From positions 62,001-126,000 of the forward strand of contig NZ_BSYI01000012.1 of assembly GCF_030270585.1 (NCBI RefSeq): DNA of 64,000 bases, written 5' to 3'. This document shows, piece after piece, positions 1-64,000 of this stretch; within the stretch, counting starts at the first letter, position 1, and every line of letters starts with the position of its first letter. The notes under the pieces were generated by a model. It ran no database searches. It had not been told where the DNA came from and worked only from the letters and a program-made list of their open reading frames with translations. The position numbers were made by a program, and so were the translations under genes. This DNA comes from Paralimibaculum aggregatum. GTDB taxonomy: Bacteria > Pseudomonadota > Alphaproteobacteria > Rhodobacterales > Rhodobacteraceae.

Positions 1-26
1 CGCTGCCGGGGCTGATCGACATCTGA
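1..26 (+). CDS. C-terminal end of an upstream gene (partial)
   Basis: The first bases read in frame as Leu-Pro-Gly-Leu-Ile-Asp-Ile followed by TGA at 24-26, so a plus-strand gene probably ends here, convergent with the GntR regulator. Seven codons are too few to name it. Confidence 0.4.
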
Positions 27-79
27 GGGGGGAGGGGCGCCGCCGGCGCCCCCCTGCCGCCCGCTCGGTCGCCGCCCGC

Positions 80-769
80 TCAGTCCTCGAAATAGTCGGG
101 ATAGGCCGCCTGCGCCTCGGCCACGGTGGCGTCGAGGCGGGTCAGGTGCAGGCGCATGGCGGCGATGGCGCCCGCGCTGTCGCCGCCGCGGAGCCGGGCA
201 TAGATCGTCTCGTGATCCTCGAGGATCTCGTCGAGCCCCGCCTTGTCGGCCAGCGAGAGCATGCAGAGCCGGTCGACATAGACCTTGTTCTCCGCGATCC
301 GGCGAAACGCGAAGGCGCGCCCCGCGGCCTCGCAGATCAGCCGGTGGAAGTCGTAGTCCAGCGCGTTGAAGCGGTCGGTGTCGCGGGCCTCCACGGCGCT
401 GCGCTGCATCGCCAGGCTCGCCTCGAAGCCGGCCTCGCGGCCCCTGATGCCGCGGTCGCAGGCGAGCCGGACCAGCTCGACCTCGAGGGCGGTGCGGATG
501 AAGCGGGTCTCCAGCACCTCGGTTTTCGAGATCCGGCGCACCACGGTCGCCCGCTGCGGCCGGATCGCCACGAGATTGCTGTTGCTCAGCCGGATGAAGG
601 CCTCGCGGACCGGCTGGCGCGAGACCTCGAAGCGCCGGGCGATATCGGCCTCCGAGAGCTTGGTGCCGGGGGTCAGCCGCATGGAGACGATCTCGGCGCG
701 CAGGCGCTCGAAGATATCGTCCGCCGCGGTTCGCCGGACCGTGTCGATAGCGGAAAGTCGTCGGGACAT
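80..769 (-). CDS. GntR-family regulator (FCD/FadR subfamily)
   Basis: A 229-residue DNA-binding repressor or activator. Residues about 15-75 form the winged helix with the GntR signature (ADDIFERLRAEIV, then SRQPVREAFIRL); residues about 85-215 form the all-helical FCD ligand domain (DYDFHRLICEAAG, DHETIYARL), which in this family binds organic acids through a metal. Length is normal for FCD regulators. It is transcribed away from the TRAP transporter/amidase genes, the usual arrangement for a local regulator of uptake and catabolism of one substrate. The ligand is unknown. Confidence 0.9.
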   Translation of the reverse strand: MSRRLSAIDTVRRTAADDIFERLRAEIVSMRLTPGTKLSEADIARRFEVSRQPVREAFIRLSNSNLVAIRPQRATVVRRISKTEVLETRFIRTALEVELVRLACDRGIRGREAGFEASLAMQRSAVEARDTDRFNALDYDFHRLICEAAGRAFAFRRIAENKVYVDRLCMLSLADKAGLDEILEDHETIYARLRGGDSAGAIAAMRLHLTRLDATVAEAQAAYPDYFED

Positions 770-1236
770 CGCACACCTGAGGTTCTGGAGGCTCTACCAT
801 ACCAGATAGCCGGAAAATGGCAAACCGCGCGCCCCGCGCCGCGGGTCCGCGCCCGGTATGCGCCCGGTCCGCGCCGGGTGGGCGAGGCGCCGAGCATTGC
901 CGGAAAGGGCCGGGGCGACGAAGGGGCAGGCGCAGCAATCTTGCCGAATGCGGGCCGGACCCGGACGTCAAGTGTCCGTAAAATTCGGTATACCATGCAA
1001 AAAACATCTTTCTCGCCAGTGCTGGCTTCTGGCATACCTGTGGCTGTCAGGCTCCGATCGGGCGGCCCGCCCGGGCTTGGCAGAGGCCGAATCGTGATCC
1101 AGAATGAAAAACAGACGGGCTTCGATCGGCCGCTGGCCCGTCAAGAACAAATAAGGGCCGCGACCCGCTGCCGCGCTTTCAAGTCGATCAGCAGGGCAAT
1201 GGGGCACCGAATACTGACAGAGAGGACAACGTCGTC
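770..1236. promoter_or_regulatory. Divergent control region between the GntR gene and the TRAP operon
   Basis: 467 bases without a convincing gene. The regulator start lies at the left edge and dctP at the right. It contains a perfect GGTATACC palindrome (987-994) and, near the regulator, TACCATACCAG (795-805), which repeats the TACC half-site. It probably holds the promoters of both directions. A purine-rich GAGAGGA stretch upstream of the dctP ATG is the likely ribosome binding site. No clear -35/-10 pair could be assigned. Confidence 0.55.
987..994. promoter_or_regulatory. Candidate GntR operator GGTATACC
   Basis: A perfect 8-bp palindrome in a locally AT-rich stretch. FCD-type GntR regulators commonly bind palindromes built on GT-N(2-3)-AC, so this is the best operator candidate for the adjacent regulator. 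The assignment is inference from position and shape. Confidence 0.5.
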
Positions 1237-2343
1237 ATGACCGATACACAAGCTCGCCGCAATTTCCTGAAGGGCAGCCTCGTCGCCGGTGCGGCGCTGG
1301 CGACCCCGCATGTCGCCCGCGCGCAGGGGCGCACCCTCAAGATGCAGGGGGCCTGGGGGCCCTCGGCCATCTTCTCGGCGATGGCCGAGCAGTATGTCAC
1401 CCGCGTCAACGAGATGTCGGGCGGTTCGCTCACCGTCGAGTATCTGCCCGCCGGTGCGGTGGTGAAGGCCTTCCAGGTGCAGGACGCGGTCTCCGACGGC
1501 GTGCTCGACGGCGGCCACCAGGTCACCGCCTACTGGTATGGCAAGCACAAGGCCGCCTCGCTGTTCGGCACCGGCCCGGTGTTCGGCGCCAACGCCTCGC
1601 AGATCCTCGCCTGGATCCATTTCGGCGGCGGCCAGGAGCTCTATGACGAGCTGATCAACGACGTGCTCGGCATCAACACCGTGGGCTTCTGGGCGATGCC
1701 GATGCCGGCGCAGCCGCTCGGCTGGTTCAACCGCCATGTCCAGTCGGTCGACGACATGAAGGGCCTGAAATACCGCACCGTGGGCCTCGCCGCCGACATC
1801 ATGCAGTCGATGGGCGTCAACGTCACCCAGCTGCCGGGCGGCGAGATCGTGCCGGCGCTGGAGCGCGGCGTGATCGAGGCCTTCGAGTTCAACAACCCGA
1901 CCTCGGACAAGGAGTTCGGCGCGCAGGACGTGGCCAGCGACTACCACATGGGCTCCTACCACCAGGCCGCGGAGTTCTTCGAGATCATCTGGAACCGCGA
2001 TGTCTACGAGGACCTCTCGCCGGACGAGCAGGCGATCCTGAAATACGCCGCCGAGGCCGCCTCCACCGCCAACTACGGCCTGGCGATGGACAAGTACTCC
2101 GCCGACCTGCAGGACCTGATCGCCAGCGGCACCAAGGTGCACCGCACCGACAGCACCATCATGGCGGCCCAGCTCGAGGCCTGGGACAAGGTGCTCGAGG
2201 GCCTGCTGCAGGACGAGTTCTTCGCCAAGATCGTCGACAGCCAGAAGGCCTGGTCGGAGCGCGTGGCGTTCTACGACCTGATGAACTCGGCGGACTACAA
2301 GCTGGCCTACGACCACTACTTCCCGGGCAAGCTGCCGTTCTGA
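1237..2343 (+). CDS. TRAP transporter periplasmic substrate-binding protein (DctP type)
   Basis: 368 residues. The N-terminus is a twin-arginine signal (RRNFLKGSLVAGAALATPHVARA) rather than a plain Sec signal, so the protein is probably exported folded. The rest matches the DctP/TAXI-like fold of large TRAP binding proteins in the family that takes keto acids and related carboxylates, with the core NEMSGGSLTVEYLPAGAVV and KYRTVGLAADIMQSMG segments. It is the first gene of dctPQM and delivers substrate to the membrane pair downstream. The ATG has a GAGAGGA ribosome site about 11 bases upstream. Substrate unknown; the neighbouring amidase and hydroxyacid dehydrogenase suggest an organic acid or its amide. 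Confidence 0.92.
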   Translation: MTDTQARRNFLKGSLVAGAALATPHVARAQGRTLKMQGAWGPSAIFSAMAEQYVTRVNEMSGGSLTVEYLPAGAVVKAFQVQDAVSDGVLDGGHQVTAYWYGKHKAASLFGTGPVFGANASQILAWIHFGGGQELYDELINDVLGINTVGFWAMPMPAQPLGWFNRHVQSVDDMKGLKYRTVGLAADIMQSMGVNVTQLPGGEIVPALERGVIEAFEFNNPTSDKEFGAQDVASDYHMGSYHQAAEFFEIIWNRDVYEDLSPDEQAILKYAAEAASTANYGLAMDKYSADLQDLIASGTKVHRTDSTIMAAQLEAWDKVLEGLLQDEFFAKIVDSQKAWSERVAFYDLMNSADYKLAYDHYFPGKLPF

Positions 2344-2385
2344 CCCAGCAGCAACCGACGCCCGCAAGGGCCTGACACCGGAACA

Positions 2386-2413
2386 CGGGGTGGGGGGGAG
2401 ACCCTCCGCCCCG
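2386..2413 (+). terminator. Intercistronic hairpin between dctP and dctQ
   Basis: CGGGG-T-GGGGGG pairs with CCCTCC-GCCCCG around a short loop, giving about 12 pairs including two G-U. There is no T-run, so it is more likely a partial terminator or mRNA 3'-end stabiliser that keeps the binding protein more abundant than the membrane subunits, as is common in binding-protein transport operons. Confidence 0.5.
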
Positions 2414-2441
2414 GCACGCATGGTTCAACTCGGGACGGGAC

Positions 2442-3050
2442 ATGGCCACAGCCATAACGATGATCGACCGGCTCACCGCCTGGTTCGGAAAGGCATTCGC
2501 CTGGTGCATCCTCATCATGACCTTCGGCACCGCCTATGAGGTGTTCGTGCGCTACGTGCTCAACGCGCCGACCTCCTGGGCCTTCGACCTGAGCTACAGC
2601 ATGTATGGCGCGCTGTTCATGATCGGCGGCGCCTACACGCTGGCGCGCAACGGCCATGTCCGCGGCGATTTCCTGTATCGGCTGTGGAAGCCGCGCACCC
2701 AGGCGCGGGTCGAGATGATCCTGTATTTCGTGTTCTTCTTCCCGGGGGTGCTGGCGCTGATCTTCGCCGGCTGGAAATACGCCTCGCGCTCGATCGGCTA
2801 TGGCGAGGTCAGCATCAACTCGCCGGCCGGGATGCCGGTCTATCACCTCAAGACGATCATCGTCGTGGCCGGCGTGCTGCTGCTGCTGCAGGGCATCGCG
2901 CAGGTGCTGCGCTGCCTGCAATGCATCCGCACCGGGCAGTGGGATGAGGCCGAGGACGATGTCGAGGAGCTCGAGCAGATCCTGCTGAACCGGGCACAGG
3001 AAGAGAAGGCGGCCGCCGAAGCGGCCAGTGCCCGGGAGGCCCGCCGATGA
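2442..3050 (+). CDS. TRAP transporter small membrane subunit (DctQ type)
   Basis: 202 residues with four hydrophobic segments (about 15-38, 55-75, 95-120, 135-158) separated by short charged loops, the DctQ layout, and motif RYVLNAPTSWAFDLS near residue 35 typical of this subunit. The C-terminal 40 residues are an unusually long acidic then Ala/Glu-rich tail. It pairs with DctM in the inner membrane. Its TGA overlaps the dctM ATG (ATGA), indicating translational coupling. Confidence 0.9.
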   Translation: MATAITMIDRLTAWFGKAFAWCILIMTFGTAYEVFVRYVLNAPTSWAFDLSYSMYGALFMIGGAYTLARNGHVRGDFLYRLWKPRTQARVEMILYFVFFFPGVLALIFAGWKYASRSIGYGEVSINSPAGMPVYHLKTIIVVAGVLLLLQGIAQVLRCLQCIRTGQWDEAEDDVEELEQILLNRAQEEKAAAEAASAREARR

Positions 3051-4474
3051 CCGACCCGCAGATCGCGATCGCGATGCTGGCGATCTTCATCCTCTGCATC
3101 TTCTTCGGCTTTCCGGTCGCCTTCACCCTGATGGGGATGGCGGTGATCTTCGGCTACTACGCCTATTTCAACCCGGACCGGCAATGGCGCGCCTATGAAC
3201 GCGCGGTGGAATCCGGCGACGCGGGATCACTGGAACTGGCAGGGGAATGGTTGGGAGGGTTCCTCAACAACAACATATTCAACCTGTTCGTCAACCAGAC
3301 CTATTCGGTGATGACGAACGACGTGCTGACGGCGATCCCGCTGTTCCTCTTCATGGGATACGTGGTGGAGCGGGCCAACATCGTGACCCGCCTGTTCGAG
3401 ACGCTGTACATCACCGCGAAGAACCTGCCGGGGGCGATGGCGGTGGCGGCGCTGGCGACCTGCGCGATGTTCGCGACCGCCACCGGCATCATCGGCGCGG
3501 TGGTGACCCTGATGGGGATGCTGGCGCTGCCCTCGATGCTGAAGGCGCGCTACGACGTCTCCTTCGCCGCCGGCGTGATCTGCGCGGGCGGCTGCCTCGG
3601 CATCCTGATCCCGCCCTCGATCATGCTGATTGTCTATGCCGCGACCTCCAACGTCTCGATCGTCAAGCTCTATGCCGGCGCGCTGTTCCCGGGCTTCCTG
3701 CTGGCCGGGCTCTACATGATCTATGTCGTCGGGCGGGCCTGGCTGAACCCCGCGCTGGCACCGAAGCCGCCGGTGGTCGAGGGCGAGCAGCCGCTCGGCA
3801 CCGGGCAGGTGATCTACATGCTGGCGACCTCGTTCTTCCCGCTGGCCTTCCTGATCCTCTCGGTGCTCGGCGCGATCCTGTTCGGCCTCGCGACGCCGTC
3901 GGAGGCGGCCTCGATCGGCGCGCTCGGCGGGCTGCTGCTGGCGGTGGCCTATCGCTCGCTGACCTGGGACCGGCTGCGCGAGAGCGTCTATCTCACGGTG
4001 CGCACCTCGGCGATGGTCTGCTGGATGTTCGTCGGCTCCTGGACCTTCTCCTCGGTGTTCTCCTATCTCGGCGGCGAGAACCTGATCGAGGAGTTCGTGC
4101 TCGGCATGAACCTCTCGCCGATCATGTTCCTGATCATGGCGCAGCTCATCATCTTCCTGCTGGGCTGGCCGCTGGAATGGTCGGAGATCATCATCATCTT
4201 CGTGCCGATCTTCCTGCCGCTGCTGCCGCATTTCGGGATCGACCCGCTGTTCTTCGGCATCCTGATCGCGCTCAACCTGCAGACATCGTTCCTGACACCA
4301 CCAATGGCGATGGCGGCCTACTACCTGAAGGGGGTGGCACCACGCGGGGTCGAGCTGACGCAGATCTTCAAGGGCGTGTTCCCCTATCTCGGGATGATCC
4401 TGCTCTCGATGGTGCTGCTCTACAGCTTCCCGCAGATCGCCTTCTGGCTGCCGGAGCAGGTCTATGGCCGCTAG
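3047..4474 (+). CDS. TRAP transporter large permease subunit (DctM type)
   Basis: 475 residues with about 12-13 membrane segments and the DctM core motifs (FMGYVVERANI, GGCLGILIPPSIMLIVYA, LGWPLEWSEIIIIFVPI, TPPMAMAAYYLKG). It forms the sodium-driven transport channel with DctQ. The length is slightly larger than the usual ~430 because of an extra charged insert (residues about 45-65, DRQWRAYERAVESGD). Starts within the ATGA overlap with dctQ and overlaps the next gene by 11 bases, so dctQ, dctM and the amidase are coupled. Confidence 0.93.
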   Translation: MTDPQIAIAMLAIFILCIFFGFPVAFTLMGMAVIFGYYAYFNPDRQWRAYERAVESGDAGSLELAGEWLGGFLNNNIFNLFVNQTYSVMTNDVLTAIPLFLFMGYVVERANIVTRLFETLYITAKNLPGAMAVAALATCAMFATATGIIGAVVTLMGMLALPSMLKARYDVSFAAGVICAGGCLGILIPPSIMLIVYAATSNVSIVKLYAGALFPGFLLAGLYMIYVVGRAWLNPALAPKPPVVEGEQPLGTGQVIYMLATSFFPLAFLILSVLGAILFGLATPSEAASIGALGGLLLAVAYRSLTWDRLRESVYLTVRTSAMVCWMFVGSWTFSSVFSYLGGENLIEEFVLGMNLSPIMFLIMAQLIIFLLGWPLEWSEIIIIFVPIFLPLLPHFGIDPLFFGILIALNLQTSFLTPPMAMAAYYLKGVAPRGVELTQIFKGVFPYLGMILLSMVLLYSFPQIAFWLPEQVYGR

Positions 4475-5891
4475 GCCCGTGCAGATCGGGGAAACCGCGG
4501 TGCCCACGGCGCGCGAGGCGGCGCGGGCGATCGCCGAGGGCCGGCTCACCGCGACGGCGCTGGTGGAGCACTGCCTGGCGCGGATCGACGCGGTGGAGGA
4601 CCGGGTCCGCGCCTGGGTGCATGTGGACCGGCGGGGCGCGCTGGCGCAGGCCGCGGCGCTCGACGCGCACCGGCAGAGCGGGCGGCCGACCGGCCCGCTG
4701 CACGGCGTGCCGGTGGGCATCAAGGACAACATCGACGTCGCCGGCCTGCCCTGCGAGCGCGGCGTCGCCTCCGAGGCGGGGCGCACCGCCGGCCGGGATG
4801 CCGAGATCGTCCGGCGCCTGCGCAATGCCGGCGCGATCATCCTCGGCAAGACCGTGACCACCGAGCTTGCCGGCTACCCGCCCTCGGTCACCCGCAACCC
4901 GCACGACCCGGCGCGCACGCCGGGGGGCTCCTCCGCCGGCTCGGCGGCGGCGGTGGCGGCCGGGATGGTGCCGCTCGCGGTCGGCTCGCAGACCAACGGC
5001 TCGGTGATCCGCCCGGCCAGCTTCTGCGGCATCTTCGGCTTCAAGCCGAGCTTCGGCACGATCCCGCGCACCGGGGTGATGCCGAACGCGCCCTCGCTCG
5101 ACCATCTCGGCCTGATGTCGCGCGCGCTCGAGGATCTCTCGCTGGTCGAGCTGCTGGCCGGGGCCGACGGCGCCGACCCGGACGCCCATGCCGCCGCCAG
5201 CCCGCTCGCCGCGGTGGCCGCTAGCGCCGCGCCGGCGCGCCCCGCCTTCGCCTTCGTGCCGGGGCCGGCCTGGGATGCCGAGGCCGAGCCGGCCACCCGC
5301 GATGGCTTCGAGCAGCTCGCCGCGGCGCTCGATGCGATCGTCGATCCGGTGCCGCTGGCCGCCGTCTTCGACGAGACGCTGGGCCATATCCGCGCGATCA
5401 TGGCGGCCGAGGGCGCCCGCGATCTCGGCCATTACCTCGACCGCGACCCGGAGGGCCTCGGCGCCCCCAACCGGGCGCTGATCGAGGAGGGCCGGCGGAT
5501 CTCCGCGGCCGACTATCTGCGCGCCCGCGCCGCGCAGGCCGCGATGCGCGCCGGGCTCGGCGAGATCTTCGCGCGCTACGACGCGATCATCACCCCCGCC
5601 ACCGCCGGCGAGGCGCCGCCCGCCGACAGCACCGGCAGCCCGGCCTTCTGCTCGCTCTGGACGCTGACCGGGCTGCCCGCCGTGACCCTGCCGCTGCTCA
5701 CCGGGCCGAACGGCCTGCCGGTGGGCGTCCAGCTGGTCGGCGCCTGGCGCGACGATGCCCGGCTCCTGCGCACCGCGCGCTGGATCGCCGGGAGCCTGTC
5801 CGACAGCCTGCCGGACGACGTCCCGGGCACCCCTGGCACCCCCAGTACCCCCGGCACCCGCACCGACACCGACCGCCGAGAGGAGACCTGA
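4464..5891 (+). CDS. Amidase (amidase signature family)
   Basis: 475 residues; hydrolyses a carboxamide to acid and ammonia. The Ser-cisSer-Lys triad is visible: Lys in VGIKDNID (near residue 88), the Gly/Ser-rich signature TPGGSSAGSAAAVAAGM (near 153-170) and SQTNGSVIRPASFCGIFGFKPS. Family length is ~450-500. A Pro/Thr-rich tail (GTPGTPSTPGT) is a low-complexity extension. Overlap with dctM and position in the TRAP operon suggest it acts on the imported compound or its derivative. Exact substrate unknown; other members of the family are GatA, allophanate hydrolase and aryl amidases, and a GatA role is unlikely as gatB/C are absent. Confidence 0.88.
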   Translation: MAARPVQIGETAVPTAREAARAIAEGRLTATALVEHCLARIDAVEDRVRAWVHVDRRGALAQAAALDAHRQSGRPTGPLHGVPVGIKDNIDVAGLPCERGVASEAGRTAGRDAEIVRRLRNAGAIILGKTVTTELAGYPPSVTRNPHDPARTPGGSSAGSAAAVAAGMVPLAVGSQTNGSVIRPASFCGIFGFKPSFGTIPRTGVMPNAPSLDHLGLMSRALEDLSLVELLAGADGADPDAHAAASPLAAVAASAAPARPAFAFVPGPAWDAEAEPATRDGFEQLAAALDAIVDPVPLAAVFDETLGHIRAIMAAEGARDLGHYLDRDPEGLGAPNRALIEEGRRISAADYLRARAAQAAMRAGLGEIFARYDAIITPATAGEAPPADSTGSPAFCSLWTLTGLPAVTLPLLTGPNGLPVGVQLVGAWRDDARLLRTARWIAGSLSDSLPDDVPGTPGTPSTPGTRTDTDRREET

Positions 5892-5894
5892 CCC

Positions 5895-6182
5895 ATGCTC
5901 GCCGCGATCCCCATCCCCGTCCTGCTCGGTCTCGGCGCGGTCGCCGTGATCGTGCTGGCGATCTGCATGCCCGGCGCGCTGGCGATCGGCGCGCTCGCCT
6001 TCTTCGTCGCGATCATGGCCTGGCACGTGCCCGAGCCGGATCTCATCATCTGCATCTCGGTGGTGGTGGCGATGGCCGCCTTCGACTTCGCCCGCGAGTG
6101 GTTCCAGCATCGCAACGGCACCGCGGAGGGCGCCGCGGACGGCGACGGCGCCGGCGGCGACAGCGGGGAGGGCGGCCAATGA
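5895..6182 (+). CDS. Small membrane protein of unknown function
   Basis: 95 residues: two or three hydrophobic helices (about 3-26, 27-45, 50-68) and a Gly/Asp-rich acidic cytosolic or periplasmic tail. No family recognised. It is a real operon member by context: it starts four bases after the amidase stop with a GGAG ribosome site inside the amidase end, and its TGA overlaps the ATG of the dehydrogenase (ATGA). It could be an accessory subunit of the transporter, but that is inference. Confidence 0.7.
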   Translation: MLAAIPIPVLLGLGAVAVIVLAICMPGALAIGALAFFVAIMAWHVPEPDLIICISVVVAMAAFDFAREWFQHRNGTAEGAADGDGAGGDSGEGGQ

Positions 6183-7135
6183 CCCGCGTTCTGGTCACCC
6201 GCCGGCTCACCGATGCCGTCCATGCCCGCGTCGAGCGCGACTACGAGGCGGTGCTCAACATGGCCGACCGGGTGTTCACCCGCGACGAGCTGATCGCCGC
6301 CTGCCAGGAGGTCGACGCGGTGATCCCCTGCCATTCCGAGATCTTCGACGCCGCGGTGATCGCCGCCCTGCCGGACCGGCTGAAGGTGATCGCCAACCAC
6401 TCCGTCGGGGTCGATCACGTCGATCTGGCGGCCGCGAAGGCGCGCGGCGTGATCGTCACCAACACGCCGGACGTGCTCTCCGACGCCACCGCCGAGATCG
6501 CCATGCTCTGCATGCTGGGCGCGGCGCGGCGCGGCTCCGAGGGCGACCGCATGGTGCGCGAGGGGCGGTGGGACTTCTGGTCGCCCGCCTTCATGGTCGG
6601 CCGGCAGGTCACCGGCAAGCGGCTCGGCATCCTCGGCATGGGCCGGGTGGGCCGCGCGATGGCCGATCGCGGCCGCGGCTTCGGCATGGAGATCCACTAC
6701 CACAACCGCCGCCGGCTCGAGCCTGCGGCCGAGAAGGGCGCGGTCTATCACGACACGCTGGAGGGGCTGCTGGCGGTCTCCGACGTGCTCTCGCTGCACT
6801 GCCCGGCGACGCCCGAGAACACCGGGGTGATGAACGCTGCCGCCTTCGCGCGGATGCCCGACGGCGCGATCCTGGTCAACACCGCCCGCGGCGCGCTGGT
6901 CGACGAGGCGGCGCTGGTGGCGGCGCTGCGCTCCGGCAAGCTGTTCGCCGCGGGGCTCGACGTGTTCCGCACCGAGCCCGGCGGCAACCCCGAGATCGCG
7001 GCGCTGGAGAACGTCTTCCTGCTGCCGCATATCGGCTCGGCCACCACCGAGACGCGCGACGCGATGGGCTTCCGGGCGCTCGACAACGTCGATGCCGTCT
7101 TCGCCGGCCGCGAGCCCGGCGACCGGGTGGCCTGA
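6179..7135 (+). CDS. D-2-hydroxyacid dehydrogenase (glyoxylate/hydroxypyruvate reductase-like)
   Basis: 318 residues. NAD(P)-dependent interconversion of a D-2-hydroxy acid and a 2-keto acid. Seen: the catalytic-domain segment ANHSVGVDHVDLAAA, Rossmann GxGxxG in LGILGMGRVGRAMADRG (residues about 147-163), catalytic Arg in VNTARGALVDE, Glu in RTEPGGNPE and His in LLPHIGSAT. The ATGA overlap with the previous gene supports the start at 6179 rather than an upstream Arg-rich extension. It closes the operon and presumably processes the product of the amidase step. Confidence 0.9.
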   Translation: MTRVLVTRRLTDAVHARVERDYEAVLNMADRVFTRDELIAACQEVDAVIPCHSEIFDAAVIAALPDRLKVIANHSVGVDHVDLAAAKARGVIVTNTPDVLSDATAEIAMLCMLGAARRGSEGDRMVREGRWDFWSPAFMVGRQVTGKRLGILGMGRVGRAMADRGRGFGMEIHYHNRRRLEPAAEKGAVYHDTLEGLLAVSDVLSLHCPATPENTGVMNAAAFARMPDGAILVNTARGALVDEAALVAALRSGKLFAAGLDVFRTEPGGNPEIAALENVFLLPHIGSATTETRDAMGFRALDNVDAVFAGREPGDRVA

Positions 7136-7140
7136 GAACC

Positions 7141-7490
7141 GCGCAGCGGGCCGGCACGACGGGGCTGCGTGGCGGGCCGTCACGATGGGGCCAGCCGACG
7201 GACCGGCACGACGGGGCCGGCCGACGGACTGGCACGATGGGGCTAGCCGACGGACCGGCATGACGGGGCTGCGCGGCGGGCCGGAATGATGGGGCCGGTT
7301 GATGGGCGGGTGCGACGGGGCCGGCCGACGGACCGGCACGATGGGGCCGGCCGACGGACCGGCACGATGGGGCCGGCCGACGGACCGGCACGACGGGGCC
7401 GGCCGACGGACTGGCAAGACGGGGCTGGCCGACGGGCCGGCATGATGGGGCCGGTTGATGGGCGGGTGCGACGGGGCTGCGCGGCACGAC
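7141..7490. repeat. Tandem array of 26-bp direct repeats, about 13 copies
   Basis: The GGGG tract of each unit recurs at 7161, 7187, 7213, 7239, 7265, 7291, 7317, 7343, 7369, 7395, 7421, 7447 and 7473, exactly 26 bases apart every time. The unit is roughly GACCGGCACGATGGGG followed by CCGGCCGACG, with scattered substitutions (for example GGTTGATGGGCGGGTGC variants at 7297 and 7453) but no indels. Units have no spacers, so this is not CRISPR. Since 26 is not a multiple of three the array is open in several frames; long open frames across it are artefacts of the repeat. Confidence 0.9.
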
Positions 7491-7674
7491 CGCTAGCCGG
7501 ATGCGCGCGCCGACCCCCGTTCCCCCGCTCCGCTCCGGCGGGCCGGGAGAGTCCCGAATGGCGCTGTCCGGCCGAAGGGTTCACGGGACGCTTCCCGGCC
7601 CCATCTCCCGCCGCGGTCCGGCGGCAGGTGGGTGGGCGCGCCCCTTTGCCCCCGTCCGGCCTTGTCCCGACTGG

Positions 7675-8700
7675 AGGTTCTCAAGACCCCACCCGCCCCG
7701 TCCCGCGGCGTTCCGGGGAGAGGTTCTTGGAAAGGTTCTTCCTCCCACCCCGCCGCGTCCCGACAGGAGGTTCGCAGAACCCTTCCCGCCCTCGCCCACG
7801 GCGTTCCGACGAGAGGTTCACAGGAATATTCCTCCCCCGCCTCGCCGCGTTCCGGAAGGAGGTTCGCGGGAACCTTCCCACCATCGCCCACGGCGTTCCG
7901 ACGGGAGTTTCACAGGAACATTCTTCCCCCGCCCCGCAGCGTTCCGGAAGGAGGTTCGCGGGAACATTCCTCCCCCCACCCCGCCGCGTTCCGGCAGGAG
8001 GTTCGACGGAACCTTCCCGCCCGCACCTCTCAGCATTCCAATGGGAGGTTCGCGGGAACATTCTTCCCCGATCCCGCGGCGTTCCGAGGGAAGGTTCGCA
8101 GGAACCTTCCTGCCCGCACCTGCCGGGTTCCGAGGGGAGGTTCGCGGGAACCTTCCTGCCTCCCTCCTGCTGCGTTCGGAGGGGAGGTCTGCGGGAACCG
8201 TTCCGCACGCGCCCCGTCGCGTTCCGAAGAGAGGTTCGCAGGAACCGTCCGGCACGCGTCTGCAGCGTTCCGACGGGAGGTTTGCGGGAACCATTCCGCG
8301 CGCGCCCCGTCGCGTTCCCAAGAGAGGTTCGCGGGAGCCGTCCGGCCCGTGCCCGCAGTGTTCCGACGGGAGGTTCTCGGGAACCTTCTCGCCTCCGACC
8401 TACCGCGTTCCGGGGGGAGGTTCGGAGGAACCTTTCAGGCCGCACCCGCAGCGTTCGGAGGGGAGGTTCGCGGGATCGGTTCCGCCAGCACACCGCCGCG
8501 TTCCGAGGAGCGGTTTGCGGGAGGCTTTCTGCCTCCGCCCTGCTGCGGTCGGCGGGGAGGCTTGCAGGGAGCCTTCCGGCTTCGCGCCGCGACGTGCCTG
8601 CTGGGCGCCGCGGGATCGTTCCCGCCTTCGCCCCGCCGGGTTCGGAGGCGAGGCTTGCGGGGACTTTGCCACCCTCGCCCCGTGGTGTTCGGCGGGCGGC
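7675..8700. repeat. Tandem array of ~46.5-bp direct repeats with palindromic core, about 20 copies
   Basis: The AGGTTC core occurs at 7675, 7721, 7768, 7814, 7860, (7906), 7952, 7999, 8046, 8092, 8138, 8185, 8232, 8278, 8325, 8371, 8418, 8464, 8511, 8558 and weakly to about 8697. Spacing alternates between 46 and 47, i.e. 93-bp dimers. Consensus of a unit: GCGTTCCGACGGG, then AGGTTCGCGGGAACCTTCC, then a C-rich linker. The core contains GGTTC-N-GAACC and a nested GTTCC...GGAAC pair. Copies diverge to the right. All three plus frames and one minus frame stay open because units lack stops; no protein is supported. Confidence 0.88.
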
Positions 8701-8873
8701 TTGGGGGAACGCGTTTGCCTTCCTGCGGCGTTCCGAGGGGGTGGTGGCGGCGATTTCCTTGCCCTTGCCCCGCCCGGCAGCGGGGGGATGGGCGGTTTGG
8801 CCGAGCCGGCCCGAAACGGTCCGAACCGCTCCGCCCTGGCGCCCGGGGCGCCCGGGGCGGGTGGGCGGACTGC

Positions 8874-9000
8874 GGCTCCGGCCTCGGGCGGGTGTGGCGG
8901 GCGCGGGCGCTCGGCCGGTGCCTCCGGCCACGTGCGGGTGTGGCGGGCGCGGGCGCTTGGCCGGTGCCTCCGGCCTCGGGCGGGTGTGGCGGGCGCGGGG
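8874..9000. repeat. Short 46-bp-period array, about 2.7 copies
   Basis: GGGTGTGGCGGGCGCGGG or a one-base variant occurs at 8890, 8936 and 8982, exactly 46 bases apart, embedded in CTCCGGCCTCGGGC-type sequence. The sequence differs from the preceding array but the spacing matches it. It lies just upstream of the stop codon of the PfpI gene on the other strand. Confidence 0.75.
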
Positions 9001-9047
9001 GAGGTGGTGCCCCGGCTCCGGCCACGCCACCGGGGGCGGGTCGCGGC

Positions 9048-9743
9048 TCAGGCGGCGGCGCGGGTCTCGGCGAGCGCCGCGAGCAGCGCCGCGGCCACCG
9101 CGGCCGAGGAGGCCGGGTTCTGCCCGGTCACCAGCCGTCCGTCGCGCAGCGCATGGGGCTCCCAGTCCGGCCCGGTCTCGACCCGGGCGCCGAGCGCGCG
9201 CAGCCGGCTCTCGAGCAGGAAGGGCACCACCGCCTCGAGGCCGGTGGCGCGCTCCTCGCTGTCGGTGAAGGCGCTGACCCGGCGGCCGGCGACCAGCGGC
9301 CGGCCCTCGAGCTCGACGCCGACCAGCGCCGCCGGGCCGTGGCAGACCGCGCCGAGCACCGCGCCGGCGGCCCAGGCGCGGGCGAGGAAGCGGGCCAGCG
9401 CCGGGCTGCCGGCGAGATCCCACATCGCGCCGTGGCCGCCGGGGACGAAGACCGCGCCGAAGGCGGTGGGATCGAGATCGACCAGCGCCGCCGGGGCGTC
9501 GAGGGAGACCGCGATCTCCGGGCGCGCGCGGAAGCTCCGCAGCGCCTCCGGCGCCTCGTCCTGCGGCTCGGACTTGGGATCGACCGGGATCGGGCGGCCG
9601 GCGATGGTGGCAATCTCGACGCCGTGGCCGGCCGCGCGGAAGGCGAGCCAGGGGGTGGCGAGCTCGTCGAGCCAGACGCCGGTGGGATGGCCCGCCGCGC
9701 CCATGCGGTCGGCGGCGGTGGCGATGATCAGGATCGTCGACAT
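9048..9743 (-). CDS. DJ-1/PfpI (Hsp31-like) class I amidotransferase-fold protein
   Basis: 231 residues. The ATG at 9743 gives MSTILIIATAADRMG, the usual first strand of this fold. Seen: FVPGGHGAMWDL (residues about 95-106) and the nucleophile elbow GAVCHGPAALV with Cys near residue 129, followed by the TDSEE segment that in Hsp31/YhbO-like proteins precedes the C-terminal helices. Members act as glyoxalase III, deglycase or stress chaperone; which applies is not visible. It stands alone between two repeat- or hairpin-containing gaps. Confidence 0.88.
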   Translation of the reverse strand: MSTILIIATAADRMGAAGHPTGVWLDELATPWLAFRAAGHGVEIATIAGRPIPVDPKSEPQDEAPEALRSFRARPEIAVSLDAPAALVDLDPTAFGAVFVPGGHGAMWDLAGSPALARFLARAWAAGAVLGAVCHGPAALVGVELEGRPLVAGRRVSAFTDSEERATGLEAVVPFLLESRLRALGARVETGPDWEPHALRDGRLVTGQNPASSAAVAAALLAALAETRAAA

Positions 9744-10097
9744 GGCGGTGCTCCGTCTCGTGGTCGGTATCGGGGCTGTCGGCCCGGGGAGATCGCGAGA
9801 TAGGGAGCGCGTGCCTGATTGCCATCCCGAAGGATCTCCCGGGCGGGCCTGCGGACACGGAAACCGGCGTTGCGCGCGCGGGCCTTGACGGCGGCGCGGC
9901 GGCCGGGGGCTGCGGATGGGAAAGGGGGCCGGACTGGCGGGGGGGGGCTGACTGGCGCGGAAGCCGGGCCCTGCGCCCGGACGGGGCTGCGCCGCGCCCC
10001 GGAAGGAGAGCAGGCCGGGACCCCCCCGGGCCCGGCCGTGTCTCACCCTCTGGGCACCGGTTTCGCCGGTGCCGTCATGTGGTGCCGGGCGAACGCC
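9744..10097. other. Gene-free gap of 354 bp
   Basis: Lies between the start of the PfpI gene and the end of the methyltransferase gene, both on the minus strand, so it should hold the PfpI promoter and the end of the upstream transcript. Apart from the hairpin at 10053-10073 and G-rich runs near 9940-9960 nothing recognisable is seen. Confidence 0.6.
10053..10073 (-). terminator. Hairpin downstream of the methyltransferase gene
   Basis: GGCACCGG-TTTCG-CCGGTGCC is a perfect 8-bp stem with a five-base loop, about 25 bases past the methyltransferase stop codon. No T-run follows, so termination strength is uncertain. Confidence 0.5.
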
Positions 10098-10928
10098 TCA
10101 GCAGGTCTTCTTCAGCGTGCCGCCCTTGCAGATCAGCAGGCTGCTGTTGCACCAGCCCTTGAGGATGCCGAGGCGGTTCATCAGCCCGGTCACGGCGATC
10201 TCGGCGGTCTTGAACGGTGCCCATTCGAACACGGTGCCGCGGAGATACTTGAACAGCCGGCCATGGGCGTTGGTCTCGGTGTACCAGGGGCTCAGCATCG
10301 GCAGATAGGGCAGGCAGGAGAGGTAGCCGATGCCTTCGATCTTCTCGATGTTGGTCACCTTCTCGATGATGCCGGACCATTCCTTGAGCGTGAAGCGGAC
10401 CTCGTGCTCGGGATAGGTCAGGTGGCTCAGCTTGAGCCGGTCGAGCCGGTAGAGCTGCGGCACGATCACCAGCACCATGCCGTGCTCGGGGATCAGCCGG
10501 TGGCACTCCTGCATCACCGTCTGGATGTCGCGCTCCTTGCCGGGCAGGTGCTCCAGCACGTCGAGCAGCATGATCACGTCCGGCACCCAGGGCAGGCGGT
10601 GACGCTGGGCGTAGAGCTCGCGCACATCCATCACGATGTCCGGGTCGAAGGTGGCCTCGTAATCGACGCCGCAATACTCGAACTCGAGATCGTTGCCCTC
10701 GAGGTACTCGCGCGAGATCGAGGTCGAGCAGCCGAGATCGAGCACCCGCGGCGGGCGGCCGAGCTCCTTGCCGAGGGCGCGGATCTTCTCCGCCACCATG
10801 CGGAACTTCACGGTGCCGTAGAGGTTCGGCGCCTGGCCCTTCAGCTTCTGCACCAGGTAGGGCGAGTGGACGACGGGGGCTTCGTCGATGGTGAGTTGCG
10901 GCAGGGCACCCGAGATATGCATGTTCAT
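10098..10928 (-). CDS. Class I SAM-dependent methyltransferase
   Basis: 276 residues. The SAM-binding motif I is RVLDLGCSTSISREYL (residues about 62-77) with an acidic end of strand 2 (EYCGVDYEA); motif post-I VIMLLDVLEHLPGKERD (about 117-133) is the Methyltransf_11/23 type often seen in O- or C-methyltransferases of small molecules and glycans. It lies 42 bases after the SAHH-like gene in the same direction, so the two are co-transcribed. The functional link is plausible because methyltransferases release S-adenosylhomocysteine. Substrate not visible. Confidence 0.85.
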   Translation of the reverse strand: MNMHISGALPQLTIDEAPVVHSPYLVQKLKGQAPNLYGTVKFRMVAEKIRALGKELGRPPRVLDLGCSTSISREYLEGNDLEFEYCGVDYEATFDPDIVMDVRELYAQRHRLPWVPDVIMLLDVLEHLPGKERDIQTVMQECHRLIPEHGMVLVIVPQLYRLDRLKLSHLTYPEHEVRFTLKEWSGIIEKVTNIEKIEGIGYLSCLPYLPMLSPWYTETNAHGRLFKYLRGTVFEWAPFKTAEIAVTGLMNRLGILKGWCNSSLLICKGGTLKKTC

Positions 10929-10970
10929 GTGTTGTCCTCCTTACGTAATGGTCGGGTCGTCACGGCGTCG

Positions 10971-12236
10971 TCAGAGTTCGGCGGCGAGGGGTGGAAGCTC
11001 GGCGTCGTCGATGTGCTGCGGCGAGGTGCGGTCGCGCAGCTCGAGCCAGATCTCGGCGCAGAAGCATTCGAGATCGCGGCCGATCGGGTGGATGCCCGGG
11101 TCGTGCTCCCCGCGGGAGAGCGTGTGCATGAGGGCGATCAGCTCGGCGAGGATGGTCTCGACGATCTCGTCGGGCACGCTGCCGGAGCCGGGGATGAAAT
11201 TGGCCGGGAAGCCGTTGTTCACCAGGAGCAGGTTGCGCGCGGTGCGGGCGCGCTCGTCGACCAGGTGATAGGCGTCCAGCACGTCGTTGATGCGGCTGCG
11301 CGGCTGGGCCTGCAGCCAGGCGACGTCGATCTCGTGCTGGCGCGAGCTGGCGCTGGCCACGAGGGCGCCGTCGGGGATCCGGGCGAGCACCTCCGGGGTG
11401 ATCGACTGGCGGCCGGTGGCGCCGACCACGAGGGCGCTGCGCTCGAGATGGTCGCCATGGCGCGAGGCGTGGAAGCCGTCGAGCCGGGCCTCGGCGATCT
11501 TCAGCGGATCGACCTCGACCACCGAGGGGATCATGTCGAGCCGGCGCAGCGCGCGGGCCACGCCCGAGCCGATCCAGCCGGCGCCGAACACCGTGGCATA
11601 GCGCCCGGCCAGCGAGATCCCGAGCTCGCGGGCGACGCCGTCGAGGCAGCGCGCGATGGTCTCGCCGCAGCGCTTGGCCTCGAGGCGCTTGAGCTCGCTG
11701 CCGGCGCAGTGCAGCACGGGAATCTGCAGCTCGATCTCCTGGTCGCGCCAGACCCCCTGCTTGGTGAGCTCCACCACGCCCTTCACGAGATGCAACTGGT
11801 CCCGGAAGTACTTGTGCAGAATCGGGACGACAAAACCGCCGACTTCCTGAATAATCAGGCGCTGCCCGTTCTGGCGGCACTGCGTCAGCGAACGCGCCAA
11901 TTGCTTGACAAGCGCCGCCTCCATCTCCCCCATGTTCTGAGTAATGCACACTCTATCGCCATAGAGCCGGGTCCAGCGCTCAATAATGTCGGTCCGGTTC
12001 GACGAATAGGGCACGCCGAAGATCGCATCGAGCTCGATATGCGGTGCCAGCGCGTCAATCATTCGTTGGGTGTCGTCAAAGAGGTGTGCGACAAGAATGT
12101 AGCGATGTTGCGTATCTCGCGTGTAGTTGAGTCGCCTCACAACAGAATTCAGTAGATCACTCGTGTCTCGCGCAACGGGCGCAGTACACAGAGGGGTCGA
12201 TTGCGTTCCGCTTGGGAGGGTTGATCTTACTTCCAT
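10971..12236 (-). CDS. Divergent S-adenosylhomocysteine-hydrolase-like NAD-binding protein
   Basis: 421 residues from the ATG at 12236; a TTG 57 bases upstream is possible but lacks a ribosome site. The centre and C-terminus follow the AdoHcyase plan: VVELTKQGVWR where the enzyme has the EETTTGV segment, a Rossmann motif TVFGAGWIGSGVARALRRL, VVGATGRQSITPEVLARI matching the TTTGN segment, and a C-terminal HPIGRDLE. Several catalytic positions of true AdoHcyase are not recognisable, notably the first His and the Lys-Asp pair region (here AGSELKRLEAK). It may be a specialised hydrolase, a dehydrogenase or a non-enzymatic binder. Probably works with the co-transcribed methyltransferase. Confidence 0.7.
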   Translation of the reverse strand: MEVRSTLPSGTQSTPLCTAPVARDTSDLLNSVVRRLNYTRDTQHRYILVAHLFDDTQRMIDALAPHIELDAIFGVPYSSNRTDIIERWTRLYGDRVCITQNMGEMEAALVKQLARSLTQCRQNGQRLIIQEVGGFVVPILHKYFRDQLHLVKGVVELTKQGVWRDQEIELQIPVLHCAGSELKRLEAKRCGETIARCLDGVARELGISLAGRYATVFGAGWIGSGVARALRRLDMIPSVVEVDPLKIAEARLDGFHASRHGDHLERSALVVGATGRQSITPEVLARIPDGALVASASSRQHEIDVAWLQAQPRSRINDVLDAYHLVDERARTARNLLLVNNGFPANFIPGSGSVPDEIVETILAELIALMHTLSRGEHDPGIHPIGRDLECFCAEIWLELRDRTSPQHIDDAELPPLAAEL

Positions 12237-12796
12237 TGTACACCTGCGTTCGCTGTAACCCAATGAAGGGATGTTGTCGTCCTTCGAACACAAAGGCAGA
12301 AGTTGCGCGTGAAGGGAAGGTGATTTGGGCGAAATTGCGAAAAAAATTTGGCAACTCGGACATAATTCGAGTTGACAGTTTTTTATACTCTATTTTTACT
12401 TATAAATTAGTTAAAATTTGCGATTCGCGACGGGTGAATTGCCGATCTGCTGCCGGTTTCGCGCAGCTTCGCAGGCCGCAGCGCCGCCAGGGGCACTGTG
12501 CAGTGCAAGGTGATTCGCAAAATCTCGAATGCTGGCAACCATCCGGCGAGCCGGTTGCCGATTGCGGCGGTGTCGTGGCAGCCCGGTGGCGGCTCGGTGG
12601 CCATCCTGTGATCGCGCTTCCCGCACCGCGGGCACAGGGCAAAAAAAGTGCCGGATTTGTCGTTATTCGGACGCTATGGCAATTTCCTGTCTACCAATTG
12701 GTGTAACATCATTGCAGGCTGCAAGCGGCAGAGTGCACCGGCACGCGCGCACCCATCCCTTGCATAAGCGCACGGAAAGCGATTTGAGAGCGTTGC
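12237..12796. promoter_or_regulatory. AT-rich divergent control region
   Basis: 560 bases without a supported gene, far more AT-rich (especially 12330-12420) than the surroundings. Seen: CAACTCG (12352-12358) inverted as CGAGTTG (12368-12374), a TTGACA (12372-12377) with a weak TTTACT 17 bases on, reading towards the kinase, a TATAAA at 12401, and a perfect palindrome ACCAATTGGT (12693-12702). The region separates the SAHH-like/methyltransferase pair from the histidine kinase, and may serve both directions. The odd composition suggests either transferred DNA or a strongly regulated promoter. Confidence 0.55.
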
Positions 12797-14392
12797 ATGA
12801 AGACCCCGTCTGATCCGCACGACACGCCGCGCGAGACCCTGCCAGCGGCGATCCGCTCGGTCCCCGTCGTCACCCCGGCGGATGTGGTGCTGCGCCTGCG
12901 CACCGCGATCTGGGTGTTCGACTTTGACACCATGCGGATCGTCTGGGCCAACCCGGCGGCGCTGAAGCTCTGGGATGCCGGCAGCGTCGAGGCGCTGGTG
13001 CGGCGCGACATGCGCTCGGAGATGTCGAATTCGGTGAAGACCCGGCTCGAGCAGCACCAGGAGGACTTCACCCGCTATCCCGACCGCGAGATCTCCGAGC
13101 TCTGGACCCTCTACCCGGAGGACCGTCCGGTGCGCGTGCAGGCGATCCTGCGCCGCCACGAGCTCGAGCCCGGCCGCTTCGGCATGCTGGTGGAGGCCCG
13201 CCCCGAGGAGGTCAGCGCGCCGGAGACGATCCGCAGCGCCGATGCGCTGCTGCATGCGCAGACCATCATCGCGCTGTTCGACCAGTCGGGCCGGGCGCTC
13301 TATGGCAACCCCGCCTTCCGCACCACCTTCGGCCCCGGCGAGCAGGTCTTCGGCCGCGAGTTCGCCTCGCCGGCGGATCTGCTGGAATGCTTCGACGGGC
13401 TGAAGCGCCACGGCGAGCACCGCATGACCACGCTGGTGCACACCCGCCACGGCAAGCGCTGGCTCGACATCCACGCGATCCGCTGCAAGGACGCGGTGAC
13501 CGGCGACGGCGCGTTCCACGTGAACATGCTCGACGTCACCGAGGCGCGCGAGCACGCGCAGGAGCTGGCCGAGGCGCGCGACATGGCCGAGCGGGCAGTG
13601 CGGGCGCGCTCGCAGTTCCTGGCGGTGATGAGCCACGAGCTGCGCACCCCGCTGAACGGCATCCTCGGCATGGTGAACCTCTTGCAGAACTCGCGCATCG
13701 CGGGCGAGCAGAAGGGCATGCTGGACGTGATCGGCCAGTCCGGCGAACTGATGCTCGACCTGGTCGGCAACATCCTGCACCTGGTGGAGATCGAGAGCGG
13801 CGGGCTCTCGGTGCGCGCCGAGGAGTTCGACCCGGTGCTGCTGATGGATGCGGTGGTCGAGGCCGCGAAGGAGGCCAACAACTGCCGCGAGCTCACGGTG
13901 CTGAGCTCCTCGCATTTCGACGGGCCGACGCTGTTCCGCCACGACCCGGACCTGATCAAGCAGGTGCTGCGGGTGCTGATCGACAACGCGGTGAAGTTCA
14001 CCGAGCGCGGCTTCGTCTCGGTGCGCGTGGGCGCCTCGGCCAGCGGCACCGGGCTGCTCTTCGAGGTCGCCGATACCGGGCCGGGCATCCCGGCGGAGGA
14101 TATCGAGCGGATCTTCAACTGCTTCTTCCAGGGCGACAGCTCCTCGACCCGGCGGGTCGGCGGCACCGGCATCGGGCTGGCCATCGCGCAGGCCATCGTC
14201 GCGCAGTGGGACGGGGTCATCGAGGTGCGCAGCGAGCTTGGCCGAGGCAGCATCTTCAGCTTCGAGGTGCCGGCGATGCGCGTCTCGATGATCGGCCCCG
14301 GCGAGGGCGATCCCGGCTCCGGCGGCGGCCCGGGCTACGATCCCGGCCCGGGCTCCGGCCGCGGGCCGCATCTCAAGGTGGTGTCGCCATGA
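12797..14392 (+). CDS. Cytosolic PAS-domain histidine kinase
   Basis: 531 residues without membrane helices. N-terminal PAS-like domain (IWVFDFDTMRIVWANPAAL, about 35-55), a second PAS-like region (about 155-240), HisKA with FLAVMSHELRTPLNGIL (phospho-His near 279), then HATPase_c with N box IDNAVKFTERG, G1 DTGPGIPAED and G2 GGTGIGLAI. The C-terminus ends in a Gly/Pro-rich tail (GPGEGDPGSGGG) that is not part of the kinase. It senses a soluble cue. No response regulator gene is adjacent; the next gene is a paralogous hybrid kinase, so phosphotransfer between them is possible. Confidence 0.9.
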   Translation: MKTPSDPHDTPRETLPAAIRSVPVVTPADVVLRLRTAIWVFDFDTMRIVWANPAALKLWDAGSVEALVRRDMRSEMSNSVKTRLEQHQEDFTRYPDREISELWTLYPEDRPVRVQAILRRHELEPGRFGMLVEARPEEVSAPETIRSADALLHAQTIIALFDQSGRALYGNPAFRTTFGPGEQVFGREFASPADLLECFDGLKRHGEHRMTTLVHTRHGKRWLDIHAIRCKDAVTGDGAFHVNMLDVTEAREHAQELAEARDMAERAVRARSQFLAVMSHELRTPLNGILGMVNLLQNSRIAGEQKGMLDVIGQSGELMLDLVGNILHLVEIESGGLSVRAEEFDPVLLMDAVVEAAKEANNCRELTVLSSSHFDGPTLFRHDPDLIKQVLRVLIDNAVKFTERGFVSVRVGASASGTGLLFEVADTGPGIPAEDIERIFNCFFQGDSSSTRRVGGTGIGLAIAQAIVAQWDGVIEVRSELGRGSIFSFEVPAMRVSMIGPGEGDPGSGGGPGYDPGPGSGRGPHLKVVSP

Positions 14393-14536
14393 GCGGGGCA
14401 GCGCGGATCGGCGCGCCGGGCGGCATGGCCCGCCGGCTTCCCCCCGCTGCGGGGAATTTCGGTATTAACCGTTTGTGTTCGTGTATTTCTTTCTCCGAAT
14501 TGCGATCCAGAAAAATATAGATCGGGGGGTATCGGA

Positions 14537-14674
14537 ATGACCAGTGAACGCAACCGGAGCACTCCAGTGGACGCCCCGGTATTTGGCGAGGACGCACGGG
14601 CCATTGTGCCCTGGCCGGATGCTGCCGGCATCTTGATTTCCATCCGTCCGAATTATTTGGGTGGGGTGACATGA
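14537..14674 (+). CDS. Possible 45-residue leader/small protein before the second kinase
   Basis: An ATG at 14537 preceded by GGGGGG opens a 45-codon frame (begins MTSERNRSTPVDAPVFG, ends NYLGGVT) that stops in an ATGA overlap with the start of the next kinase at 14671. The stretch is AT-richer than neighbours. The overlap suggests translational coupling, so it could be a real small protein or a leader that controls kinase synthesis. No family recognised. Confidence 0.4.
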   Translation: MTSERNRSTPVDAPVFGEDARAIVPWPDAAGILISIRPNYLGGVT

Positions 14675-16551
14675 TAACGCTGGATATTGCATTGCTGGGG
14701 GCGATCGAGCGGCCGTTGTGGCTGATCTCGCCGGATGACGGGTCGGTGCTCTGGGCCAACCCGGCGGCGCTGCGTGCCTGGGAGGTCGCCGCGCTCGAGG
14801 ATGCGCCGGTGGCCGCGCTCGTCGCCGCCGTGCCGGAGGAATTCGTGGCCGAGGCGCGGGGCGCGGCCGGGGCGGCGGCGCCGCAGGGCCTGCAGAACCG
14901 CTGGCCGGTGCGCGCCGAGGACGGCGAGATCGCGCATCTCCCGGCCGAGGCCTGGGCGGTGACGGTGGACGACCGGCCGGCGCTGCTGGTGATGCTGCCG
15001 CAGGCGCCGCGGGCGGCGGCGGATGCCGAGCTGCTGGCGCTGGTGCAGCGCTCGCCGGTGCCGGCCTCGGTGTTCTCTGCCGATGGCCGCCTGCTGCGCT
15101 GCAACCCGGCGGCGGAGGCGCTTTATGGCGCGCTGGCGCCGGCGCTGGTGGCGCGGTTCGAGGACCCGGCCGATCATGCGCGGCTCGTCGAGGAGCTCGA
15201 CGGCGCCGGCCGCGCGGTGGTGATCGCGCGGATGCGCCGGGTCGGCGGCACGGCGCGCTGGCAGCGGGTCGATGCGGTGAAGGCGCGCGACGCCGACAGC
15301 GGCGCCGAGGTGATCGACGTGGTCGAGGCGGATGTCGACGAGCTCTGCCAGGCGCGCGAGGCCGAGGCGGCGCGGGCCGAGGAGGCGGTGATCAGCCGCG
15401 ACGCGCGCACCGATTTCCTGTCCACCATGTCGCACGAGATCCGCAATCACCTGACCGGCGTGGTCGGGCTCTCGGGGCTGCTGGTCAGCCGGCTGCCGAG
15501 CGGGCCGGAGCGCGAGCTGGCCGAGCAGCTGGTGCGCTCGGGCCGCACGCTGGAGCACATCGCCAGCCAGATGCTCGACCTGTCGCGGATCGAGGCCGGC
15601 GGGCTGGCGCTGGAGGCGGTGGAGTTCCGCCCCTTCAACCTGGTCGACGCGGCGCAGGAGACCCATGCCCATACCGCCGCCGCCAGGGGGCTCGACTTCG
15701 TCGCGGAGGCCGGCGAGGGCGCCAACATCGCCCGCATCGGCGACGAGCACCGGATCTCCCAGATCATCGACAACCTCGTCGGCAACGCGATCCGCTTCAC
15801 CGAGGCGGGCGCGGTGACCGTGCGGATCTGGGGGCTGGCCGACCAGCCGCTCAGCATCGAGGTCGCCGATACCGGGATCGGCATCGCGCCGGAGCAGCAG
15901 GCGGCGATCTTCGAGCCCTATGCCCAGGCCGGGGCCGACATCGCCCGGCGCTTCGGCGGCAGCGGGCTCGGCCTGCACATCGTGCGGGACCTGGTCGCCT
16001 CGATGAACGGGGTGCTGCAGCTCGACAGCGCGCCGGGCGCGGGCTCGACCTTCACCGTGCGCCTGCCGCTGCCGCTGGCGGTGGCGAAACCCGGCGAGCC
16101 GCTGCGCGAGGCGCCGCGCCTGCCGCCGGGGCTCAGGGTGCTCACGGTGGAGCCGGCGCGGCTCGACCGTGGGGTGCTGGAGCTGTTCCTCTCGACGCAG
16201 CGGGCCAATGTCACCGCGGTGGCCTCGGTGCACTCGGCGCTGGCGAAGCTGGCGGCGGAGCGCTTCGACCTGGTGATCCTCGACGACGACGTGGCCGGCG
16301 CCGAGAGCGCCAACGTGCTGGCCTCGCTGCGGTTCGCCGAGGCCGACGGGCGGGCGGCGAGCGTCATCCTGGTCGGCACCCGCGGGCCCGGCGAGGCGCG
16401 CCGGCGCGCGGCCCGGCCGGGCTTCGACGGCTATGTCGGCAAGCCGCTGCGGCTCGAGGAGCTGACCACCTGCATCCTGCGCGTGACCGAGGATGCCGCC
16501 GACCGGCGGGCGCTCGGCGGCCCCCGGCTGGTGGATCGCGGCAGCCGCTGA
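14671..16551 (+). CDS. Hybrid PAS histidine kinase with degenerate receiver
   Basis: 626 residues. The N-terminus (RPLWLISPDDGSVLWANPAAL) is clearly homologous to that of the preceding kinase. A second PAS follows (about 125-220), then HisKA FLSTMSHEIRNHLTG (His near 255), HATPase_c (IDNLVGNAIRFTE, DTGIGIAPEQ, GGSGLGLHIV) and a C-terminal receiver-like domain (about 485-605). In the receiver the phospho-acceptor strand is present (LVILDDDV) and the Lys (YVGKPLR), but the usual acidic pair after strand 1 is missing (RVLTVEPARLD), so magnesium binding and phosphorylation are doubtful. Cytosolic; forms a pair with the kinase upstream. Confidence 0.88.
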   Translation: MITLDIALLGAIERPLWLISPDDGSVLWANPAALRAWEVAALEDAPVAALVAAVPEEFVAEARGAAGAAAPQGLQNRWPVRAEDGEIAHLPAEAWAVTVDDRPALLVMLPQAPRAAADAELLALVQRSPVPASVFSADGRLLRCNPAAEALYGALAPALVARFEDPADHARLVEELDGAGRAVVIARMRRVGGTARWQRVDAVKARDADSGAEVIDVVEADVDELCQAREAEAARAEEAVISRDARTDFLSTMSHEIRNHLTGVVGLSGLLVSRLPSGPERELAEQLVRSGRTLEHIASQMLDLSRIEAGGLALEAVEFRPFNLVDAAQETHAHTAAARGLDFVAEAGEGANIARIGDEHRISQIIDNLVGNAIRFTEAGAVTVRIWGLADQPLSIEVADTGIGIAPEQQAAIFEPYAQAGADIARRFGGSGLGLHIVRDLVASMNGVLQLDSAPGAGSTFTVRLPLPLAVAKPGEPLREAPRLPPGLRVLTVEPARLDRGVLELFLSTQRANVTAVASVHSALAKLAAERFDLVILDDDVAGAESANVLASLRFAEADGRAASVILVGTRGPGEARRRAARPGFDGYVGKPLRLEELTTCILRVTEDAADRRALGGPRLVDRGSR

Positions 16552-16579
16552 ACCGGGCGGCGCGGCCACCCCCGGCCGC

Positions 16580-17452
16580 TCAGCGCCGCGCCGGCACCGC
16601 GGTCACGAGGGCCAGCCCGGCGAGGATCAGCACCGCGCCGGCGATGCTCTCGGCGGTCGCCGGCTCGCCGACGAAGAAGGTCGCGAGGCACCAGGCGGTC
16701 ACCGGCTCGGCCAGCACCAGCGTCACCGCGGTGGAGGCGGCGACCCGCGTCAGCCCCCAGGTGTAGAGCGCATAGGCCAGCCCGGTCGCGCCGATCCCGA
16801 GAAAGGCCAGCGCGCCCCAGGCATCGGCCCCGGCGATCCAGCCGAGCGGGAGGATCGCCAGCACCGGCGCGGTGAGCAGCGCCGCGGTGCCGAAGGTCGC
16901 CGCCGCGATCGCCGTGGAGGGCGCGCGGTGGCCGATCGCGCTGGTGGCCAGCGAATAGGCGGCATAGCTCGCCCCGGAGGCCAGCGCGAGGCCGATGCCG
17001 AGCGCCGAGCCGCCGCCCGCCCCGGTCAGCCCGAGCAGCCCGACCCCGAGGATCGAGACCGCCTGCCCGGCGAGGCGCAGCCCGCCCGGCAGCCGGCGAT
17101 GGGTCAGGGTCTCCCAGGCCGTGGCCCAGATCGGCGCGCTGCCGATGGTCACCGCCGTGCCGATGCCGATCCCGGCCTCCGAGACCGCGCGGAAGAAGCA
17201 GAGATTGTAGGCCGCCACCGCCGCCCCGGCGAACAGGATCGTGCCCCAGGGCAGGCCGGGCAGGGCGCGGCGGCAGGCCGGGTCGGCCAGTGCCAGCGCC
17301 AGCAGCGTCGCCGCGCCGAAGGCGAGCCGCAGCGCGCCCACCACCATCGGCTCGCGGGCCGCCGGCAGCAGGCTCTGCGCCGTCCCCGTGGTGCCCCAGA
17401 GCAGGGCCGCGGCCAGCACCGCCGCAATCCCCGTCAGCCTCGCCGCGTTCAT
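16580..17452 (-). CDS. EamA-family (DMT superfamily) transporter
   Basis: 290 residues with ten hydrophobic helices and the twofold EamA repeat (first half LLWGTTGTAQSLLPA, second half LVLAEPVTAWCLATFFVGEP). These are inner-membrane exporters of amino acids or other metabolites. It ends convergently with the hybrid kinase, 28 bases apart. The AraC gene upstream in the same direction, 64 bases away, may control it. Confidence 0.88.
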   Translation of the reverse strand: MNAARLTGIAAVLAAALLWGTTGTAQSLLPAAREPMVVGALRLAFGAATLLALALADPACRRALPGLPWGTILFAGAAVAAYNLCFFRAVSEAGIGIGTAVTIGSAPIWATAWETLTHRRLPGGLRLAGQAVSILGVGLLGLTGAGGGSALGIGLALASGASYAAYSLATSAIGHRAPSTAIAAATFGTAALLTAPVLAILPLGWIAGADAWGALAFLGIGATGLAYALYTWGLTRVAASTAVTLVLAEPVTAWCLATFFVGEPATAESIAGAVLILAGLALVTAVPARR

Positions 17453-17516
17453 CGCCGCCTCCGCGCCTTTTCCGGTCGCCGGGAGATAGCGCGCCGGCGC
17501 GGCGGCGGGCTTGTCC

Positions 17517-18260
17517 TCACGTTCCGCGCGCTTGGCCCGGCGTCCCGATCTGCCGGCGCCAGGCGCCGGGGGTGCGGCCGGTCTCGCGCCGCATCGCCCG
17601 GGTCAGCGCCGCCTGGTCGGAGAAGCCGCAGCGCAGGGCGATCCCGGCCAGCGGCAGGCGCGGATCGGCGAGATCGGCCAGCGCCGCCTCGAGCCGGATG
17701 CGGGTGACGAAGCGCCCCGGGCTCTCGCCCCCGGCGGCGAGCGCGCGGTAGAGCGCCGAGCGGCTCATGCCGGCCTCCCGCGCCAGCCGCGCGACCGGCC
17801 AGTCCGCCGCCGGGTCGCGCCGGATCGCCGCCGCCAGCCGGTCGCGCGGGGCGGGGCGCTCCGGCTCCGCGCCGAGCGTGCCGGTCAGCAGCCGGGCCAG
17901 CGCCGCGAGATCGCCGGTGCCGAGCCCGGCGGCGCGGCTGCGCAGGTCGGCGAACTCCACGAGGCTGCGCAGCGCCGGTGCCGGGGCGAAGAAGCGCTGC
18001 CGGCCGAGCCGCTCGAGCACAGCCGGCGGGAACGCCGCGGCGGGCGCCTCGAGCACCAGCGAGCGGTTCGGCCCGTGCCCGGCCTGGGTGTGCCGCTCGC
18101 CCGGCGCGATGAAGGCCGAGAGCGCCGGCGAGAGCCGCGCCCCGTGCCCGGCGATCTCGAGCTCCAGCGCGCCCTCCATCGGCAGCACGAGCTGCACGAT
18201 CTCGTGGCTGTGGAGCTGGCCGGGGCCGTCATAGGCGCGGATGTCGAGGGCTGGGTCCAT
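17517..18260 (-). CDS. AraC-family transcriptional regulator
   Basis: 247 residues: an N-terminal cupin (HSHEIVQLVLPMEGALEL, IAPGERHTQAG, residues about 15-65) and a C-terminal double helix-turn-helix (ADWPVARLAREAGMSRSALYRAL, then LADPRLPLAGIALRCGFSDQAALTRAMRR). The second helix-turn-helix has the standard AraC signature with Gly-Phe. Lies between the EamA exporter and the MFS transporter on the same strand and probably regulates one of them. Confidence 0.9.
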   Translation of the reverse strand: MDPALDIRAYDGPGQLHSHEIVQLVLPMEGALELEIAGHGARLSPALSAFIAPGERHTQAGHGPNRSLVLEAPAAAFPPAVLERLGRQRFFAPAPALRSLVEFADLRSRAAGLGTGDLAALARLLTGTLGAEPERPAPRDRLAAAIRRDPAADWPVARLAREAGMSRSALYRALAAGGESPGRFVTRIRLEAALADLADPRLPLAGIALRCGFSDQAALTRAMRRETGRTPGAWRRQIGTPGQARGT

Positions 18261-18336
18261 CTGTTCCGTGGCGCTGGGGAGGCGCCATTCTCCGGCGTCG
18301 CGGGCCGCGATGCAATCGCCGCGCCCGCGGCCGGGC

Positions 18337-19563
18337 TCAGCGCGCCGCGAGGCGCAGCGCCAGCAGGCAGGCGAGCCCGGCCAGCACCGCGCCCTGGGCG
18401 GCCAGGATCGCGAGGTCGTAGCCCCCCGCCGCCCAGAGATGCGCGCCGAGCGTGGGCGCCAGCGCGAAGCCGAGGAGATAGGGCAGCGCCAGCCAGCCCG
18501 AGACGGTGCCGAAGCCCTCGTGCCCGAGGGTCTCGGCGGCCAGCGCCGGGCGCAGCACGCTGGTCAGCCCGTAGGCCGCGCCCTGCAGCCCGGCGAAGCC
18601 GAAGGCCAGCGCCGCCGCCTCGCCGGGGCCGACCGCGCCGCCGGTGGCCAGCAGCAGCCCGGCCGCGGCGGCCAGCGCCAGGAAGGAGAGCAGCGCCAGC
18701 ACGTGGTTCGAGGCGCGGCCCTCGACCGGCAGCAGCGCCAGCCGCCCGGCCACCTGCATCGGGCCGATGCAGGCCGCGGCCATCAGCGCCGTGCCCTCGG
18801 CGATGCCGCGCTCGGCCAGCATCGGCACGAGGTGGTTGAGCAGGATCCCGTGATCGAGCGCGATGCAGGTGAAGCCGATGCAGATCAGCCAGAAGGCCGG
18901 GCACCGCAGCACCCGGCGCATCACCCTCGGCCGCGCGGCCGGTCGGGCGGGCCGGGCCGCGCCGCCCTCGAGCCGGCCGGCGCCGAACCAGTTGAGCGGC
19001 GCCGCCACCGCCAGCGCCAGCCCGGCCAGGGTGAGCAGCGCGGCGCGCCAGCCCGCCGCCTCGGCGATGCGCCCGCCGAGCAGGAAGGCCACCGGCGCCG
19101 CGAAGCCGGCGACCAGCGTGACGCGCAGGATCGCCGGGCGCGCCGCGCCGCCGAGGCGCAGGGTGACGAAGGCGAAGAGCGCCTCGTAGAGGCAGCCGGC
19201 CTGCGCCAGCCCGACCACCACCCAGAGCGCGACAAAGGCTTCCGGCGTCTCCGCGAGGCAGAGCCCGCAGAGCGCCAGCGCCCCGAGCGCCGGGCTGAGG
19301 CCGAGCAGGAGCCGCCCGTGGCCGGCATCCAGGATGCGCCCGGCCAGCGGCGCCGCGGCGGCCGAGACCAGCACCGCCGCGGTCAGCCCCAGCGTCAGCT
19401 CCGCCTTGTGCCAGCCGAGATCGCGCTCCCAGTGCAGCAGCAGCGCCGCGAAGCTGTAGAACAGCGCGGCCCAGCTCAGCACCTGCGCGAGGGCGAGCGC
19501 CAGCAGCCCCGGCGCCCAGCCCACGGGCGCCGGGGCTGCCGCGCTCAGTGGCCGATCGACCAC
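18337..19563 (-). CDS. Major facilitator superfamily transporter
   Basis: 408 residues with 12 predicted helices. The first (WAPGLLALALAQVLSWAALFYSF) and the G-rich helices with GRILDAGHGRLLLGL (loop 2-3) are typical of the MFS oxalate/formate-like or monocarboxylate branch. The start is a GTG at 19563 overlapping the 3' end of the fmdB-like gene by 19 bases, which places it at the end of the formamidase operon; a later start is possible but no good ATG exists before helix 1. Substrate not visible; from context a carboxylate or amide product is possible. Confidence 0.82.
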   Translation of the reverse strand: MVDRPLSAAAPAPVGWAPGLLALALAQVLSWAALFYSFAALLLHWERDLGWHKAELTLGLTAAVLVSAAAAPLAGRILDAGHGRLLLGLSPALGALALCGLCLAETPEAFVALWVVVGLAQAGCLYEALFAFVTLRLGGAARPAILRVTLVAGFAAPVAFLLGGRIAEAAGWRAALLTLAGLALAVAAPLNWFGAGRLEGGAARPARPAARPRVMRRVLRCPAFWLICIGFTCIALDHGILLNHLVPMLAERGIAEGTALMAAACIGPMQVAGRLALLPVEGRASNHVLALLSFLALAAAAGLLLATGGAVGPGEAAALAFGFAGLQGAAYGLTSVLRPALAAETLGHEGFGTVSGWLALPYLLGFALAPTLGAHLWAAGGYDLAILAAQGAVLAGLACLLALRLAAR

Positions 19564-19844
19564 TTCTTGCGGGTCTGGTTGCCTTTCGGCCCCATCTTGC
19601 AGAGCGGGCAGCCGCAGCCTGCGAGGTGCTTCTTGTTGACCACCTTCGGCTCGGCCGAGGATTTCTCCGAGCGGTCGAGCGCGGATCTGAGCGAGGCGTT
19701 CATCATCGCGAGATGCGGCAGGGCGACCTCGCGGCGGCCCTGTGCGCCGCAGCTCGGACAGGTGCAGGGCTCCTCCGAGCGGGCCAGCGTCGCCCAGCTC
19801 TCGAAGGGCCCGCAGGAGGTGCAGAGATAGCCGTAGATGGGCAT
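19545..19844 (-). CDS. fmdB: FmdB-family zinc-ribbon protein
   Basis: 99 residues from the ATG giving MPIYGYLCTSCG, the invariant FmdB start. Cys pairs CTSCG and CPSCG form the zinc ribbon (residues about 8-32); a second Cys cluster near the end (AGCGCPLCK) is typical of FmdB proteins of formamidase operons. FmdB is thought to be a regulator of formamidase. Third gene after fmdA and the AmiS-type channel on the same strand. Confidence 0.9.
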   Translation of the reverse strand: MPIYGYLCTSCGPFESWATLARSEEPCTCPSCGAQGRREVALPHLAMMNASLRSALDRSEKSSAEPKVVNKKHLAGCGCPLCKMGPKGNQTRKKWSIGH

Positions 19845-19929
19845 CGGTGTCTCCGGTTGTTGTCTTGCCTGGTGTGCCGCGCCGGCCAGCCGCCGCGGCA
19901 CCGTTCTCGTGCCTCGCGGGCAGTGTGCC

Positions 19930-20442
19930 TCAGAGCACGCCCTCGAGCAGCAGGAATCCGGGGATCCAGCCGGTCCCGATTCCCATCAGCAGCGTTGCCG
20001 CACCGGTGGCCTTCAGGATCGGCCGGCCGAGCGCGAGCAGCAGGAAGTACATGAACCACAGCACCGCCCAGGCGCTCCAGTTCACGGCCATCCAGAGATC
20101 GAGCGCGCTGCCGATCCCGGCGAAGGACTGCAGCGCCACCGGCACCGCGGTGACCGAGACGAACAGGCTGAACCAGCCGAGCCCGCGCCCGTCGACCGCG
20201 ACGATGCGGTTGTAGGCCACCCAGAGATAGGTGGTGGTGAAGAGCAGCGTCAGCGCCCCCGCCTTGACGGTGGCGAGATCGGCGCCGGCGCCGAAGATCG
20301 AGGCGACGGCGACCGAGAGCGTGACCACCCCCGAGACGATGTTGATGACGACGATCTCGCGATCCTGGATCCGGCCGAGCAGCCAGAGCCCGTTGAGGAA
20401 CAGGACCGCGCCGACATAGAGCAAGGCGAAGCCGAGCAACAT
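19930..20442 (-). CDS. AmiS/UreI-family amide or urea channel
   Basis: 170 residues with six hydrophobic helices. Sequence follows the AmiS/UreI family: MLLGFALLYVGAVLFLNGLW, then the LLFTTTYLWVAYNR segment in the middle and GTGWIPGFLLLEGVL at the end. These are hexameric inner-membrane channels for urea or short aliphatic amides. Lies 79 bases after fmdA and 85 bases before fmdB, matching a short-chain amide uptake and hydrolysis operon. Confidence 0.92.
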   Translation of the reverse strand: MLLGFALLYVGAVLFLNGLWLLGRIQDREIVVINIVSGVVTLSVAVASIFGAGADLATVKAGALTLLFTTTYLWVAYNRIVAVDGRGLGWFSLFVSVTAVPVALQSFAGIGSALDLWMAVNWSAWAVLWFMYFLLLALGRPILKATGAATLLMGIGTGWIPGFLLLEGVL

Positions 20443-20521
20443 GGCGATATCCCCCTGTGGCGGCCGCGCGCGCGGGCCTCATGCCCCCGCGCGGGCCTCA
20501 CGATGCGTTGCGGAGCGGGCG

Positions 20522-21748
20522 TCAGCTCGTGCGGGCGACGTCGACCCCCGAGACCTGCGGCGTCGGGCCGGAGGCGTTGGGATTGATGTCGAAATCGAAG
20601 ATCGCCGTCGGGATCGCCAGGGTGGCGCAGACATTGGGGATGTCGACGATGCCGGCGATCCGCCCCTCCACCGGCGCGGTGCCGAGGATGCTGTAGGCCT
20701 GTTCGCCGGTATAGCCGAACTTCTTCAGGTATTCGATCGCGTTGAGGCAGGCCCGGCGATAGGCGACATGCGCGTCGAGATAGTACTGCTCGCCGGTATG
20801 CTCGTCGACCGAGATGCCCTCGAAGATCAGGTAGTCGTCGAAATGCGGGTCGATCGGGCTCGGCTTGAAGATCGGGTTGATGACGTTGTACTTCGCCATG
20901 CCGCCCTTGATGATGTCGACGCTGATGTCGATCCAGCCGGCCATCTCGATGGCGCCGCAGAAGGTGATCTCGCCATCGCCCTGCGAGAAGTGGATGTCGC
21001 CCATCGAGAGCCCGCCACCCTTCACGTAGACCGGGAAATACACCTGCGAGCCGCGCGACAGGTTCTTGATGTCGCAGTTGCCGCCATGCTCGCGGGGCGG
21101 CACGGTGCGCCAGGCCTCCTCGGCCGCCTTGCGCGCGGCATCGCCCGACATCTGGCCCATCAGCGCGGTGTCGGCATAGGGCAGCGCGGCGAGCGGCGGC
21201 ACCCGGTTGGGATCGGTCGCCACCAGCTCGGCCTCGCGCCGGTTGGCCTCGGCCAGCAGTTTGTGATCGGGCAGGCAGCCGATCAGGCCGGGATGGATGA
21301 TGCCCGGATAGCGCACCCCCGGGATGTGCCGCGAGGTGGTGTAGATGCCCTGGAAGTCCCAGCACGACTTGGTCGCGTTGGGGTAGTGCTCGGTCAGGAA
21401 GCCGCCGCCGTTCTCCTTGGCGAAGAGGCCGTTGAAGCCCCATTCCGAATTGGGCAGCGCGCCGAGATCGAGGATGTTGACCACCAGCAGGTCGCCGGGC
21501 TCCGCGCCCTCGAAGCCGAACGGCCCGGAGAGGTAGTGCACCCGCGTGAGATCGACATCGCGGATGTCGTTGGCGCTGTCGTTGTTGCCGATCTGGCCGC
21601 CGGTCCAGTCATAGCACTCGACGCGGAACACCTCGCCGGTCTTGAAGGTCTCGACCATCGGGATGTCCGGGTGCCACCGGTTGTGGGTCTTGATGTCCTG
21701 GTCCTCGGGCGCCTTGTCGAGATCGATCGAGAATACGGTCTTGGGCAT
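20522..21748 (-). CDS. fmdA: Formamidase / acetamidase (FmdA family)
   Basis: 408 residues, the standard length. Hydrolyses formamide (or acetamide) to formate (or acetate) and ammonia. Family segments seen: HNRWHPDIPMVETFKTGEVFRVECYDWTGGQIGNN with the conserved acidic cluster, GDLLVVNILDLG, the HPGLIGCLPD strand, and CDIKNLSRGSQVYFPVYVKG, GDIHFSQGDGEITFCGAIEM near residue 210-235. The ATG at 21748 has a GAGG ribosome site five bases away and is preferred over a GTG 15 bases upstream. First gene of the fmdA-amiS-fmdB group; supplies nitrogen or formate. Confidence 0.95.
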   Translation of the reverse strand: MPKTVFSIDLDKAPEDQDIKTHNRWHPDIPMVETFKTGEVFRVECYDWTGGQIGNNDSANDIRDVDLTRVHYLSGPFGFEGAEPGDLLVVNILDLGALPNSEWGFNGLFAKENGGGFLTEHYPNATKSCWDFQGIYTTSRHIPGVRYPGIIHPGLIGCLPDHKLLAEANRREAELVATDPNRVPPLAALPYADTALMGQMSGDAARKAAEEAWRTVPPREHGGNCDIKNLSRGSQVYFPVYVKGGGLSMGDIHFSQGDGEITFCGAIEMAGWIDISVDIIKGGMAKYNVINPIFKPSPIDPHFDDYLIFEGISVDEHTGEQYYLDAHVAYRRACLNAIEYLKKFGYTGEQAYSILGTAPVEGRIAGIVDIPNVCATLAIPTAIFDFDINPNASGPTPQVSGVDVARTS

Positions 21749-22012
21749 ATCTTCCTCCCCCATGCCATGGGTGTCCCACCGCGTCGGCCGGCCGGTGGGC
21801 TGTTGTCTCCCGCGCCGCCCCGGGGGGCGGGCTGCGGGGTGCCGGCAGGGGGAGAGGCTAGGCGGGGCGGGTAACGCCAGTGCGCCGCCGGCCGGGAGGA
21901 AATGTAACTTTTTGTAAACGGGGCGCCGCGGGGCGCGATTCCGGCCCGCGGCGGGCCTCGGGCGGGGCAGAGCCGGCTCGACCGGCGGGCCTGCCCGTGG
22001 CTATGCTCGCGC

Positions 22013-22774
22013 ATGCCCGCCACCGCCCAGCACCGAATCCTGGTCGTGGACGACGACCGCCGGATGTGCGGCGTCCTCGTCCGCATCCTCGCCGACGAGG
22101 GCTTTGCCGCCCGCGCCGCCCATGACGGCGCGGCGATGCGCCGGCTGCTGGCCGACGAGAGCTTCGACCTCGTGCTGCTCGACCTCAGGTTCCCCTCCGG
22201 CGAGGACGGCATGTCGCTGGCCCGCACCTTCCGGGTGCAGCACGACATGCCACTGGTGATGCTCACCGGCAAGGACAGCACCATCGACAAGGTGGTCTGC
22301 TTCGAGCTCGGCGCCGACGACTACGTGACCAAGCCGTTCGAGCCGCGCGAGCTGATCGCCCGGCTGCGCGCGGTGCTGCGCCGCTATGGCCGCAGCGCCG
22401 GCGTCGCGGAGGGCGCGGCGGAGGACCGGCTCTGGGCCTTCTCGGGCTGGCGCCTCGACCCGGAGAGCCAGGAGGTGCTGCCGCCCGAGGGCGGGCCGAT
22501 CCGGCTGACCCACCGCGAATGCCAGGTGCTGCAGGCGCTGCTGGTGCGCAAGGGCCGGATCCTCTCGCGCGAGCAGATCCTCGACATCGTGGCGAGCCGG
22601 AACTGGTCGCCCTATGACCGCAGCATCGACGTGCTGATCGGGCGCATCCGGCGCAAGCTGCGCGACGATGCCGGGCGCATGCGCTTCATCCGCACGGTGC
22701 GCGGGGTCGGCTACATGTTCGTCGCGCAGCCCGGCGAGGACGGCGGCGAGGAGGGCACCGCCCGCGGCAGGTAG
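22013..22774 (+). CDS. OmpR/PhoB-family response regulator
   Basis: 253 residues. Receiver domain 1-125 with the acidic pair in RILVVDDDRR, phospho-acceptor Asp in LVLLDLRFPSG (near 57), Thr in MLTGKD and Lys in YVTKPFEP; then a winged-helix Trans_reg_C domain (REQILDIVASRNWSPYDRSIDVLIGRIRRKL). Divergent from fmdA with a 264-base spacer, so a candidate activator of the formamidase operon. Its 3' end overlaps the REC-kinase gene on the other strand by 64 bases; the two kinases there are its likely partners. Confidence 0.92.
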   Translation: MPATAQHRILVVDDDRRMCGVLVRILADEGFAARAAHDGAAMRRLLADESFDLVLLDLRFPSGEDGMSLARTFRVQHDMPLVMLTGKDSTIDKVVCFELGADDYVTKPFEPRELIARLRAVLRRYGRSAGVAEGAAEDRLWAFSGWRLDPESQEVLPPEGGPIRLTHRECQVLQALLVRKGRILSREQILDIVASRNWSPYDRSIDVLIGRIRRKLRDDAGRMRFIRTVRGVGYMFVAQPGEDGGEEGTARGR

Positions 22775-23886
22775 AGCTCGACCCGGGTGCCGGCGCCGGG
22801 GGCGCTCTCGATCACCACGCGCCCGCCGGCCTGGCGGATGAAGTTGTCGACCATCGAGAGCCCGAGCCCGCAGCCGCGCTCGCGCGGCTTGGTGCTGTAG
22901 AGCGGCTCGAGGGCGCGGGCCAGCACCTCCGGGGTCATGCCGGTGCCGGTGTCGGAGACCGCGATGCGCAGATGCTCGCCCGCGATCAGGCCGAGCCGGC
23001 GCCAGGCCGGCTCCCGCGTCACCCGCATGTTGGCGAGGGCAATGCGCAGGCAGCCGCCCTCCGGCATCGCGTCGCGGGCATTGAGCGCGAGGTTGAGGAA
23101 GATCGCCTCGAGCTCGCCGCGGGCGACGCTGACCGGGTGCAGCGCCGGCGCGATCTCCAGCACCACCTCGACGCTTTCGCCGAGCGCGCGGCGCAGCACC
23201 CGCGCGATCGGCGGCATCTCGGCGGCGAGGTCGACGATCTCGGTATCGCCCCGCCCGGTGCGCCCGAAATGCAGCAGCCGCGAGGTCAGCCGCTGCCCGC
23301 CTTCCAGCGAGGCGATGGCATCGGCAATCGCCTCGGCCTCGGCCGAGCCCGGCGGCATCCGCCCCTCGAGCCAGCGCAGGGTGGCGAACTGCACGCCGAT
23401 CACGTTGTGGAAGTCGTGCGCGATGCCGGAGGTCATCTGCCCGATGGTCTCCATGCGCTGCATGTGGCTGACCCGCTCGGCGATGCGGCGGCGCTCGGCC
23501 CCGAGCTCCAGCCGCTCGAAGCAGCGCCCGAGCGTGGCGATCAGATCCTCGGGGTAGAACGGCTTGCAGAGATAGTCGTAGGCGCCGGCCTGCAGCGCCT
23601 CCACCGCGGTGTCGATCGAGGCATAGGCGGTGATCATCACGCAGACCATCTCCGGCCGGCGCCGGCGCATCTCGCGCACCAGCTCCACCCCGCTCTGCCG
23701 GCCGAGGCGGATGTCGACGAGGGCGACCACGATGCCGTCGGCCTCGATCCGGGCGAGCGCCGCCTCGGGGCTGTGCGCCACCGCCACGCCGTGCCCCTCG
23801 AGCTGCAGCAGCGCCGTGAGGCTGCCGGCGAAGTCGATGTCGTCATCGACCACCAGCACCCGCGGCCCCTGCACCGCGGCGCTCAT
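22711..23886 (-). CDS. Response-regulator/histidine-kinase hybrid (REC-HisKA-HATPase)
   Basis: 391 residues starting with an ATGA overlap with the transporter-kinase gene. N-terminal receiver (VLVVDDDIDFAGS, Asp in VALVDIRLGRQS near 55, MITAYAS, YLCKPFYPED), then a kinase core with SGIAHDFHNVIGVQ (His near 167), N box LALNARDAMPEGG and DTGTGMTPE / GCGLGLSMV. It probably receives phosphate from the upstream transporter-kinase and passes it on, a layout known from several purine or amide sensing systems. The last ~20 codons (Pro/Ser-rich) overlap the 3' end of the convergent regulator gene. Confidence 0.9.
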   Translation of the reverse strand: MSAAVQGPRVLVVDDDIDFAGSLTALLQLEGHGVAVAHSPEAALARIEADGIVVALVDIRLGRQSGVELVREMRRRRPEMVCVMITAYASIDTAVEALQAGAYDYLCKPFYPEDLIATLGRCFERLELGAERRRIAERVSHMQRMETIGQMTSGIAHDFHNVIGVQFATLRWLEGRMPPGSAEAEAIADAIASLEGGQRLTSRLLHFGRTGRGDTEIVDLAAEMPPIARVLRRALGESVEVVLEIAPALHPVSVARGELEAIFLNLALNARDAMPEGGCLRIALANMRVTREPAWRRLGLIAGEHLRIAVSDTGTGMTPEVLARALEPLYSTKPRERGCGLGLSMVDNFIRQAGGRVVIESAPGAGTRVELYLPRAVPSSPPSSPGCATNM

Positions 23887-26534
23887 GCCGGCGCCCCGTC
23901 GGCGGCCAGCGGCCCGGCGGCCAGCGGCTCGGCAGGCAGGCGCACGGTGACGGTGGTGCCTTCGCCGGGGCGGCTCTCGATGGCGACGCTGCCGCCATGC
24001 TGCTCGACGATGCGCCGCACGATGGGCAGGCCGAGGCCGACGCCGAAGGCCTTGGTGCTGAACAGCGGCTCGAAGACCTGCTCGCGGGTCTCCTCGTCCA
24101 TGCCGGCGCCGTTGTCGGAGACGCGCAGCACCGCCTCTGCCCCCTCGGCGCGGGTCTCGATGGCGATGCGCGGCGAGCGGCGCCCGGCCGCCTCGCAGGC
24201 ATGCACGGCATTGGTCAGCAGGTTCGCCAGCACCTGGCGCAGGCGCTCGGGATCGGCGGTCACCACGCGCTCCGCGGCGAGGTCGAGCACCGGCTCGGCG
24301 CTGATGCCGAGATCGCCGGCGCGCAGATGGCGTCGGATCCAGCCGTCGAGGTCGATCGGCGTCACCATCAGCTCCTTGCGGCGGGAGAATTCCAGCAGGT
24401 CGTCGATGATCCGCACGCAGCGCCAGACATTGCGCTGCAGCCGGTCGAGCTCCTCGCGGGTGGCGCCGTCGCTCTCGCCCAGCCGGCGCCCGAGGATGTT
24501 GGCCGAGGTCACCACCGTGCCGAGCGGGTTGCGCAGCTCGTGGCTCACCGTGGCGGTGATCTGGCCGATCGCGGCGAGCCGCTCGCTGCCGGCGAGCTCG
24601 CGCTGGGTGCGGCCGAGCTCCTCGAGCGAGGTGACGAGGTCGCGCTCGGCCAGCTCCCGGCTCTCCTGCGAGAGCACGATCCACCAGGCGCCGATGGCGA
24701 GCAGCGGCAGTATCGCGAGGAACACGTCGAACAGCAGCGTGCCCTGGGTCATCGGCGCGGCGCCGGGATAGGTGACCATGCGATAGGTCAGCAGGAACAC
24801 CGCCGCCGTCACCACCGAGAGCGTCAGCAGGATCACCAGCACCTTGCGCAGCCGCCGCCAGGTATGCGGCGCGATCTTGCTGCGCATCGAGCGGAAGAAC
24901 CGCGACTCGCGCTCCGCCGCGTCCGGTGCCGGCGCCTTGCAGACATCGTGGCAATGCGCGTCGAGCGTGCAGCAGAGCGAGCAGAGCGGCCGGTCGTAGA
25001 AGGCGCAGGAGACCATGTCCGGCCGCTCGTATTCCACGCCGCAGATCGCGCAGTTCATCCGCCGCCCGCGCGCCTTGCGGAAGGCCACCGGCTGGCGCGC
25101 GAGATAGTAGCGCCCGCGCGTCGCCACCCCGATCGCCACCGCCATCACCAGCGCCGAGAGGAAGGCCAGCGGCGCGGCATAGGCCTCCGGATAGTCGCCC
25201 GCCAGCCCGGCGAAGCAGAGCACCCCGATCAGCGCCCCCGCCGCCATCGAGCCGCAGCCCACGGGGTTGAAGTCGTGCAGATAGGCGCGCCGGAACTCGA
25301 TCGCCGGCGGGCTGATCCGCATCGGCTTCAGGATCGCGAGATCGGCGAACAGCGAACCGATCCAGGCCGCCGCGATCACCGAATAGACCGCGAGCACCAG
25401 CTCCAGCGTCTGGAAGATCCCGAGCAGCATCAGCAGCAGCGAGATCAGGATGTTGAAGATCAGCCAGACCACCCGGCCCGGATGCTGGTGCGTGGCGCGC
25501 GAGAAGAAGTTGGACCAGGCCAGCGAGCCGGCATAGGCGTTGGTCACGTTGATCTTGACCTGCGAGACCAGCACGAAGACCGCCGCCGCCGCCATCACGA
25601 TGCGCGGGTCGTCGAAGACATGGCCATAGGCCTCGATGAACATCCGCACCGGCTCGAGCGCGGTCTCCCGCTCGAGCCCGGCCGAGACCGCGAGCACCGC
25701 CAGCAGGCTGCCGAACAGGATCTTGAAGCCGCCGATCACGATCCAGCCCGGCCCGGCGGAGATCACCGTCGACCACCAGGCGCGGCGGTTGCCGGCGGTG
25801 CGCTCGGGCAGGAAGCGCAGATAGTCCACCTGCTCGCCGATCTGGATCGAGAGCGCGAAGAGGATCGTCACCGCCGAGCCGAAGGCGATCAGGTCGAAGC
25901 CGTCGCCGCCGGGCTCGCTGCCGGCATGCGCCGCCCATTCCGCGAAGGACTCCGGCGAGCCGATGGCGATGGCGAAGAACGGCGTCAGCATCATCACGAT
26001 CCAGACCGGCTGGGTGACGAGCTGCAGCCGGCTGATCATCGTCATGCCGACGAAGGTCACCGGGATCACCACCAGCGAGGAGATCAGGTAGCCCAGCACC
26101 AGCGGGATGTCGGCATAGATCTTCAGCGCCTGCGCCATGATCGCGCCCTCGAGCGCGAAGAAGATGAAGGTGAAGGAGGCATAGATCAGCGAGGTGATCG
26201 TCGAGCCGATATAGCCGAAGCCGGCGCCGCGGGTGAGCAGGTCCATGTCGATGTTGTGCCGGCTCGAATAGAAGGCGATCGGGTAGGCGGTGACGAAGAT
26301 GAAGAGGCAGGTGACGATGATCGCCGGGAAGGCGTTGGCGAAGCCGTAGCTCAGCGTGATGGCGCCGCCGATCGCCTCGAGCGCCAGGAAGGAGATGCCG
26401 CCGAGCGCGGTGTTGGCGATGACGAAGGGCGACCAGCGGCGGAAGGATTTCGCGGCATAGCGCAGCGAATAGTCCTCCAGCGTCTCGTTCGCGACCCAGG
26501 ATTGGTAGGAGCGCAGTCTCGGACGGCGGGTCAT
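23883..26534 (-). CDS. NCS1-type transporter fused to a histidine kinase
   Basis: 883 residues. Residues about 30-480 are a full NCS1 (purine-cytosine permease) transporter of about 12 helices (for example WSPFVIANTALGGISFLAL, QIGEQVDYLRFLPERT, INVTNAYAGSLAWSNFFSR). Residues about 493-530 hold a Cys-rich segment (NCAICGVEY, SCAFYDRPLCSLCCT, HCHDVC) that may bind zinc. Two further helices follow (about 555-620), then HisKA with ATVSHELRNPLGTVV (His near 665) and HATPase_c (LANLLTNAVHACE, DNGAGMDEE, GVGLGLPIV). It probably senses its transported ligand, by analogy with transporter-sensor fusions such as CbrA. The ATG at 26534 precedes a basic N-terminus; longer upstream frames are repeat-derived. 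Neighbourhood suggests an amide, urea or nucleobase signal. Confidence 0.9.
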   Translation of the reverse strand: MTRRPRLRSYQSWVANETLEDYSLRYAAKSFRRWSPFVIANTALGGISFLALEAIGGAITLSYGFANAFPAIIVTCLFIFVTAYPIAFYSSRHNIDMDLLTRGAGFGYIGSTITSLIYASFTFIFFALEGAIMAQALKIYADIPLVLGYLISSLVVIPVTFVGMTMISRLQLVTQPVWIVMMLTPFFAIAIGSPESFAEWAAHAGSEPGGDGFDLIAFGSAVTILFALSIQIGEQVDYLRFLPERTAGNRRAWWSTVISAGPGWIVIGGFKILFGSLLAVLAVSAGLERETALEPVRMFIEAYGHVFDDPRIVMAAAAVFVLVSQVKINVTNAYAGSLAWSNFFSRATHQHPGRVVWLIFNILISLLLMLLGIFQTLELVLAVYSVIAAAWIGSLFADLAILKPMRISPPAIEFRRAYLHDFNPVGCGSMAAGALIGVLCFAGLAGDYPEAYAAPLAFLSALVMAVAIGVATRGRYYLARQPVAFRKARGRRMNCAICGVEYERPDMVSCAFYDRPLCSLCCTLDAHCHDVCKAPAPDAAERESRFFRSMRSKIAPHTWRRLRKVLVILLTLSVVTAAVFLLTYRMVTYPGAAPMTQGTLLFDVFLAILPLLAIGAWWIVLSQESRELAERDLVTSLEELGRTQRELAGSERLAAIGQITATVSHELRNPLGTVVTSANILGRRLGESDGATREELDRLQRNVWRCVRIIDDLLEFSRRKELMVTPIDLDGWIRRHLRAGDLGISAEPVLDLAAERVVTADPERLRQVLANLLTNAVHACEAAGRRSPRIAIETRAEGAEAVLRVSDNGAGMDEETREQVFEPLFSTKAFGVGLGLPIVRRIVEQHGGSVAIESRPGEGTTVTVRLPAEPLAAGPLAADGAPA

Positions 26535-26747
26535 GGCGGCGGTCCCTGGCGGGGCTCTCCGCGGTGGCGCGCGGGCGGCGGAAACATGTGCCGCGGCGGA
26601 AGGCGCCGCCACGGTGCGGAAGCGTGGGCGCGAGGGTTGCAGATTGCGCGGAAGCCTGCAACCGATGCCGCCGCGCCGGCCCGCCCTTGGGGCTCGCCGC
26701 CCGCCCCGGCGCCGCGGGTGGGAGATCGGGCAGAGCCCACGCCCCGA

Positions 26748-27230
26748 GCCGCCGGTCAGGGCGGCGGCCGCCGGGGCCCCGCGGCGGCGAAACGCCTGAG
26801 GTCGTCCCGCGCCGCCCGCTGATCGCCCGGGCGCAGCACCGGAAGGCCGGCAGTCTCCTGCCGCCGGCCAGGGCGGCGGCCTCCGGGGCCCCGCGGCGAC
26901 GACCCCCCTGATGTCACCCCGCGCCGCCCGACGATCGCCCGGGCGCAGCACCGGAAGGCCGGCAGTCTCGCGCCGCCGGTCAGGGCGGTGGCCTCCGGGG
27001 CCCCGCGGCGGCGACCCGCCTGATGTCACCCCGCGCCACCCGCCGATCGCCCGGGCGCAGCGCCGGATGGCCCGCCGTCTCGTGCCGCCTGTCAGGGCGG
27101 CGGCCTCCGGGGCCCACCGCGGCGACGACCCGCCTGAGGTCGTCCCGCGCCGCCCGCCGATCGCCCGTGCGCAGTGCCGGAAGGCCGGCAGGCTCGCCCG
27201 GGCGCGGTCGTCGCAGGCCCTCTCAGGCCG
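26748..27230. repeat. Tandem array of ~112-bp direct repeats, about 4 copies
   Basis: GATCGCCCG marks equivalent positions at 26821, 26933, 27045 and 27159 (spacings 112, 112, 114). Each unit also contains GCCGCCGGTCAGGGCGG or a variant and GGCCTCCGGGGCCCCGCGGCG, and ends with GCCTGAGGTCGTCCCGCG or GCCTGATGTCACCCCGCG. It lies between the transporter-kinase start and the IS3 remnant. Long open frames on both strands here are produced by the repeat. Confidence 0.85.
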
Positions 27231-27399
27231 ATCGGGACCGGCGCCCCGCCGCGCCAGAGCCGGGCAACGGGCGGAGCGCCGGCCCCTGCCGGGCACCCGT
27301 CCCCGCCGCACCGGCCCGCGGCAAACGACGCAGCTCCTAGGGGGAAGATGGCAGATGGTCCCCCCGCACGATGGACTGCGCCCCTGGGGCCGGACAGGT

Positions 27400-27495
27400 T
27401 CAGGCAGCGGTTTTGACCAGGGCCGGGCGGTTGATCTCCTCGTAACGCGCGGGGCTCAGATAACCGAGCGCGGAGTGCAGGCGAGGATTGCTGCG
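27400..27495 (-). pseudogene. C-terminal remnant of an IS3-family transposase (OrfB)
   Basis: Reading the minus strand gives RSNPRLHSALGYLSPARYEE, then INRPALVKTAA and TGA at 27400-27402. HSALGYLSPxxYE is the conserved end of IS3-family DDE transposases. Nothing of the DDE core is found upstream within reading distance, so only the last ~32 codons remain. The GTCCGGCCCC block just past the stop (27383-27396 region) could be the old insertion-sequence end. Confidence 0.75.
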
Positions 27496-27499
27496 GGGG

Positions 27500-28960
27500 T
27501 GCCCGCACTGACACTCGGCATCGGCAGTGCCCGTTTCCGGCTTTCACCGCCTCCGGGGCAGAACAGGACGGGGGCGTCGAAACCATGCGCCCACCGGTCA
27601 GGATTGCCGCGGGATGTCTACTCAAGCGCGTGGGGCTCTTGCTCGGCGCACCCGCCGCGGTCTGTGAGCCGCGTGTCGGCGGCTGCCGGGGCGAGGCTCG
27701 GCAGCCCGGAGACGAACGGCATGGCGGGCGTGCCGCCGCCGCCGGCCACATCGCCGCCACCGCGCTGCGCGCGATCCTGCGGCGGTGCCTCGGGCTGCCG
27801 AGCGCCTCCGGCTTGCGGGTGTGCTGCTGCCTGACGAGCCGTGCCGCCGTGACGGGCATGGCGTTCCGGCCGCGCCCCCGGGGGTCGGCTCGCGGATCAT
27901 GGCGCGGACGAGTGCCGCGTTTCCCGTCAGGTTTCCCGCATCCTCCGGGGCGCGGTGCTGCGCCTCGATCCGCCCCCGCCGAAGAACCGCGAGGCGCTGA
28001 CCGGCGGCCTCGGTTCGGCGGGTCGAGCGTGGCGATCGGCGTCCCGTCGGCAGTATCTCGGTGGCACGCAGTGTCGGCGCGCTGCTGCAGGCCCCCGATG
28101 GTCCTGCGCGAAGCGGTGGCCCGGCCCGATAGTCCGGTGAGGGCCGACAGGTCCTCCGCCGCCTGCAACGGCAACAGCGGTCTCCGGGATGGCGGGGCCC
28201 ATGCCGGTCCCGATGGGCTCCGTATCGGCGAATGCGCGCGGCAGGCGGGGGGCGGTGCCGGTCCGGCGATGACCGCCGGGTGCCGCGGTGCCGCTGCCGT
28301 CGAGATGTTCCCGGTTCGGCGGCCTTGCATCCCTGCATCCGGGTAATATCGATCGCGCCCGTGCTGGAGTCGATGCCGGCGAGGGTGGGCTCCGTCTCGG
28401 CGTACCCGCGCCGCTGCCGTCGAGATGATGCCGGTTTGGCAGACTTGCATCCTTGCATCCGGGGGCGTGTCGATACCGCCCCTGCCGCGGTCGCTGCCGG
28501 CGAGGATTGCCGCGTAGATCGGAGGCACGCCCCAGGGCTCTCGGACGCCCAGGCGGTCAGTCGCCTTGCCGGGCGGCGGGGGCGGGACCGCCGGGGGGCG
28601 GTGTCCCGCGCAAGGGGGATACGCTCGGCATGGCCGACTTCGATCCGTGCCGGTACGGGCGGAGGATCGACGCTGCCGGCAACCGGCGCATCGCAAGGGG
28701 GCCTGTCGCGGTGGCCCGGCGTGCGCGTACACCGGCCCATGGCGGGACCCCGCGCATGGCAGGGGCGCCGGGCGGCTTGATCGCCGCCATCGGCGCCCGC
28801 ATACTGGCTGATCGGCCGGCCGGTGCAGGATGCCGGGCCGGCGACGGCGCGGCGACCCGGCCCGGGCGGCGGACCCGGCCCTCGCCGCAAGCCGCCGCGC
28901 CGCCTCGGCGCAGGCCGCGACCTGGCGCGGCCTGCGCGGGAGCGGGTATCGCGAAGCGAC
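27500..28960. other. Gene-free stretch of about 1.46 kb
   Basis: Open frames occur on both strands but none shows family features, ribosome sites or consistent codon use. Apart from the 120-bp duplication (28289-28528) and a possible degenerate third copy ending near 27611 (sharing GGGGGCGT and AGGATTGCCGCG), nothing is recognised. Together with the neighbouring array and the transposase tail it looks like decayed mobile or repeat DNA. Confidence 0.6.
28289..28528. repeat. 120-bp direct duplication
   Basis: Two diverged copies, 28289-28408 and 28409-28528. Both begin CCGCTGCCGTCGAGATG and carry the micro-repeat TTGCATCC(C/T)TGCATCCGGG followed by a TCGAT box and GCCGGCGAGG. No gene boundary or inverted end is seen. 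Confidence 0.7.
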
Positions 28961-28963
28961 CAG

Positions 28964-29920
28964 ATGGGCAGCGCCCTTGCATATTTCCTGCCCTTCACGG
29001 GCTATCCCTATCGTGGCGACACGGTGGACTGCCCGGTTTGCGGCTCGGCCCGGCATGCGCCGATCGCGCGCCACGACCGCAAGGCGAAGCGCCTGACCAC
29101 CGAGCTCTGCCATGACTGCGGGATGTTCTTCACCAATCCGATGCCCAGCGAGGCTGAGCTGGCGGCCTATTATGCCAGCGTCTACCGGCTGGAATACCAG
29201 CTCGCGCGGCTGCGGCCGCGGCGCGCGCACAGCGCGAGGAAGGCCGGGGAGGCGGCCCGGCGACGTGCGGCGCTCGGCCGGGTGATGGATCTGGACCGGC
29301 CGCGGCGGATCCTCGAATTCGGCTGCGGCTCGGGCGAGCTGGCGGTGCATCTCGCCGAAGGCGGCCATGCGGTCACCGGCTTCGACCCGCATGGCGGCTA
29401 CACGCGGCATGCACGGGAGAGGGCCGCGGCCCATGCCAGCTGCACGATCCGCACCGGGCGCTGGCAGGAGATGACCTTCGCGCCGGCGAGCTTCGAGGCG
29501 ATCACCTGCCTGCACGTGCTCGAGCACCTGGCGACGCCGGTGCCGGCGCTGGCGCGGATGCGCGACTGGCTGGCGCCCGGGGGCATCCTCTATCTCGAGG
29601 TGCCGGACATGCAGGCCTACGAGCCCAAGGGGCCGACGCGGTTCCATTTCGCCCATGTGCTCGGCTTCTGCAGCGACACGCTGGGCCTGGCCGCGCGGCG
29701 CGCGGGCTTCGGCCTCGTCAGCGCCGCCGCGCCGACATCGCTGTTCCTCGCCGATGCGGCGGACCGGCGGGCGGCGCCCTTCGCGCTCGACCCGCGCAGG
29801 CTGGCGGCCACCGCGGCGCGCAACGCGGCCGACTATGGCACCCGCCCGCCGCTGGCGCGCCGGCTGGCCTATCACCTGCGCCGCATCCGGCGGCTGCTGG
29901 CGCGGGAGTTCGGCGGCTGA
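28964..29920 (+). CDS. Class I SAM-dependent methyltransferase with N-terminal zinc-ribbon-like segment
   Basis: 318 residues. Two Cys pairs near the start (VDCPVCGSA, ELCHDCGMF) form a ribbon as in the methyltransferases that act on sugar nucleotides or glycans. Motif I RILEFGCGSGELAVHLAE (near residue 110) with VTGFDPHGG and motif post-I FEAITCLHVLEHLATPV (near 175) are clear. Start chosen at the ATG at 28964, where family-like sequence begins; upstream codons are repeat-zone DNA. Likely part of the surface-glycan gene set to the right. Confidence 0.82.
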   Translation: MGSALAYFLPFTGYPYRGDTVDCPVCGSARHAPIARHDRKAKRLTTELCHDCGMFFTNPMPSEAELAAYYASVYRLEYQLARLRPRRAHSARKAGEAARRRAALGRVMDLDRPRRILEFGCGSGELAVHLAEGGHAVTGFDPHGGYTRHARERAAAHASCTIRTGRWQEMTFAPASFEAITCLHVLEHLATPVPALARMRDWLAPGGILYLEVPDMQAYEPKGPTRFHFAHVLGFCSDTLGLAARRAGFGLVSAAAPTSLFLADAADRRAAPFALDPRRLAATAARNAADYGTRPPLARRLAYHLRRIRRLLAREFGG

Positions 29921-29934
29921 GCCCGGCGGTCCGC

Positions 29935-30741
29935 TCAGCTCTGCGCCGCGAGCCGCGCCGCCACGCCGACCGCGATGCGCGCCGCGAGGGCGCCGGCCGA
30001 GCTGCGCTCGAGGATCACCGGCCCCTCCGGCCCGGCCGGCGGGAACACGATCCAGGTGCGGTCCTCGGCGTCGGTCATCACGCTGAACGGCTCGGCATCC
30101 CCGACCTCGTTGGCGGCGCAGTAAAGCACGCTCAGCACCCCGGCCGCCGCCGGCCGGGCCAGGGCAAGCGCGGCGGACCGCGCATCCGCCTCGGCGGCGC
30201 CCAGCCTGACCAGGGCGGCGACCACCTTGTCGGCCGCGCCGGCACCGGCGAGCTGCTTCAGCCGGCCCAGCACCTTCATGTTGGCCTCGATGCGGCTCTC
30301 GTGCCCGGCCGGGGCGAGCGCCGCGCCGACGAAGCTCGCGCCGGCGCCGGCGGCAGCGGTCAGATCGGCATAGCGGGTCAGCTCGAACATGCCGTCCGGG
30401 CGCCGCAGCAGCCCGGCGAAGGTGTCGCCGGCGGCATGCACGGTCAGCGTCCGCATGCCGTCGCCTTCCTTGCGCTGGGCCAGCAGCACCAGGCCGGGAT
30501 CGGCGAGCGCCAGGATCGCCGATGCCATCTCCTCGGTGAAGTTCAGGCCGGCCTCGGGCGTGCCGGTGAGCCGGCCCGCGGCGCGCAGCCGCGCCTCGCC
30601 GTCGAGGAGCCAGTCGGCCGGATCGCCGTCGGCGCCCGGCTCCGGCAGGAACGGCGCGCTGCCCCAGCCGATGACCGCCTCGGTCCTCGAATAGGAGAAG
30701 GCATAGGCGAGTTCCGAGGGATGCAGGTCGATCGAGGCCAC
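29935..30741 (-). CDS. Conserved-looking protein of unknown function, partner of the next gene
   Basis: 268 residues, no signal peptide and no clear membrane helix. Sequence is a mixed alpha/beta soluble protein (IDLHPSELAYAFSYSRTEAV at the start; a stretch around residues 65-125 of FTEEMASAILALADPGLVLL then GDTFAGLLRR then ELTRYADL). This order loosely resembles the EspG chaperone fold of type VII secretion, but I could not confirm it and the organism type makes it doubtful. The gene lies three bases after 30745..31941, so the two form one transcript and probably one system. Confidence 0.6.
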   Translation of the reverse strand: MASIDLHPSELAYAFSYSRTEAVIGWGSAPFLPEPGADGDPADWLLDGEARLRAAGRLTGTPEAGLNFTEEMASAILALADPGLVLLAQRKEGDGMRTLTVHAAGDTFAGLLRRPDGMFELTRYADLTAAAGAGASFVGAALAPAGHESRIEANMKVLGRLKQLAGAGAADKVVAALVRLGAAEADARSAALALARPAAAGVLSVLYCAANEVGDAEPFSVMTDAEDRTWIVFPPAGPEGPVILERSSAGALAARIAVGVAARLAAQS

Positions 30742-30744
30742 GTC

Positions 30745-31941
30745 TCAGCTCCAGATGAAGTCCCAGGCGGCGTCGAGCTTGTCCTTCGCCTTCCGGTTCG
30801 GCTTGCCGCCGAGCGCCCTGGTCGCGGTCTCGAAGGTCTGCACCGCGGTCCGCCTGACCTTGTCGCGCGCATCGAGGATCGCATCGCCGACGCCGACCAT
30901 GACCTGCCCGGCCTTCTCCGCCAAGCCCTTCGCGGTGCCGGCGGCGCGGGCCGCGGCCTGCTGCGCCTCGGCGAGCCTGCGCTCGATCTCCGCCGTCACC
31001 GCGTCGCGCGCCGATTTCAGCGCCTTCTCCATCTCGACGAGCGCGGCATCGACGCGGTGGCGGACATAGTCGTCGCCCGCCTCCTTCGCCCAGAAGGCGA
31101 TGCCGCTGACCTGGCCCGAGAGCGGGCTGTCGGTGCCGAGGATCTCGATCCGGCTGTCGCGGTAGTTGTAGCCCGGCCCGGCATCGTGGAACGAGAGCAG
31201 GTAGCCGGCGGCGTCATGCACCGTGCCGTGCAGCCCGACCGGGTTGTCCGGCGCCAGGTGCCCGGCCTTGACGACCCCCGGGATCAGCCAGTTGCCCGGC
31301 CCGACGAGCCCCCCGGTGGGGCTCAGCAGCGCCGCGAAGACCTCGTGGATCCCGAAGGCGTCGCCGACCACCTTGCCGAACATCAGCTGCGGGCGCGAGG
31401 CCATGAACCTGGGATGCATCTCCTCGTTGAGCCCGGGCACCGTGTCGTTCTTCGCCGTGCCGATCGCCGCCTGCTGCCGGCGCACCACGAGGAAGCGGCC
31501 GTAGTCGAGGTCGAGCTGCTCGGCGGTGGGCGGGATGCCGACGATCCCGGCCAGGTCCTGCATCACCGCGGTGCGGCGCGGCCCGGAGAGGCCCTTCTCG
31601 ACCTCGCGCATCAGCGCCTTCAGCGCCGGGTCGCCCTCGCCGCGGATCGGCGTGTCCTTGAGCCGGAGCATGTAGGACTGGCCGAACAGCGCCTTGGTGT
31701 CGCCCATGGTCAGGTTGGTCGCGGCGAGCTCCTCCGCCGACAGCGCGGCGAGGCGCGCGTTCTCGCTGGCGGTGACCGGCGCGCCGGTGTTCCCGTGCGG
31801 CGCGTTGGTCGGCGGGTTGGTCGGCGGGCCGAGCCCGAGCTCGGCCAGCACGCTCGCCGTCCAGTCCGGCTGGTTGCCGGTGGGAGGGGCCGGTTTCGCG
31901 GGATCGGTATCGGGCACGGCAGGCGCCTTCGCCAGTTGCAC
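30745..31941 (-). CDS. Protein of unknown function, possible effector or binding partner
   Basis: 398 residues from a GTG start. The N-terminus (about 1-50) is Pro/Thr/Asn-rich and disordered; residues about 150-285 form a folded centre with a His-Asp pair in HGTVHDAAGY (near 240) and DAGPGYNYRDSR; residues 300-380 are a long Ala/Glu/Arg-rich helix (coiled coil: RDAVTAEIERRLAEAQQAA). No known family recognised. The His-Asp-x-x-Gly-Tyr motif recalls small phospholipase A2 and some toxin domains, which is only a hint. First gene of a pair with 29935..30741. Confidence 0.6.
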   Translation of the reverse strand: MQLAKAPAVPDTDPAKPAPPTGNQPDWTASVLAELGLGPPTNPPTNAPHGNTGAPVTASENARLAALSAEELAATNLTMGDTKALFGQSYMLRLKDTPIRGEGDPALKALMREVEKGLSGPRRTAVMQDLAGIVGIPPTAEQLDLDYGRFLVVRRQQAAIGTAKNDTVPGLNEEMHPRFMASRPQLMFGKVVGDAFGIHEVFAALLSPTGGLVGPGNWLIPGVVKAGHLAPDNPVGLHGTVHDAAGYLLSFHDAGPGYNYRDSRIEILGTDSPLSGQVSGIAFWAKEAGDDYVRHRVDAALVEMEKALKSARDAVTAEIERRLAEAQQAAARAAGTAKGLAEKAGQVMVGVGDAILDARDKVRRTAVQTFETATRALGGKPNRKAKDKLDAAWDFIWS

Positions 31942-32467
31942 TGCGGCACATCTCCGGGAGCGAAGCCTCGCTCTCCCCGCCTTCGATCCACCGCCGATCT
32001 AGAGGGTCAGGCTAGCAGACCGGGCCGGCACGACAAGGGCTCCGCGCGGCTACCCATGGCAGGCCGCAACCGCAAGGGCTCAGCGCGGGCGGTGCCTGCC
32101 GGGGGCCGGGAGACCGGCGCAAGGTTCGGGCCGGTGCGCTCGCCTCCGCCCCTGTCTCGGGCAGGCGGGCGGGGCACAAGCTGCCGCGGCGTGCGCGCGG
32201 GACCGGAGCGAACTGGCGACCTGCGAGCGCTGCCGCGGCGCGCTGGGGGGTCCGGCGAGGGCGGCCCGTGCGGCCGCGCCGGGCAAGGCTGGGCTGGGCC
32301 GGGCAACCCGGCAGGGCAAATCGGCATCCGGCGTGCCGCCCGGCGGCCCTGTGCTGCGCCGGCGTTCTTGTCATCGCGCCTGCCCTGCGGCAGGCTTGTC
32401 GCGTAAGGTATCCGCCCGGCGGGAGGTCGACAGAGGTGCGTCGATCAGGCCGGGCACGGGGTAGGCG
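31942..32467. other. Gene-free gap of 526 bp
   Basis: Separates the unknown pair (minus) from the NeuD-PhyH-DegT genes (plus) and must hold both promoters. Sequence is very GC-rich with open but unconvincing frames; no operators, hairpins or remnants recognised. The base around 32395-32410 (TTGTCGCGTAAGGTAT) is the only stretch with promoter-like AT content. Confidence 0.5.
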
Positions 32468-33145
32468 ATGTCCGGAGCGGCGAGGGTGGATCTGGCAATC
32501 TTCGGCGGCCGCGGGGGCGGCGAGGTCATGGCCGAGACCGCGCGTGCCCTCGGCGCCCAGGGGCCGGCCGTGATCGGGTTCCTCAACGACGAGGTGCCGC
32601 GCGGCGCGCGCATCGGGGTCTATCCGGTGCTCGGCAGCTTCGCCGACTGGCCGGCGCTCCCCGCGGCGGTGCAGTTCATCGCGCCGCTGCACAAGGTCAG
32701 GCAGATGCCGCGGCGCGCCGCCCGCATCGAGGGGCTCGGCATTCCCGATCCGCGCTGGGCACGGCTCGTCGATGGCCGCTCCGCCGTCGCGGCCGGCGTC
32801 ACGCTCGGGGTCGGCAGCCTTGTCGGCCCGCATGCGGAGATCCAGGCCGGGACGCATCTCGGCCGCCACGTGGCGGTGCGCGGCAGCGGCTATGTCGGCC
32901 ACGACGTCGCGATCGGCGACTTCGCCTTCATCGGCGCGCGCGCGGTGGTCTGCGGCTATTGCCGGATCGGCGAGGGCGCGCATCTGGCGCCGGGGGCGCT
33001 GATCCGCGAGGGGGTGCGCATCGGCCGCTTCGCCGTCGTCGGCCTCGGCGCCGTGGTGCTGCGGGATGTCGAGGATTACGCGGTGGTCGCCGGCAACCCC
33101 GCGCGCCGCATCGGCGATGTTCCGGCAGCGGAGGCGGACAGATGA
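32468..33145 (+). CDS. NeuD/PglD-like sugar O- or N-acyltransferase (left-handed beta helix)
   Basis: 225 residues. Residues 1-95 are the nucleotide-sugar-binding Rossmann part (DLAIFGGRGGGEVMAE); residues 100-215 show hexapeptide repeats of the beta helix (VAAGVTLGVGSLVGPHAEI, RHVAVRGSGYVGHDVAIGD, VRIGRFAVVGLGAVV) and the end VVAGNPARRIG typical of acetyltransferases. Probably acetylates an activated sugar. TGA overlaps the start of the dioxygenase gene (ATGA), so it is the first of three coupled glycan genes. Confidence 0.85.
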   Translation: MSGAARVDLAIFGGRGGGEVMAETARALGAQGPAVIGFLNDEVPRGARIGVYPVLGSFADWPALPAAVQFIAPLHKVRQMPRRAARIEGLGIPDPRWARLVDGRSAVAAGVTLGVGSLVGPHAEIQAGTHLGRHVAVRGSGYVGHDVAIGDFAFIGARAVVCGYCRIGEGAHLAPGALIREGVRIGRFAVVGLGAVVLRDVEDYAVVAGNPARRIGDVPAAEADR

Positions 33146-33894
33146 TCGACATGGAGGCCCTGCGGCGGGACGGCTATGTGCGCCTCGAAGGCGTGATCGG
33201 CCCGGCGATGCTCGCGGAGTTCGAGCGGGTGATGGCCGATCTCGGCGAGGCCGGCCTCGCGCGCAAGGGCCGCACGCGCCGCGCCGCGGATGCGATGACG
33301 GATCTCTTGAAGACCGGCGGCGAGTATCGCGTGCGGCTGTTCGCCAATCTCAAGCATCTCAGGATCGTGCAGGAGATGAGCCAGGCCGCGACCCGCCGGC
33401 TGGCTGCGGAGGGGTTCTTCGATGCGGCCCGGCTGACCGCCCCGCTGGCCTATCCGACGCTGCGCGCGGATGTGCCCGGGGAGGGCCGCTATCTCCTGCC
33501 GATGCACCAGGACTATGCCACCCAGTGCCGGGTTGCCTGGCGGCTCTGGTGCCCGCTCCGCCCGGCCGGCCGCAGCGGCGGGACGATGGCGATCCGCCCC
33601 GGCAGCCACCGCCTCGGCCTTGTCGAGCACGATGCCAGCGACCCGGCCCGGCCGGCGGTGCCGGAGGCGGTCTGCCGCGACTTCCCGCCGCTCGAGCTGG
33701 AGATGCCCGCGGGCGATGCGGTGCTCTTCGATCCGCTGCTCGTCCATGCCTCGATCCCCGCCGCCGGGGACCGGATGAAATACGTGCTCCTCGTGCAGGT
33801 CCAGGACCTCGCGACGATCGTCGACCCGGACGATCCGGAGGACCCGCTGGCGGCGCGCCTCGAGATGGCGCAGCGCCGCGACCGGCACCGCTGA
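33142..33894 (+). CDS. Phytanoyl-CoA-dioxygenase-like Fe(II)/2-oxoglutarate oxygenase
   Basis: 250 residues. The facial triad is seen as His-x-Asp in LPMHQDYATQ (near 121-123) and a distal His in LLVHASIP (near 202), followed by the expected Arg region. Acts presumably as a hydroxylase on a sugar or lipid intermediate. Start fixed by the ATGA overlap at 33142. It sits between an acyltransferase and an aminotransferase, which supports a role in modification of a nucleotide sugar or glycan. Confidence 0.82.
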   Translation: MIDMEALRRDGYVRLEGVIGPAMLAEFERVMADLGEAGLARKGRTRRAADAMTDLLKTGGEYRVRLFANLKHLRIVQEMSQAATRRLAAEGFFDAARLTAPLAYPTLRADVPGEGRYLLPMHQDYATQCRVAWRLWCPLRPAGRSGGTMAIRPGSHRLGLVEHDASDPARPAVPEAVCRDFPPLELEMPAGDAVLFDPLLVHASIPAAGDRMKYVLLVQVQDLATIVDPDDPEDPLAARLEMAQRRDRHR

Positions 33895-35087
33895 TGGGCG
33901 CGGGGGGAGCGCAGGCCGGGGGCGGGCCGGCGCCGCCGCCGGCCGGAGACCGGGTTCCCTTCAGCCGGGCGGCGGTCGTCGGCACCGAGGCGGCGCATCT
34001 CGCCAGCGCCATGAGCACCGCGCGGCTCGGCGGCGACGGCGCCTTCGGCCGGCGCTGCGAGGCCTGGTTCCGGGCCGAGCTCGGGGTGGCGTCGGCGCTG
34101 CTCACCTCGTCCTGCACCCATGCGCTCGAGATGGCGGCACTGATCGCCGGGATCGGGCCCGGCGACGAGGTCATCATGGCGAGCTACGGCTTCGTCTCGA
34201 CCGCCAATGCCTTCGCCCTGCGCGGCGCGACCATCGTCTTCGTCGATATCCGCCCCGACACGATGAACATCGACGAGACGCTGGTCGAGGCCGCGATCAC
34301 CGCCCGTACCCGGGCGATCGTCGCGATGCATTACGGCGGCGTGGCCTGCGAGATGGACAGCCTCTGCCGCATCGCCGCGGAGCACGGCCTCTGGCTCATC
34401 GAGGACGCCGCCCACTGCACCCGCACGCGCTGGAAGGGCCGCCGCCTCGGCTCGTTCGGCCAGATCGCGACCATGAGCTTCCACGAGACCAAGAACCTGA
34501 CCAGCGGCGGCGAGGGCGGCCTCATCTGCCTCAACGATCCGGCGCTCGAGGCGCGCGCCGAGATGGTGCGCGAGAAGGGGACCGACCGGCGCGCCTTCTT
34601 CCGCGGCCAGGTGGACGCCTATTCCTGGCGCTGCCTCGGCAGCAGCTACCTGATGAGCGAGCTCGGCGCCGCCTATCTCTGGGCGCAGGTCGAGGCGGTC
34701 GAGCGCATCCTGCAGCGGCGCGGCCGGATCTTCGCGCGCTACCGCGCCGCCTTCGCCGAGGCCGCGGCGGACGGGCGGATCGAGACCCAGGCCATCCCGC
34801 CGGGCGCCGAGAGCGAGGGCCACATCTTCTACATCAAGCTGCGCGATGCGGCCGACCGGGCGGCCTTCATCGACCACATGGCGCGTGCCGGGGTGATCGC
34901 GGTGTTCCACTACGTGCCGCTGCACGGCGCCGAGGCGGGCCGGCGCCACGGCCGCTTCCACGGCGCGGACCGCTTCACCACGCGCGAGAGCGAGCGACTG
35001 GTGCGGCTGCCGCTGTTCTACGGGCTCGGCGATGCGCAGCAGGACCGCGTGATCGCCGCGGCGCGCGCCTATCTGGCGGCGGGCTGA
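33894..35087 (+). CDS. DegT/DnrJ/EryC1 family PLP aminotransferase (WecE/RffA-like)
   Basis: 397 residues. Converts a keto sugar nucleotide to an amino sugar. Seen: TSSCTHALEMAALI near residue 75, DVIMASYGFVSTANA-type PLP segment, VDIRPDTMNIDETLVE, IEDAAH with the PLP-binding Asp, and the active Lys in SFHETKNLTSGGEGG (near 200), which is closest to the dTDP-4-keto-6-deoxyglucose transaminase group. The ATG overlaps the PhyH stop (TGATG). A Gly/Ala-rich N-terminus of ~18 residues precedes the family start. Confidence 0.92.
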   Translation: MGAGGAQAGGGPAPPPAGDRVPFSRAAVVGTEAAHLASAMSTARLGGDGAFGRRCEAWFRAELGVASALLTSSCTHALEMAALIAGIGPGDEVIMASYGFVSTANAFALRGATIVFVDIRPDTMNIDETLVEAAITARTRAIVAMHYGGVACEMDSLCRIAAEHGLWLIEDAAHCTRTRWKGRRLGSFGQIATMSFHETKNLTSGGEGGLICLNDPALEARAEMVREKGTDRRAFFRGQVDAYSWRCLGSSYLMSELGAAYLWAQVEAVERILQRRGRIFARYRAAFAEAAADGRIETQAIPPGAESEGHIFYIKLRDAADRAAFIDHMARAGVIAVFHYVPLHGAEAGRRHGRFHGADRFTTRESERLVRLPLFYGLGDAQQDRVIAAARAYLAAG

Positions 35088-36151
35088 GGCGGCTCGCCAT
35101 CGCCGCCCGGCGTGTCGCCGCGCCCGATCGTGTCGAGCAGGTGCTCGAGCTTGGCGAGCAGCGTCGGCAGGTCCTGGTTGGCGCGCAGGATCGCATGGGT
35201 CCCGACCCCGGCGGCACGCCCGAGCGCCATCAGCCCAGCGCCCCAGTAGCCGTCGGAGACCAGCTCGATCACCGCCCGCGTGCGCCACTGGACGAGGTTG
35301 ACCATCGCCGAGCCGTGGTCCGCGACCACGGTTTCCGCCTCCGCGGCGAGCGCGGTGTAGTCCTCGAAGCGCAGCTTCCCGGTCCGCACGACGCGGCCGC
35401 CGCGCGCCGCCACGAGCGCGCCGATCTCGGCATGGGGCATGGCGCGCGAGCGGGACCAGACCTCGCTCCTGACATCCTCGCGCGAGAGGTAGAGGAGGCT
35501 GCCCGGCCGCGGTTCCGGCGGCGCGAGGCGCCAGCGGCGGCGGAGCAGGCCGACCTCCTCGGCGGTCCAGCGCTGCGTCATGTGCTGCTTGTGCAGCACC
35601 AGCGCCTCGCCGATCAGCAGCGGCCGGGTCACGGCGCGGTACGCGATGCCGAGCCGTTCGAGATCGGCCCGCACATAGCCCTTCGCCGCGAGCGCCCGCG
35701 GCAGCAGCAGCGGCCCGTGCAGCGCCCCCGCCGCCACCAGGCGGCGGACCACCTCGAACACCCAGTCGCCATAGGAGACCGTGTGATCGGTCTGGACGAC
35801 GGTGGCCGCCGCGATCCGCTCGAGCGGCCGCAGATAGGGGATCTCGATGAAGGGCGGCCCGATCGGCGAGAACGACGCGGCTTCCTCGATCGCGCCGCGA
35901 TGCCAGGCCAGCCCGAGCGGGGTGTAGCGGAGATCGCGCAGCCGCGAGACCGCCGGGCGCGGGGCGGCGAAGTCGAGGATCTCGGCCGGGCTCGAGACCG
36001 GCCTGTTGTCGCGCCCGTGGAAGGCGTCGCCGAGATAGGGCAGCCGCTCGGCAACCCGCCGCTCGCAGAGCGCGGCGGGGATCGGGCGCCACAGGCCGAG
36101 GCCGACGAGCCCGCGCTTGCCGAGGACCTTGACGCGGTGGTGGAACATCAT
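35069..36151 (-). CDS. Glycosyltransferase family 61 protein
   Basis: 360 residues from the ATG at 36151. DUF563/GT61 features: HTVSYGDWVFEVVRRLVAAGAL and LHKQHMTQRWTAEE in the middle, YLSREDVRS, then the C-terminal VVADHGSAMVNLVQWRTRAVIELVSDGYWG with the conserved His-Gly-Ser. Likely transfers a sugar in capsule or lipopolysaccharide assembly. Converges with the aminotransferase gene and overlaps its end by 19 bases. Confidence 0.85.
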   Translation of the reverse strand: MMFHHRVKVLGKRGLVGLGLWRPIPAALCERRVAERLPYLGDAFHGRDNRPVSSPAEILDFAAPRPAVSRLRDLRYTPLGLAWHRGAIEEAASFSPIGPPFIEIPYLRPLERIAAATVVQTDHTVSYGDWVFEVVRRLVAAGALHGPLLLPRALAAKGYVRADLERLGIAYRAVTRPLLIGEALVLHKQHMTQRWTAEEVGLLRRRWRLAPPEPRPGSLLYLSREDVRSEVWSRSRAMPHAEIGALVAARGGRVVRTGKLRFEDYTALAAEAETVVADHGSAMVNLVQWRTRAVIELVSDGYWGAGLMALGRAAGVGTHAILRANQDLPTLLAKLEHLLDTIGRGDTPGGDGEPPQPAAR

Positions 36152-36282
36152 CGCCGGCCCCCGATCCCATTGGCGCGAGCAAGCATGTCGCCGCGCTCCG
36201 GCTGCCGTCAAGCGTCGATCCGGCCCGTGCCGCATGCGTGGGTGGGACGGAGCGATGCCCGCCGGGATGCGCCGCGCAGGGC

Positions 36283-37032
36283 TCAGTCGATGGTTCCGGG
36301 CAGGCTCAGATCGCCCGAGGCGATGTCGAAGATGTCGGTCACGCAGAGCAGCGGCGCGTGGATGTTGGCGTTGACGCGCAGCGCCGCGGTGACGCCGTCA
36401 TAGGCCGCGCCGTGCACCGCCGCCGGGTCGGCAAACGGCACGGTGACGGTGATCTCCGGCCCGTCGAACAGCGGCGTGTAGCCCGGGCTGTCGATGAAGA
36501 TCGGCAGGCCCGGCCAGGTCGCCGGCATGGCGGGGGTCGCGCCGTCGGGAATGTCGCGCACCCCGAGCGCGCCGGCGCCGCAGCCCTCGGTCGGGGTCAG
36601 GACGACCCAGTGGCTGTGCCACAGCACCCCGTCATTGCCCGGGTCGCCGTCGCCGTTCTCGTCGAAGAGCGGCGTGTCGTCGAAATCGGGGTGGCTGGTC
36701 GCCGCCAGCGTGAGGATGCCGGTGCCGCCAGCGAAGCCGACGGTCGCCGGGTCGAGCGAGGTGGGCCAGACATAGGAGAGCACCGGCGCGCCGGCGAGCG
36801 CGCCGGCGGGCTGCGGCCGGTCGGCGCCGGCGATGCCGCCGGTGGTTATGTGGAAGGTCACGAGCCGCCCCGCCCGGTGCGCATGGGCGGCGAGGATGTC
36901 GAAGGCCGCGACGCTCGAGGCGTCGGCCGGCGAGGCGATCGCCCCGGCCTGGTGGATGGCGCGGGTTTCGTCGGCAGCGGCGGCGCCGGCGAGCAGCAGC
37001 AGGGCGGCAGCGCTGGGCAGGGTGCGGTTCAT
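36283..37032 (-). CDS. Secreted protein of unknown function
   Basis: 249 residues. The first ~22 residues are a Sec signal (LPSAAALLLLAGAAAADE). The mature part is a beta-rich periplasmic domain with a Ca-loop-like stretch DENGDGDPGNDG (near 155) and LWHSHWVVLTP. No catalytic motif assigned. Divergent from the MarR regulator and just downstream of shared palindromes, so probably its target. The start could also be a Met four codons upstream (37044). Confidence 0.75.
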   Translation of the reverse strand: MNRTLPSAAALLLLAGAAAADETRAIHQAGAIASPADASSVAAFDILAAHAHRAGRLVTFHITTGGIAGADRPQPAGALAGAPVLSYVWPTSLDPATVGFAGGTGILTLAATSHPDFDDTPLFDENGDGDPGNDGVLWHSHWVVLTPTEGCGAGALGVRDIPDGATPAMPATWPGLPIFIDSPGYTPLFDGPEITVTVPFADPAAVHGAAYDGVTAALRVNANIHAPLLCVTDIFDIASGDLSLPGTID

Positions 37033-37055
37033 GTCGGCCTCCATCGGGTGATATG

Positions 37056-37112
37056 ATAGCGAGTCGATAACACTTTACCGCCGGCGTTGCAATGGAGATA
37101 GCGAGTCGCTAT
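37056..37112. promoter_or_regulatory. Paired operator of the Cys-rich MarR regulator
   Basis: A perfect 15-bp palindrome ATAGCGA-G-TCGCTAT occupies 37098-37112, directly before and partly within the start region of the regulator. A partial copy ATAGCGAGTCGATA lies at 37056-37069, near the secreted-protein start. Two similar sites between divergent genes fit repression of both by the MarR protein. The repeat at 37098 argues that translation of the regulator begins after it. Confidence 0.7.
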
Positions 37113-37115
37113 TAC

Positions 37116-37664
37116 ATGCCCATGGACACGACCGAGCGGATCCGCGCCTTCATCCACCGTCTGGCGCGCCTCGACGCGGCCGAGACCTGGACGGACGATC
37201 TCAACCCTGCCCAGATCGCCGCGCTGGAATACCTGGCGCGCGCCAACCGCTTCTCGCGCGCGCCGTCGCATGTGGCCGAGTATCTGGGCACCACCCGCGG
37301 GACGATGTCGCAGACGCTGAAGGCGCTCGAGCGCAAGGGTTATCTGCGCGAAAGCCGTTCGGAGACCGACAGGCGCTCGATCACCTGCCATCTGACCGAT
37401 GCGGGGATCGCCCTGGCCGCGCGGCGCAGCGCCCTGGCGGATGCGATCGCGGCGCTGCCCGCGGCACAGCGGGACAGCCTGAGCGACGGGCTGTCGGCGG
37501 TCCTCGCCGCCCGGCTGGAGGCCAATGGCGGGCGCGCCTTCGGCCTGTGCCGGACCTGCATCCACCACCGCCCGGCCGCCGATGGCGCGTTCTGCGCCCT
37601 GCTCAGGCTTCCTCTCCGGCCGGAGGAAGCCACGCAGATCTGCCACGAGCAGGTGGCGGCATGA
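37116..37664 (+). CDS. MarR-family regulator with C-terminal cysteine cluster
   Basis: Start uncertain (ATG at 37092, 37116 or 37122); 37116 is chosen because the palindrome ends at 37112. About 180 residues. Winged helix: PAQIAALEYLARANRF, HVAEYLGTTRGTMSQTLKALERKGYLRESRSETDRRS. After the wing follows a Cys-rich tail (FGLCRTCIHHR, FCALLRLPLRPEEATQICHEQ): four Cys plus His residues that could bind zinc or an Fe-S cluster, which makes it a candidate redox or metal sensor. Divergent from the secreted-protein gene. Confidence 0.85.
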   Translation: MPMDTTERIRAFIHRLARLDAAETWTDDLNPAQIAALEYLARANRFSRAPSHVAEYLGTTRGTMSQTLKALERKGYLRESRSETDRRSITCHLTDAGIALAARRSALADAIAALPAAQRDSLSDGLSAVLAARLEANGGRAFGLCRTCIHHRPAADGAFCALLRLPLRPEEATQICHEQVAA

Positions 37665-38213
37665 GCACGGCCGCCCGAGCCGCACGTCGTGCAGCGGCGC
37701 CCTCCGGCCGAAGCGGCCGCCGGTTCCGCTGACATCCGGGGGTCCGGGCATCGCGTCACCGCGGCGGCTGCGCTGGCCGCGGGCGCCATCCGGAGCTGGC
37801 CGCGGACGCGATCCGGGCGGGGCCCGGAGCAGGGATCGCCCGCCGCACCGCGAAGCAGGAAGCCGCCGGGATCGCCAGGCAGACCGACGCGCGGCCCGAG
37901 CGGATCGCCGAGGCAGACGGCTCCGGCGTCATCGCGGCCGATGAGCAGCGGATCGGCAAGCTGGCGCGGGGCCGCCCGGCGCTGACCGATCAGATGCGGA
38001 AAGCGGCCAACCCGCCGCACGGCTTCGTGGGAATGCGCGTTCGCTTTCAGGAAAATCGCTGGAAGATCCGGGAGGGCGGGCAGCTCACGCTCCGCCGGAT
38101 GGGGCTGCAACCGGCCTCTGCCGATCCCGCGCCATGCGAGCGGGAAGGCGGCCTTCGGACCTCGAAAACCACCTTGCCGTTCAACATGTGAGCGGCACTC
38201 GACATGTCTGGGG
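37665..38213. other. Gap of about 550 bp without recognised gene
   Basis: Follows the MarR gene and ends at the left attachment repeat. Several frames are open. One plus frame reads from near 37796 (Ala/Arg-rich) through MRKAANPPHGFVGMRVRF to a stop at 38189-38191. No family, ribosome site or promoter supports it, so it may be decayed sequence next to the integrated element. Confidence 0.5.
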
Positions 38214-38235
38214 GAAGAATGGTGCCGGTGAAGGG
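38214..38235. other. Left attachment repeat (attL/attR-type copy)
   Basis: Identical over 22 bases to 41938-41959 (GAAGAATGGTGCCGGTGAAGG plus G). It is a free-standing copy of the tRNA-Thr 3' end without the rest of the tRNA. Bases after it differ (CACCG versus ACTCG), which fixes the right border of identity. Confidence 0.85.
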
Positions 38236-38400
38236 CACCGATTTTCCTTCTCATAGCGACTCACAACAGAACCAGATATCTGTTTTGAAACAGAAATTTA
38301 CGGTTCCCTAGGCAACCGAGCTGGCGCATATTTGAGCATGGTTTCGCATTCTCCGGGGTGGGCTGAAAGGTGGGCCCCGGAGAGGTGGAGGACCCGAACT

Positions 38401-39543
38401 GTGCTCATCAACGCGCTCTCTCAGATGAAAGCTAAGCACCTGCCCGAAGGTAAGCATGCCGACGGTCAGGGGCTCTGGCTCGTGAAGCGCAGCAAGCTGT
38501 CAGGAAAGTGGATCCTGCGCCTCACGATCCACGGGCGGCGCCGGGAGATGGGGCTCGGCCCGTGGCCAGATGTCTCGATCGCGGAGGCGCGGGGCCGCGC
38601 GGAGGATGCCCGACGCCGCGTGCGGGGCGGCGACGACCCGATCGAAGAGCGCGCGGCCAGGCGCCTGCGCGCCAAGCGCCTGACCGTCGAGGAGGCTATC
38701 CACGGATGCTTCGAAGCGCGCCAGGCCGAACTCAAGGCTGACGGCAAGGCCGGCCGCTGGCTCTCGCCACTCGCCGTTCACATCATCCCGGCCATCGGGG
38801 AGGTCGCGATCGAGGATCTCGACCAGCACGTGATCCGGAAGGTGCTCGAGCCGATCTGGCACGAGAAGCCCGACACCGCACGCAAGGCGATGAACCGTCT
38901 GAACCTGACGCTCAAGCACGCCGCCGCCCTTGGGCTCGAGGTCGACATGCAGGCAACGATGAAGGCGCGGGCCCTCCTCGGCAAACAGCGCCACACGGTC
39001 GAGCACGTTCCCTCGATCCCCTACCGGGAGGCGCCGGCCTTCTACCGCATGCTCTCCGGCAAGAGCTTCTTCTCCTGCCACGCGCTGCGCTTTCTGATGC
39101 TGACGGTCGCGCGCACGAGCGAAATCCGCTTCGCCCTCAAGGATGATCTCGTCGACGACGTGCTGGTCATCCCGCCTGAGCGCACCAAGACGGGCAATGA
39201 GCACAGGATCCCGCTGAGCACCGAGGCGCTCGACCTCATCGCACAGACCAGGCGGCTGCATGACAGCGACCTTCTCTTCCCGTCTCCTAAGGGCAAGCCG
39301 ATGTCGGACGCGACCATGGCGCGCTTCATGGAGCGCGAAGGCTACGAGGCGCGCCCCCACGGCTTCCGGTCGACCTTCCGCACCTGGGTGGAGGAGTGCA
39401 CTGACGCCCCTTACGAGGTGAAGGAGGCCTGCCTCGGTCACATCGTCGATGGCGCGGTGGTCCGGGCCTACCAGCGCTCTGACCGCCTTGAGCGTCGCCG
39501 GGAGTTAATGGAAAGCTGGTCTTCGTTCCTTACCGGCTCATGA
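38401..39543 (+). CDS. Tyrosine recombinase / P4-like integrase
   Basis: About 380 residues from a GTG at 38401 with GGAGG nine bases upstream; an ATG at 38338 would extend it. The N-terminus has the arm-binding DUF4102 domain (HADGQGLWLVKR, EMGLGPWPDVSIAEAR). The catalytic half shows Arg I in TVARTSEIRFAL, HGFRSTFRTW (His-x-x-Arg), LGHIVDGAVV and the nucleophilic Tyr in AYQRSD near the end. Integrates at tRNA ends, consistent with the flanking tRNA-Thr repeats. A GGGGTGGGC...GGTGGG element upstream (38355-38380) has a relative at 41867-41890 and may be an integrase arm site. Confidence 0.92.
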   Translation: MLINALSQMKAKHLPEGKHADGQGLWLVKRSKLSGKWILRLTIHGRRREMGLGPWPDVSIAEARGRAEDARRRVRGGDDPIEERAARRLRAKRLTVEEAIHGCFEARQAELKADGKAGRWLSPLAVHIIPAIGEVAIEDLDQHVIRKVLEPIWHEKPDTARKAMNRLNLTLKHAAALGLEVDMQATMKARALLGKQRHTVEHVPSIPYREAPAFYRMLSGKSFFSCHALRFLMLTVARTSEIRFALKDDLVDDVLVIPPERTKTGNEHRIPLSTEALDLIAQTRRLHDSDLLFPSPKGKPMSDATMARFMEREGYEARPHGFRSTFRTWVEECTDAPYEVKEACLGHIVDGAVVRAYQRSDRLERRRELMESWSSFLTGS

Positions 39544-39600
39544 GGCTGTCCTAGCCAATCGCGCAAACGCCAGTGCATTCGGAATGAGGCGTCGATCTGG

Positions 39601-39637
39601 ATGCGCATCTTGACGCGCACAACTATGCGCATATTCT
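39601..39637 (+). promoter_or_regulatory. Promoter and twin palindromic operators of ccdAB
   Basis: The self-complementary octamer ATGCGCAT occurs at 39601-39608 and 39625-39632, 24 bases apart. Between them is TTGACG (39610-39615), with TATTCT (39632-39637) 16 bases downstream as -10. Toxin-antitoxin operons are typically autorepressed by the antitoxin bound to such paired sites. Confidence 0.6.
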
Positions 39638-39662
39638 CGGTCCATATGTCGTCGGAGGTATG

Positions 39663-39899
39663 ATGCAACCCCATTCGTTGCCTAAGAAGCCGACCAATCT
39701 CTCGCTTGACCAAGCCCTCTTGCAGGAAGCTCGGGAACTCGGGGTGAATCTCTCTCAGGCTGCGGAGCACGGTCTCCGGCAGGCCATCGCCAGCGCAAAG
39801 GCCGCTGCCTGGAAACGCGAAAACCAGGTTGCTTTGGAAAGCTCCAATGCCTGGGTCGAGAAACGCGGCTTGCCGTTGGAGCGGTTTCGCCGCTTCTGA
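39663..39899 (+). CDS. ccdA: CcdA-like antitoxin
   Basis: 78 residues. Ribbon-helix-helix N-terminus (KKPTNLSLDQALLQEARELGVNLSQAAEHGL) that binds DNA as a dimer, and a CcdA C-terminal tail (AWKRENQVALESSNAWVEKRG, ending LERFRRF) that wraps the toxin. The start at 39663 is preferred to 39660 because GGAGG lies at 39654-39658 and needs spacing. Its TGA overlaps the ccdB ATG by one base. Neutralises CcdB and autoregulates the pair. Confidence 0.93.
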   Translation: MQPHSLPKKPTNLSLDQALLQEARELGVNLSQAAEHGLRQAIASAKAAAWKRENQVALESSNAWVEKRGLPLERFRRF

Positions 39900-40198
39900 T
39901 GGCCCGGTTCGACGTCTACGCAAATCCGGACGGCGCCGGCTATCTGCTGGACGTGCAGACCGATCTCCTGGATGGGTTGAACACCAGAATCGTCGTCCCA
40001 CTGCTGCCCGCAAACGACGCGCCTTCTCCGGCCCAGCGACTGAACCCGGTGTTCGAGATCGTCAATCAAAGACACGTCATGGTCACGCAGTTCATAGCGG
40101 CAGTCCCACGTGCAATTTTGAAGGAGCCCGTAACCACGCTCGCCGATCACGACGCCGAGATCACCGGGGCGCTCGACATGGCCTTCTTTGGCTTCTGA
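39899..40198 (+). CDS. ccdB: CcdB-like gyrase-targeting toxin
   Basis: 99 residues, the family length. Family landmarks: ARFDVYANPDGAGYLLDVQTDLLDGL at the start, VVPLLPANDAPSPAQRLNPVF in the middle, the MVTQFIAAVPRAIL segment and the end AEITGALDMAFFGF. CcdB poisons DNA gyrase; the last residues are the gyrase-contact region (Phe-Phe-Gly-Phe here in place of the classical Trp-Gly-Ile). Stabilises the element against loss. Overlaps ccdA by one base. Confidence 0.93.
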   Translation: MARFDVYANPDGAGYLLDVQTDLLDGLNTRIVVPLLPANDAPSPAQRLNPVFEIVNQRHVMVTQFIAAVPRAILKEPVTTLADHDAEITGALDMAFFGF

Positions 40199-40368
40199 TG
40201 CAGTCTCGATTTCTTGAGGCGGAGGCCAAAGCCGTGGAAATTCCGACTGTTTTAGTCTGATTTCCTGACTACGAATCTGATGCTGATGGAGCAGCAGACA
40301 AAAAGTCTGTGGGTGTCAGTTCCGATCGATACAGTCTCCTTGCGCTGTCGGACGTTCGGAGAAGGCGG

Positions 40369-41175
40369 TCAGCGGCCGGCGTCGGCCAGGCGGTCGAGGC
40401 GCAGGCGGTGTCGGCTATCGGTCAGCCGCTGCGCGCTGCCGATCACAGCGCCCAGCACCCCGAGTCCTGTGGCGCCGCCGATCAGGAACATGATCAGCAG
40501 CTGGTACTTCACCGCCTCCTGCGGGTCGACGCCCGACAGGATCTGCCCTGTCATCATGCCCGGCAACGAGACGACGCCGGTCGCGGCCATCGCGTTGATA
40601 ATCGGAGTGAATCCACTCCGGAGTGCCCGCCGGATCATCGGCAGCATCGCCTCGAGGCTGGTGCGCCCCAGCAGGAGCTGCGCCTCGATGGCGCGGCGCT
40701 CGGCTGCGAGTGTCGCGTGCAGCGTGTCGAGGCCGAGGCTCACCCCGGTCATGGTGTTGCCGAGTATCATGCCGAAGATCGGCAGGGCATATTGCGGCGA
40801 CCACCAGGGCTCGGGCTGGATCTGGCTGGTCAGCGCTACGAGGGTGACGATCGAACCCGCCGCAGTCATCGCGCCCGCGCCGAGCGTGTAGCCCCAGAGC
40901 CCGGCGAGACGGCTCTGCTGGCGCGCCAAGATCTCATAGCCGGCAAACCCCACCATCGCGCAGGCAAGGGCCAAGGTCAGCCAGGGAGAGCCGGCGGCGA
41001 ACACCGCGCGCAGAACCAGCCCGATCATCAGGAGCTGAACGATCATCCGGAGCGCCGCGATCAGGAGCTGACGCTCGAGGCGCAGCCTGAGCGTGATCGA
41101 CAGCACCGCATTCAGCGCGAGAAACAGCGCGGCGAGGACAATGTCCCAGATAGAGAGCTCGATGTAGCCGGTCAT
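40369..41175 (-). CDS. fetB: FetB-like ABC transporter permease (UPF0014)
   Basis: 268 residues with seven or eight membrane helices; family landmarks RLERQLLIAALRMIVQLLMIGLVL and QILSGVDPQEAVKYQLLIMFLIGG, and GMILGNTMTGVSLGLD. FetAB exports iron or raises resistance to oxidative stress in E. coli. Starts in an ATGA overlap with fetA. Lies inside the tRNA-Thr element as its cargo. Confidence 0.92.
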   Translation of the reverse strand: MTGYIELSIWDIVLAALFLALNAVLSITLRLRLERQLLIAALRMIVQLLMIGLVLRAVFAAGSPWLTLALACAMVGFAGYEILARQQSRLAGLWGYTLGAGAMTAAGSIVTLVALTSQIQPEPWWSPQYALPIFGMILGNTMTGVSLGLDTLHATLAAERRAIEAQLLLGRTSLEAMLPMIRRALRSGFTPIINAMAATGVVSLPGMMTGQILSGVDPQEAVKYQLLIMFLIGGATGLGVLGAVIGSAQRLTDSRHRLRLDRLADAGR

Positions 41176-41774
41176 AAGGCGACTCCAGGCAGGGACACGA
41201 GCCGACCGCGCTCGACGCGATGGCGCCCGGCCGAGAGCCGGGCAGGCTGCGCTTCGTCATGGGTCACGAGAAGCACGGCGACGCCTCGCTCGCACTGGTC
41301 CCGGATCAGCGCCTCGACCAATCCGGTCGCGTGCTCGTCGAGCGTCGCGGTCGGCTCGTCGAGCAGCAGCGCATCGGGCCGGTTCGCCAGCGCCCTGACG
41401 ATTGCGAGACGATGCCGCTCGCCGGAGGAGAGCCGGGCGACGTACCAGTCGAGCGCCTCCGGCAGCTCGACCGCTTCGAGGAGGCCGGCGAGTTCCGACT
41501 CCGCATCGAAATGATCGCAAACCCGGTCGGCCCACCAGCCGCTCTCGGCAGGAACCAGCGCCACGCGCCGGCGCCATTCGGGGGCCGGCATCGAGGCCCG
41601 CTCCTGGACGTCGAGCGTCACTGTCCCCTCATTGGGGTCGAGATCGACGATCGCGCGAAGAATCAGGGACTTGCCCGAGCCCGAGGGGCCAAGCAGCGCA
41701 GATATTTGTCCCCGCTCTACGGCCAGGCTCACCGGGCCGATCAGCGGTGTACGAAGATCCTCTATGGCAAGCAT
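41172..41774 (-). CDS. fetA: FetA-like ABC transporter ATP-binding protein
   Basis: About 200 residues (a GTG nine bases upstream would add three). Walker A LLGPSGSGKSLIL, signature RLSSGERHRLAIVRAL, Walker B ALLLDEPTATLDEH, switch His in VTHDE. Length is typical of the FetA group, slightly shorter than classical ATPases. Coupled to fetB; first gene of the transporter pair. Confidence 0.9.
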   Translation of the reverse strand: MLAIEDLRTPLIGPVSLAVERGQISALLGPSGSGKSLILRAIVDLDPNEGTVTLDVQERASMPAPEWRRRVALVPAESGWWADRVCDHFDAESELAGLLEAVELPEALDWYVARLSSGERHRLAIVRALANRPDALLLDEPTATLDEHATGLVEALIRDQCERGVAVLLVTHDEAQPARLSAGRHRVERGRLVSLPGVAL

Positions 41775-41937
41775 GCGCTGCACTCTGGCAGCTATGCCGC
41801 TAAACTGCCATGCAAACGAGTGAGCCCCGGTATGAGCCTACAAACTTTGGTTCGGGACAGCCTCTATTGGGGTGGGCCAAGAGGTGGACCCAAAACTCGC
41901 CCCCCAGGAAATTGCATTCTTTTCAGGTTCTTGCTGA

Positions 41938-41959
41938 GAAGAATGGTGCCGGTGAAGGG
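41938..41959. other. Right attachment repeat, overlapping the tRNA-Thr 3' end
   Basis: The 22 bases identical to 38214-38235. Bases 41944-41959 are the last 16 positions of the tRNA gene (read on the minus strand, including CCA); the remaining six lie just beyond its 3' end. This is the usual type of integration site for P4-like integrases. Confidence 0.85.
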
Positions 41960-42019
41960 ACTCGAACCCCCGACCCCATCATTACGAATGACGTGCTCTA
42001 CCAGCTGAGCTACACCGGC
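41944..42019 (-). tRNA. tRNA-Thr (anticodon CGT)
   Basis: A 76-base cloverleaf with encoded CCA: acceptor GCCGGTG/CACCGGC, D-arm GCTC/GAGC, anticodon stem CGTCA/TGATG with loop TTCGTAA (anticodon CGT, reading ACG codons), T-arm GGGGG-TTCGAGT-CCCTT. It is intact and its 3' end is the integration point of the adjacent element. Confidence 0.96.
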
Positions 42020-42190
42020 CATGCCGCGCGTCGGGTGCGCGCGGACCATGCGCGTGATAGTGGCTCCGGCGGGGCTTGGCAAGAGCGCTCGCACCGGCCG
42101 GCCGGTGCCCGGAACCGCCGCCAGGAACCGCCGCCGGCCGGGGCGGGCCGGTGGGCGCTTTCCGGCAGGGGAGCGTCAGAAGGGCGCGCG

Positions 42191-43582
42191 TCAGTCGGGG
42201 CGCGGCGGCCTGTCCGGCGCGGCGGCATCGGTGTCGCCATCCTCCGTGTCCGGCTCGCGCCCGAGCGCGCGGTCCGAGGGGCCGGGCAGGGGCGGCTCGC
42301 CGGGACCCCGCTCGTCGACCAGCAGCGGCAGCATGGCGGCCTGCGCCAACGCGCCCTCGGCGGCATCGTCGCGCGGCGCGCCGAGCGCCCGGGCGAGCCA
42401 GCCGCGCACCACCGCATCCGGCTCGCCCTCGCCGCGGGCGACCGCCGCCATCACCGCGCAGTAGCGCGCCGAGAGCGGCGGCTCGGAGAGCGGCTCGACG
42501 GCGGCGCGGGCGCCGGCCCAGTCCTCTGCCAGCAGCGCCAGCTCGGCGCGGACGAATCGGCTCTCGCGGTGCTCGGGATTGGCGCCGAGCAGCCGGTCGA
42601 AGCGGCGGCGCCGGGCCTCCGGGCTCTCCTCCGGCTCGAGATCGGCGAAGGCGCGGGCGATCTCGGCGCTCGGCATCCGGCTCCAGCCGGCGCCGAGGTG
42701 CCGCGCGGCCTGGCGCTTCTGCCCGTCGCGCATGAGGTGACGCGCCGCGGCCACCGCGGCCTCGGGGTTGCCGGGGTCGAGCTTCGCCGCCTCCAGCGCA
42801 TAGGCCAGCGCCGGCTTCCACGCGCGCGCCGCCTCGGCCTCCTCGGCGAGCGCGATCGCCAGCGTGGCGCCGCGGCGGCTGGCCTCGGCGGCGGGCACGG
42901 CGCCGATCCGGCGCTGCACGGCGAGGGTGCGCCGGGCGCCGGCCCAGTCGTAGCCCTGGCTCTGCAGCGTGTAGAGGGTCTCGAGCACCTCCGGGTCGTG
43001 CGGGGCGATCTCCGCCGCGCGCTCGGCGAGGGCATGGGCGCGGTCGGTGTCGCCGGCGGCCTGGGCCTGGGCCAGCAGCCCCTTGAGCCCGACCAGCGCC
43101 GTCGCCGGCTCCTCGGCCAGCGCCCGCCAGTAGCGCCGGGCCCGGCGGCTGTTGCCCGCGAGCTCCGCCGCCTGCGCCTGCAGCAGCCGCGCCAGGCCCG
43201 GCCGCCGCAGCAGCCGCGCCGCGCGCCCGGCCTGCCGCTCGGCACCGCGGGCATCGCCGGCGGCGAGCGCCATCAGCGTGCCGTCGAGCGCCTCGAGGCT
43301 CTGGCGGCGCCGGGTCGCATCGGTGAAGCGGCGCACCGCCGCCGGGTCGCCCAGCATGAACAGCGCCAGCGCGACGAGCAGGTCGAGCAGCCGCGCGACG
43401 ATCACCAGCGCCGCCGCCGCGGCGACCAGCGCAGCCCCCGCCGCCAGCGGGGTCAGTTCGAACACATAGCCCGCCAGGGCCACGGTGACGCTGCCCTCCG
43501 CCTCGAGCAGCAGCGCCACGACCCAGGTCGTCGCGCCGACGATGCCGGCGAAGGCCAGGAGCCGGATCAGGGAGCCGAGCAT
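42191..43582 (-). CDS. HemY-like protein (heme biosynthesis-associated TPR membrane protein)
   Basis: 463 residues. Two N-terminal membrane helices (LIRLLAFAGIVGATTWVVALLL; ALVAAAAALVIVARLLDLL, residues about 1-75) with the loop found in the HemY_N family, then helical TPR-like repeats (residues 90-430: ALDGTLMALAAGDARGAERQAGRAARLL, LAERAAEIAPHDPEVLETLY). The Asp/Pro-rich C-terminus is disordered. Enzymatic activity in heme synthesis is not known; the gene tracks with hemC/hemD in alphaproteobacteria. Last gene of the hemC-hemD-Mic60-hemY transcript. Confidence 0.88.
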   Translation of the reverse strand: MLGSLIRLLAFAGIVGATTWVVALLLEAEGSVTVALAGYVFELTPLAAGAALVAAAAALVIVARLLDLLVALALFMLGDPAAVRRFTDATRRRQSLEALDGTLMALAAGDARGAERQAGRAARLLRRPGLARLLQAQAAELAGNSRRARRYWRALAEEPATALVGLKGLLAQAQAAGDTDRAHALAERAAEIAPHDPEVLETLYTLQSQGYDWAGARRTLAVQRRIGAVPAAEASRRGATLAIALAEEAEAARAWKPALAYALEAAKLDPGNPEAAVAAARHLMRDGQKRQAARHLGAGWSRMPSAEIARAFADLEPEESPEARRRRFDRLLGANPEHRESRFVRAELALLAEDWAGARAAVEPLSEPPLSARYCAVMAAVARGEGEPDAVVRGWLARALGAPRDDAAEGALAQAAMLPLLVDERGPGEPPLPGPSDRALGREPDTEDGDTDAAAPDRPPRPD

Positions 43583-43599
43583 GCCTGCGTTCCGATGCG

Positions 43600-44928
43600 T
43601 CAGGGGGCGCCGATCAGCGCCGGGGCGACATATTCCGCGAGTGCCCGCTCGGCCGCGACCCGGTCGGCCAGCGCCGCGGTCCAGCCGGCCATGGCGGCCG
43701 CGGCGGCGGGGGGCAGGGCCTCGGCCTCGGCCAGCGCGGCGGCGAGCTCGCCCTCGCGCAGCCGCGCCTCGATGCGCGAGATCCGGGCGGTGAGCGAGGG
43801 GCCGGCCTGCTCCTCCTTGGGCATCACGAAGATCTGCCGCTGCAGCCAGGAGCCGACCCGGTCGGTCGGGCCGTCGTCGCCGGCGATGCGGGCCTCGGCG
43901 GCGATCGCGGCGCGGGCGGCCCCGGGCAGGCTTCCGGCGAGGCTGGCCGGCTGCGCGATCCCGGCCGCGGCATGGGCGGCGAGCGCCGGCGGCGCGGGGC
44001 GCCCGATCAGGGCCTCGACCTCGGCCAGCACGGTGGCATAGCTCTCGCCGGCCAGCACGCGGGTGGCCAGCGCATCCGCCGCGCCGCGCAGCGCGGCATT
44101 GCGCAGCGCCGCCTCGGCCTCGCCGAGGGCGCTGGTCTGGATCCGCTCGGCCTGCCGCTCGGAGGCGTCGAGGCGGGCGCCGAGGGCGTGCAGCTGCTGG
44201 CCGATGCGGGCGCGCAGCGCGGCGATCTCGCCGGAGAGCGCGGCCAGCTCGTCGCGCGGGGCCAGCGCCTCGGCCTCGGCGCGGGGCAGGAAGGCCGGAT
44301 CGGCGGCGCGCGCCGCGGCCAGCCGCTCGAGCCCGGCCTTGAGCTGCGCCAGCCCGAGCGAGAGCTCCGCCGCGGCATCCTCGGCCGCCGCGGCGCTGGC
44401 GCTGGCGGCGCGCACGCCCTGTTCGGCGCCGCGGGCGATGCGCTCCGCGGTCTCGGCCTGGGCGAGCGCCACGCGGGCCTCGGCGCGGGCCGCCTCGGAG
44501 GTGGCGGTGGCGGCCTTCTGCGCTGCCTCGAGCCGCTCCATCTGCCCGGTCAGCCCGGCGAAGGCGGTGGCGGCCTCCTCGCCCATCACGGCGCTGGCGG
44601 CAGCGGCGCGCAGCGCCTCGACCTCGGCCTCGAGGGTGGCCTGGCGGGCCGCCGCCTGCGCCTCGAGCGCGGCCATGCGGCTGCGCAGCTCCTCCGGCAC
44701 CGGGGTCAGGAAGCGGGCCACCGGCGCCGGCAGGTGCGGGGCGAGCTTCGGCGCCGCCCAGAGCGTCACCGCGGCGACGAAGACCGCGCCGATCAGCAGC
44801 CAGAGCAGGGTCGCCGCGAGGCTCGGGGCATGCGGCTCGTCGTCATAGGCGTCGTAGACCTCCTCGGCCGGGTCGTAGCCGGCAGGGTCGAGATGGTCCG
44901 GGTCGCCGGTCAGTGAGCGCGCGGTCAT
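43600..44928 (-). CDS. Mic60/mitofilin-family membrane protein
   Basis: 442 residues. A single membrane helix near residues 35-55 (LLWLLIGAVFVAAVTLWAA) follows an acidic cytosolic tail, then a long coiled-coil periplasmic region (about 75-290, many Ala/Glu/Arg heptads) and a folded C-terminal part that corresponds to the conserved mitofilin signature. Alphaproteobacterial Mic60 shapes inner-membrane folds and its gene typically lies beside hemD/hemY, as here (17 bases from hemY, 108 from hemD). Confidence 0.82.
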   Translation of the reverse strand: MTARSLTGDPDHLDPAGYDPAEEVYDAYDDEPHAPSLAATLLWLLIGAVFVAAVTLWAAPKLAPHLPAPVARFLTPVPEELRSRMAALEAQAAARQATLEAEVEALRAAAASAVMGEEAATAFAGLTGQMERLEAAQKAATATSEAARAEARVALAQAETAERIARGAEQGVRAASASAAAAEDAAAELSLGLAQLKAGLERLAAARAADPAFLPRAEAEALAPRDELAALSGEIAALRARIGQQLHALGARLDASERQAERIQTSALGEAEAALRNAALRGAADALATRVLAGESYATVLAEVEALIGRPAPPALAAHAAAGIAQPASLAGSLPGAARAAIAAEARIAGDDGPTDRVGSWLQRQIFVMPKEEQAGPSLTARISRIEARLREGELAAALAEAEALPPAAAAAMAGWTAALADRVAAERALAEYVAPALIGAP

Positions 44929-45036
44929 GCCTTGTCGTCCTCGTTGGCGCGATGCCTTGGGGAGACCTTAGGGCGCACCGGCGCGGGCGACAACTACGCG
45001 GGTGCGGTAAAACGCCACGAACGCGTGCCGGGCGGC

Positions 45037-45774
45037 TCAGGCCAGGGCGCGGATCGCGGCGCGCATCGCCGCGCCGTCCGGCGCCTCGGCCACCGTGACC
45101 GAGGCGAGCCCGAGGGCGGCCAGCGGCTCCGCCGCCCGGGCCGAGATCGCCAGCCCGCGGAGCCCCGGCGCCAGCGCGCCGGGCGCGGCCATGCGACGCG
45201 CGAAGATCTCGGCATTGCGCCGCGACCAGAGCGTCACCAGCCCGATCGCGCCCGAGCCCAGCGCATGCGCCACCGGCGCCGGCGGCGGGCCGGTCTCCTC
45301 CGCGGCATAGAGCACCGCCTCGGTGACGTGCACGCCGCGGGCCGCCAGCATCGCCTTCAGGTCCGCCGCCGCGTCGCGCCCGCGGGCATGGAAGAAATGC
45401 CGCAAGCCGCTCATCGAGGCGGCGCGGGCCAGCGCCTCGGCGTCCGGCCCGGCGCTCAGCGCACCGGCGAAGCCGAGCCGGCGGGCGACATCCGCGGTGC
45501 GCCGCCCGACGCAGAGCGCCGGCAGGTCGCGCCGCGGCGCCAGCCCGGCGAAGGCGCGCACGCCATGGGCGGAGGTGAACAGCAGCCCGTCCAGCGTCGG
45601 CGGCAGTTTCAGCGACATCGCCAGGGGACGGATCGCGGTCAGCGGCCAGATCTCCGCCTGGATGCCCTCCTCGGCGAGCCCGTCGGCCAGCGCCCGGCTG
45701 TCCTCGAGCGGGCGGGTCAGCAGCACCGCGCGGCGCCGGCGCCCGGGCACCGGCTCAGCTGTCGAAGAAGCCAT
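45037..45774 (-). CDS. hemD: Uroporphyrinogen-III synthase
   Basis: 245 residues. Closes and inverts the D ring of hydroxymethylbilane to uroporphyrinogen III. Family is poorly conserved but [35 protein letters not shown] (near 70), [14 protein letters not shown] and [15 protein letters not shown] (near 190) match the standard pattern. Start at 45774 overlaps the hemC stop by 20 bases. Follows hemC on the same strand. Confidence 0.9.
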
Positions 45775-46708
45775 CGCCGCCCCGTGCGCGCAGCTCCGCC
45801 GCCGCATCCGCTCCCATGGCGGCGGCCTCGGCGAGCGGGCCGCGGCGCTCGGTGGCCAGCCGCTCGGAGCCGTCCGGGCGCACGATCTCGCCGCGCAGCC
45901 GCAGCGTGCCGCCCGCCGCGCCGTCGATCTCCGCCAGCCCGGCGATCGGCGTGCGGCAGGAGCCGTCGAGCCCGGCGAGGAAGGCCCGCTCGGCCGCCAG
46001 CCGGCTCGCCGTCGGCGCATCGTGGACCGGTGCGAGCAGCGCCGCGAGATCGGCGTCGCGCCGGCGCAGCTCGATGCCGATGGCGCCCTGCGCCACCGCC
46101 GGCAACATCTCGTCCACCGGCACCGGGGCGCCGAGCTCGGTCTCGCCGTGGCCGAGGCGGCGCAGCCCGGCCAGCGCCAGGAAGGTCGCCTCCGCCACCC
46201 CGTCGGCCAGCTTCTTCAGCCGGGTCTGGACATTGCCGCGGAACTCCACCACCCGCAGGTCCGGCCGCCGGTGCAGGAGCTGCGCGCGCCGCCGCAGCGA
46301 GGAGGTGCCGACCACCGCCCCCGGCGCCAGCGCCGCGATCCCGGCCGGGCCGCCGGCGCCGGTGACGAAGACGTCGCGCACATCCTCGCGCGGCAGCAGG
46401 CAGCCGATCTCCAGCCCCTCGGGCAGCACGGTCGGCATGTCCTTCATCGAATGCACCGCGATGTCGATGCTGCCGGCGAACAGCGCCTCCTCGATCTCCT
46501 TGGTGAAGAGCCCCTTGCCGCCGATCTCCGAGAGCGCGCGGTTCTGCACCGCGTCGCCCGTGGTCCGGATCACCGCGATGCGGAACGCCGCCTCGGGCAG
46601 GCCATGCGCCGCCATCAGCCGGGCGCGGGTCTCCTCGGCCTGGGCCAGCGCCAGCGGCGAGCCGCGGGTGCCGATCCGCAGGGGCTGGTCGGGGCTCGGC
46701 AGGGTCAT
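45755..46708 (-). CDS. hemC: Hydroxymethylbilane synthase (porphobilinogen deaminase)
   Basis: 317 residues, the family length. Polymerises four porphobilinogens. Features: [14 protein letters not shown] at the start, [26 protein letters not shown] with the catalytic Asp, [25 protein letters not shown] and the dipyrromethane-binding Cys in [10 protein letters not shown] (near residue 251). The ATG at 46708 precedes [14 protein letters not shown]; longer upstream frame is not conserved. First gene of the heme transcript, divergent from tsaD. Confidence 0.97.
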
Positions 46709-46829
46709 CGGGCAGGCTCCGGGATTGCGGGGACCGAATGCGGCCGCCGATTGTGGTGGCGGCCGGTTGTCCTTACTAAGTGCCGCGGACGGTCGGCGCA
46801 ATCATGCGCCCCGCGCCGGGGAGAGGGTG

Positions 46830-47915
46830 ATGGACGGCACGCTGACGGTGCTGGGGCTCGAGACCAGCTGCGACGAGACCGCTGCGGCGGTGGTGCGCGG
46901 GCGCCCCGGCGCGAGGGGCGCGGTGCTGTCCAACTGGGTGCACGGCCAGGCCGAGCTGCACGGCGCCTTCGGCGGCGTGGTGCCGGAGATCGCCGCCCGC
47001 GCCCATGCCGAGCGCGCCGACACCGCGATCGCCCGCGCGCTGGCCGGGGCCGGGCTCGGCGCGGCGGATCTCGACGCGGTGGCGGTGACCGCCGGGCCGG
47101 GGCTGATCGGCGGGGTGATCTCCGGCGTGATGGCGGCCGAGGGGTTCTCGCGCGGCGCCGGGCTGCCGCTGGTCGCGGTCAACCATCTCGAGGGCCATGC
47201 GCTGACCCCGCGGCTGACCGATGCGGTGGCCTTTCCCTATCTCCTGCTGCTGGTCTCCGGCGGGCATTGCCAGCTGCTGGCGGTGCAGGGGCTCGGCCGC
47301 TATCGCCGGCTCGGCGGCACCATCGACGACGCCCCGGGCGAGGCCTTCGACAAGGTGGCCAAGCTGCTCGGCCTCGGCTTCCCCGGCGGGCCGGAGGTGG
47401 AGCGCTGGGCGGCAAAGGGCGATCCGGCGCGCTTCGCCTTTCCGCGGCCGCTGCTCGACCGGCCGGGCTGCGACATGTCGTTCTCCGGGCTCAAGACCGC
47501 GGTGGCCCGCGCGGTGATGCGGCTGGCCGAGGCGCAGGGCGGGCTCTGGCGGCGCGACATCGCCGATCTCTGTGCCGGTTTCCAGGCGGCGGCGGCGGAG
47601 ATCCTCGCGGCCAAGACGGCGCGCGCGGTGGCGGCGATGGGGGCGCGGCCCTCGGCGCTGGCGGTGGCCGGCGGCGTCGCGGCCAACAGCGAGCTGCGCG
47701 CCGGGCTCGAGCGGGTCGCGGCGGAGGCGGGGCTGGCGCTGGTGGCGCCGCCGCTGAAGCTCTGCACCGACAACGGCGCGATGATCGCCTGGGCCGGGAT
47801 CGAGCGGCTCGCCGCGGGGCTAGCGGACGCGCCGGCGCGCCCGCGCCCGCGCTGGCCGCTGGATGCCGCGGCGGCGCCGCTGATCGGCTCCGGCAAGAAG
47901 GGCGCGAAGGCATGA
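46830..47915 (+). CDS. tsaD: tRNA threonylcarbamoyladenosine synthase subunit
   Basis: 361 residues. Transfers threonylcarbamoyl to A37 of tRNAs that read ANN codons. Signature [15 protein letters not shown] at the start, the metal motif VNHLEGHAL with two His, [44 protein letters not shown], and [14 protein letters not shown]. Start at 46830 preceded by a GAGAGG ribosome site. TGA overlaps the racemase ATG (ATGA). Confidence 0.97.
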
Positions 47916-48622
47916 GCGGGCGGGCGAGCATGCGCACCATCGGGATTCTCGGCGGCATGTCGGCGGCCTCGACGCAGATCTACTATGCCGAGCTCTGCCG
48001 GCTGACCCGGGAGCGGCTCGGCGGGCTGCACTCGCCGGAACTGCTGATCCGCTCGCTGGATTTCGCGCCGGTGGCCGACCTGCAGGCGGCCGGGGACTGG
48101 GACCGCGCCGGCGCGCTGCTCAACGCCGAGGCGAAGGCGCTGGAGCGCGCCGGCGCGGGGCTCCTGCTGCTCGCCACCAACACCATGCACAAGCTCGCCG
48201 GGCCGATGATGCAGGGGGTCGGGGTGCCGCTCGTCCATATCGCCGACGCCACCGCCGCCGCGATCCGCGCCGGGGGGCTCTCGGCGCCGGGGCTGATGGC
48301 CACCGCCTTCACCATGGAGCAGGAGTTCTACACCGGGCGGCTGCGCGCGGCCGGGCTCGCGCCGGTGCTGCCGGATGCGGCCGACCGGGCCGAGACCCAC
48401 CGGATCATCTACGAGGAGCTCTGCCGCGAGGTGGTCAGCGCGCGGAGCCGCGCCGCCTTCGAGGCCATCGCCGCCCGGCTGGCGGCGGCGGGGGCGGACA
48501 GCCTGATCCTCGGCTGCACCGAGGTCGGGATGCTGCTGGACGCGGGCAATGTGCCGGTGCCGGTCTTCGACACGGTGGCGATCCACTGCGCGGCGGCGCT
48601 GGAGCTGGCGCTGGCCGGCTGA
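47912..48622 (+). CDS. Aspartate/glutamate racemase-family protein (YgeA-like)
   Basis: 236 residues. Racemises acidic or other amino acids. Fold landmarks: [19 protein letters not shown] at the start, [12 protein letters not shown] near residue 85 and [10 protein letters not shown] near 195. The second catalytic Cys is present, but the first is Thr (TNTMH), the pattern of the YgeA group with a broad-specificity racemase. ATGA overlap with tsaD indicates coupling, an unusual partner in this neighbourhood. Confidence 0.88.
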
Positions 48623-48828
48623 GGGGGGCGCGGCCATCCGCGATCGGGGCGATCGCGGGGCTGCGGCTGCGCCGCCGCCGGCGTGCGGTGCCCGCCCGCA
48701 TGGCCGCGCCGGCGCCCCGCCCCGGCCGTTCGGCATGCGGCGGGCGTTGCCGGGCGCCGGGCCGCGCCTCCGGGCTTGCATGGCGCCGGCGGCTGTGGCC
48801 CATAGGGCGCGACAGGGAGGGACAGCAC

Positions 48829-49104
48829 ATGCTCTATGCCATCATCTGCATCGACAAGCCGGGCGCGATCGAGACCCGCAAGGCCAATCGCGACGCGCAT
48901 CTGGCGCATATCCGCTCGACCGGGGGGCGGATCTCGCAGGCCGGGCCGTTCCTCGACGCCGACGGCCAGATGTGCGGCTCGCTGCTGGTGATGGAGGCAG
49001 CGGACCGCGCCGAGGTCGAGGCCTGGTGCGCCGCCGATCCCTATGCCACGGCCGGGCTGTTCGAGAGCGTCGAGATCCGGGCCTGGAACCGGGTCATCGG
49101 CTGA
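48829..49104 (+). CDS. YCII-domain protein (YciI family)
   Basis: 91 residues. MLYAIICIDKPGA, then the conserved His in HLAHIRSTG and a GPFLDADGQMCGSLLVMEA core, and AEVEAWCAADPYATAGLF; this is the YCII alpha/beta fold. Function of the family is uncertain (possibly hydrolase-like). Ribosome site AGGGAGGGA upstream. Typical neighbour of tsaD in Rhodobacterales. Confidence 0.9.
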   Translation: MLYAIICIDKPGAIETRKANRDAHLAHIRSTGGRISQAGPFLDADGQMCGSLLVMEAADRAEVEAWCAADPYATAGLFESVEIRAWNRVIG

Positions 49105-49138
49105 GCCGCGGGCGGCGGGTCGCGGGGGGCGCGGGGCG

Positions 49139-50644
49139 ATGTCGGAGACCGGGCCGGACTGGGACCGTGTCGCGGCGTTCCTCGCCGGGCCGGGGCTCGC
49201 CGACGACGGGCCGGCCGAGGTGATCGAGACCCATACCGCGCGGGTGCATCTCGCCGGGGCGCGGGTCTGGAAGCTGCGCCGCCCGGTGGACTATGGCTGG
49301 CTCGACTATGCCTCCCGCGCCCGGCGGCGGATCATGGCCGAGCGCGAGATCGCCTGGAACGAGGCGACCGCGCCGGGGCTCTATCTCGGCCTCGGCGGCG
49401 TGTCGGAGGGGCCGGAGGGGCTGCGCCTGATCCGGCCCGGCAGCCCGGTGCCGGCGGCGGCCGAGCCGCTGGTGGCGATGCGCCGCTTCCCTGCCGAAGC
49501 GCTGTTCGACCGGATGGCCGACGAGGGCCGGCTGAGCCGCGCGCTGATGGCCGGGACCGGCGCCGCGGTGGCGGCGATGCACAAGGCGGCCGAGCCCGGC
49601 GCGCCGGTGGACCTGCCGGCGCTGGTCGGGGCCGAGACCGCGGCGCTGGCGGCGCTCTCCGGGACGCTGGGGGAGGCGCTGACCGCCCGCCTCACCGGCG
49701 CCATGGCGGCGGCCGCGCAGCGCCTCGCGGAGACCGCGGCGGGGCGCCGCTGCCGGCGCTGCCACGGCGATCTGCACCTGCGCAACATCGTGCTCTGGCA
49801 GGGCCGGCCGGCGCCGTTCGACTGCATCGAGTTCAACGACGCGCTCAGCCGGATCGACCCGCTCTATGACCTTGCCTTCCTGACCATGGACCTGCACCGC
49901 CGCGGTCTCTCACGGCTGGTGCCGGCGGCGCTGAACGCCTGGGCGGAGGCGCTGGCGGCGGCGCCCGGGCCGGAGCCGGAGACCGCCTATGGCGGGCTGG
50001 CGCTGCTGCCGCTCTACGAGGCGACCCGGGCGGCGATCCGGGCCAAGACCGGTGCGCTCGGCGGCGATGCGGCGGAGGCGCGGGCCTATGCCGGGCTGGC
50101 GCTGGCCCGGCTCGGGCCCGCCCCGGCGCCGCGGCTGGTGGCGGTGGGCGGGCCCTCCGGCTCGGGCAAGTCGACGCTGGCCCGCGCGCTGGCCGACCGG
50201 ATGGGCGCCGTGGTGCTGCGTTCGGACGCGATCCGCAAGGGGCTGCGCGGGGTCGCCGAGACCGAGGCGCTGCCGCCGGAAGCCTATGCCCCGGCAGCCT
50301 CGGCGGAGGTCTATGCGGCGATGCTGGCGCGGGCCCGCATGGCGCTCGGCGGGGCCATGCCGGTGGTGCTGGACGCGACCCATCTCGACCCCGGGGAGCG
50401 CGCCCGAGCCGCGGCGCTGGCGGCGGCGGCGGGCGCCGGCTTCCAGGGGCTCTGGCTCGCGGCGCCGGGCGAGACGCTGGCCGGCCGTATCCGCGGGCGC
50501 GGCCCCGATGCCTCCGACGCGACGCCCGCGGTGCTCGAACGCCAGCTCGCCGGGCTGGACGCGCCGGCGGACTGGACCATGATCCCGGCGGGCCAGGGGC
50601 CGGAGCGGGTTGCCGGGGCCGCCGCCGCGGCGCTCGGTCTCTGA
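49139..50644 (+). CDS. Bifunctional-looking protein: aminoglycoside-phosphotransferase-like domain plus P-loop kinase domain
   Basis: 501 residues. Residues 1-320: protein-kinase-like APH fold with HGDLHLRNIVL (catalytic Asp) and FDCIEFND (metal Asp); residues 330-500: P-loop kinase with Walker A GGPSGSGKSTLARAL and VVLDATHLDPGER. This architecture is a known but uncharacterised family in proteobacteria. Likely phosphorylates a small metabolite. Between the YCII and EVE genes. Confidence 0.85.
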   Translation: MSETGPDWDRVAAFLAGPGLADDGPAEVIETHTARVHLAGARVWKLRRPVDYGWLDYASRARRRIMAEREIAWNEATAPGLYLGLGGVSEGPEGLRLIRPGSPVPAAAEPLVAMRRFPAEALFDRMADEGRLSRALMAGTGAAVAAMHKAAEPGAPVDLPALVGAETAALAALSGTLGEALTARLTGAMAAAAQRLAETAAGRRCRRCHGDLHLRNIVLWQGRPAPFDCIEFNDALSRIDPLYDLAFLTMDLHRRGLSRLVPAALNAWAEALAAAPGPEPETAYGGLALLPLYEATRAAIRAKTGALGGDAAEARAYAGLALARLGPAPAPRLVAVGGPSGSGKSTLARALADRMGAVVLRSDAIRKGLRGVAETEALPPEAYAPAASAEVYAAMLARARMALGGAMPVVLDATHLDPGERARAAALAAAAGAGFQGLWLAAPGETLAGRIRGRGPDASDATPAVLERQLAGLDAPADWTMIPAGQGPERVAGAAAAALGL

Positions 50645-50693
50645 GCCCGGCATGCCGGCCCCGGACCGGGCTTCCAAGCGAAGAGGAGACGAG

Positions 50694-51113
50694 ATGCGCT
50701 ACTGGCTGTTCAAATCGGAGCCCAACACCTGGAGCTGGGACGACCAGGTGGCCCGCGGCGCCGATGGCGAGGAATGGGACGGGGTGCGCAACTACCAGGC
50801 GCGCAACAACATGCGCGAGATGGCGCTCGGCGACCGCGGCTTCTTCTATCACTCGGTGAACGAGAAGCGCATTGTCGGCATCGTCGAGGTCTGCCGGGAG
50901 ATCCATCCCGACAGCACCACCGAAGACGCGCGCTGGGAATGCGTCGACATCCGCGCCGTCGCGCCGATGCCCGAGCCGGTGAGCCTGGCCGAGATCAAGG
51001 CCGAGCCGCGGCTCTCGGAATTCGCGCTGGTGCGCCAGTCGCGGCTCTCGGTGGTGCCGGTCTCCGAGGAGGAATGGCGCCTGATCTGCGCCATGGGCGG
51101 CTACGCGGGCTGA
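50694..51113 (+). CDS. EVE-domain protein
   Basis: 139 residues. RYWLFKSEPNTWSWDDQV at the start, EWDGVRNYQARNNMREM and GDRGFFYHSVNEKRIVGIVEV in the middle are the PUA-like EVE fold that reads modified bases in DNA or RNA (thymocyte nuclear protein group). Ribosome site AAGAGGAG six bases before the ATG. Single-domain version, common near tsaD in this order. Confidence 0.93.
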   Translation: MRYWLFKSEPNTWSWDDQVARGADGEEWDGVRNYQARNNMREMALGDRGFFYHSVNEKRIVGIVEVCREIHPDSTTEDARWECVDIRAVAPMPEPVSLAEIKAEPRLSEFALVRQSRLSVVPVSEEEWRLICAMGGYAG

Positions 51114-51310
51114 CCCGGCCCGGGCGGGCAGGGCGCCGGGCGCTCGGCACCAGCGACCATGCGCGGGGCGGGCGGTGTGCCGGGTGAGGCGCGCCCGCTG
51201 CCAGCCCGATGCTGCGCCGCCGCGAAACCGGTCCGATCCGTCGCGGGCGTGACAGCCGGGGCCGGGGCGATCCGCTTCCCTCCACAGCCGGACCAGGCAG
51301 GGAGGCGCAG

Positions 51311-52204
51311 ATGGATGCGATCGCGGATCACCGGTATCTCGACGGGCGGAAGGTGCAGGCACGGCTGCTGGCGCAGGTGAAGGCGGAGGTCGAGGCGCTC
51401 TCCGCCGGCGCCCCGCTCGGCCGGCTGGTCTCGATCTCGATCGGCGAGATCCCGGAGATCGCCGTCTATATCCGCGGCCAGGCCCGCGCCGCCGAGCGCG
51501 CCGGCCTGCCCTTCGACCGGCAGTTCTGGCCCGCCGATATCAGCCCGGAGGCGGCCAAGGCGCGCATCGCCGCGATGAACGACGATCCCTCCGTGCTCGG
51601 CGTCATCCTGCAGCGGCCGGTGCCGGCGCATCTCAACGTGCGCTCGCTGCAGGGCGCGGTGCACCCGCTGAAGGATGTCGAGGGGATGAACCCGGCCTCG
51701 ATCGGCAACATCGTCTACAACGACACCGCGCTGGCGCCCTGCACCGCGGCCGCCTCGGTGGAGCTGATCCGCGAGACCGGCCTGCCGATGAAGGGGCTCG
51801 AGGTGGTGATGATCGGGCACTCGGAGATCGTCGGCAAGCCGGCCGCCTTCATGCTGATGGCCGAGGGCGCGACGGTGACGGTGTGCCACCACATGACCCG
51901 CTCGGTGGCGGTGCATTCGCGGCGGGCCGATGCGGTGCTGGTGGCGGTCGGCATCCCGGGCTTCCTCAGGGCCGAGATGGTGCGCCCCGGCGCGGCGGTG
52001 ATCGATATCGGCATCAACCAGGTGACGGCGCCGGACGGCTCGGTGCGCATCGTCGGCGATGCCGACACCGAGGCGGTGCGCGAGGTCGCCAGCTGGGTCA
52101 CCCCGGTGCCCGGCGGCGTCGGCCCGGTGACGGTGGCCAAGCTGATGCAGAACGCGCTCGAGGCGCACCGGCGCCAGCGCGCGGCGGGCTGGATCGGCGG
52201 CTGA
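51311..52204 (+). CDS. FolD-like methylenetetrahydrofolate dehydrogenase with altered catalytic residues
   Basis: 297 residues. FolD catalytic domain then Rossmann domain (MIGHSEIVGKPAAFMLMAEGATVTVCH, NQVT, VTPVPGGVGPVTVAKLMQNALEA). The FolD catalytic Lys that lies four residues after Tyr (E. coli Lys54) is Gln here (VYIRGQARAAE, Q57), and the DVDG motif is DVEG (KDVEGMNP, Asp121 to Glu). The Gln equivalent of Gln98 is kept (LQRPVPAH). In E. coli, Lys54 changes strongly reduce cyclohydrolase while dehydrogenase activity may remain. It is probably a specialised one-carbon paralogue rather than the housekeeping enzyme. Confidence 0.85.
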   Translation: MDAIADHRYLDGRKVQARLLAQVKAEVEALSAGAPLGRLVSISIGEIPEIAVYIRGQARAAERAGLPFDRQFWPADISPEAAKARIAAMNDDPSVLGVILQRPVPAHLNVRSLQGAVHPLKDVEGMNPASIGNIVYNDTALAPCTAAASVELIRETGLPMKGLEVVMIGHSEIVGKPAAFMLMAEGATVTVCHHMTRSVAVHSRRADAVLVAVGIPGFLRAEMVRPGAAVIDIGINQVTAPDGSVRIVGDADTEAVREVASWVTPVPGGVGPVTVAKLMQNALEAHRRQRAAGWIGG

Positions 52205-52294
52205 GCGGCGGCGGCGCGCGCCCCGGGCACCCCCGGGCGGCTGAGACATCGCGTCCGACGGCGCCGGCTTGCCTTCCGGGCGCGCGGCCCTTTA

Positions 52295-52311
52295 CTTAGA
52301 AGCGTTCTAAG
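52295..52311. promoter_or_regulatory. Irr-type iron control box upstream of mbfA
   Basis: CTTAGAA-GCG-TTCTAAG is a perfect 17-bp palindrome of the alphaproteobacterial iron control element type, 15 bases before the mbfA start. In other alphaproteobacteria Irr represses mbfA under low iron. Confidence 0.8.
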
Positions 52312-52326
52312 AGAAGGAGCCTGCCG

Positions 52327-53304
52327 ATGCTCTCCCTCCTCGCCGGCCGCCGCCGCTTCGCCGATCTGTCCGAGCAGCAGATCCTCGCCCTCGCGATCTC
52401 GGCGGAAGAGGACGACGCCGCGATCTATCGCAGCTATGCCGACCGGCTGCGCGGCGAGTTTCCGCAGACCGCGGAGATGTTCGACGACATGGCGGCGGAG
52501 GAGGATCGCCACCGCCAGCGCCTGATCGAGCGCCACAAGGCCCGCTTCGGCGAGCGCATTCCGCTGATCCGCCGCGAGCATGTCGCCGGCTTCTATGGCC
52601 GCCGCCCGGTCTGGCTGGTGGAGAATCTCGGCCTCGAGCGGATCCGCGACGAGGCGGCGAAGATGGAGCACGACGCCCATCACTTCTACCTCGCCGCCGC
52701 GCAGGCGGTGGAGGATGCCGACACGCGCCGGCTGCTCGGCGACCTGGCGCAGGCCGAGGCCGGGCACGAGCGGCTCGCGGGCAAGCTCGCCGAGCGCCAT
52801 CTCACCGCGGAGGCGCGCGAGTCGGAAGACCGCTCGGCGCACCGCACCTTCGTGCTGACCTATGTACAGCCGGGGCTCGCCGGGCTGATGGACGGCTCGG
52901 TCTCGACGCTGGCGCCGATCTTCGCCACCGCCTTCGCCACCATGGACACCTGGACGACCTTCGTCGTCGGCCTCGCCGCCTCGGTGGGGGCGGGGATCTC
53001 CATGGGCTTCACCGAGGCGGTCTCCGACGACGGGCAGATCTCGGGCCGCGGCTCGCCGGTGAAACGGGGGCTGGCCTGCGGGATCATGACCACCGTCGGC
53101 GGGCTCGGCCACGCGATGCCCTATCTGATCCCGGATTTCTGGACCGCCACCGTGATCGCGATGATCGTCGTGATGGCCGAGCTCTGGGCGATCGCCTGGA
53201 TCCAGAACCGCTACATGGAGACGCCGTTCTGGCGCGCCGCGATGCAGGTGGTGCTGGGCGGCGCGCTGGTCTTCGCCGCGGGGATCCTGATCGGCAGCGC
53301 CTGA
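52327..53304 (+). CDS. mbfA: Membrane-bound ferritin MbfA (ferritin-like domain plus VIT1 iron transporter)
   Basis: 325 residues. N-terminal ferritin-like diiron domain (EEDDAAIYRSYADRL, EEDRHRQRL, EHDAHHFYLAA, EAGHERLAGK; residues 20-160) fused to a CCC1/VIT1 domain with membrane helices (TYVQPGLAGLMDGSVSTLAPIFAT, GLAASVGAGISMGFTEAVSDDG, then three more to residue 325). Exports ferrous iron from the cytosol and protects from iron or peroxide stress. The Irr box and a GAAGGAG ribosome site precede the ATG. Confidence 0.95.
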   Translation: MLSLLAGRRRFADLSEQQILALAISAEEDDAAIYRSYADRLRGEFPQTAEMFDDMAAEEDRHRQRLIERHKARFGERIPLIRREHVAGFYGRRPVWLVENLGLERIRDEAAKMEHDAHHFYLAAAQAVEDADTRRLLGDLAQAEAGHERLAGKLAERHLTAEARESEDRSAHRTFVLTYVQPGLAGLMDGSVSTLAPIFATAFATMDTWTTFVVGLAASVGAGISMGFTEAVSDDGQISGRGSPVKRGLACGIMTTVGGLGHAMPYLIPDFWTATVIAMIVVMAELWAIAWIQNRYMETPFWRAAMQVVLGGALVFAAGILIGSA

Positions 53305-53338
53305 GCGCCCGATCGCCTGAGGGCCGGGCCCCGGCAGG

Positions 53339-53617
53339 TCAGCCGGCGGGCGGGATCACCAGCTCGTCGCCGTCGCGCAGGCTGTGCCCCGGGGTCAGCC
53401 CGTTATAGGCGGCCAGCGCCGAGGCCGAGACACCGATCCGGCCGGCGAGCTGGGCCACGGTCTCGCCGTCGCGGGCCAGCGCGGCGGTGTAGCCGTCATA
53501 CTGCACGATGCCGTCGCCGGTGCTGGCGATCGGCTGCGGGGCGGGGCGGTCGCCCCTGTCGCCGGCGCAGGCCCCGAGCAGGAGTGCCGCCGCCACGATC
53601 ATCCAGCGCTGCGCCAT
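53339..53617 (-). CDS. Small LysM-domain lipoprotein
   Basis: 92 residues from the ATG at 53617. Signal peptide with a lipobox LLLGACAG (Cys near 17), then a LysM domain (VQYDGYTAALARDGETVAQLAGRIGVSASALAAYNGL to the end) that binds peptidoglycan. It is probably an outer or inner membrane cell-wall anchor. Converges with mbfA. Confidence 0.85.
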   Translation of the reverse strand: MAQRWMIVAAALLLGACAGDRGDRPAPQPIASTGDGIVQYDGYTAALARDGETVAQLAGRIGVSASALAAYNGLTPGHSLRDGDELVIPPAG

Positions 53618-53713
53618 CTGTCCGCCTCCGATGCTGCGTCTGCGATGCTGCGTTCCGCGGCGGACCCTAGGCGATGGCACGCGCGCTGTCGAGCGCCGGG
53701 CGGGACCGGCGGA

Positions 53714-54205
53714 TCAATCCAGCGCGAAGATCGCCTCGATCTCCACCATCACCCCGAGCGGCAGCGCCGAGACCCCGACCGCGGCGCGGGCATGGCGGCC
53801 CCGGTCGCCGAACACCTCGACCATCAGGTCCGAGGCGCCGTTGATCACCTGCGGCTGCTGGGTGAAATCGGCCGCGGAGTTGACGAAGCCGGTGAGCTTG
53901 ACGACCCGGCCGATGCGGTCGAGATCGCCGGTGGCGGCCTTCGCCTGGGCGATCAGCGAGAGCCCGCAGCGCCGCGCCGCCGCGATGCCAAGCGCCAGCG
54001 CCGAGCCCTCCGGCGCCGGGCCGTCGACGTGATCGGCAGCGGAGAGCTGGCCGCGGATCGGCCCGTCCGCGCCGAGCGAGATCTGGCCCGAGACATGCAG
54101 CAGCCCGCCGATCTCGACATAGGGCACATAGTTCGCCACCGGCGCCGTCGGTTCCGGCAGCACGATGCCCCGTTCGGCCAGGTGTGCCTCGATCTTGCCA
54201 GTCAT
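53714..54205 (-). CDS. RidA/YjgF-family protein
   Basis: 163 residues. The Rid fold of about 150: YVEIGGLLHVSGQISLG, ALGIAAARRCGLSLIAQAKAATGDLDRIGRVVKLTGFVNSA, and GARAAVGVSALPLGVMVEIEAIFALD-type end (HARAAVGVSALPLGVMVEIEA). The catalytic Arg of true RidA is replaced in this subgroup, so imine deaminase activity is uncertain. It diverges from no gene; the LysM lipoprotein lies downstream on the same strand. Confidence 0.85.
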   Translation of the reverse strand: MTGKIEAHLAERGIVLPEPTAPVANYVPYVEIGGLLHVSGQISLGADGPIRGQLSAADHVDGPAPEGSALALGIAAARRCGLSLIAQAKAATGDLDRIGRVVKLTGFVNSAADFTQQPQVINGASDLMVEVFGDRGRHARAAVGVSALPLGVMVEIEAIFALD

Positions 54206-54419
54206 GTCTCTCTCCCGTCGGTCTGCTGCCGGGCTTGCCTGCCGGCGCCTCCTGCGGAGGCATTCCCCTTGTTGGCGCGGCTTCCGCCGCGCGGCGGCCC
54301 ACCACCTCCCCCGCCCGCCCACCCGGAGGTGGCGGGCCGCGGCAGCGCGATCCGTGGCGCCTCGGGCCCGAGGTGCCGGCGCCGGCAACCGGGCGCCCGC
54401 GGCGCCCCCCGGGCGGCGC

Positions 54420-54455
54420 GCGGCTCCGCGGGGGCTCGATGCCCCGCGGAGCCGC
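54420..54455. terminator. Strong hairpin downstream of the aminotransferase
   Basis: A perfect 14-bp stem (54420-54433 with 54442-54455) with loop CTCGATG-type. On the plus strand it is followed by CCTTCTTT; on the minus strand, the direction of the aminotransferase that ends at 54479, no T-run follows. Works as a transcript end signal for the gene to the right. Confidence 0.7.
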
Positions 54456-54478
54456 CTTCTTTCAGGCCATGCGCCCGG

Positions 54479-55897
<1,419 letters not shown>

Positions 55898-55934
55898 TCA
55901 CGCCATTCAGGCCAGGAAGGATTGGAAACACGCC

Positions 55935-56081
55935 ATGAACCTCTACACCGCACGCTGCCTCGCCCCGGTCACCCGGCGCTTCGACCTGCCGAACGCGCGG
56001 CTGACCTACATGCCGCGCGGATGGTACTGGAAGCTGCGGCAGAGCTGGTTCCGCCGCGCCCGGCCGACGGGCGGCCGCTAA
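55935..56081 (+). CDS. Small basic protein (48 residues) of unknown function
   Basis: An ATG at 55935 opens 48 codons: MNLYTARCLAPVTRR at the start, then a Tyr/Trp/Arg-rich end (MPRGWYWKLRQSWFRRARP). High aromatic and Arg content is unlike random frames in this DNA. AAGGAAGG about 14 bases upstream is a weak ribosome site. Lies after the aminotransferase gene on the other strand and before the hairpin at 56211. Confidence 0.45.
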   Translation: MNLYTARCLAPVTRRFDLPNARLTYMPRGWYWKLRQSWFRRARPTGGR

Positions 56082-56210
56082 GCGCGCTCCGCCCCGGCGG
56101 GCGGGCGATGCGCGTCGCCGGGCCCGATCCGCCGCGCCGCAGGCTGCCCGCCCGATATCGGAGATCGCCGCCGGCACCGGGTGCCCCGCGGCGGGGCGCA
56201 GCCCGCCGCG

Positions 56211-56245
56211 CGGGCCGGCGGGGGCTCGATGCCCCCGGCGGCCCG
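56211..56245. terminator. Hairpin with shared loop, between small gene and alkaline-phosphatase-like gene
   Basis: Stem of 14 positions with one mismatch (56211-56224 with 56232-56245) and loop CTCGATG. It carries the same 15-base core GGGGCTCGATGCCCC as the hairpin at 54431-54445. It sits in a convergent region (small gene on plus, phosphatase-like gene on minus) and may serve both directions. Confidence 0.6.
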
Positions 56246-56305
56246 TCCGCCCCTGAAGGGCCGTCCGCCCCTGCAACGCCGTCCGGCGCCGAGCCGCCGA
56301 ACGCG

Positions 56306-57730
56306 TCAGAGCGCCCCGGCGGCGGCCATGTAGCCCGGCCGCGCCAGCCCGAAATTCGCCAGGATCGCCGGCGCCACCTCGGTGGTCGAGAGCGCCCGCG
56401 TCGTCCCGTCGCCGGCCCCGGCCGGCCCGGCCCCCGGCTCGTAGACCAGCAGGATCCCCTCGGGGATGTGATAGGCATTGGCCCCGGCGGCGTCCTGCAG
56501 CGAGAGGTTGACCAGCCCGATCGCCCGGTGATCGACCGCCTCGCCCTTCAGCGTCACCGCGATCGCGTCGTCCTCGAGATTGACCACGCCGATATCGATG
56601 CAGACCCGGTCGCCGTCGAGCCGCGTCACCTTCTGCGGCCGGCCGTTCACGGTGAGCGTCGAGGCGCCCTGCACGAAGCGCTCGACCGCGCCCGGCACCA
56701 GGCGGAAGACGAACTGCGGCGCCATCGCCCGCTCCTTCGACCACTCGCCGGGCGCCAGCCCGAGCGCCGCGGCGAGCCGGGCATGCGATTTCAGCGTGAG
56801 CTCGCGCTCGTCCTTCTCGCGGCCCTCCACGGCGGCCTGGCCCATGCTGGAGGCGACGATCAGCGCATGGTCCGGATTGGCCTCGACGAAGCGCATCAGG
56901 CGGCCGAGCTGGTGGTTGGCCTCGGCGATGGTGAAGGGGATCTCGCCGCCCCAGGTCTGCAGCCAGTCGGCATCATAGGCGAGGCTCTCGTAGTCCTCCG
57001 GAAACAGCGCCGGCCAGTAGCGATGCATCGAGCTCGCCACGTGGTTGGTGAAGAACATCGCCAGCTGCGGCCGCTCGCGCTCCAGCGCATGGGCGAAGAA
57101 GTCGAAGGCGATCTGCATCTGCGAGGTGCGCCGGCGCACGGCGCGCTGCGGATTCACCCGCTCCGCCAGCACCTGGCCGGCGAGCTTCGCCACGGTGCGG
57201 CCGCGCAGGCCGAGCCCCGGCGCCCGCGCGAGGAACCGCGCCGCCTCGCCGAGGGCGATGCCGCGGCCGACATCGCGCCCGGCCTGGTCGACCATGGCGA
57301 GGTTGAAGCGCTGGAAGGTCTCGAGGCTCTTCGGGAAGCATTCCGGCCCGGCGGCGAAGGTGTCGGGCACGTGGAAGGCATAGCCGTCGAGGCTCGCCGG
57401 CGGCGGATAGCTGTGCAGGCTGCCGAACACCCCGGTGCGGATGCCGGCCCGCGCGGCCAGCTCCCAGAGCGGCGGGAACTCGCGGTTCACCGCGCCGAGG
57501 TCCTGGCCGAAATGGCTGATCTCGTGGTCGAGATTGGTGACTCCGCGGTGCAGCGTCGGCCAGGTCACCCAGGGCGAGAGATGGCCGCTGTCCTCGGCGG
57601 TGGTCTCGTAGCGCCGGGCGCGGGCGGCGAGGCGGCCGAGCGGGCTCTGCGGGTCGCGCCGCGCGAAGTGGTCGAGGATGCGCCAGGGCACCTCGTTCAG
57701 CTCGTAGAGGACGATCCTGCGGCCCTGCAT
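56306..57730 (-). CDS. Alkaline-phosphatase-superfamily protein
   Basis: 474 residues from ATG at 57730. AP-fold features: VLYELNEVPWRIL at the start (metal Asp region), the nucleophile segment LSPWVTWPTLHRG (Thr near 70), and MFFTNHVASSMHRYWPALFPEDY in the middle with His residues for metal. No signal peptide. Similar proteins occur in surface-glycan regions of alphaproteobacteria and may cleave phosphodiesters of sugar phosphates; the actual substrate is not visible. Confidence 0.75.
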   Translation of the reverse strand: MQGRRIVLYELNEVPWRILDHFARRDPQSPLGRLAARARRYETTAEDSGHLSPWVTWPTLHRGVTNLDHEISHFGQDLGAVNREFPPLWELAARAGIRTGVFGSLHSYPPPASLDGYAFHVPDTFAAGPECFPKSLETFQRFNLAMVDQAGRDVGRGIALGEAARFLARAPGLGLRGRTVAKLAGQVLAERVNPQRAVRRRTSQMQIAFDFFAHALERERPQLAMFFTNHVASSMHRYWPALFPEDYESLAYDADWLQTWGGEIPFTIAEANHQLGRLMRFVEANPDHALIVASSMGQAAVEGREKDERELTLKSHARLAAALGLAPGEWSKERAMAPQFVFRLVPGAVERFVQGASTLTVNGRPQKVTRLDGDRVCIDIGVVNLEDDAIAVTLKGEAVDHRAIGLVNLSLQDAAGANAYHIPEGILLVYEPGAGPAGAGDGTTRALSTTEVAPAILANFGLARPGYMAAAGAL

Positions 57731-57912
57731 GGCGGCGCTCCCCTGCTCCCGGACCCATGGCATCTAGCATCCATGCTGCAGCGCGTCCACCGGAGCGCCC
57801 CGGCGCATCCGCGGGCGTGTCGGAACGGTGCCTCAGGTGGTCGGGTGGCGCATATGATCCCGGTGCCCTATGGTGCACACCACCGAAGGGACCGATAACC
57901 GGAGGAGACCGA

Positions 57913-58296
57913 ATGGACGACTTCAGCGAGAGCGCGGCGACGCTGGGAGACCGGCTGGCGCTGGCGCGGGAACAGCAGGGCCTCAGCCAGGCGCAGCTTG
58001 CGCGCCGGCTCGGCCTGCGGGTGCAGACCGTGCGCAACTGGGAGAACGACCGCTCCGAACCGCGCGCCAACAAGCTGCAGATGGTCGCCGGCATCCTCAA
58101 CGTCTCGATGGTCTGGCTGCTGACCGGCGCCGGCGCCGGCGCGCCCACGGCCGAGGTGGCGAACGACGAGAGCCCGCTGGAGCTCGCCGAGGCGCTCTCG
58201 GAGATCCGCGACCTGCGTCTCCTGCAAAACCAGGTGATCGACCGGCTGGCCCGGCTCGAGAAGCGCCTCCGCCTGCTGGCGATGCCGGAAGCCTGA
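57913..58296 (+). CDS. XRE-family transcriptional regulator
   Basis: 127 residues. Helix-turn-helix LGDRLALAREQQGLSQAQL then RRLGLRVQTVRNWENDRSEPRANKL (residues about 11-55), followed by a linker and a leucine-rich coiled coil (EIRDLRLLQNQVIDRLARLEKRLRLL) for dimerisation. Ribosome site GGAGGAG nine bases upstream. Followed 29 bases on by a ROK kinase, which it may regulate. Confidence 0.92.
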   Translation: MDDFSESAATLGDRLALAREQQGLSQAQLARRLGLRVQTVRNWENDRSEPRANKLQMVAGILNVSMVWLLTGAGAGAPTAEVANDESPLELAEALSEIRDLRLLQNQVIDRLARLEKRLRLLAMPEA

Positions 58297-58325
58297 GGCC
58301 GGGGCCTGGGCCCGGGGGCGGCACG

Positions 58326-59270
58326 ATGACCGGGGGCGCCGCGGCGGGGCGCTGGCGCCTCGGCGTCGATCTCGGCGGCACCAAGATCGAGATCGCGGCG
58401 CTGGACGAATCGGGCGGCGCCGTGCTGCGCCGCCGGGTGCCCTCGCCCGGGGGCAGCAGCGCCGCCGACTATGCCGCGGTGATCCGCACGATCGCCGCGC
58501 TGGTGGCCGGCGCCGAGGCGGAGCTCGGCCCGGCGCTCGGCGTCGGGCTCGGCGTGCCCGGCTCGCCAAGCCCCGCCACCGGGCTGATGCGCAATGCCAA
58601 CACCACCTGCCTGAACGGCCGTCCGCTGGCGGCGGATCTCGCCGCGGCGCTCGGCCGCCCGGTGCGGCTGGAGAACGACGCCAACTGCTTCGCGCTGGCC
58701 GAGGCGCGGGCCGGGGCGGGGCAGGGGGCGGACCCGGTCTTCGGCGCGATCCTCGGCACCGGCACCGGCGGCGGCGTGGTGATCGGCGGGCGGCTGCTCG
58801 GCGGCGCCTCGGGCATCGCCGGGGAATGGGGCCACATGCCGCTGCCGGCTCCGCGGGACGACGAGCGGCCGGGGCCGGGCTGCTATTGCGGGCGGCGCGG
58901 CTGCGTCGAGACCTGGGTCTCCGGCCCCGGCCTCGCGCGCGACCATGCCGCGACCACGGGGGTGCGGCTGAGCGCCGCGGCGATCGCGGCGGCGGCGCGG
59001 GCGGGGGATGCCGGGGCGGCGGCGAGCCTTGCGCGGCATCTCGACCGGCTGGCCCGCAGCTTCGGCCCGGTGGTGAACATCCTCGACCCGGAGGTGATCG
59101 TGCTCGGCGGCGGGGTGAGCCAGCTGCCGGGGCTCGCCGGGCGGCTCGAGGCGGCGCTGAAACCCCATGTCTTTTCCGACGCTCCGGCGGTCCGGGTGCT
59201 GCCGGCGGCGCTCGGCGACAGCGCCGGGGTGATCGGCGCGGCCTGGCTGGTGGCGCTGCCGCGCGGATAG
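58326..59270 (+). CDS. ROK-family sugar kinase
   Basis: 314 residues. Phosphate loop GVDLGGTKIEIAALD, ENDANCFALAEA, GTGTGGGVVIGGRL, catalytic Asp in the same region and the zinc motif GCYCGRRGCVETW. This is the fructokinase / N-acetylglucosamine or N-acetylmannosamine kinase group. Sugar specificity not visible. Follows the XRE gene on the same strand. Confidence 0.92.
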   Translation: MTGGAAAGRWRLGVDLGGTKIEIAALDESGGAVLRRRVPSPGGSSAADYAAVIRTIAALVAGAEAELGPALGVGLGVPGSPSPATGLMRNANTTCLNGRPLAADLAAALGRPVRLENDANCFALAEARAGAGQGADPVFGAILGTGTGGGVVIGGRLLGGASGIAGEWGHMPLPAPRDDERPGPGCYCGRRGCVETWVSGPGLARDHAATTGVRLSAAAIAAAARAGDAGAAASLARHLDRLARSFGPVVNILDPEVIVLGGGVSQLPGLAGRLEAALKPHVFSDAPAVRVLPAALGDSAGVIGAAWLVALPRG

Positions 59271-59272
59271 GC

Positions 59273-59383
59273 GGGCCGCAGCGCGCCTGCGGTCCCGCGG
59301 GCCCCGCCCACCCTGCGGCCGCTGCGCCCGGCCCGGCCCGCGCGCCCCCCTTCGCCCGCGGGACCGCAGGCGCGCTGCGGCCC
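59273..59383. repeat. Perfect 29-bp inverted repeat with 53-bp centre
   Basis: Left arm 59273-59301 is GGGCCGCAGCGCGCCTGCGG followed by TCCCGCGGG; right arm 59355-59383 is its exact reverse complement. The centre is GC-rich and has no gene. Lies between the ROK kinase stop and the sdhE start. May act as a long hairpin in RNA (terminator or processing site) or be a non-autonomous repeat. Confidence 0.85.
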
Positions 59384-59443
59384 TGCGCGCCATGGACAGC
59401 GGCGGCAGGGCGGGCACATTGGCAGGGCAGAAGGAGACCGCCG

Positions 59444-59731
59444 ATGACCGAGATCGCCAACAGCCCGCATGCCCCGGAGACGCCCGAGATCCGGCTCAAG
59501 CGCCTGCGCATGCGCTCCTGGCGCCGCGGCTTCCGCGAGATGGACCTGCTGCTCGGCGGCTGGTGGGATGCCCATGGCGCGGCGCTCGACCGCGGCGAGC
59601 TGGCGGCCTACGAGGCGCTGCTCGAGGAGCCGGACTGGGACATCTACTACTGGATCACCGGGGCGGCGCCGGTGCCGGAGGGCCATGCCCCGCTGATCGG
59701 CCGCATCGCCGCGCATCACGGCACCCGCTGA
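59444..59731 (+). CDS. sdhE: Succinate dehydrogenase assembly factor (FAD assembly)
   Basis: 95 residues. RLKRLRMRSWRRGFREMDLLLGGW is the conserved SdhE start with the Arg-Gly-x-x-Glu motif, then LLEEPDWDIYYWITG. Required for flavin attachment to SdhA. AAGGAG ribosome site 8 bases before the ATG. Length ordinary. Confidence 0.93.
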   Translation: MTEIANSPHAPETPEIRLKRLRMRSWRRGFREMDLLLGGWWDAHGAALDRGELAAYEALLEEPDWDIYYWITGAAPVPEGHAPLIGRIAAHHGTR

Positions 59732-59798
59732 GCGCGGGGCCGGCACGGCGCGGCGCAGGCCCGCCCGCACCGGCCGGCAGGGGGCAGGCCCGGCGGCA

Positions 59799-60434
59799 TC
59801 AGAGGGTGACGCCGACCCGCTTCGCCGCCGCCTCGATCAGCTTCTTGTACTTGGTCTCGAAGCGGTCGTTCTTCGGCTTGGCCTTCTCGCGGGTCAGCCG
59901 GACATACTCGTCCATGCAGGCGCGGGCCTTGGCGCTGCGCCGCGAGATCTTCGAGTTCGGCAGCTCGAGATGGAACTCGTCGCCATCGCCCCAGCCGAGC
60001 TTGCCCCGGTGGTTGACCAGCCCCGCCGCCTTCATCGCCGCCACCCAGGCGCGCTTGAAGTCCTCGAGGTTCTCCCTGTAGCCGAAGGCCTTGCGCGCGC
60101 CGTAATACGAGGTGCCGTCGACCCGCAGGATCACGTGCCGCGCCTTGTCGGACATGTGCCCGCCCCAGCAGACCCAGGAGCCGCCGCGCGAGACCGCCGC
60201 GGCCTGCTCGGCCGGGGTGCGCACCAGCGAGCGCTTGTTGCGCGAGATCGAGAACGAGACCCGCTCCGGGAACGGCGCCCACTTCTTCGGCAGGCGGCCG
60301 CCCTTGGCCTCCACCGCGCGCTTGTACTGCAGGCTCTGGATGTGCAGCTCCTCGCAGAGCCCGGTCAGAACCTTGATGAACTTCTTCACCTTCGACTCGA
60401 TGTCGGTCGCGGCGCTGTTGAGATCGTCGGCCAT
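59799..60434 (-). CDS. Lys-rich protein of unknown function
   Basis: 211 residues, positively charged (many Lys/Arg) with a helical N-terminus (SAATDIESKVKKFIKVLTGLCEELHIQ). No family recognised. Segment VSRGGSWVCWGGHMSD contains a Cys/His/Trp cluster near 85-100. Diverges from the coiled-coil gene at 60611; the pair is AT-richer than neighbours and both encode charged proteins, which suggests a small functional unit. Confidence 0.7.
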   Translation of the reverse strand: MADDLNSAATDIESKVKKFIKVLTGLCEELHIQSLQYKRAVEAKGGRLPKKWAPFPERVSFSISRNKRSLVRTPAEQAAAVSRGGSWVCWGGHMSDKARHVILRVDGTSYYGARKAFGYRENLEDFKRAWVAAMKAAGLVNHRGKLGWGDGDEFHLELPNSKISRRSAKARACMDEYVRLTREKAKPKNDRFETKYKKLIEAAAKRVGVTL

Positions 60435-60610
60435 TGGCCCTCCTGTCGGCTGTCCGGGGCGGCGGCGGCTCCGCGCGTCCCTGCATGCCCCTGAGTGCCG
60501 GGCGGCGCCGCCCCGGTTCACCGCCGGCCCGGAATTTTCGCGCGGGCTGACGTTCTGGTAGGCTTGCGGCGCGCCCGCAGCTGGCGGGCCGGGCAGCGGA
60601 GACCGGGGCC

Positions 60611-60889
60611 ATGGGCGACAATGCGGACAAGGCGCTGAAGCTCGCGCAGCATTGCGAGCGCAAGATCAACGCGCTGAAGAAGGATCTCGACGCGCTGAAG
60701 AAGAACATCGAAGACGCGCGCAAGCGGGAACATGAATGGGAGAAGAAGCAGACCGATTGGATCGCAAAGGAACACAAGCGCTTCCTTGACCTGCACAACG
60801 CGCAGGAGAAGAAGTTCGTCGACGCGCATAATGCGCAGGCGAAGACGCTGAACGAGATCATCGCCTGGGTGAAGAAGCTGCAGGGCTGA
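60611..60889 (+). CDS. Small Lys/Glu-rich coiled-coil protein
   Basis: 92 residues, almost entirely one charged helix: ALKKDLDALKKNIEDARKRE, EKKQTDWIAKEHKRFLDLH, then EIIAWVKKLQG. Continuous heptads of Lys/Glu/Leu predict a coiled coil. Codon usage is less GC-rich than neighbours. No family recognised; likely a structural or scaffold protein. Divergent from 59799..60434. Confidence 0.75.
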   Translation: MGDNADKALKLAQHCERKINALKKDLDALKKNIEDARKREHEWEKKQTDWIAKEHKRFLDLHNAQEKKFVDAHNAQAKTLNEIIAWVKKLQG

Positions 60890-60979
60890 GGCGCCGCCCC
60901 CCGCGACCTCGGCCCGCTTGCCTGCACGCGCGCGCCGTGCGAGCACTCTGCCCGGGACATTCGGCCAAGGGAGGAATGC

Positions 60980-61870
60980 ATGGCACGGATCGGCTTCATC
61001 GGGCTCGGCAACATGGGCCTGCCCATGGCGAAGAACCTGCTCAAGGCAGGCCACGAGGTCACCGGCTTCGACCTCTCCGCCGCGGCGCTCGAGGCGCTGC
61101 AGGAGGCCGGCGGCAAGGCCGCCGAGGGCGCGCGCCACGCGGTGATCGAGGCCGAGGCGGTGGTCACCGCGCTGCCGGCGGCGCGGCATCTGAAGGCGGT
61201 CTATCTCGGCGGCGACGGGATCCTCGCGGTGGCGCAGCCCGGCACGCTCTTCATCGACTGCTCGACGGTGGATGTCGCCTCCGCCCGCACCGTGGCGATG
61301 GAGGCCGAGAGCCGCGGCCAGCGTTTCGTCGACAGCCCGATGTCCGGCGGCGTCGGCGGGGCCACCGCGGGCACCCTCTCCTTCATGGTCGGCGGCAGCG
61401 AGCCGGCCTTCGAGGCGGCGCGGCCGATCCTCGGCGCGATGGGGCGCAACATCTTCCATGCCGGCGCGGCCGGCGCCGGGGCGGCGGCGAAGATCTGCAA
61501 CAACCTGATGCTGGCGATCCAGATGATCGCGGTGGCCGAGGGCTTCAACCTCGCCGAGAAGCTCGGGCTCGAGGCGCAGAAGCTCTACGACATCTCCTCC
61601 ACCGCCACCGCCCGCTGCTGGTCGCTCAACGACTATTGCCCGGCGCCGGGCCCGGTGCCCAACGCGCCCTCGAACCGCGACTATGCGCCCGGCTTCGCGG
61701 CGGCGCTGATGCTGAAGGACCTGCGCATCGCCATGGAGACGGCGCAGGCCGAAGGGGTGTCCTCGCCGCTCGGCGCGCAGGCGACGCAGCTCTACGCGCT
61801 GATGGATCTCGCCGGCCAGGGCGAGAAGGACTTCTCCGGCATCATCCGGCTGCTGCGCGGCGAGCTCTGA
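60980..61870 (+). CDS. mmsB: 3-hydroxyisobutyrate dehydrogenase
   Basis: 296 residues. Oxidises 3-hydroxyisobutyrate to methylmalonate semialdehyde in valine catabolism, with NAD. ARIGFIGLGNMGLPMAKNLLKAGHEVTGFD is the family start with GxGxxG; FVDSPMSGGVGGATAGTLSFMVGG (near 120), AKICNNLMLAIQMIAVAEGF with the catalytic Lys (near 172), and DLAGQGEKDFSGIIRLL at the end. Preceded by AGGGAGGAA. Related beta-hydroxyacid dehydrogenases are possible. Confidence 0.92.
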   Translation: MARIGFIGLGNMGLPMAKNLLKAGHEVTGFDLSAAALEALQEAGGKAAEGARHAVIEAEAVVTALPAARHLKAVYLGGDGILAVAQPGTLFIDCSTVDVASARTVAMEAESRGQRFVDSPMSGGVGGATAGTLSFMVGGSEPAFEAARPILGAMGRNIFHAGAAGAGAAAKICNNLMLAIQMIAVAEGFNLAEKLGLEAQKLYDISSTATARCWSLNDYCPAPGPVPNAPSNRDYAPGFAAALMLKDLRIAMETAQAEGVSSPLGAQATQLYALMDLAGQGEKDFSGIIRLLRGEL

Positions 61871-61884
61871 GCCGCCGCGACCGG

Positions 61885-61936
61885 CGGGCGGCGCGCCGGG
61901 GTCCCTTCGGGGGATCTCGGGTCGTGCCGCCCGTGT
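61885..61936 (+). terminator. Terminator of mmsB
   Basis: CGGGCGGC (61885-61892) pairs with GCCGCCCG (61926-61933), followed by TGTTT. An inner TCCC-TTCG-GGGGA hairpin with a UUCG tetraloop sits between. This gives a branched, stable structure 15 bases past the mmsB stop. Confidence 0.65.
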
Positions 61937-62002
61937 TTACCATTTGTTTCCCATTCAGCCGCAAAGTGAGTCGAGATTTACGAGACAGCATGAGGTTCCC
62001 CG

Positions 62003-62515
62003 ATGAGCAGCACTGGCATGGCCCTGGCTCCCGAATATGCCGATGAGGCGGTGGGGGATATCTTTGCCGGCTATCTCGAGACGCTGGCGCTCATCGAACG
62101 GCTGCACCGCCTGCTGCTCGACGTCATCAAGGACGAGTTCGAGCGCATCGCGCGCCACGAGGTCAACGCGGTGCAGGCACTGCTGCTGTTCAACATCGGC
62201 GCGAAGACGATGACCGCCGGGGAGCTGAAGAACCGCGGCTACTACCAGGGCTCCAACGTCTCCTACAATCTCAAGAAGCTGGTCGAGGCGGGCTACATCA
62301 ACCACAGCCGTTCGGAGATCGACCGGCGCGCCGTGCGGGTGCGGCTGACCGAGCGCGGCATGGAGGTGCATCGCATCGTCGCCGACCTGTTCCGCCGCCA
62401 TGCCGGCGATCTCGGCTGCGACCAGCGCCTGCGCGACGGCGGCATCGAGGGCATGAACGCCGATCTCCGCGGGCTCGAGCGCTACTGGACCGAGGAGATC
62501 CGCTACATCTACTGA
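62003..62515 (+). CDS. MarR-family winged-helix regulator (LdtR-like)
   Basis: 170 residues. Winged helix with LKNRGYYQGSNVSYNLKKLVEAGYINHSRSEIDRRAVRVRL (residues about 75-115), a sequence reminiscent of the LdtR/PetP group of alphaproteobacterial MarR proteins that control cell-envelope or redox genes. Helical N-terminus for dimerisation (LIERLHRLLLDVIKDEFERI). Start at ATG 62003. Assignment to LdtR is not certain. Confidence 0.85.
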   Translation: MSSTGMALAPEYADEAVGDIFAGYLETLALIERLHRLLLDVIKDEFERIARHEVNAVQALLLFNIGAKTMTAGELKNRGYYQGSNVSYNLKKLVEAGYINHSRSEIDRRAVRVRLTERGMEVHRIVADLFRRHAGDLGCDQRLRDGGIEGMNADLRGLERYWTEEIRYIY

Positions 62516-62933
62516 CGCCTCGAGCCATGTCCGCCGTGCAGGGTTGTGCGCAGGGCGGATCGGGGCGGGACGCCGCGGTGCCGGGGGGCACAGGCGTTCC
62601 GAACCAGGGGCCGGAGCCCAGGCAGAAGGCCCGGGTCCCGCGCGGCGATGGGGCCCGCCGATGGGGTCTGCCGCGGCTGCCGGGACCAGCGCGGGCGCCG
62701 TGCGCAGTGGGCCGTGGAAAGGTCCAGGTCTTGAATGACCCGCCGGGCAGCGCGTCGCCGCGCCGGCCCGGTCAGCGTCTGAAAACCGCAATTCGAGGAA
62801 CCGCGCGGGCAGAGCGCCGCAGCGCTCTCCCTTCTTCACGACCGGCCGCGCCCCCCGCTGCCTGCCGGGAACCGGAAAGGCTCGGGCGGAACGCCGGCGG
62901 CGAAGGCTCGGCCGGAGCGCCGGCGGCGAAGGC
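62516..62933. other. Gap of 418 bp with a short 26-bp repeat
   Basis: Between the MarR gene and the 3' end of the methyltransferase gene. Around 62888-62947 a motif GGA(A/G)CGCCGGCGGCGAAGGCTC recurs every 26 bases (62888, 62914, 62940), the last copy running into the methyltransferase C-terminal codons. Otherwise GC-rich, no gene, promoter or hairpin recognised. Confidence 0.6.
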
Positions 62934-63866
62934 TCAGGCGGAACGCCGGCGGCGCCCCTCGCGGCGGCCGCGGGCACCGGCCTCGACCTCGCCCTCGGCC
63001 ACCGGCGGCTTGTTCGCCTTGATCCAGGCGGCGCCGTGGGGGTCGTTGTTCATCAGCAGGTTGGCGGCGCGGATCGCCTCCATCTCCTGCGGGCGCACCG
63101 GGTTCATGATCGCCGAGGTCATGCCGGCGGTGATCGCCATCGGCAGGAAGGCGGCGTTGATGCCGTGGCGGTTCGGCAGGCCGAAGGAGATGTTGGAGGC
63201 GCCGCAGGTGGTGTTGACCTTGAGCTCGTCGCGCAGCCGCCGCACCAGCGCGAAGACCTGCTGGCCCGCGGTCGCCATGGCGCCGATCGGCATCACCAGC
63301 GGGTCGACCACGATGTCATGCGCCGGGATGCCGAAATCCGCCGCGCGCTGGACGATCTTCCGCGCCACCTCGAAGCGCACGTCCGGGTCCTCGGAGATGC
63401 CGGTGTCGTCGTTCGAGATCGCCACCACCGGCACGTTGAACTTCTTGACCAGCGGCAGCACCAGCTCGAGGCGCTCCTCCTCGCCGGTCACCGAGTTCAG
63501 CAGCGGCCGCCCGCTGGCCGCGGCGAGCCCGGCCTCGAGCGCCGCCGGCACCGAGCTGTCGATGCAGAGCGGCACGTCCACCAGCCCCTGCACCAGCTCG
63601 ATCATCCGGGTCATCAACGGCGGCTCGGTCTCGTTCGGGTTGGGGTTGGAGTTGTAGACCACGCCCGCGTTCACATCGAGCACGTTGGCGCCGCATTCGA
63701 CCTGCTCGAGCGCATCCTTCTCGACGGTGGAGAAGTTGCCGGCCTCGAGCTCGGCGGCCAGCTTCTTGCGCCCGGTCGGGTTGATGCGCTCGCCGATCAC
63801 GCAGAACGGCTGGTCGAAGCCGATCACGACGGTCTTCTTGGCGGATTCGACGGTGGTGCGGGTCAT
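62934..63866 (-). CDS. Methyltetrahydrofolate:corrinoid methyltransferase (pterin-binding, MtrH/AcsE-like)
   Basis: 310 residues from ATG at 63866. TIM-barrel pterin domain: VIGERINPTGRKKLAAELE, NVLDVNAGVVYNSNPNPNE, PLCIDSSVPAALEAG, LNSVTGEEE, VAISNDDTGI, CGASNISFGLPNRHGINAAFL. Transfers a methyl group between tetrahydrofolate and a corrinoid protein, in demethylation of methylated amines in this order. C-terminal Arg-rich tail (EGRRRRSA) is repeat-derived. A further gene begins upstream (63926..64000). Confidence 0.9.
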   Translation of the reverse strand: MTRTTVESAKKTVVIGFDQPFCVIGERINPTGRKKLAAELEAGNFSTVEKDALEQVECGANVLDVNAGVVYNSNPNPNETEPPLMTRMIELVQGLVDVPLCIDSSVPAALEAGLAAASGRPLLNSVTGEEERLELVLPLVKKFNVPVVAISNDDTGISEDPDVRFEVARKIVQRAADFGIPAHDIVVDPLVMPIGAMATAGQQVFALVRRLRDELKVNTTCGASNISFGLPNRHGINAAFLPMAITAGMTSAIMNPVRPQEMEAIRAANLLMNNDPHGAAWIKANKPPVAEGEVEAGARGRREGRRRRSA

Positions 63867-63925
63867 GGCATCCCTCATATGTGTTGGCCCGGCCGCGCGG
63901 CCGGGCGGGGCGGGCCGCGCGCGGC

Positions 63926-64000
63926 TCAGGCGGTGGCGGCGGCGGGGCGCGCGGTGCCGGTCCCGGCGGTGTATTCGGCGGTCTTGCCGATGCCGCCGAG
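63926..64000 (-). CDS. C-terminal end of a further minus-strand gene (partial)
   Basis: From 64000 the minus strand reads LGGIGKTAEYTAGTGTARPA, then AATA and TGA at 63926-63928. The gene starts outside the window. Position next to the methyltransferase suggests a folate or corrinoid function, perhaps a methylenetetrahydrofolate reductase-associated protein, but too little is visible. Ends 59 bases before the methyltransferase start on the same strand. Confidence 0.5.
   Translation of the reverse strand, partial: LGGIGKTAEYTAGTGTARPAAATA

Follow-up and report, generated by a model that had tools for sequence, protein, structure and literature searches.

In the tRNA islands catalogued by Islander, a tyrosine integrase gene lies between an intact tRNA gene and a displaced 3' fragment of that gene in the same orientation, and the size distribution given in the cited sections peaks at 13.6 and 39.9 kbp (PMC4383910). 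For one integrative element, ICEMlSym R7A, five integrase arm-type motifs (TGKTGGTATC) are described, spread over 283 bp of attP, with intS lying directly downstream of attL, and in the authors' model the transcription of intS is blocked by IntS bound to attP (PMC11963761). In KplE1, according to the cited sections, the integrase promoter overlaps the att region and negative autoregulation has been demonstrated; there intS adjoins the argW tRNA gene, the arm sites carry a TAAA motif and the recombination directionality factor (RDF) is TorI (PMC2951348). The PICMI satellites are described, in the sections cited here, as small islands with a direct repeat upstream of int at one end and the target gene at the other, carrying int, AlpA and a primase and integrating at fis (PMC10803314).

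In this work we analyzed a window of 64,000 nucleotides of the Paralimibaculum aggregatum genome, which carries a small integrated element with the following features:

38214-38235, no strand assigned: distal attachment repeat, made up of a displaced tRNA-Thr 3' fragment and 6 nt more, identical over 22 bp to 41938-41959
38357-38375, plus strand: int-side paired arm-type motif (putative), GGTGGGCTGAAAGGTGGGC, 121 bp from the core (score 14/14; equalled in 0/200 shuffles)
38401-39543, plus strand: tyrosine integrase gene int, 380 aa from GTG 38401 (Pfam Arm-DNA-bind_3, Phage_int_M and Phage_integrase)
39660-39899, plus strand: antitoxin gene ccdA, 79 aa (Pfam CcdA, E 1.1e-26, full profile)
39899-40198, plus strand: toxin gene ccdB, 99 aa, sharing 1 nt with the stop codon of ccdA (Pfam CcdB, E 2.4e-30, full profile)
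40369-41175, minus strand: fetB-like permease gene (UPF0014), 268 aa (Pfam UPF0014, E 5.8e-78)
41172-41783, minus strand: fetA-like ABC ATPase gene, 203 aa (Pfam ABC_tran, E 1.1e-25)
41871-41889, plus strand: tRNA-side paired arm-type motif (putative), GGTGGGCCAAGAGGTGGAC, 54 bp from the core (score 14/14; equalled in 0/200 shuffles)
41938-41959, no strand assigned: tRNA-proximal attachment repeat, overlapping the tRNA 3' end, an exact 22-bp match between the ends
41944-42019, minus strand: tRNA-Thr(CGT), the intact integration target (ARAGORN; Rfam RF00005, 66.9 bits)

A preliminary description of this DNA had proposed a 3.7-kb unit in a tRNA-Thr gene, bounded by 22-bp repeats, and the exact repeat, the tRNA call and the gene families agree on such a unit. 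The two ends share no exact match longer than GAAGAATGGTGCCGGTGAAGGG (22 bp), whose right copy consists of the 3' 16 nt of tRNA-Thr(CGT) and 6 nt downstream. When both strands of the window were scanned, exact copies of the 16-nt core appeared only at the two ends of the element; with up to 3 mismatches allowed, seven further matches were found, each with 3 mismatches, so that a chance origin of the repeat was rejected as excluded in practice. A tandem array of such elements extending leftwards was also rejected, as the window contains no additional exact core. The predicted excised circle is 3,724 bp. The element has a GC content of 0.641, and the 5 kb on either side of it have 0.732 and 0.783. 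The frame at 37754-38188 in the left flank matches no Pfam family.

The arrangement is that of an Islander tRNA island: downstream of the intact tRNA gene lies its displaced 3' fragment, both have the same orientation, and the integrase is between them, although the element has just 3.7 kb. Like an integrative and mobilizable element (IME) it has its own integrase and att sites, and no relaxase or mobilization gene was detected among its five genes at E 0.001. With the PICMI satellites the element shares its small size and a layout in which a direct repeat upstream of int forms the end opposite the target gene. The PICMI gene set is not present, since no AlpA-like match appeared at E<10 in six frames and no primase among the five genes, and the target is tRNA-Thr instead of fis. 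No Pfam phage structural family was found in the five genes; in PHROGs (int, ccdA, ccdB and fetB scanned) the matches of int, ccdA and ccdB were to integrase or unknown function and fetB had none.

All five proteins exceed the Pfam cut-offs, which bears out the gene content proposed earlier (integrase, CcdAB and FetAB), with the last name valid at family level only, given that the FetAB-like proteins reach 127.7 and 96.3 bits where the respective equivalog models of NCBIfam require 410 and 292 bits. The CcdA- and CcdB-family genes lie side by side, as in a CcdAB toxin-antitoxin module. Among the plasmid matches listed, the closest kin of ccdAB are from Alphaproteobacteria, with up to 69.7% identity on a 4.7-kb Paracoccus plasmid, the same figure holding for the nearest plasmid relative listed for ccdB. 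A CcdB match is present in 30 and a FetB match in 6 of 149 genomes of the family, its own genome included in both counts. At E 1e-4, CcdA, CcdB and FetB were absent from the fetched flanks of 80 integrase loci, the best 80 of at least 565 relatives. The start of int is likely GTG 38401, and the protein keeps R229, K254, H311, R314, H338 and Y348, which are invariant in an alignment with 12 relatives.

The position of int near the distal repeat and away from the tRNA gene had been pointed out earlier. The placement is correct, but within the family it is the rule and not an oddity, as judged from the integrase loci: a core resembling a tRNA 3' end precedes int in the orientation of the window in 65 of the 80 (best 80 of at least 565), and the distance from this core to the int-side motif pair is 117-120 bp in 40 of these and 128-130 bp in 25. 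Among the best 80 of at least 565, the other 15 loci have no antisense core at the tested spacing; four show a sense core, eight an arm motif only (one with a short flank), and three neither.

The paired repeat has the consensus GGKGGRY-N5-GGKGGRY, and in a scan of the whole window its sole two perfect matches are at the two ends of the element; the only other arm-like match scoring at least 13 is at 21822 (score 13). In the window and 21 mapped relatives the tRNA side has one pair, at 54-57 bp from the core, and a second pair precedes int, mostly at 117-130 bp from the core. Both pairs are present in 21/21 of the other mapped elements with a distal int (18 outside the clade of the window and 3 inside). 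The motif was derived by eye from the regions upstream of int and 14 tRNA-side ends, and the first scoring round was therefore not independent; in tRNA-side ends unseen at motif design (L239-L242, L243, L055, L059, L060 and the tRNA-Phe end of L053) the pair was found at 54-56 bp in 9/9. On the int side, the pair of L096 is weak (score 12; equalled in 8/200 shuffles), the spacing in L060 is 107, and the distances in L239-L243 are 123-130 when counted from the start of each repeat. In L061, which belongs to the same clade as the window, the geometry is reversed and just one of the ends has an arm motif (score 12).

We probably see in these pairs the arm-type sites of the integrase. That the motif serves solely as the ribosome-binding site of int was rejected, because the tRNA-side pair keeps its distance from the core where no int gene follows. 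The two int-side spacing classes differ by one helical turn (about 10 bp), which fits a requirement for arms and core to lie on the same face of the DNA. As in ICEMlSym R7A, the predicted attP would carry arm-type motifs, here two paired motifs at fixed spacing; in contrast with that element int is at the distal end and no RDF or transfer gene was recognised. An integrase promoter overlapping the att region would be common to this element and KplE1, autoregulation having been demonstrated for KplE1 only. A description of this plan, with paired repeats at both ends, was not found in the literature.

At the tRNA-Thr gene itself, related elements had been suggested as a search target, and two were found in the same gene beside hemY, L046 (14 kb) and L096 (6.8 kb). 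From 60 other genomes searched, the tRNA-Thr loci of 11 relatives were read: seven lack an integrase homologue and also an arm pair in the 400 nt searched, L042 (of the same genus, with the pair 54 bp past tRNA-Thr) and L046 have an arm pair, L048 has a distant integrase, and L043 ends after 91 nt. The left-flank genes tested have no homologue beside tRNA-Thr in these 11 relatives, and for this reason no empty site in the same context was obtained. A MarR gene tried as synteny anchor has a match in 40/61 genomes, its own included, counted genome-wide. In the same genome five other integrase-like matches were listed; the three of them that were read as possible helpers are all cut by contig ends and show no arm pair.

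The integrase tree places the window in clade A (17 of 92 rows, support 100/98), a grouping that depends on a midpoint root in a tree flagged for long outgroup branches. The islands of this clade (L053-L067) share the integrase clade with the window, and those mapped with a distal int also have tRNA 3'-end cores and paired arm motifs. In contrast with the window, the four others measured have 25.0, 39.4, 50.4 and, in reverse geometry, 34.6 kb. Both scanned islands of the clade carry Replic_Relax and T4CP-like domains of mobilization type together with defence cargo, with no satellite-type family among the matches listed, and L057 has a T4CP-like gene near int. Outside the clade, 5 of 18 mapped elements have 4.2-4.6 kb; the earlier remark that the element is unusually small thus stands within its own clade and fails outside it.

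Taken with the attachment sites, these comparisons make it likely that the element is a complete but reduced integrative element, with int and both att ends, a plasmid-type ccdAB and a FetAB-like exporter; comparison with its relatives suggests an island of known type that has undergone strong reduction. That it was never larger, an integrase and cargo cassette of stable minimal design that moves by itself, with Int alone for integration and excision and ccdAB for maintenance, is in our view unlikely: int and both arm pairs are complete and the five sister-clade relatives are nearly as small, but an AlpA-like match occurs in all five, and the other measured islands of its own clade are far larger. 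Of the 18 elements matched by the AlpA profile, 9 had served to build it (weakest match L108, E 0.0046); Pfam names AlpA or HTH_17 in L084, L092, L108 and L240, and nothing in the short gene of L242. Since AlpA was not found in nearly the whole of clade A either, its absence from the window is not in itself proof that an excisionase was lost, and clade A may use an unrecognised one. A more specific version, in which two paired arm sites at fixed helical phase let Int integrate and excise without a directionality factor, and ccdAB takes the place of excision control because cells without the circle are killed, seems to us unlikely.

Somewhat less likely still is that the element is a defective PICMI- or PICI-like satellite from which the genes for replication and regulation have been lost. 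In the sister clade, elements that share the integrase type and the att plan do carry AlpA-like, DUF3987 and DUF7146/Toprim genes, and one has capsid and tape-measure genes; against this, the integrase of the window falls outside that sister clade, the two scanned clade-A islands carry Replic_Relax and T4CP-like genes and no satellite-type family among the matches listed, and the element itself holds no satellite-type family. The preliminary description had also left room for a plasmid-derived fragment. Capture of a small plasmid, or of part of a plasmid, at the tRNA gene by the integrase would account for the kinship of ccdAB with alphaproteobacterial plasmid pairs, but there is no replication gene among the five genes, no plasmid record was found that covers 80% of the element, and int, core and arms conform to the island family, which makes this origin very improbable. 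For the recombination module the proposal finds no support, its relatives being at tRNA genes in genomes, and only ccdAB has plasmid kin listed. The other option given there, a minimal integrative unit, agrees with the attachment repeats, the conserved integrase residues and the paired motifs at both ends.

The reduced integrative element would then work as follows. In the circular form the predicted attP would have one arm pair 54 bp before the core and the other 121 bp after it, followed by int. The N-terminal Arm-DNA-bind_3 domain of Int would hold the arm pairs and its catalytic domain the core, which would be recombined with the 3' end of tRNA-Thr(CGT), the copy brought by the element rebuilding the tRNA gene; int, lying on the far side of the core, would thereby come to occupy the end away from the tRNA gene. 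The int-side arms are close upstream of the start codon, and by binding there Int probably represses int. The integrase belongs to a clade whose other measured islands are larger and in part carry mobilization-type genes; from such an island this element would have retained int and both att ends. The plasmid-type ccdAB likely penalises loss of the element, and the FetAB-like pair may export metal. No excisionase or relaxase was recognised in the element, so excision and transfer probably depend on factors supplied in trans.

The element is of a familiar type, pared down to an unusual degree, and makes a handy test case for the minimal needs of an integrative element. The attachment plan of the family is a more useful result than the element itself: in mapped islands of 3.7-50 kb, some with defence systems, each end is marked by an arm pair, one 54-57 bp past the tRNA 3' end and the other before int. 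This provides a model of the intasome that can be tested, and a means of delimiting islands in Alphaproteobacteria.

The island under study is bounded by these features:

41944-42019, minus strand: tRNA-Thr(CGT) gene
38214-38235 and 41938-41959: exact repeat GAAGAATGGTGCCGGTGAAGGG, flanking the element
38357-38375 and 41871-41889: perfect arm pairs (GGKGGRY-N5-GGKGGRY, score 14), the only ones in the 64-kb window with both strands searched

The right copy of the repeat consists of the 3' 16 nt of tRNA-Thr(CGT) and 6 nt beyond; no further exact copy of this 16-nt core occurs in the 64-kb window, where the next best sequences carry 3 mismatches. The repeats enclose int, ccdA, ccdB and the fetB-like and fetA-like genes, each above its Pfam cut-off. 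The GC content of the element is 0.641; the two flanks, measured over 5 kb, have 0.732 and 0.783. The tRNA-integrated element proposed in the preliminary description, on finding both repeats at a tRNA-Thr gene, is genuine, complete and very small. The ~550 bp to the left of the element (37665-38213, GC 0.738) are host-like in GC content, and the frame at 37754-38188 gave no match to a Pfam family.

CcdB is a gyrase poison, and FetAB of E. coli is an iron exporter. Among plasmids, the nearest relatives of CcdB come from Alphaproteobacteria, with 69.7% identity to one on a 4.7-kb Paracoccus plasmid, and no plasmid record covering 80% of the element was found. Of 149 family genomes, 6 have a FetB match; one is the source genome, and the other five match at 47-72%.

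Integrase matches were present in 86 of the 147 genomes searched (source genome counted). In an alignment with 12 of these matches (47-55% identity), R229, K254, H311, R314, H338 and Y348, which we take to be the catalytic residues of tyrosine recombinases, are invariant. A scan of species genomes returned at least 565 relatives, of which the best 80 loci were analyzed; the top relative among those listed is from Albimonas sp. CAU 1670 (80%). In 65 of these 80 loci a core resembling a tRNA 3' end (TGGTG...) precedes int, oriented as in the window, and 4 have the tRNA directly upstream of int in the same sense, which is the classic order; at the tested spacing, the remaining 11 carry the arm motif alone, or neither motif nor core. 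Twelve of the 80 loci have a tRNA gene with a matching core downstream, inside the retrieved flank (≤10 kb), and all 12 show the window-type orientation. The placement of the integrase near the distal repeat, away from the tRNA, pointed out earlier for this element, is therefore the rule in this integrase family.

The arm pair recurs upstream of int, and a second pair lies between cargo and tRNA. Both pairs are present in all of the first 14 mapped elements, including the one in the window. Their distance to the core is 54-57 bp for the tRNA-side pair and 118-129 bp for the int-side pair. When each of the 28 ends of these elements was shuffled 200 times, no shuffle scored as high as the real sequence at 27 ends; at the int side of the 6.8-kb element L096, 8 of 200 did. 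Four further elements, L243 and three islands of clade A (the integrase clade that holds the window) also carry both pairs, the tRNA-side one at 54-56 bp; in one of these loci, L060, the int-side pair lies 107 bp from the core. Across the 65 loci with the window-type order, the int-side distance falls into two groups, 117-120 bp (40 loci) and 128-130 bp (25 loci), which differ by roughly one helical turn. As background, in 1.38 Mb searched on one strand, 35 of 110 matches with score ≥13 fell outside int leaders, some of them being tRNA-side pairs; the window holds one further arm-like match (score 13, at 21822). We read the arm pairs as candidate integrase arm-type sites.

The preliminary description had also suggested looking for related elements in other tRNA-Thr genes, and two were found: the same tRNA-Thr(CGT) gene, beside hemY, holds a 14-kb element in genome G014 (L046), and in Roseovarius litorisediminis it holds L096. 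Among the tRNA-Thr(CGT) loci fetched from 11 relatives, an arm pair follows the tRNA in two, L046 and L042; in the latter, from the same genus as the source, it lies 54 bp past the tRNA (L042:7708, score 13), probably marking another island of this integrase family. Another locus (L048) has a distant integrase (28%), the sequence of L043 stops after 91 nt, and in the other 7 neither arm pair nor integrase was found within 400 nt. The arm pairs and integrases at several relatives' tRNA-Thr(CGT) genes indicate that the site has been used repeatedly. No homologue of the tested left-flank genes was found there in any of the 11.

In a 92-row integrase tree (midpoint-rooted, with a warning about long outgroup branches), the window integrase groups with loci L053-L067 and L151 (17 rows, support 100/98) as sister to L053 (100/97). 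An AlpA-like gene follows int within 3 kb in 64 of the best 80 of at least 565 loci. It is absent from this interval in L053-L066, L064 and L066 having almost no downstream sequence, and L067 shows only a weak match on the opposite strand; a profile search gave no match in the window. Outside clade A, all 18 mapped elements have a match, though 9 of the 18 had served as seeds for the profile; the gene is absent in L094 and L123, whose flanks span 0.8 and 1.4 kb. Absence of AlpA thus looks like a clade-A trait, and, being nearly clade-wide, it is no evidence for a recent loss in the window. The core is inverted relative to int, the classic geometry, at clade-A loci L056, L061, L066 and L067.

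Measured from second core copies, other clade-A islands span 50.4 kb (L059) and 39.4 kb (L060), both at tRNA-Leu(GAG), 34.6 kb (L061, arm motif of score 12 at one end only) and 25.0 kb (L055, without an ARAGORN tRNA call because the contig stops within its tRNA-like right end). The two core copies of L053, the nearest relative, are split between separate contigs, and the copy at tRNA-Phe has a perfect arm pair 54 bp away; if the two copies mark the ends of one element, it would span at least about 37 kb. Replic_Relax, a marker of mobilization, was found in L055 (15 ORFs ≥200 aa scanned), together with restriction-modification families and weak T4CP-like matches, and in L060, with T4CP-like, DncV, Cap15, ThiF and E2 families (21 ORFs scanned), the last four presumably representing CBASS. 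Near int, L057 encodes a serine recombinase and a T4CP-like protein. None of these mobilization-type, defence or serine-recombinase families occurs in the window element, which we therefore read as a reduced island from a clade that is mobilizable in part.

In the sister clade, some elements look like satellites. L074, L085, L108 and L114, at tRNA-Leu(CAG) sites, share the integrase type, DUF3987 and an AlpA-like or HTH_17 gene; L114, L108 and L074 add DUF7146/Toprim. L107 encodes an IetS-like protease, and both L108 and L074 encode type IIG restriction enzymes. The gene content of the four alphaproteobacterial loci is PICMI-like, outside Vibrio and outside fis. Complete PICMI are reported solely from Vibrio genomes and invariably at fis (PMC10803314). 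An 11-kb element (L093:9767-20795) combines the common attachment plan with phage capsid and tape-measure genes, and resembles a capsid-forming satellite.

No description of the paired motif or its spacing was found in the open literature searched, including the accessible parts of PMC2951348, PMC4383910, PMC11476347, PMC11963761 and PMC10803314, with most subscription journals outside this coverage; the negative result is no proof of novelty. The attachment-site plan shared by these elements is the most reusable result of the analysis.
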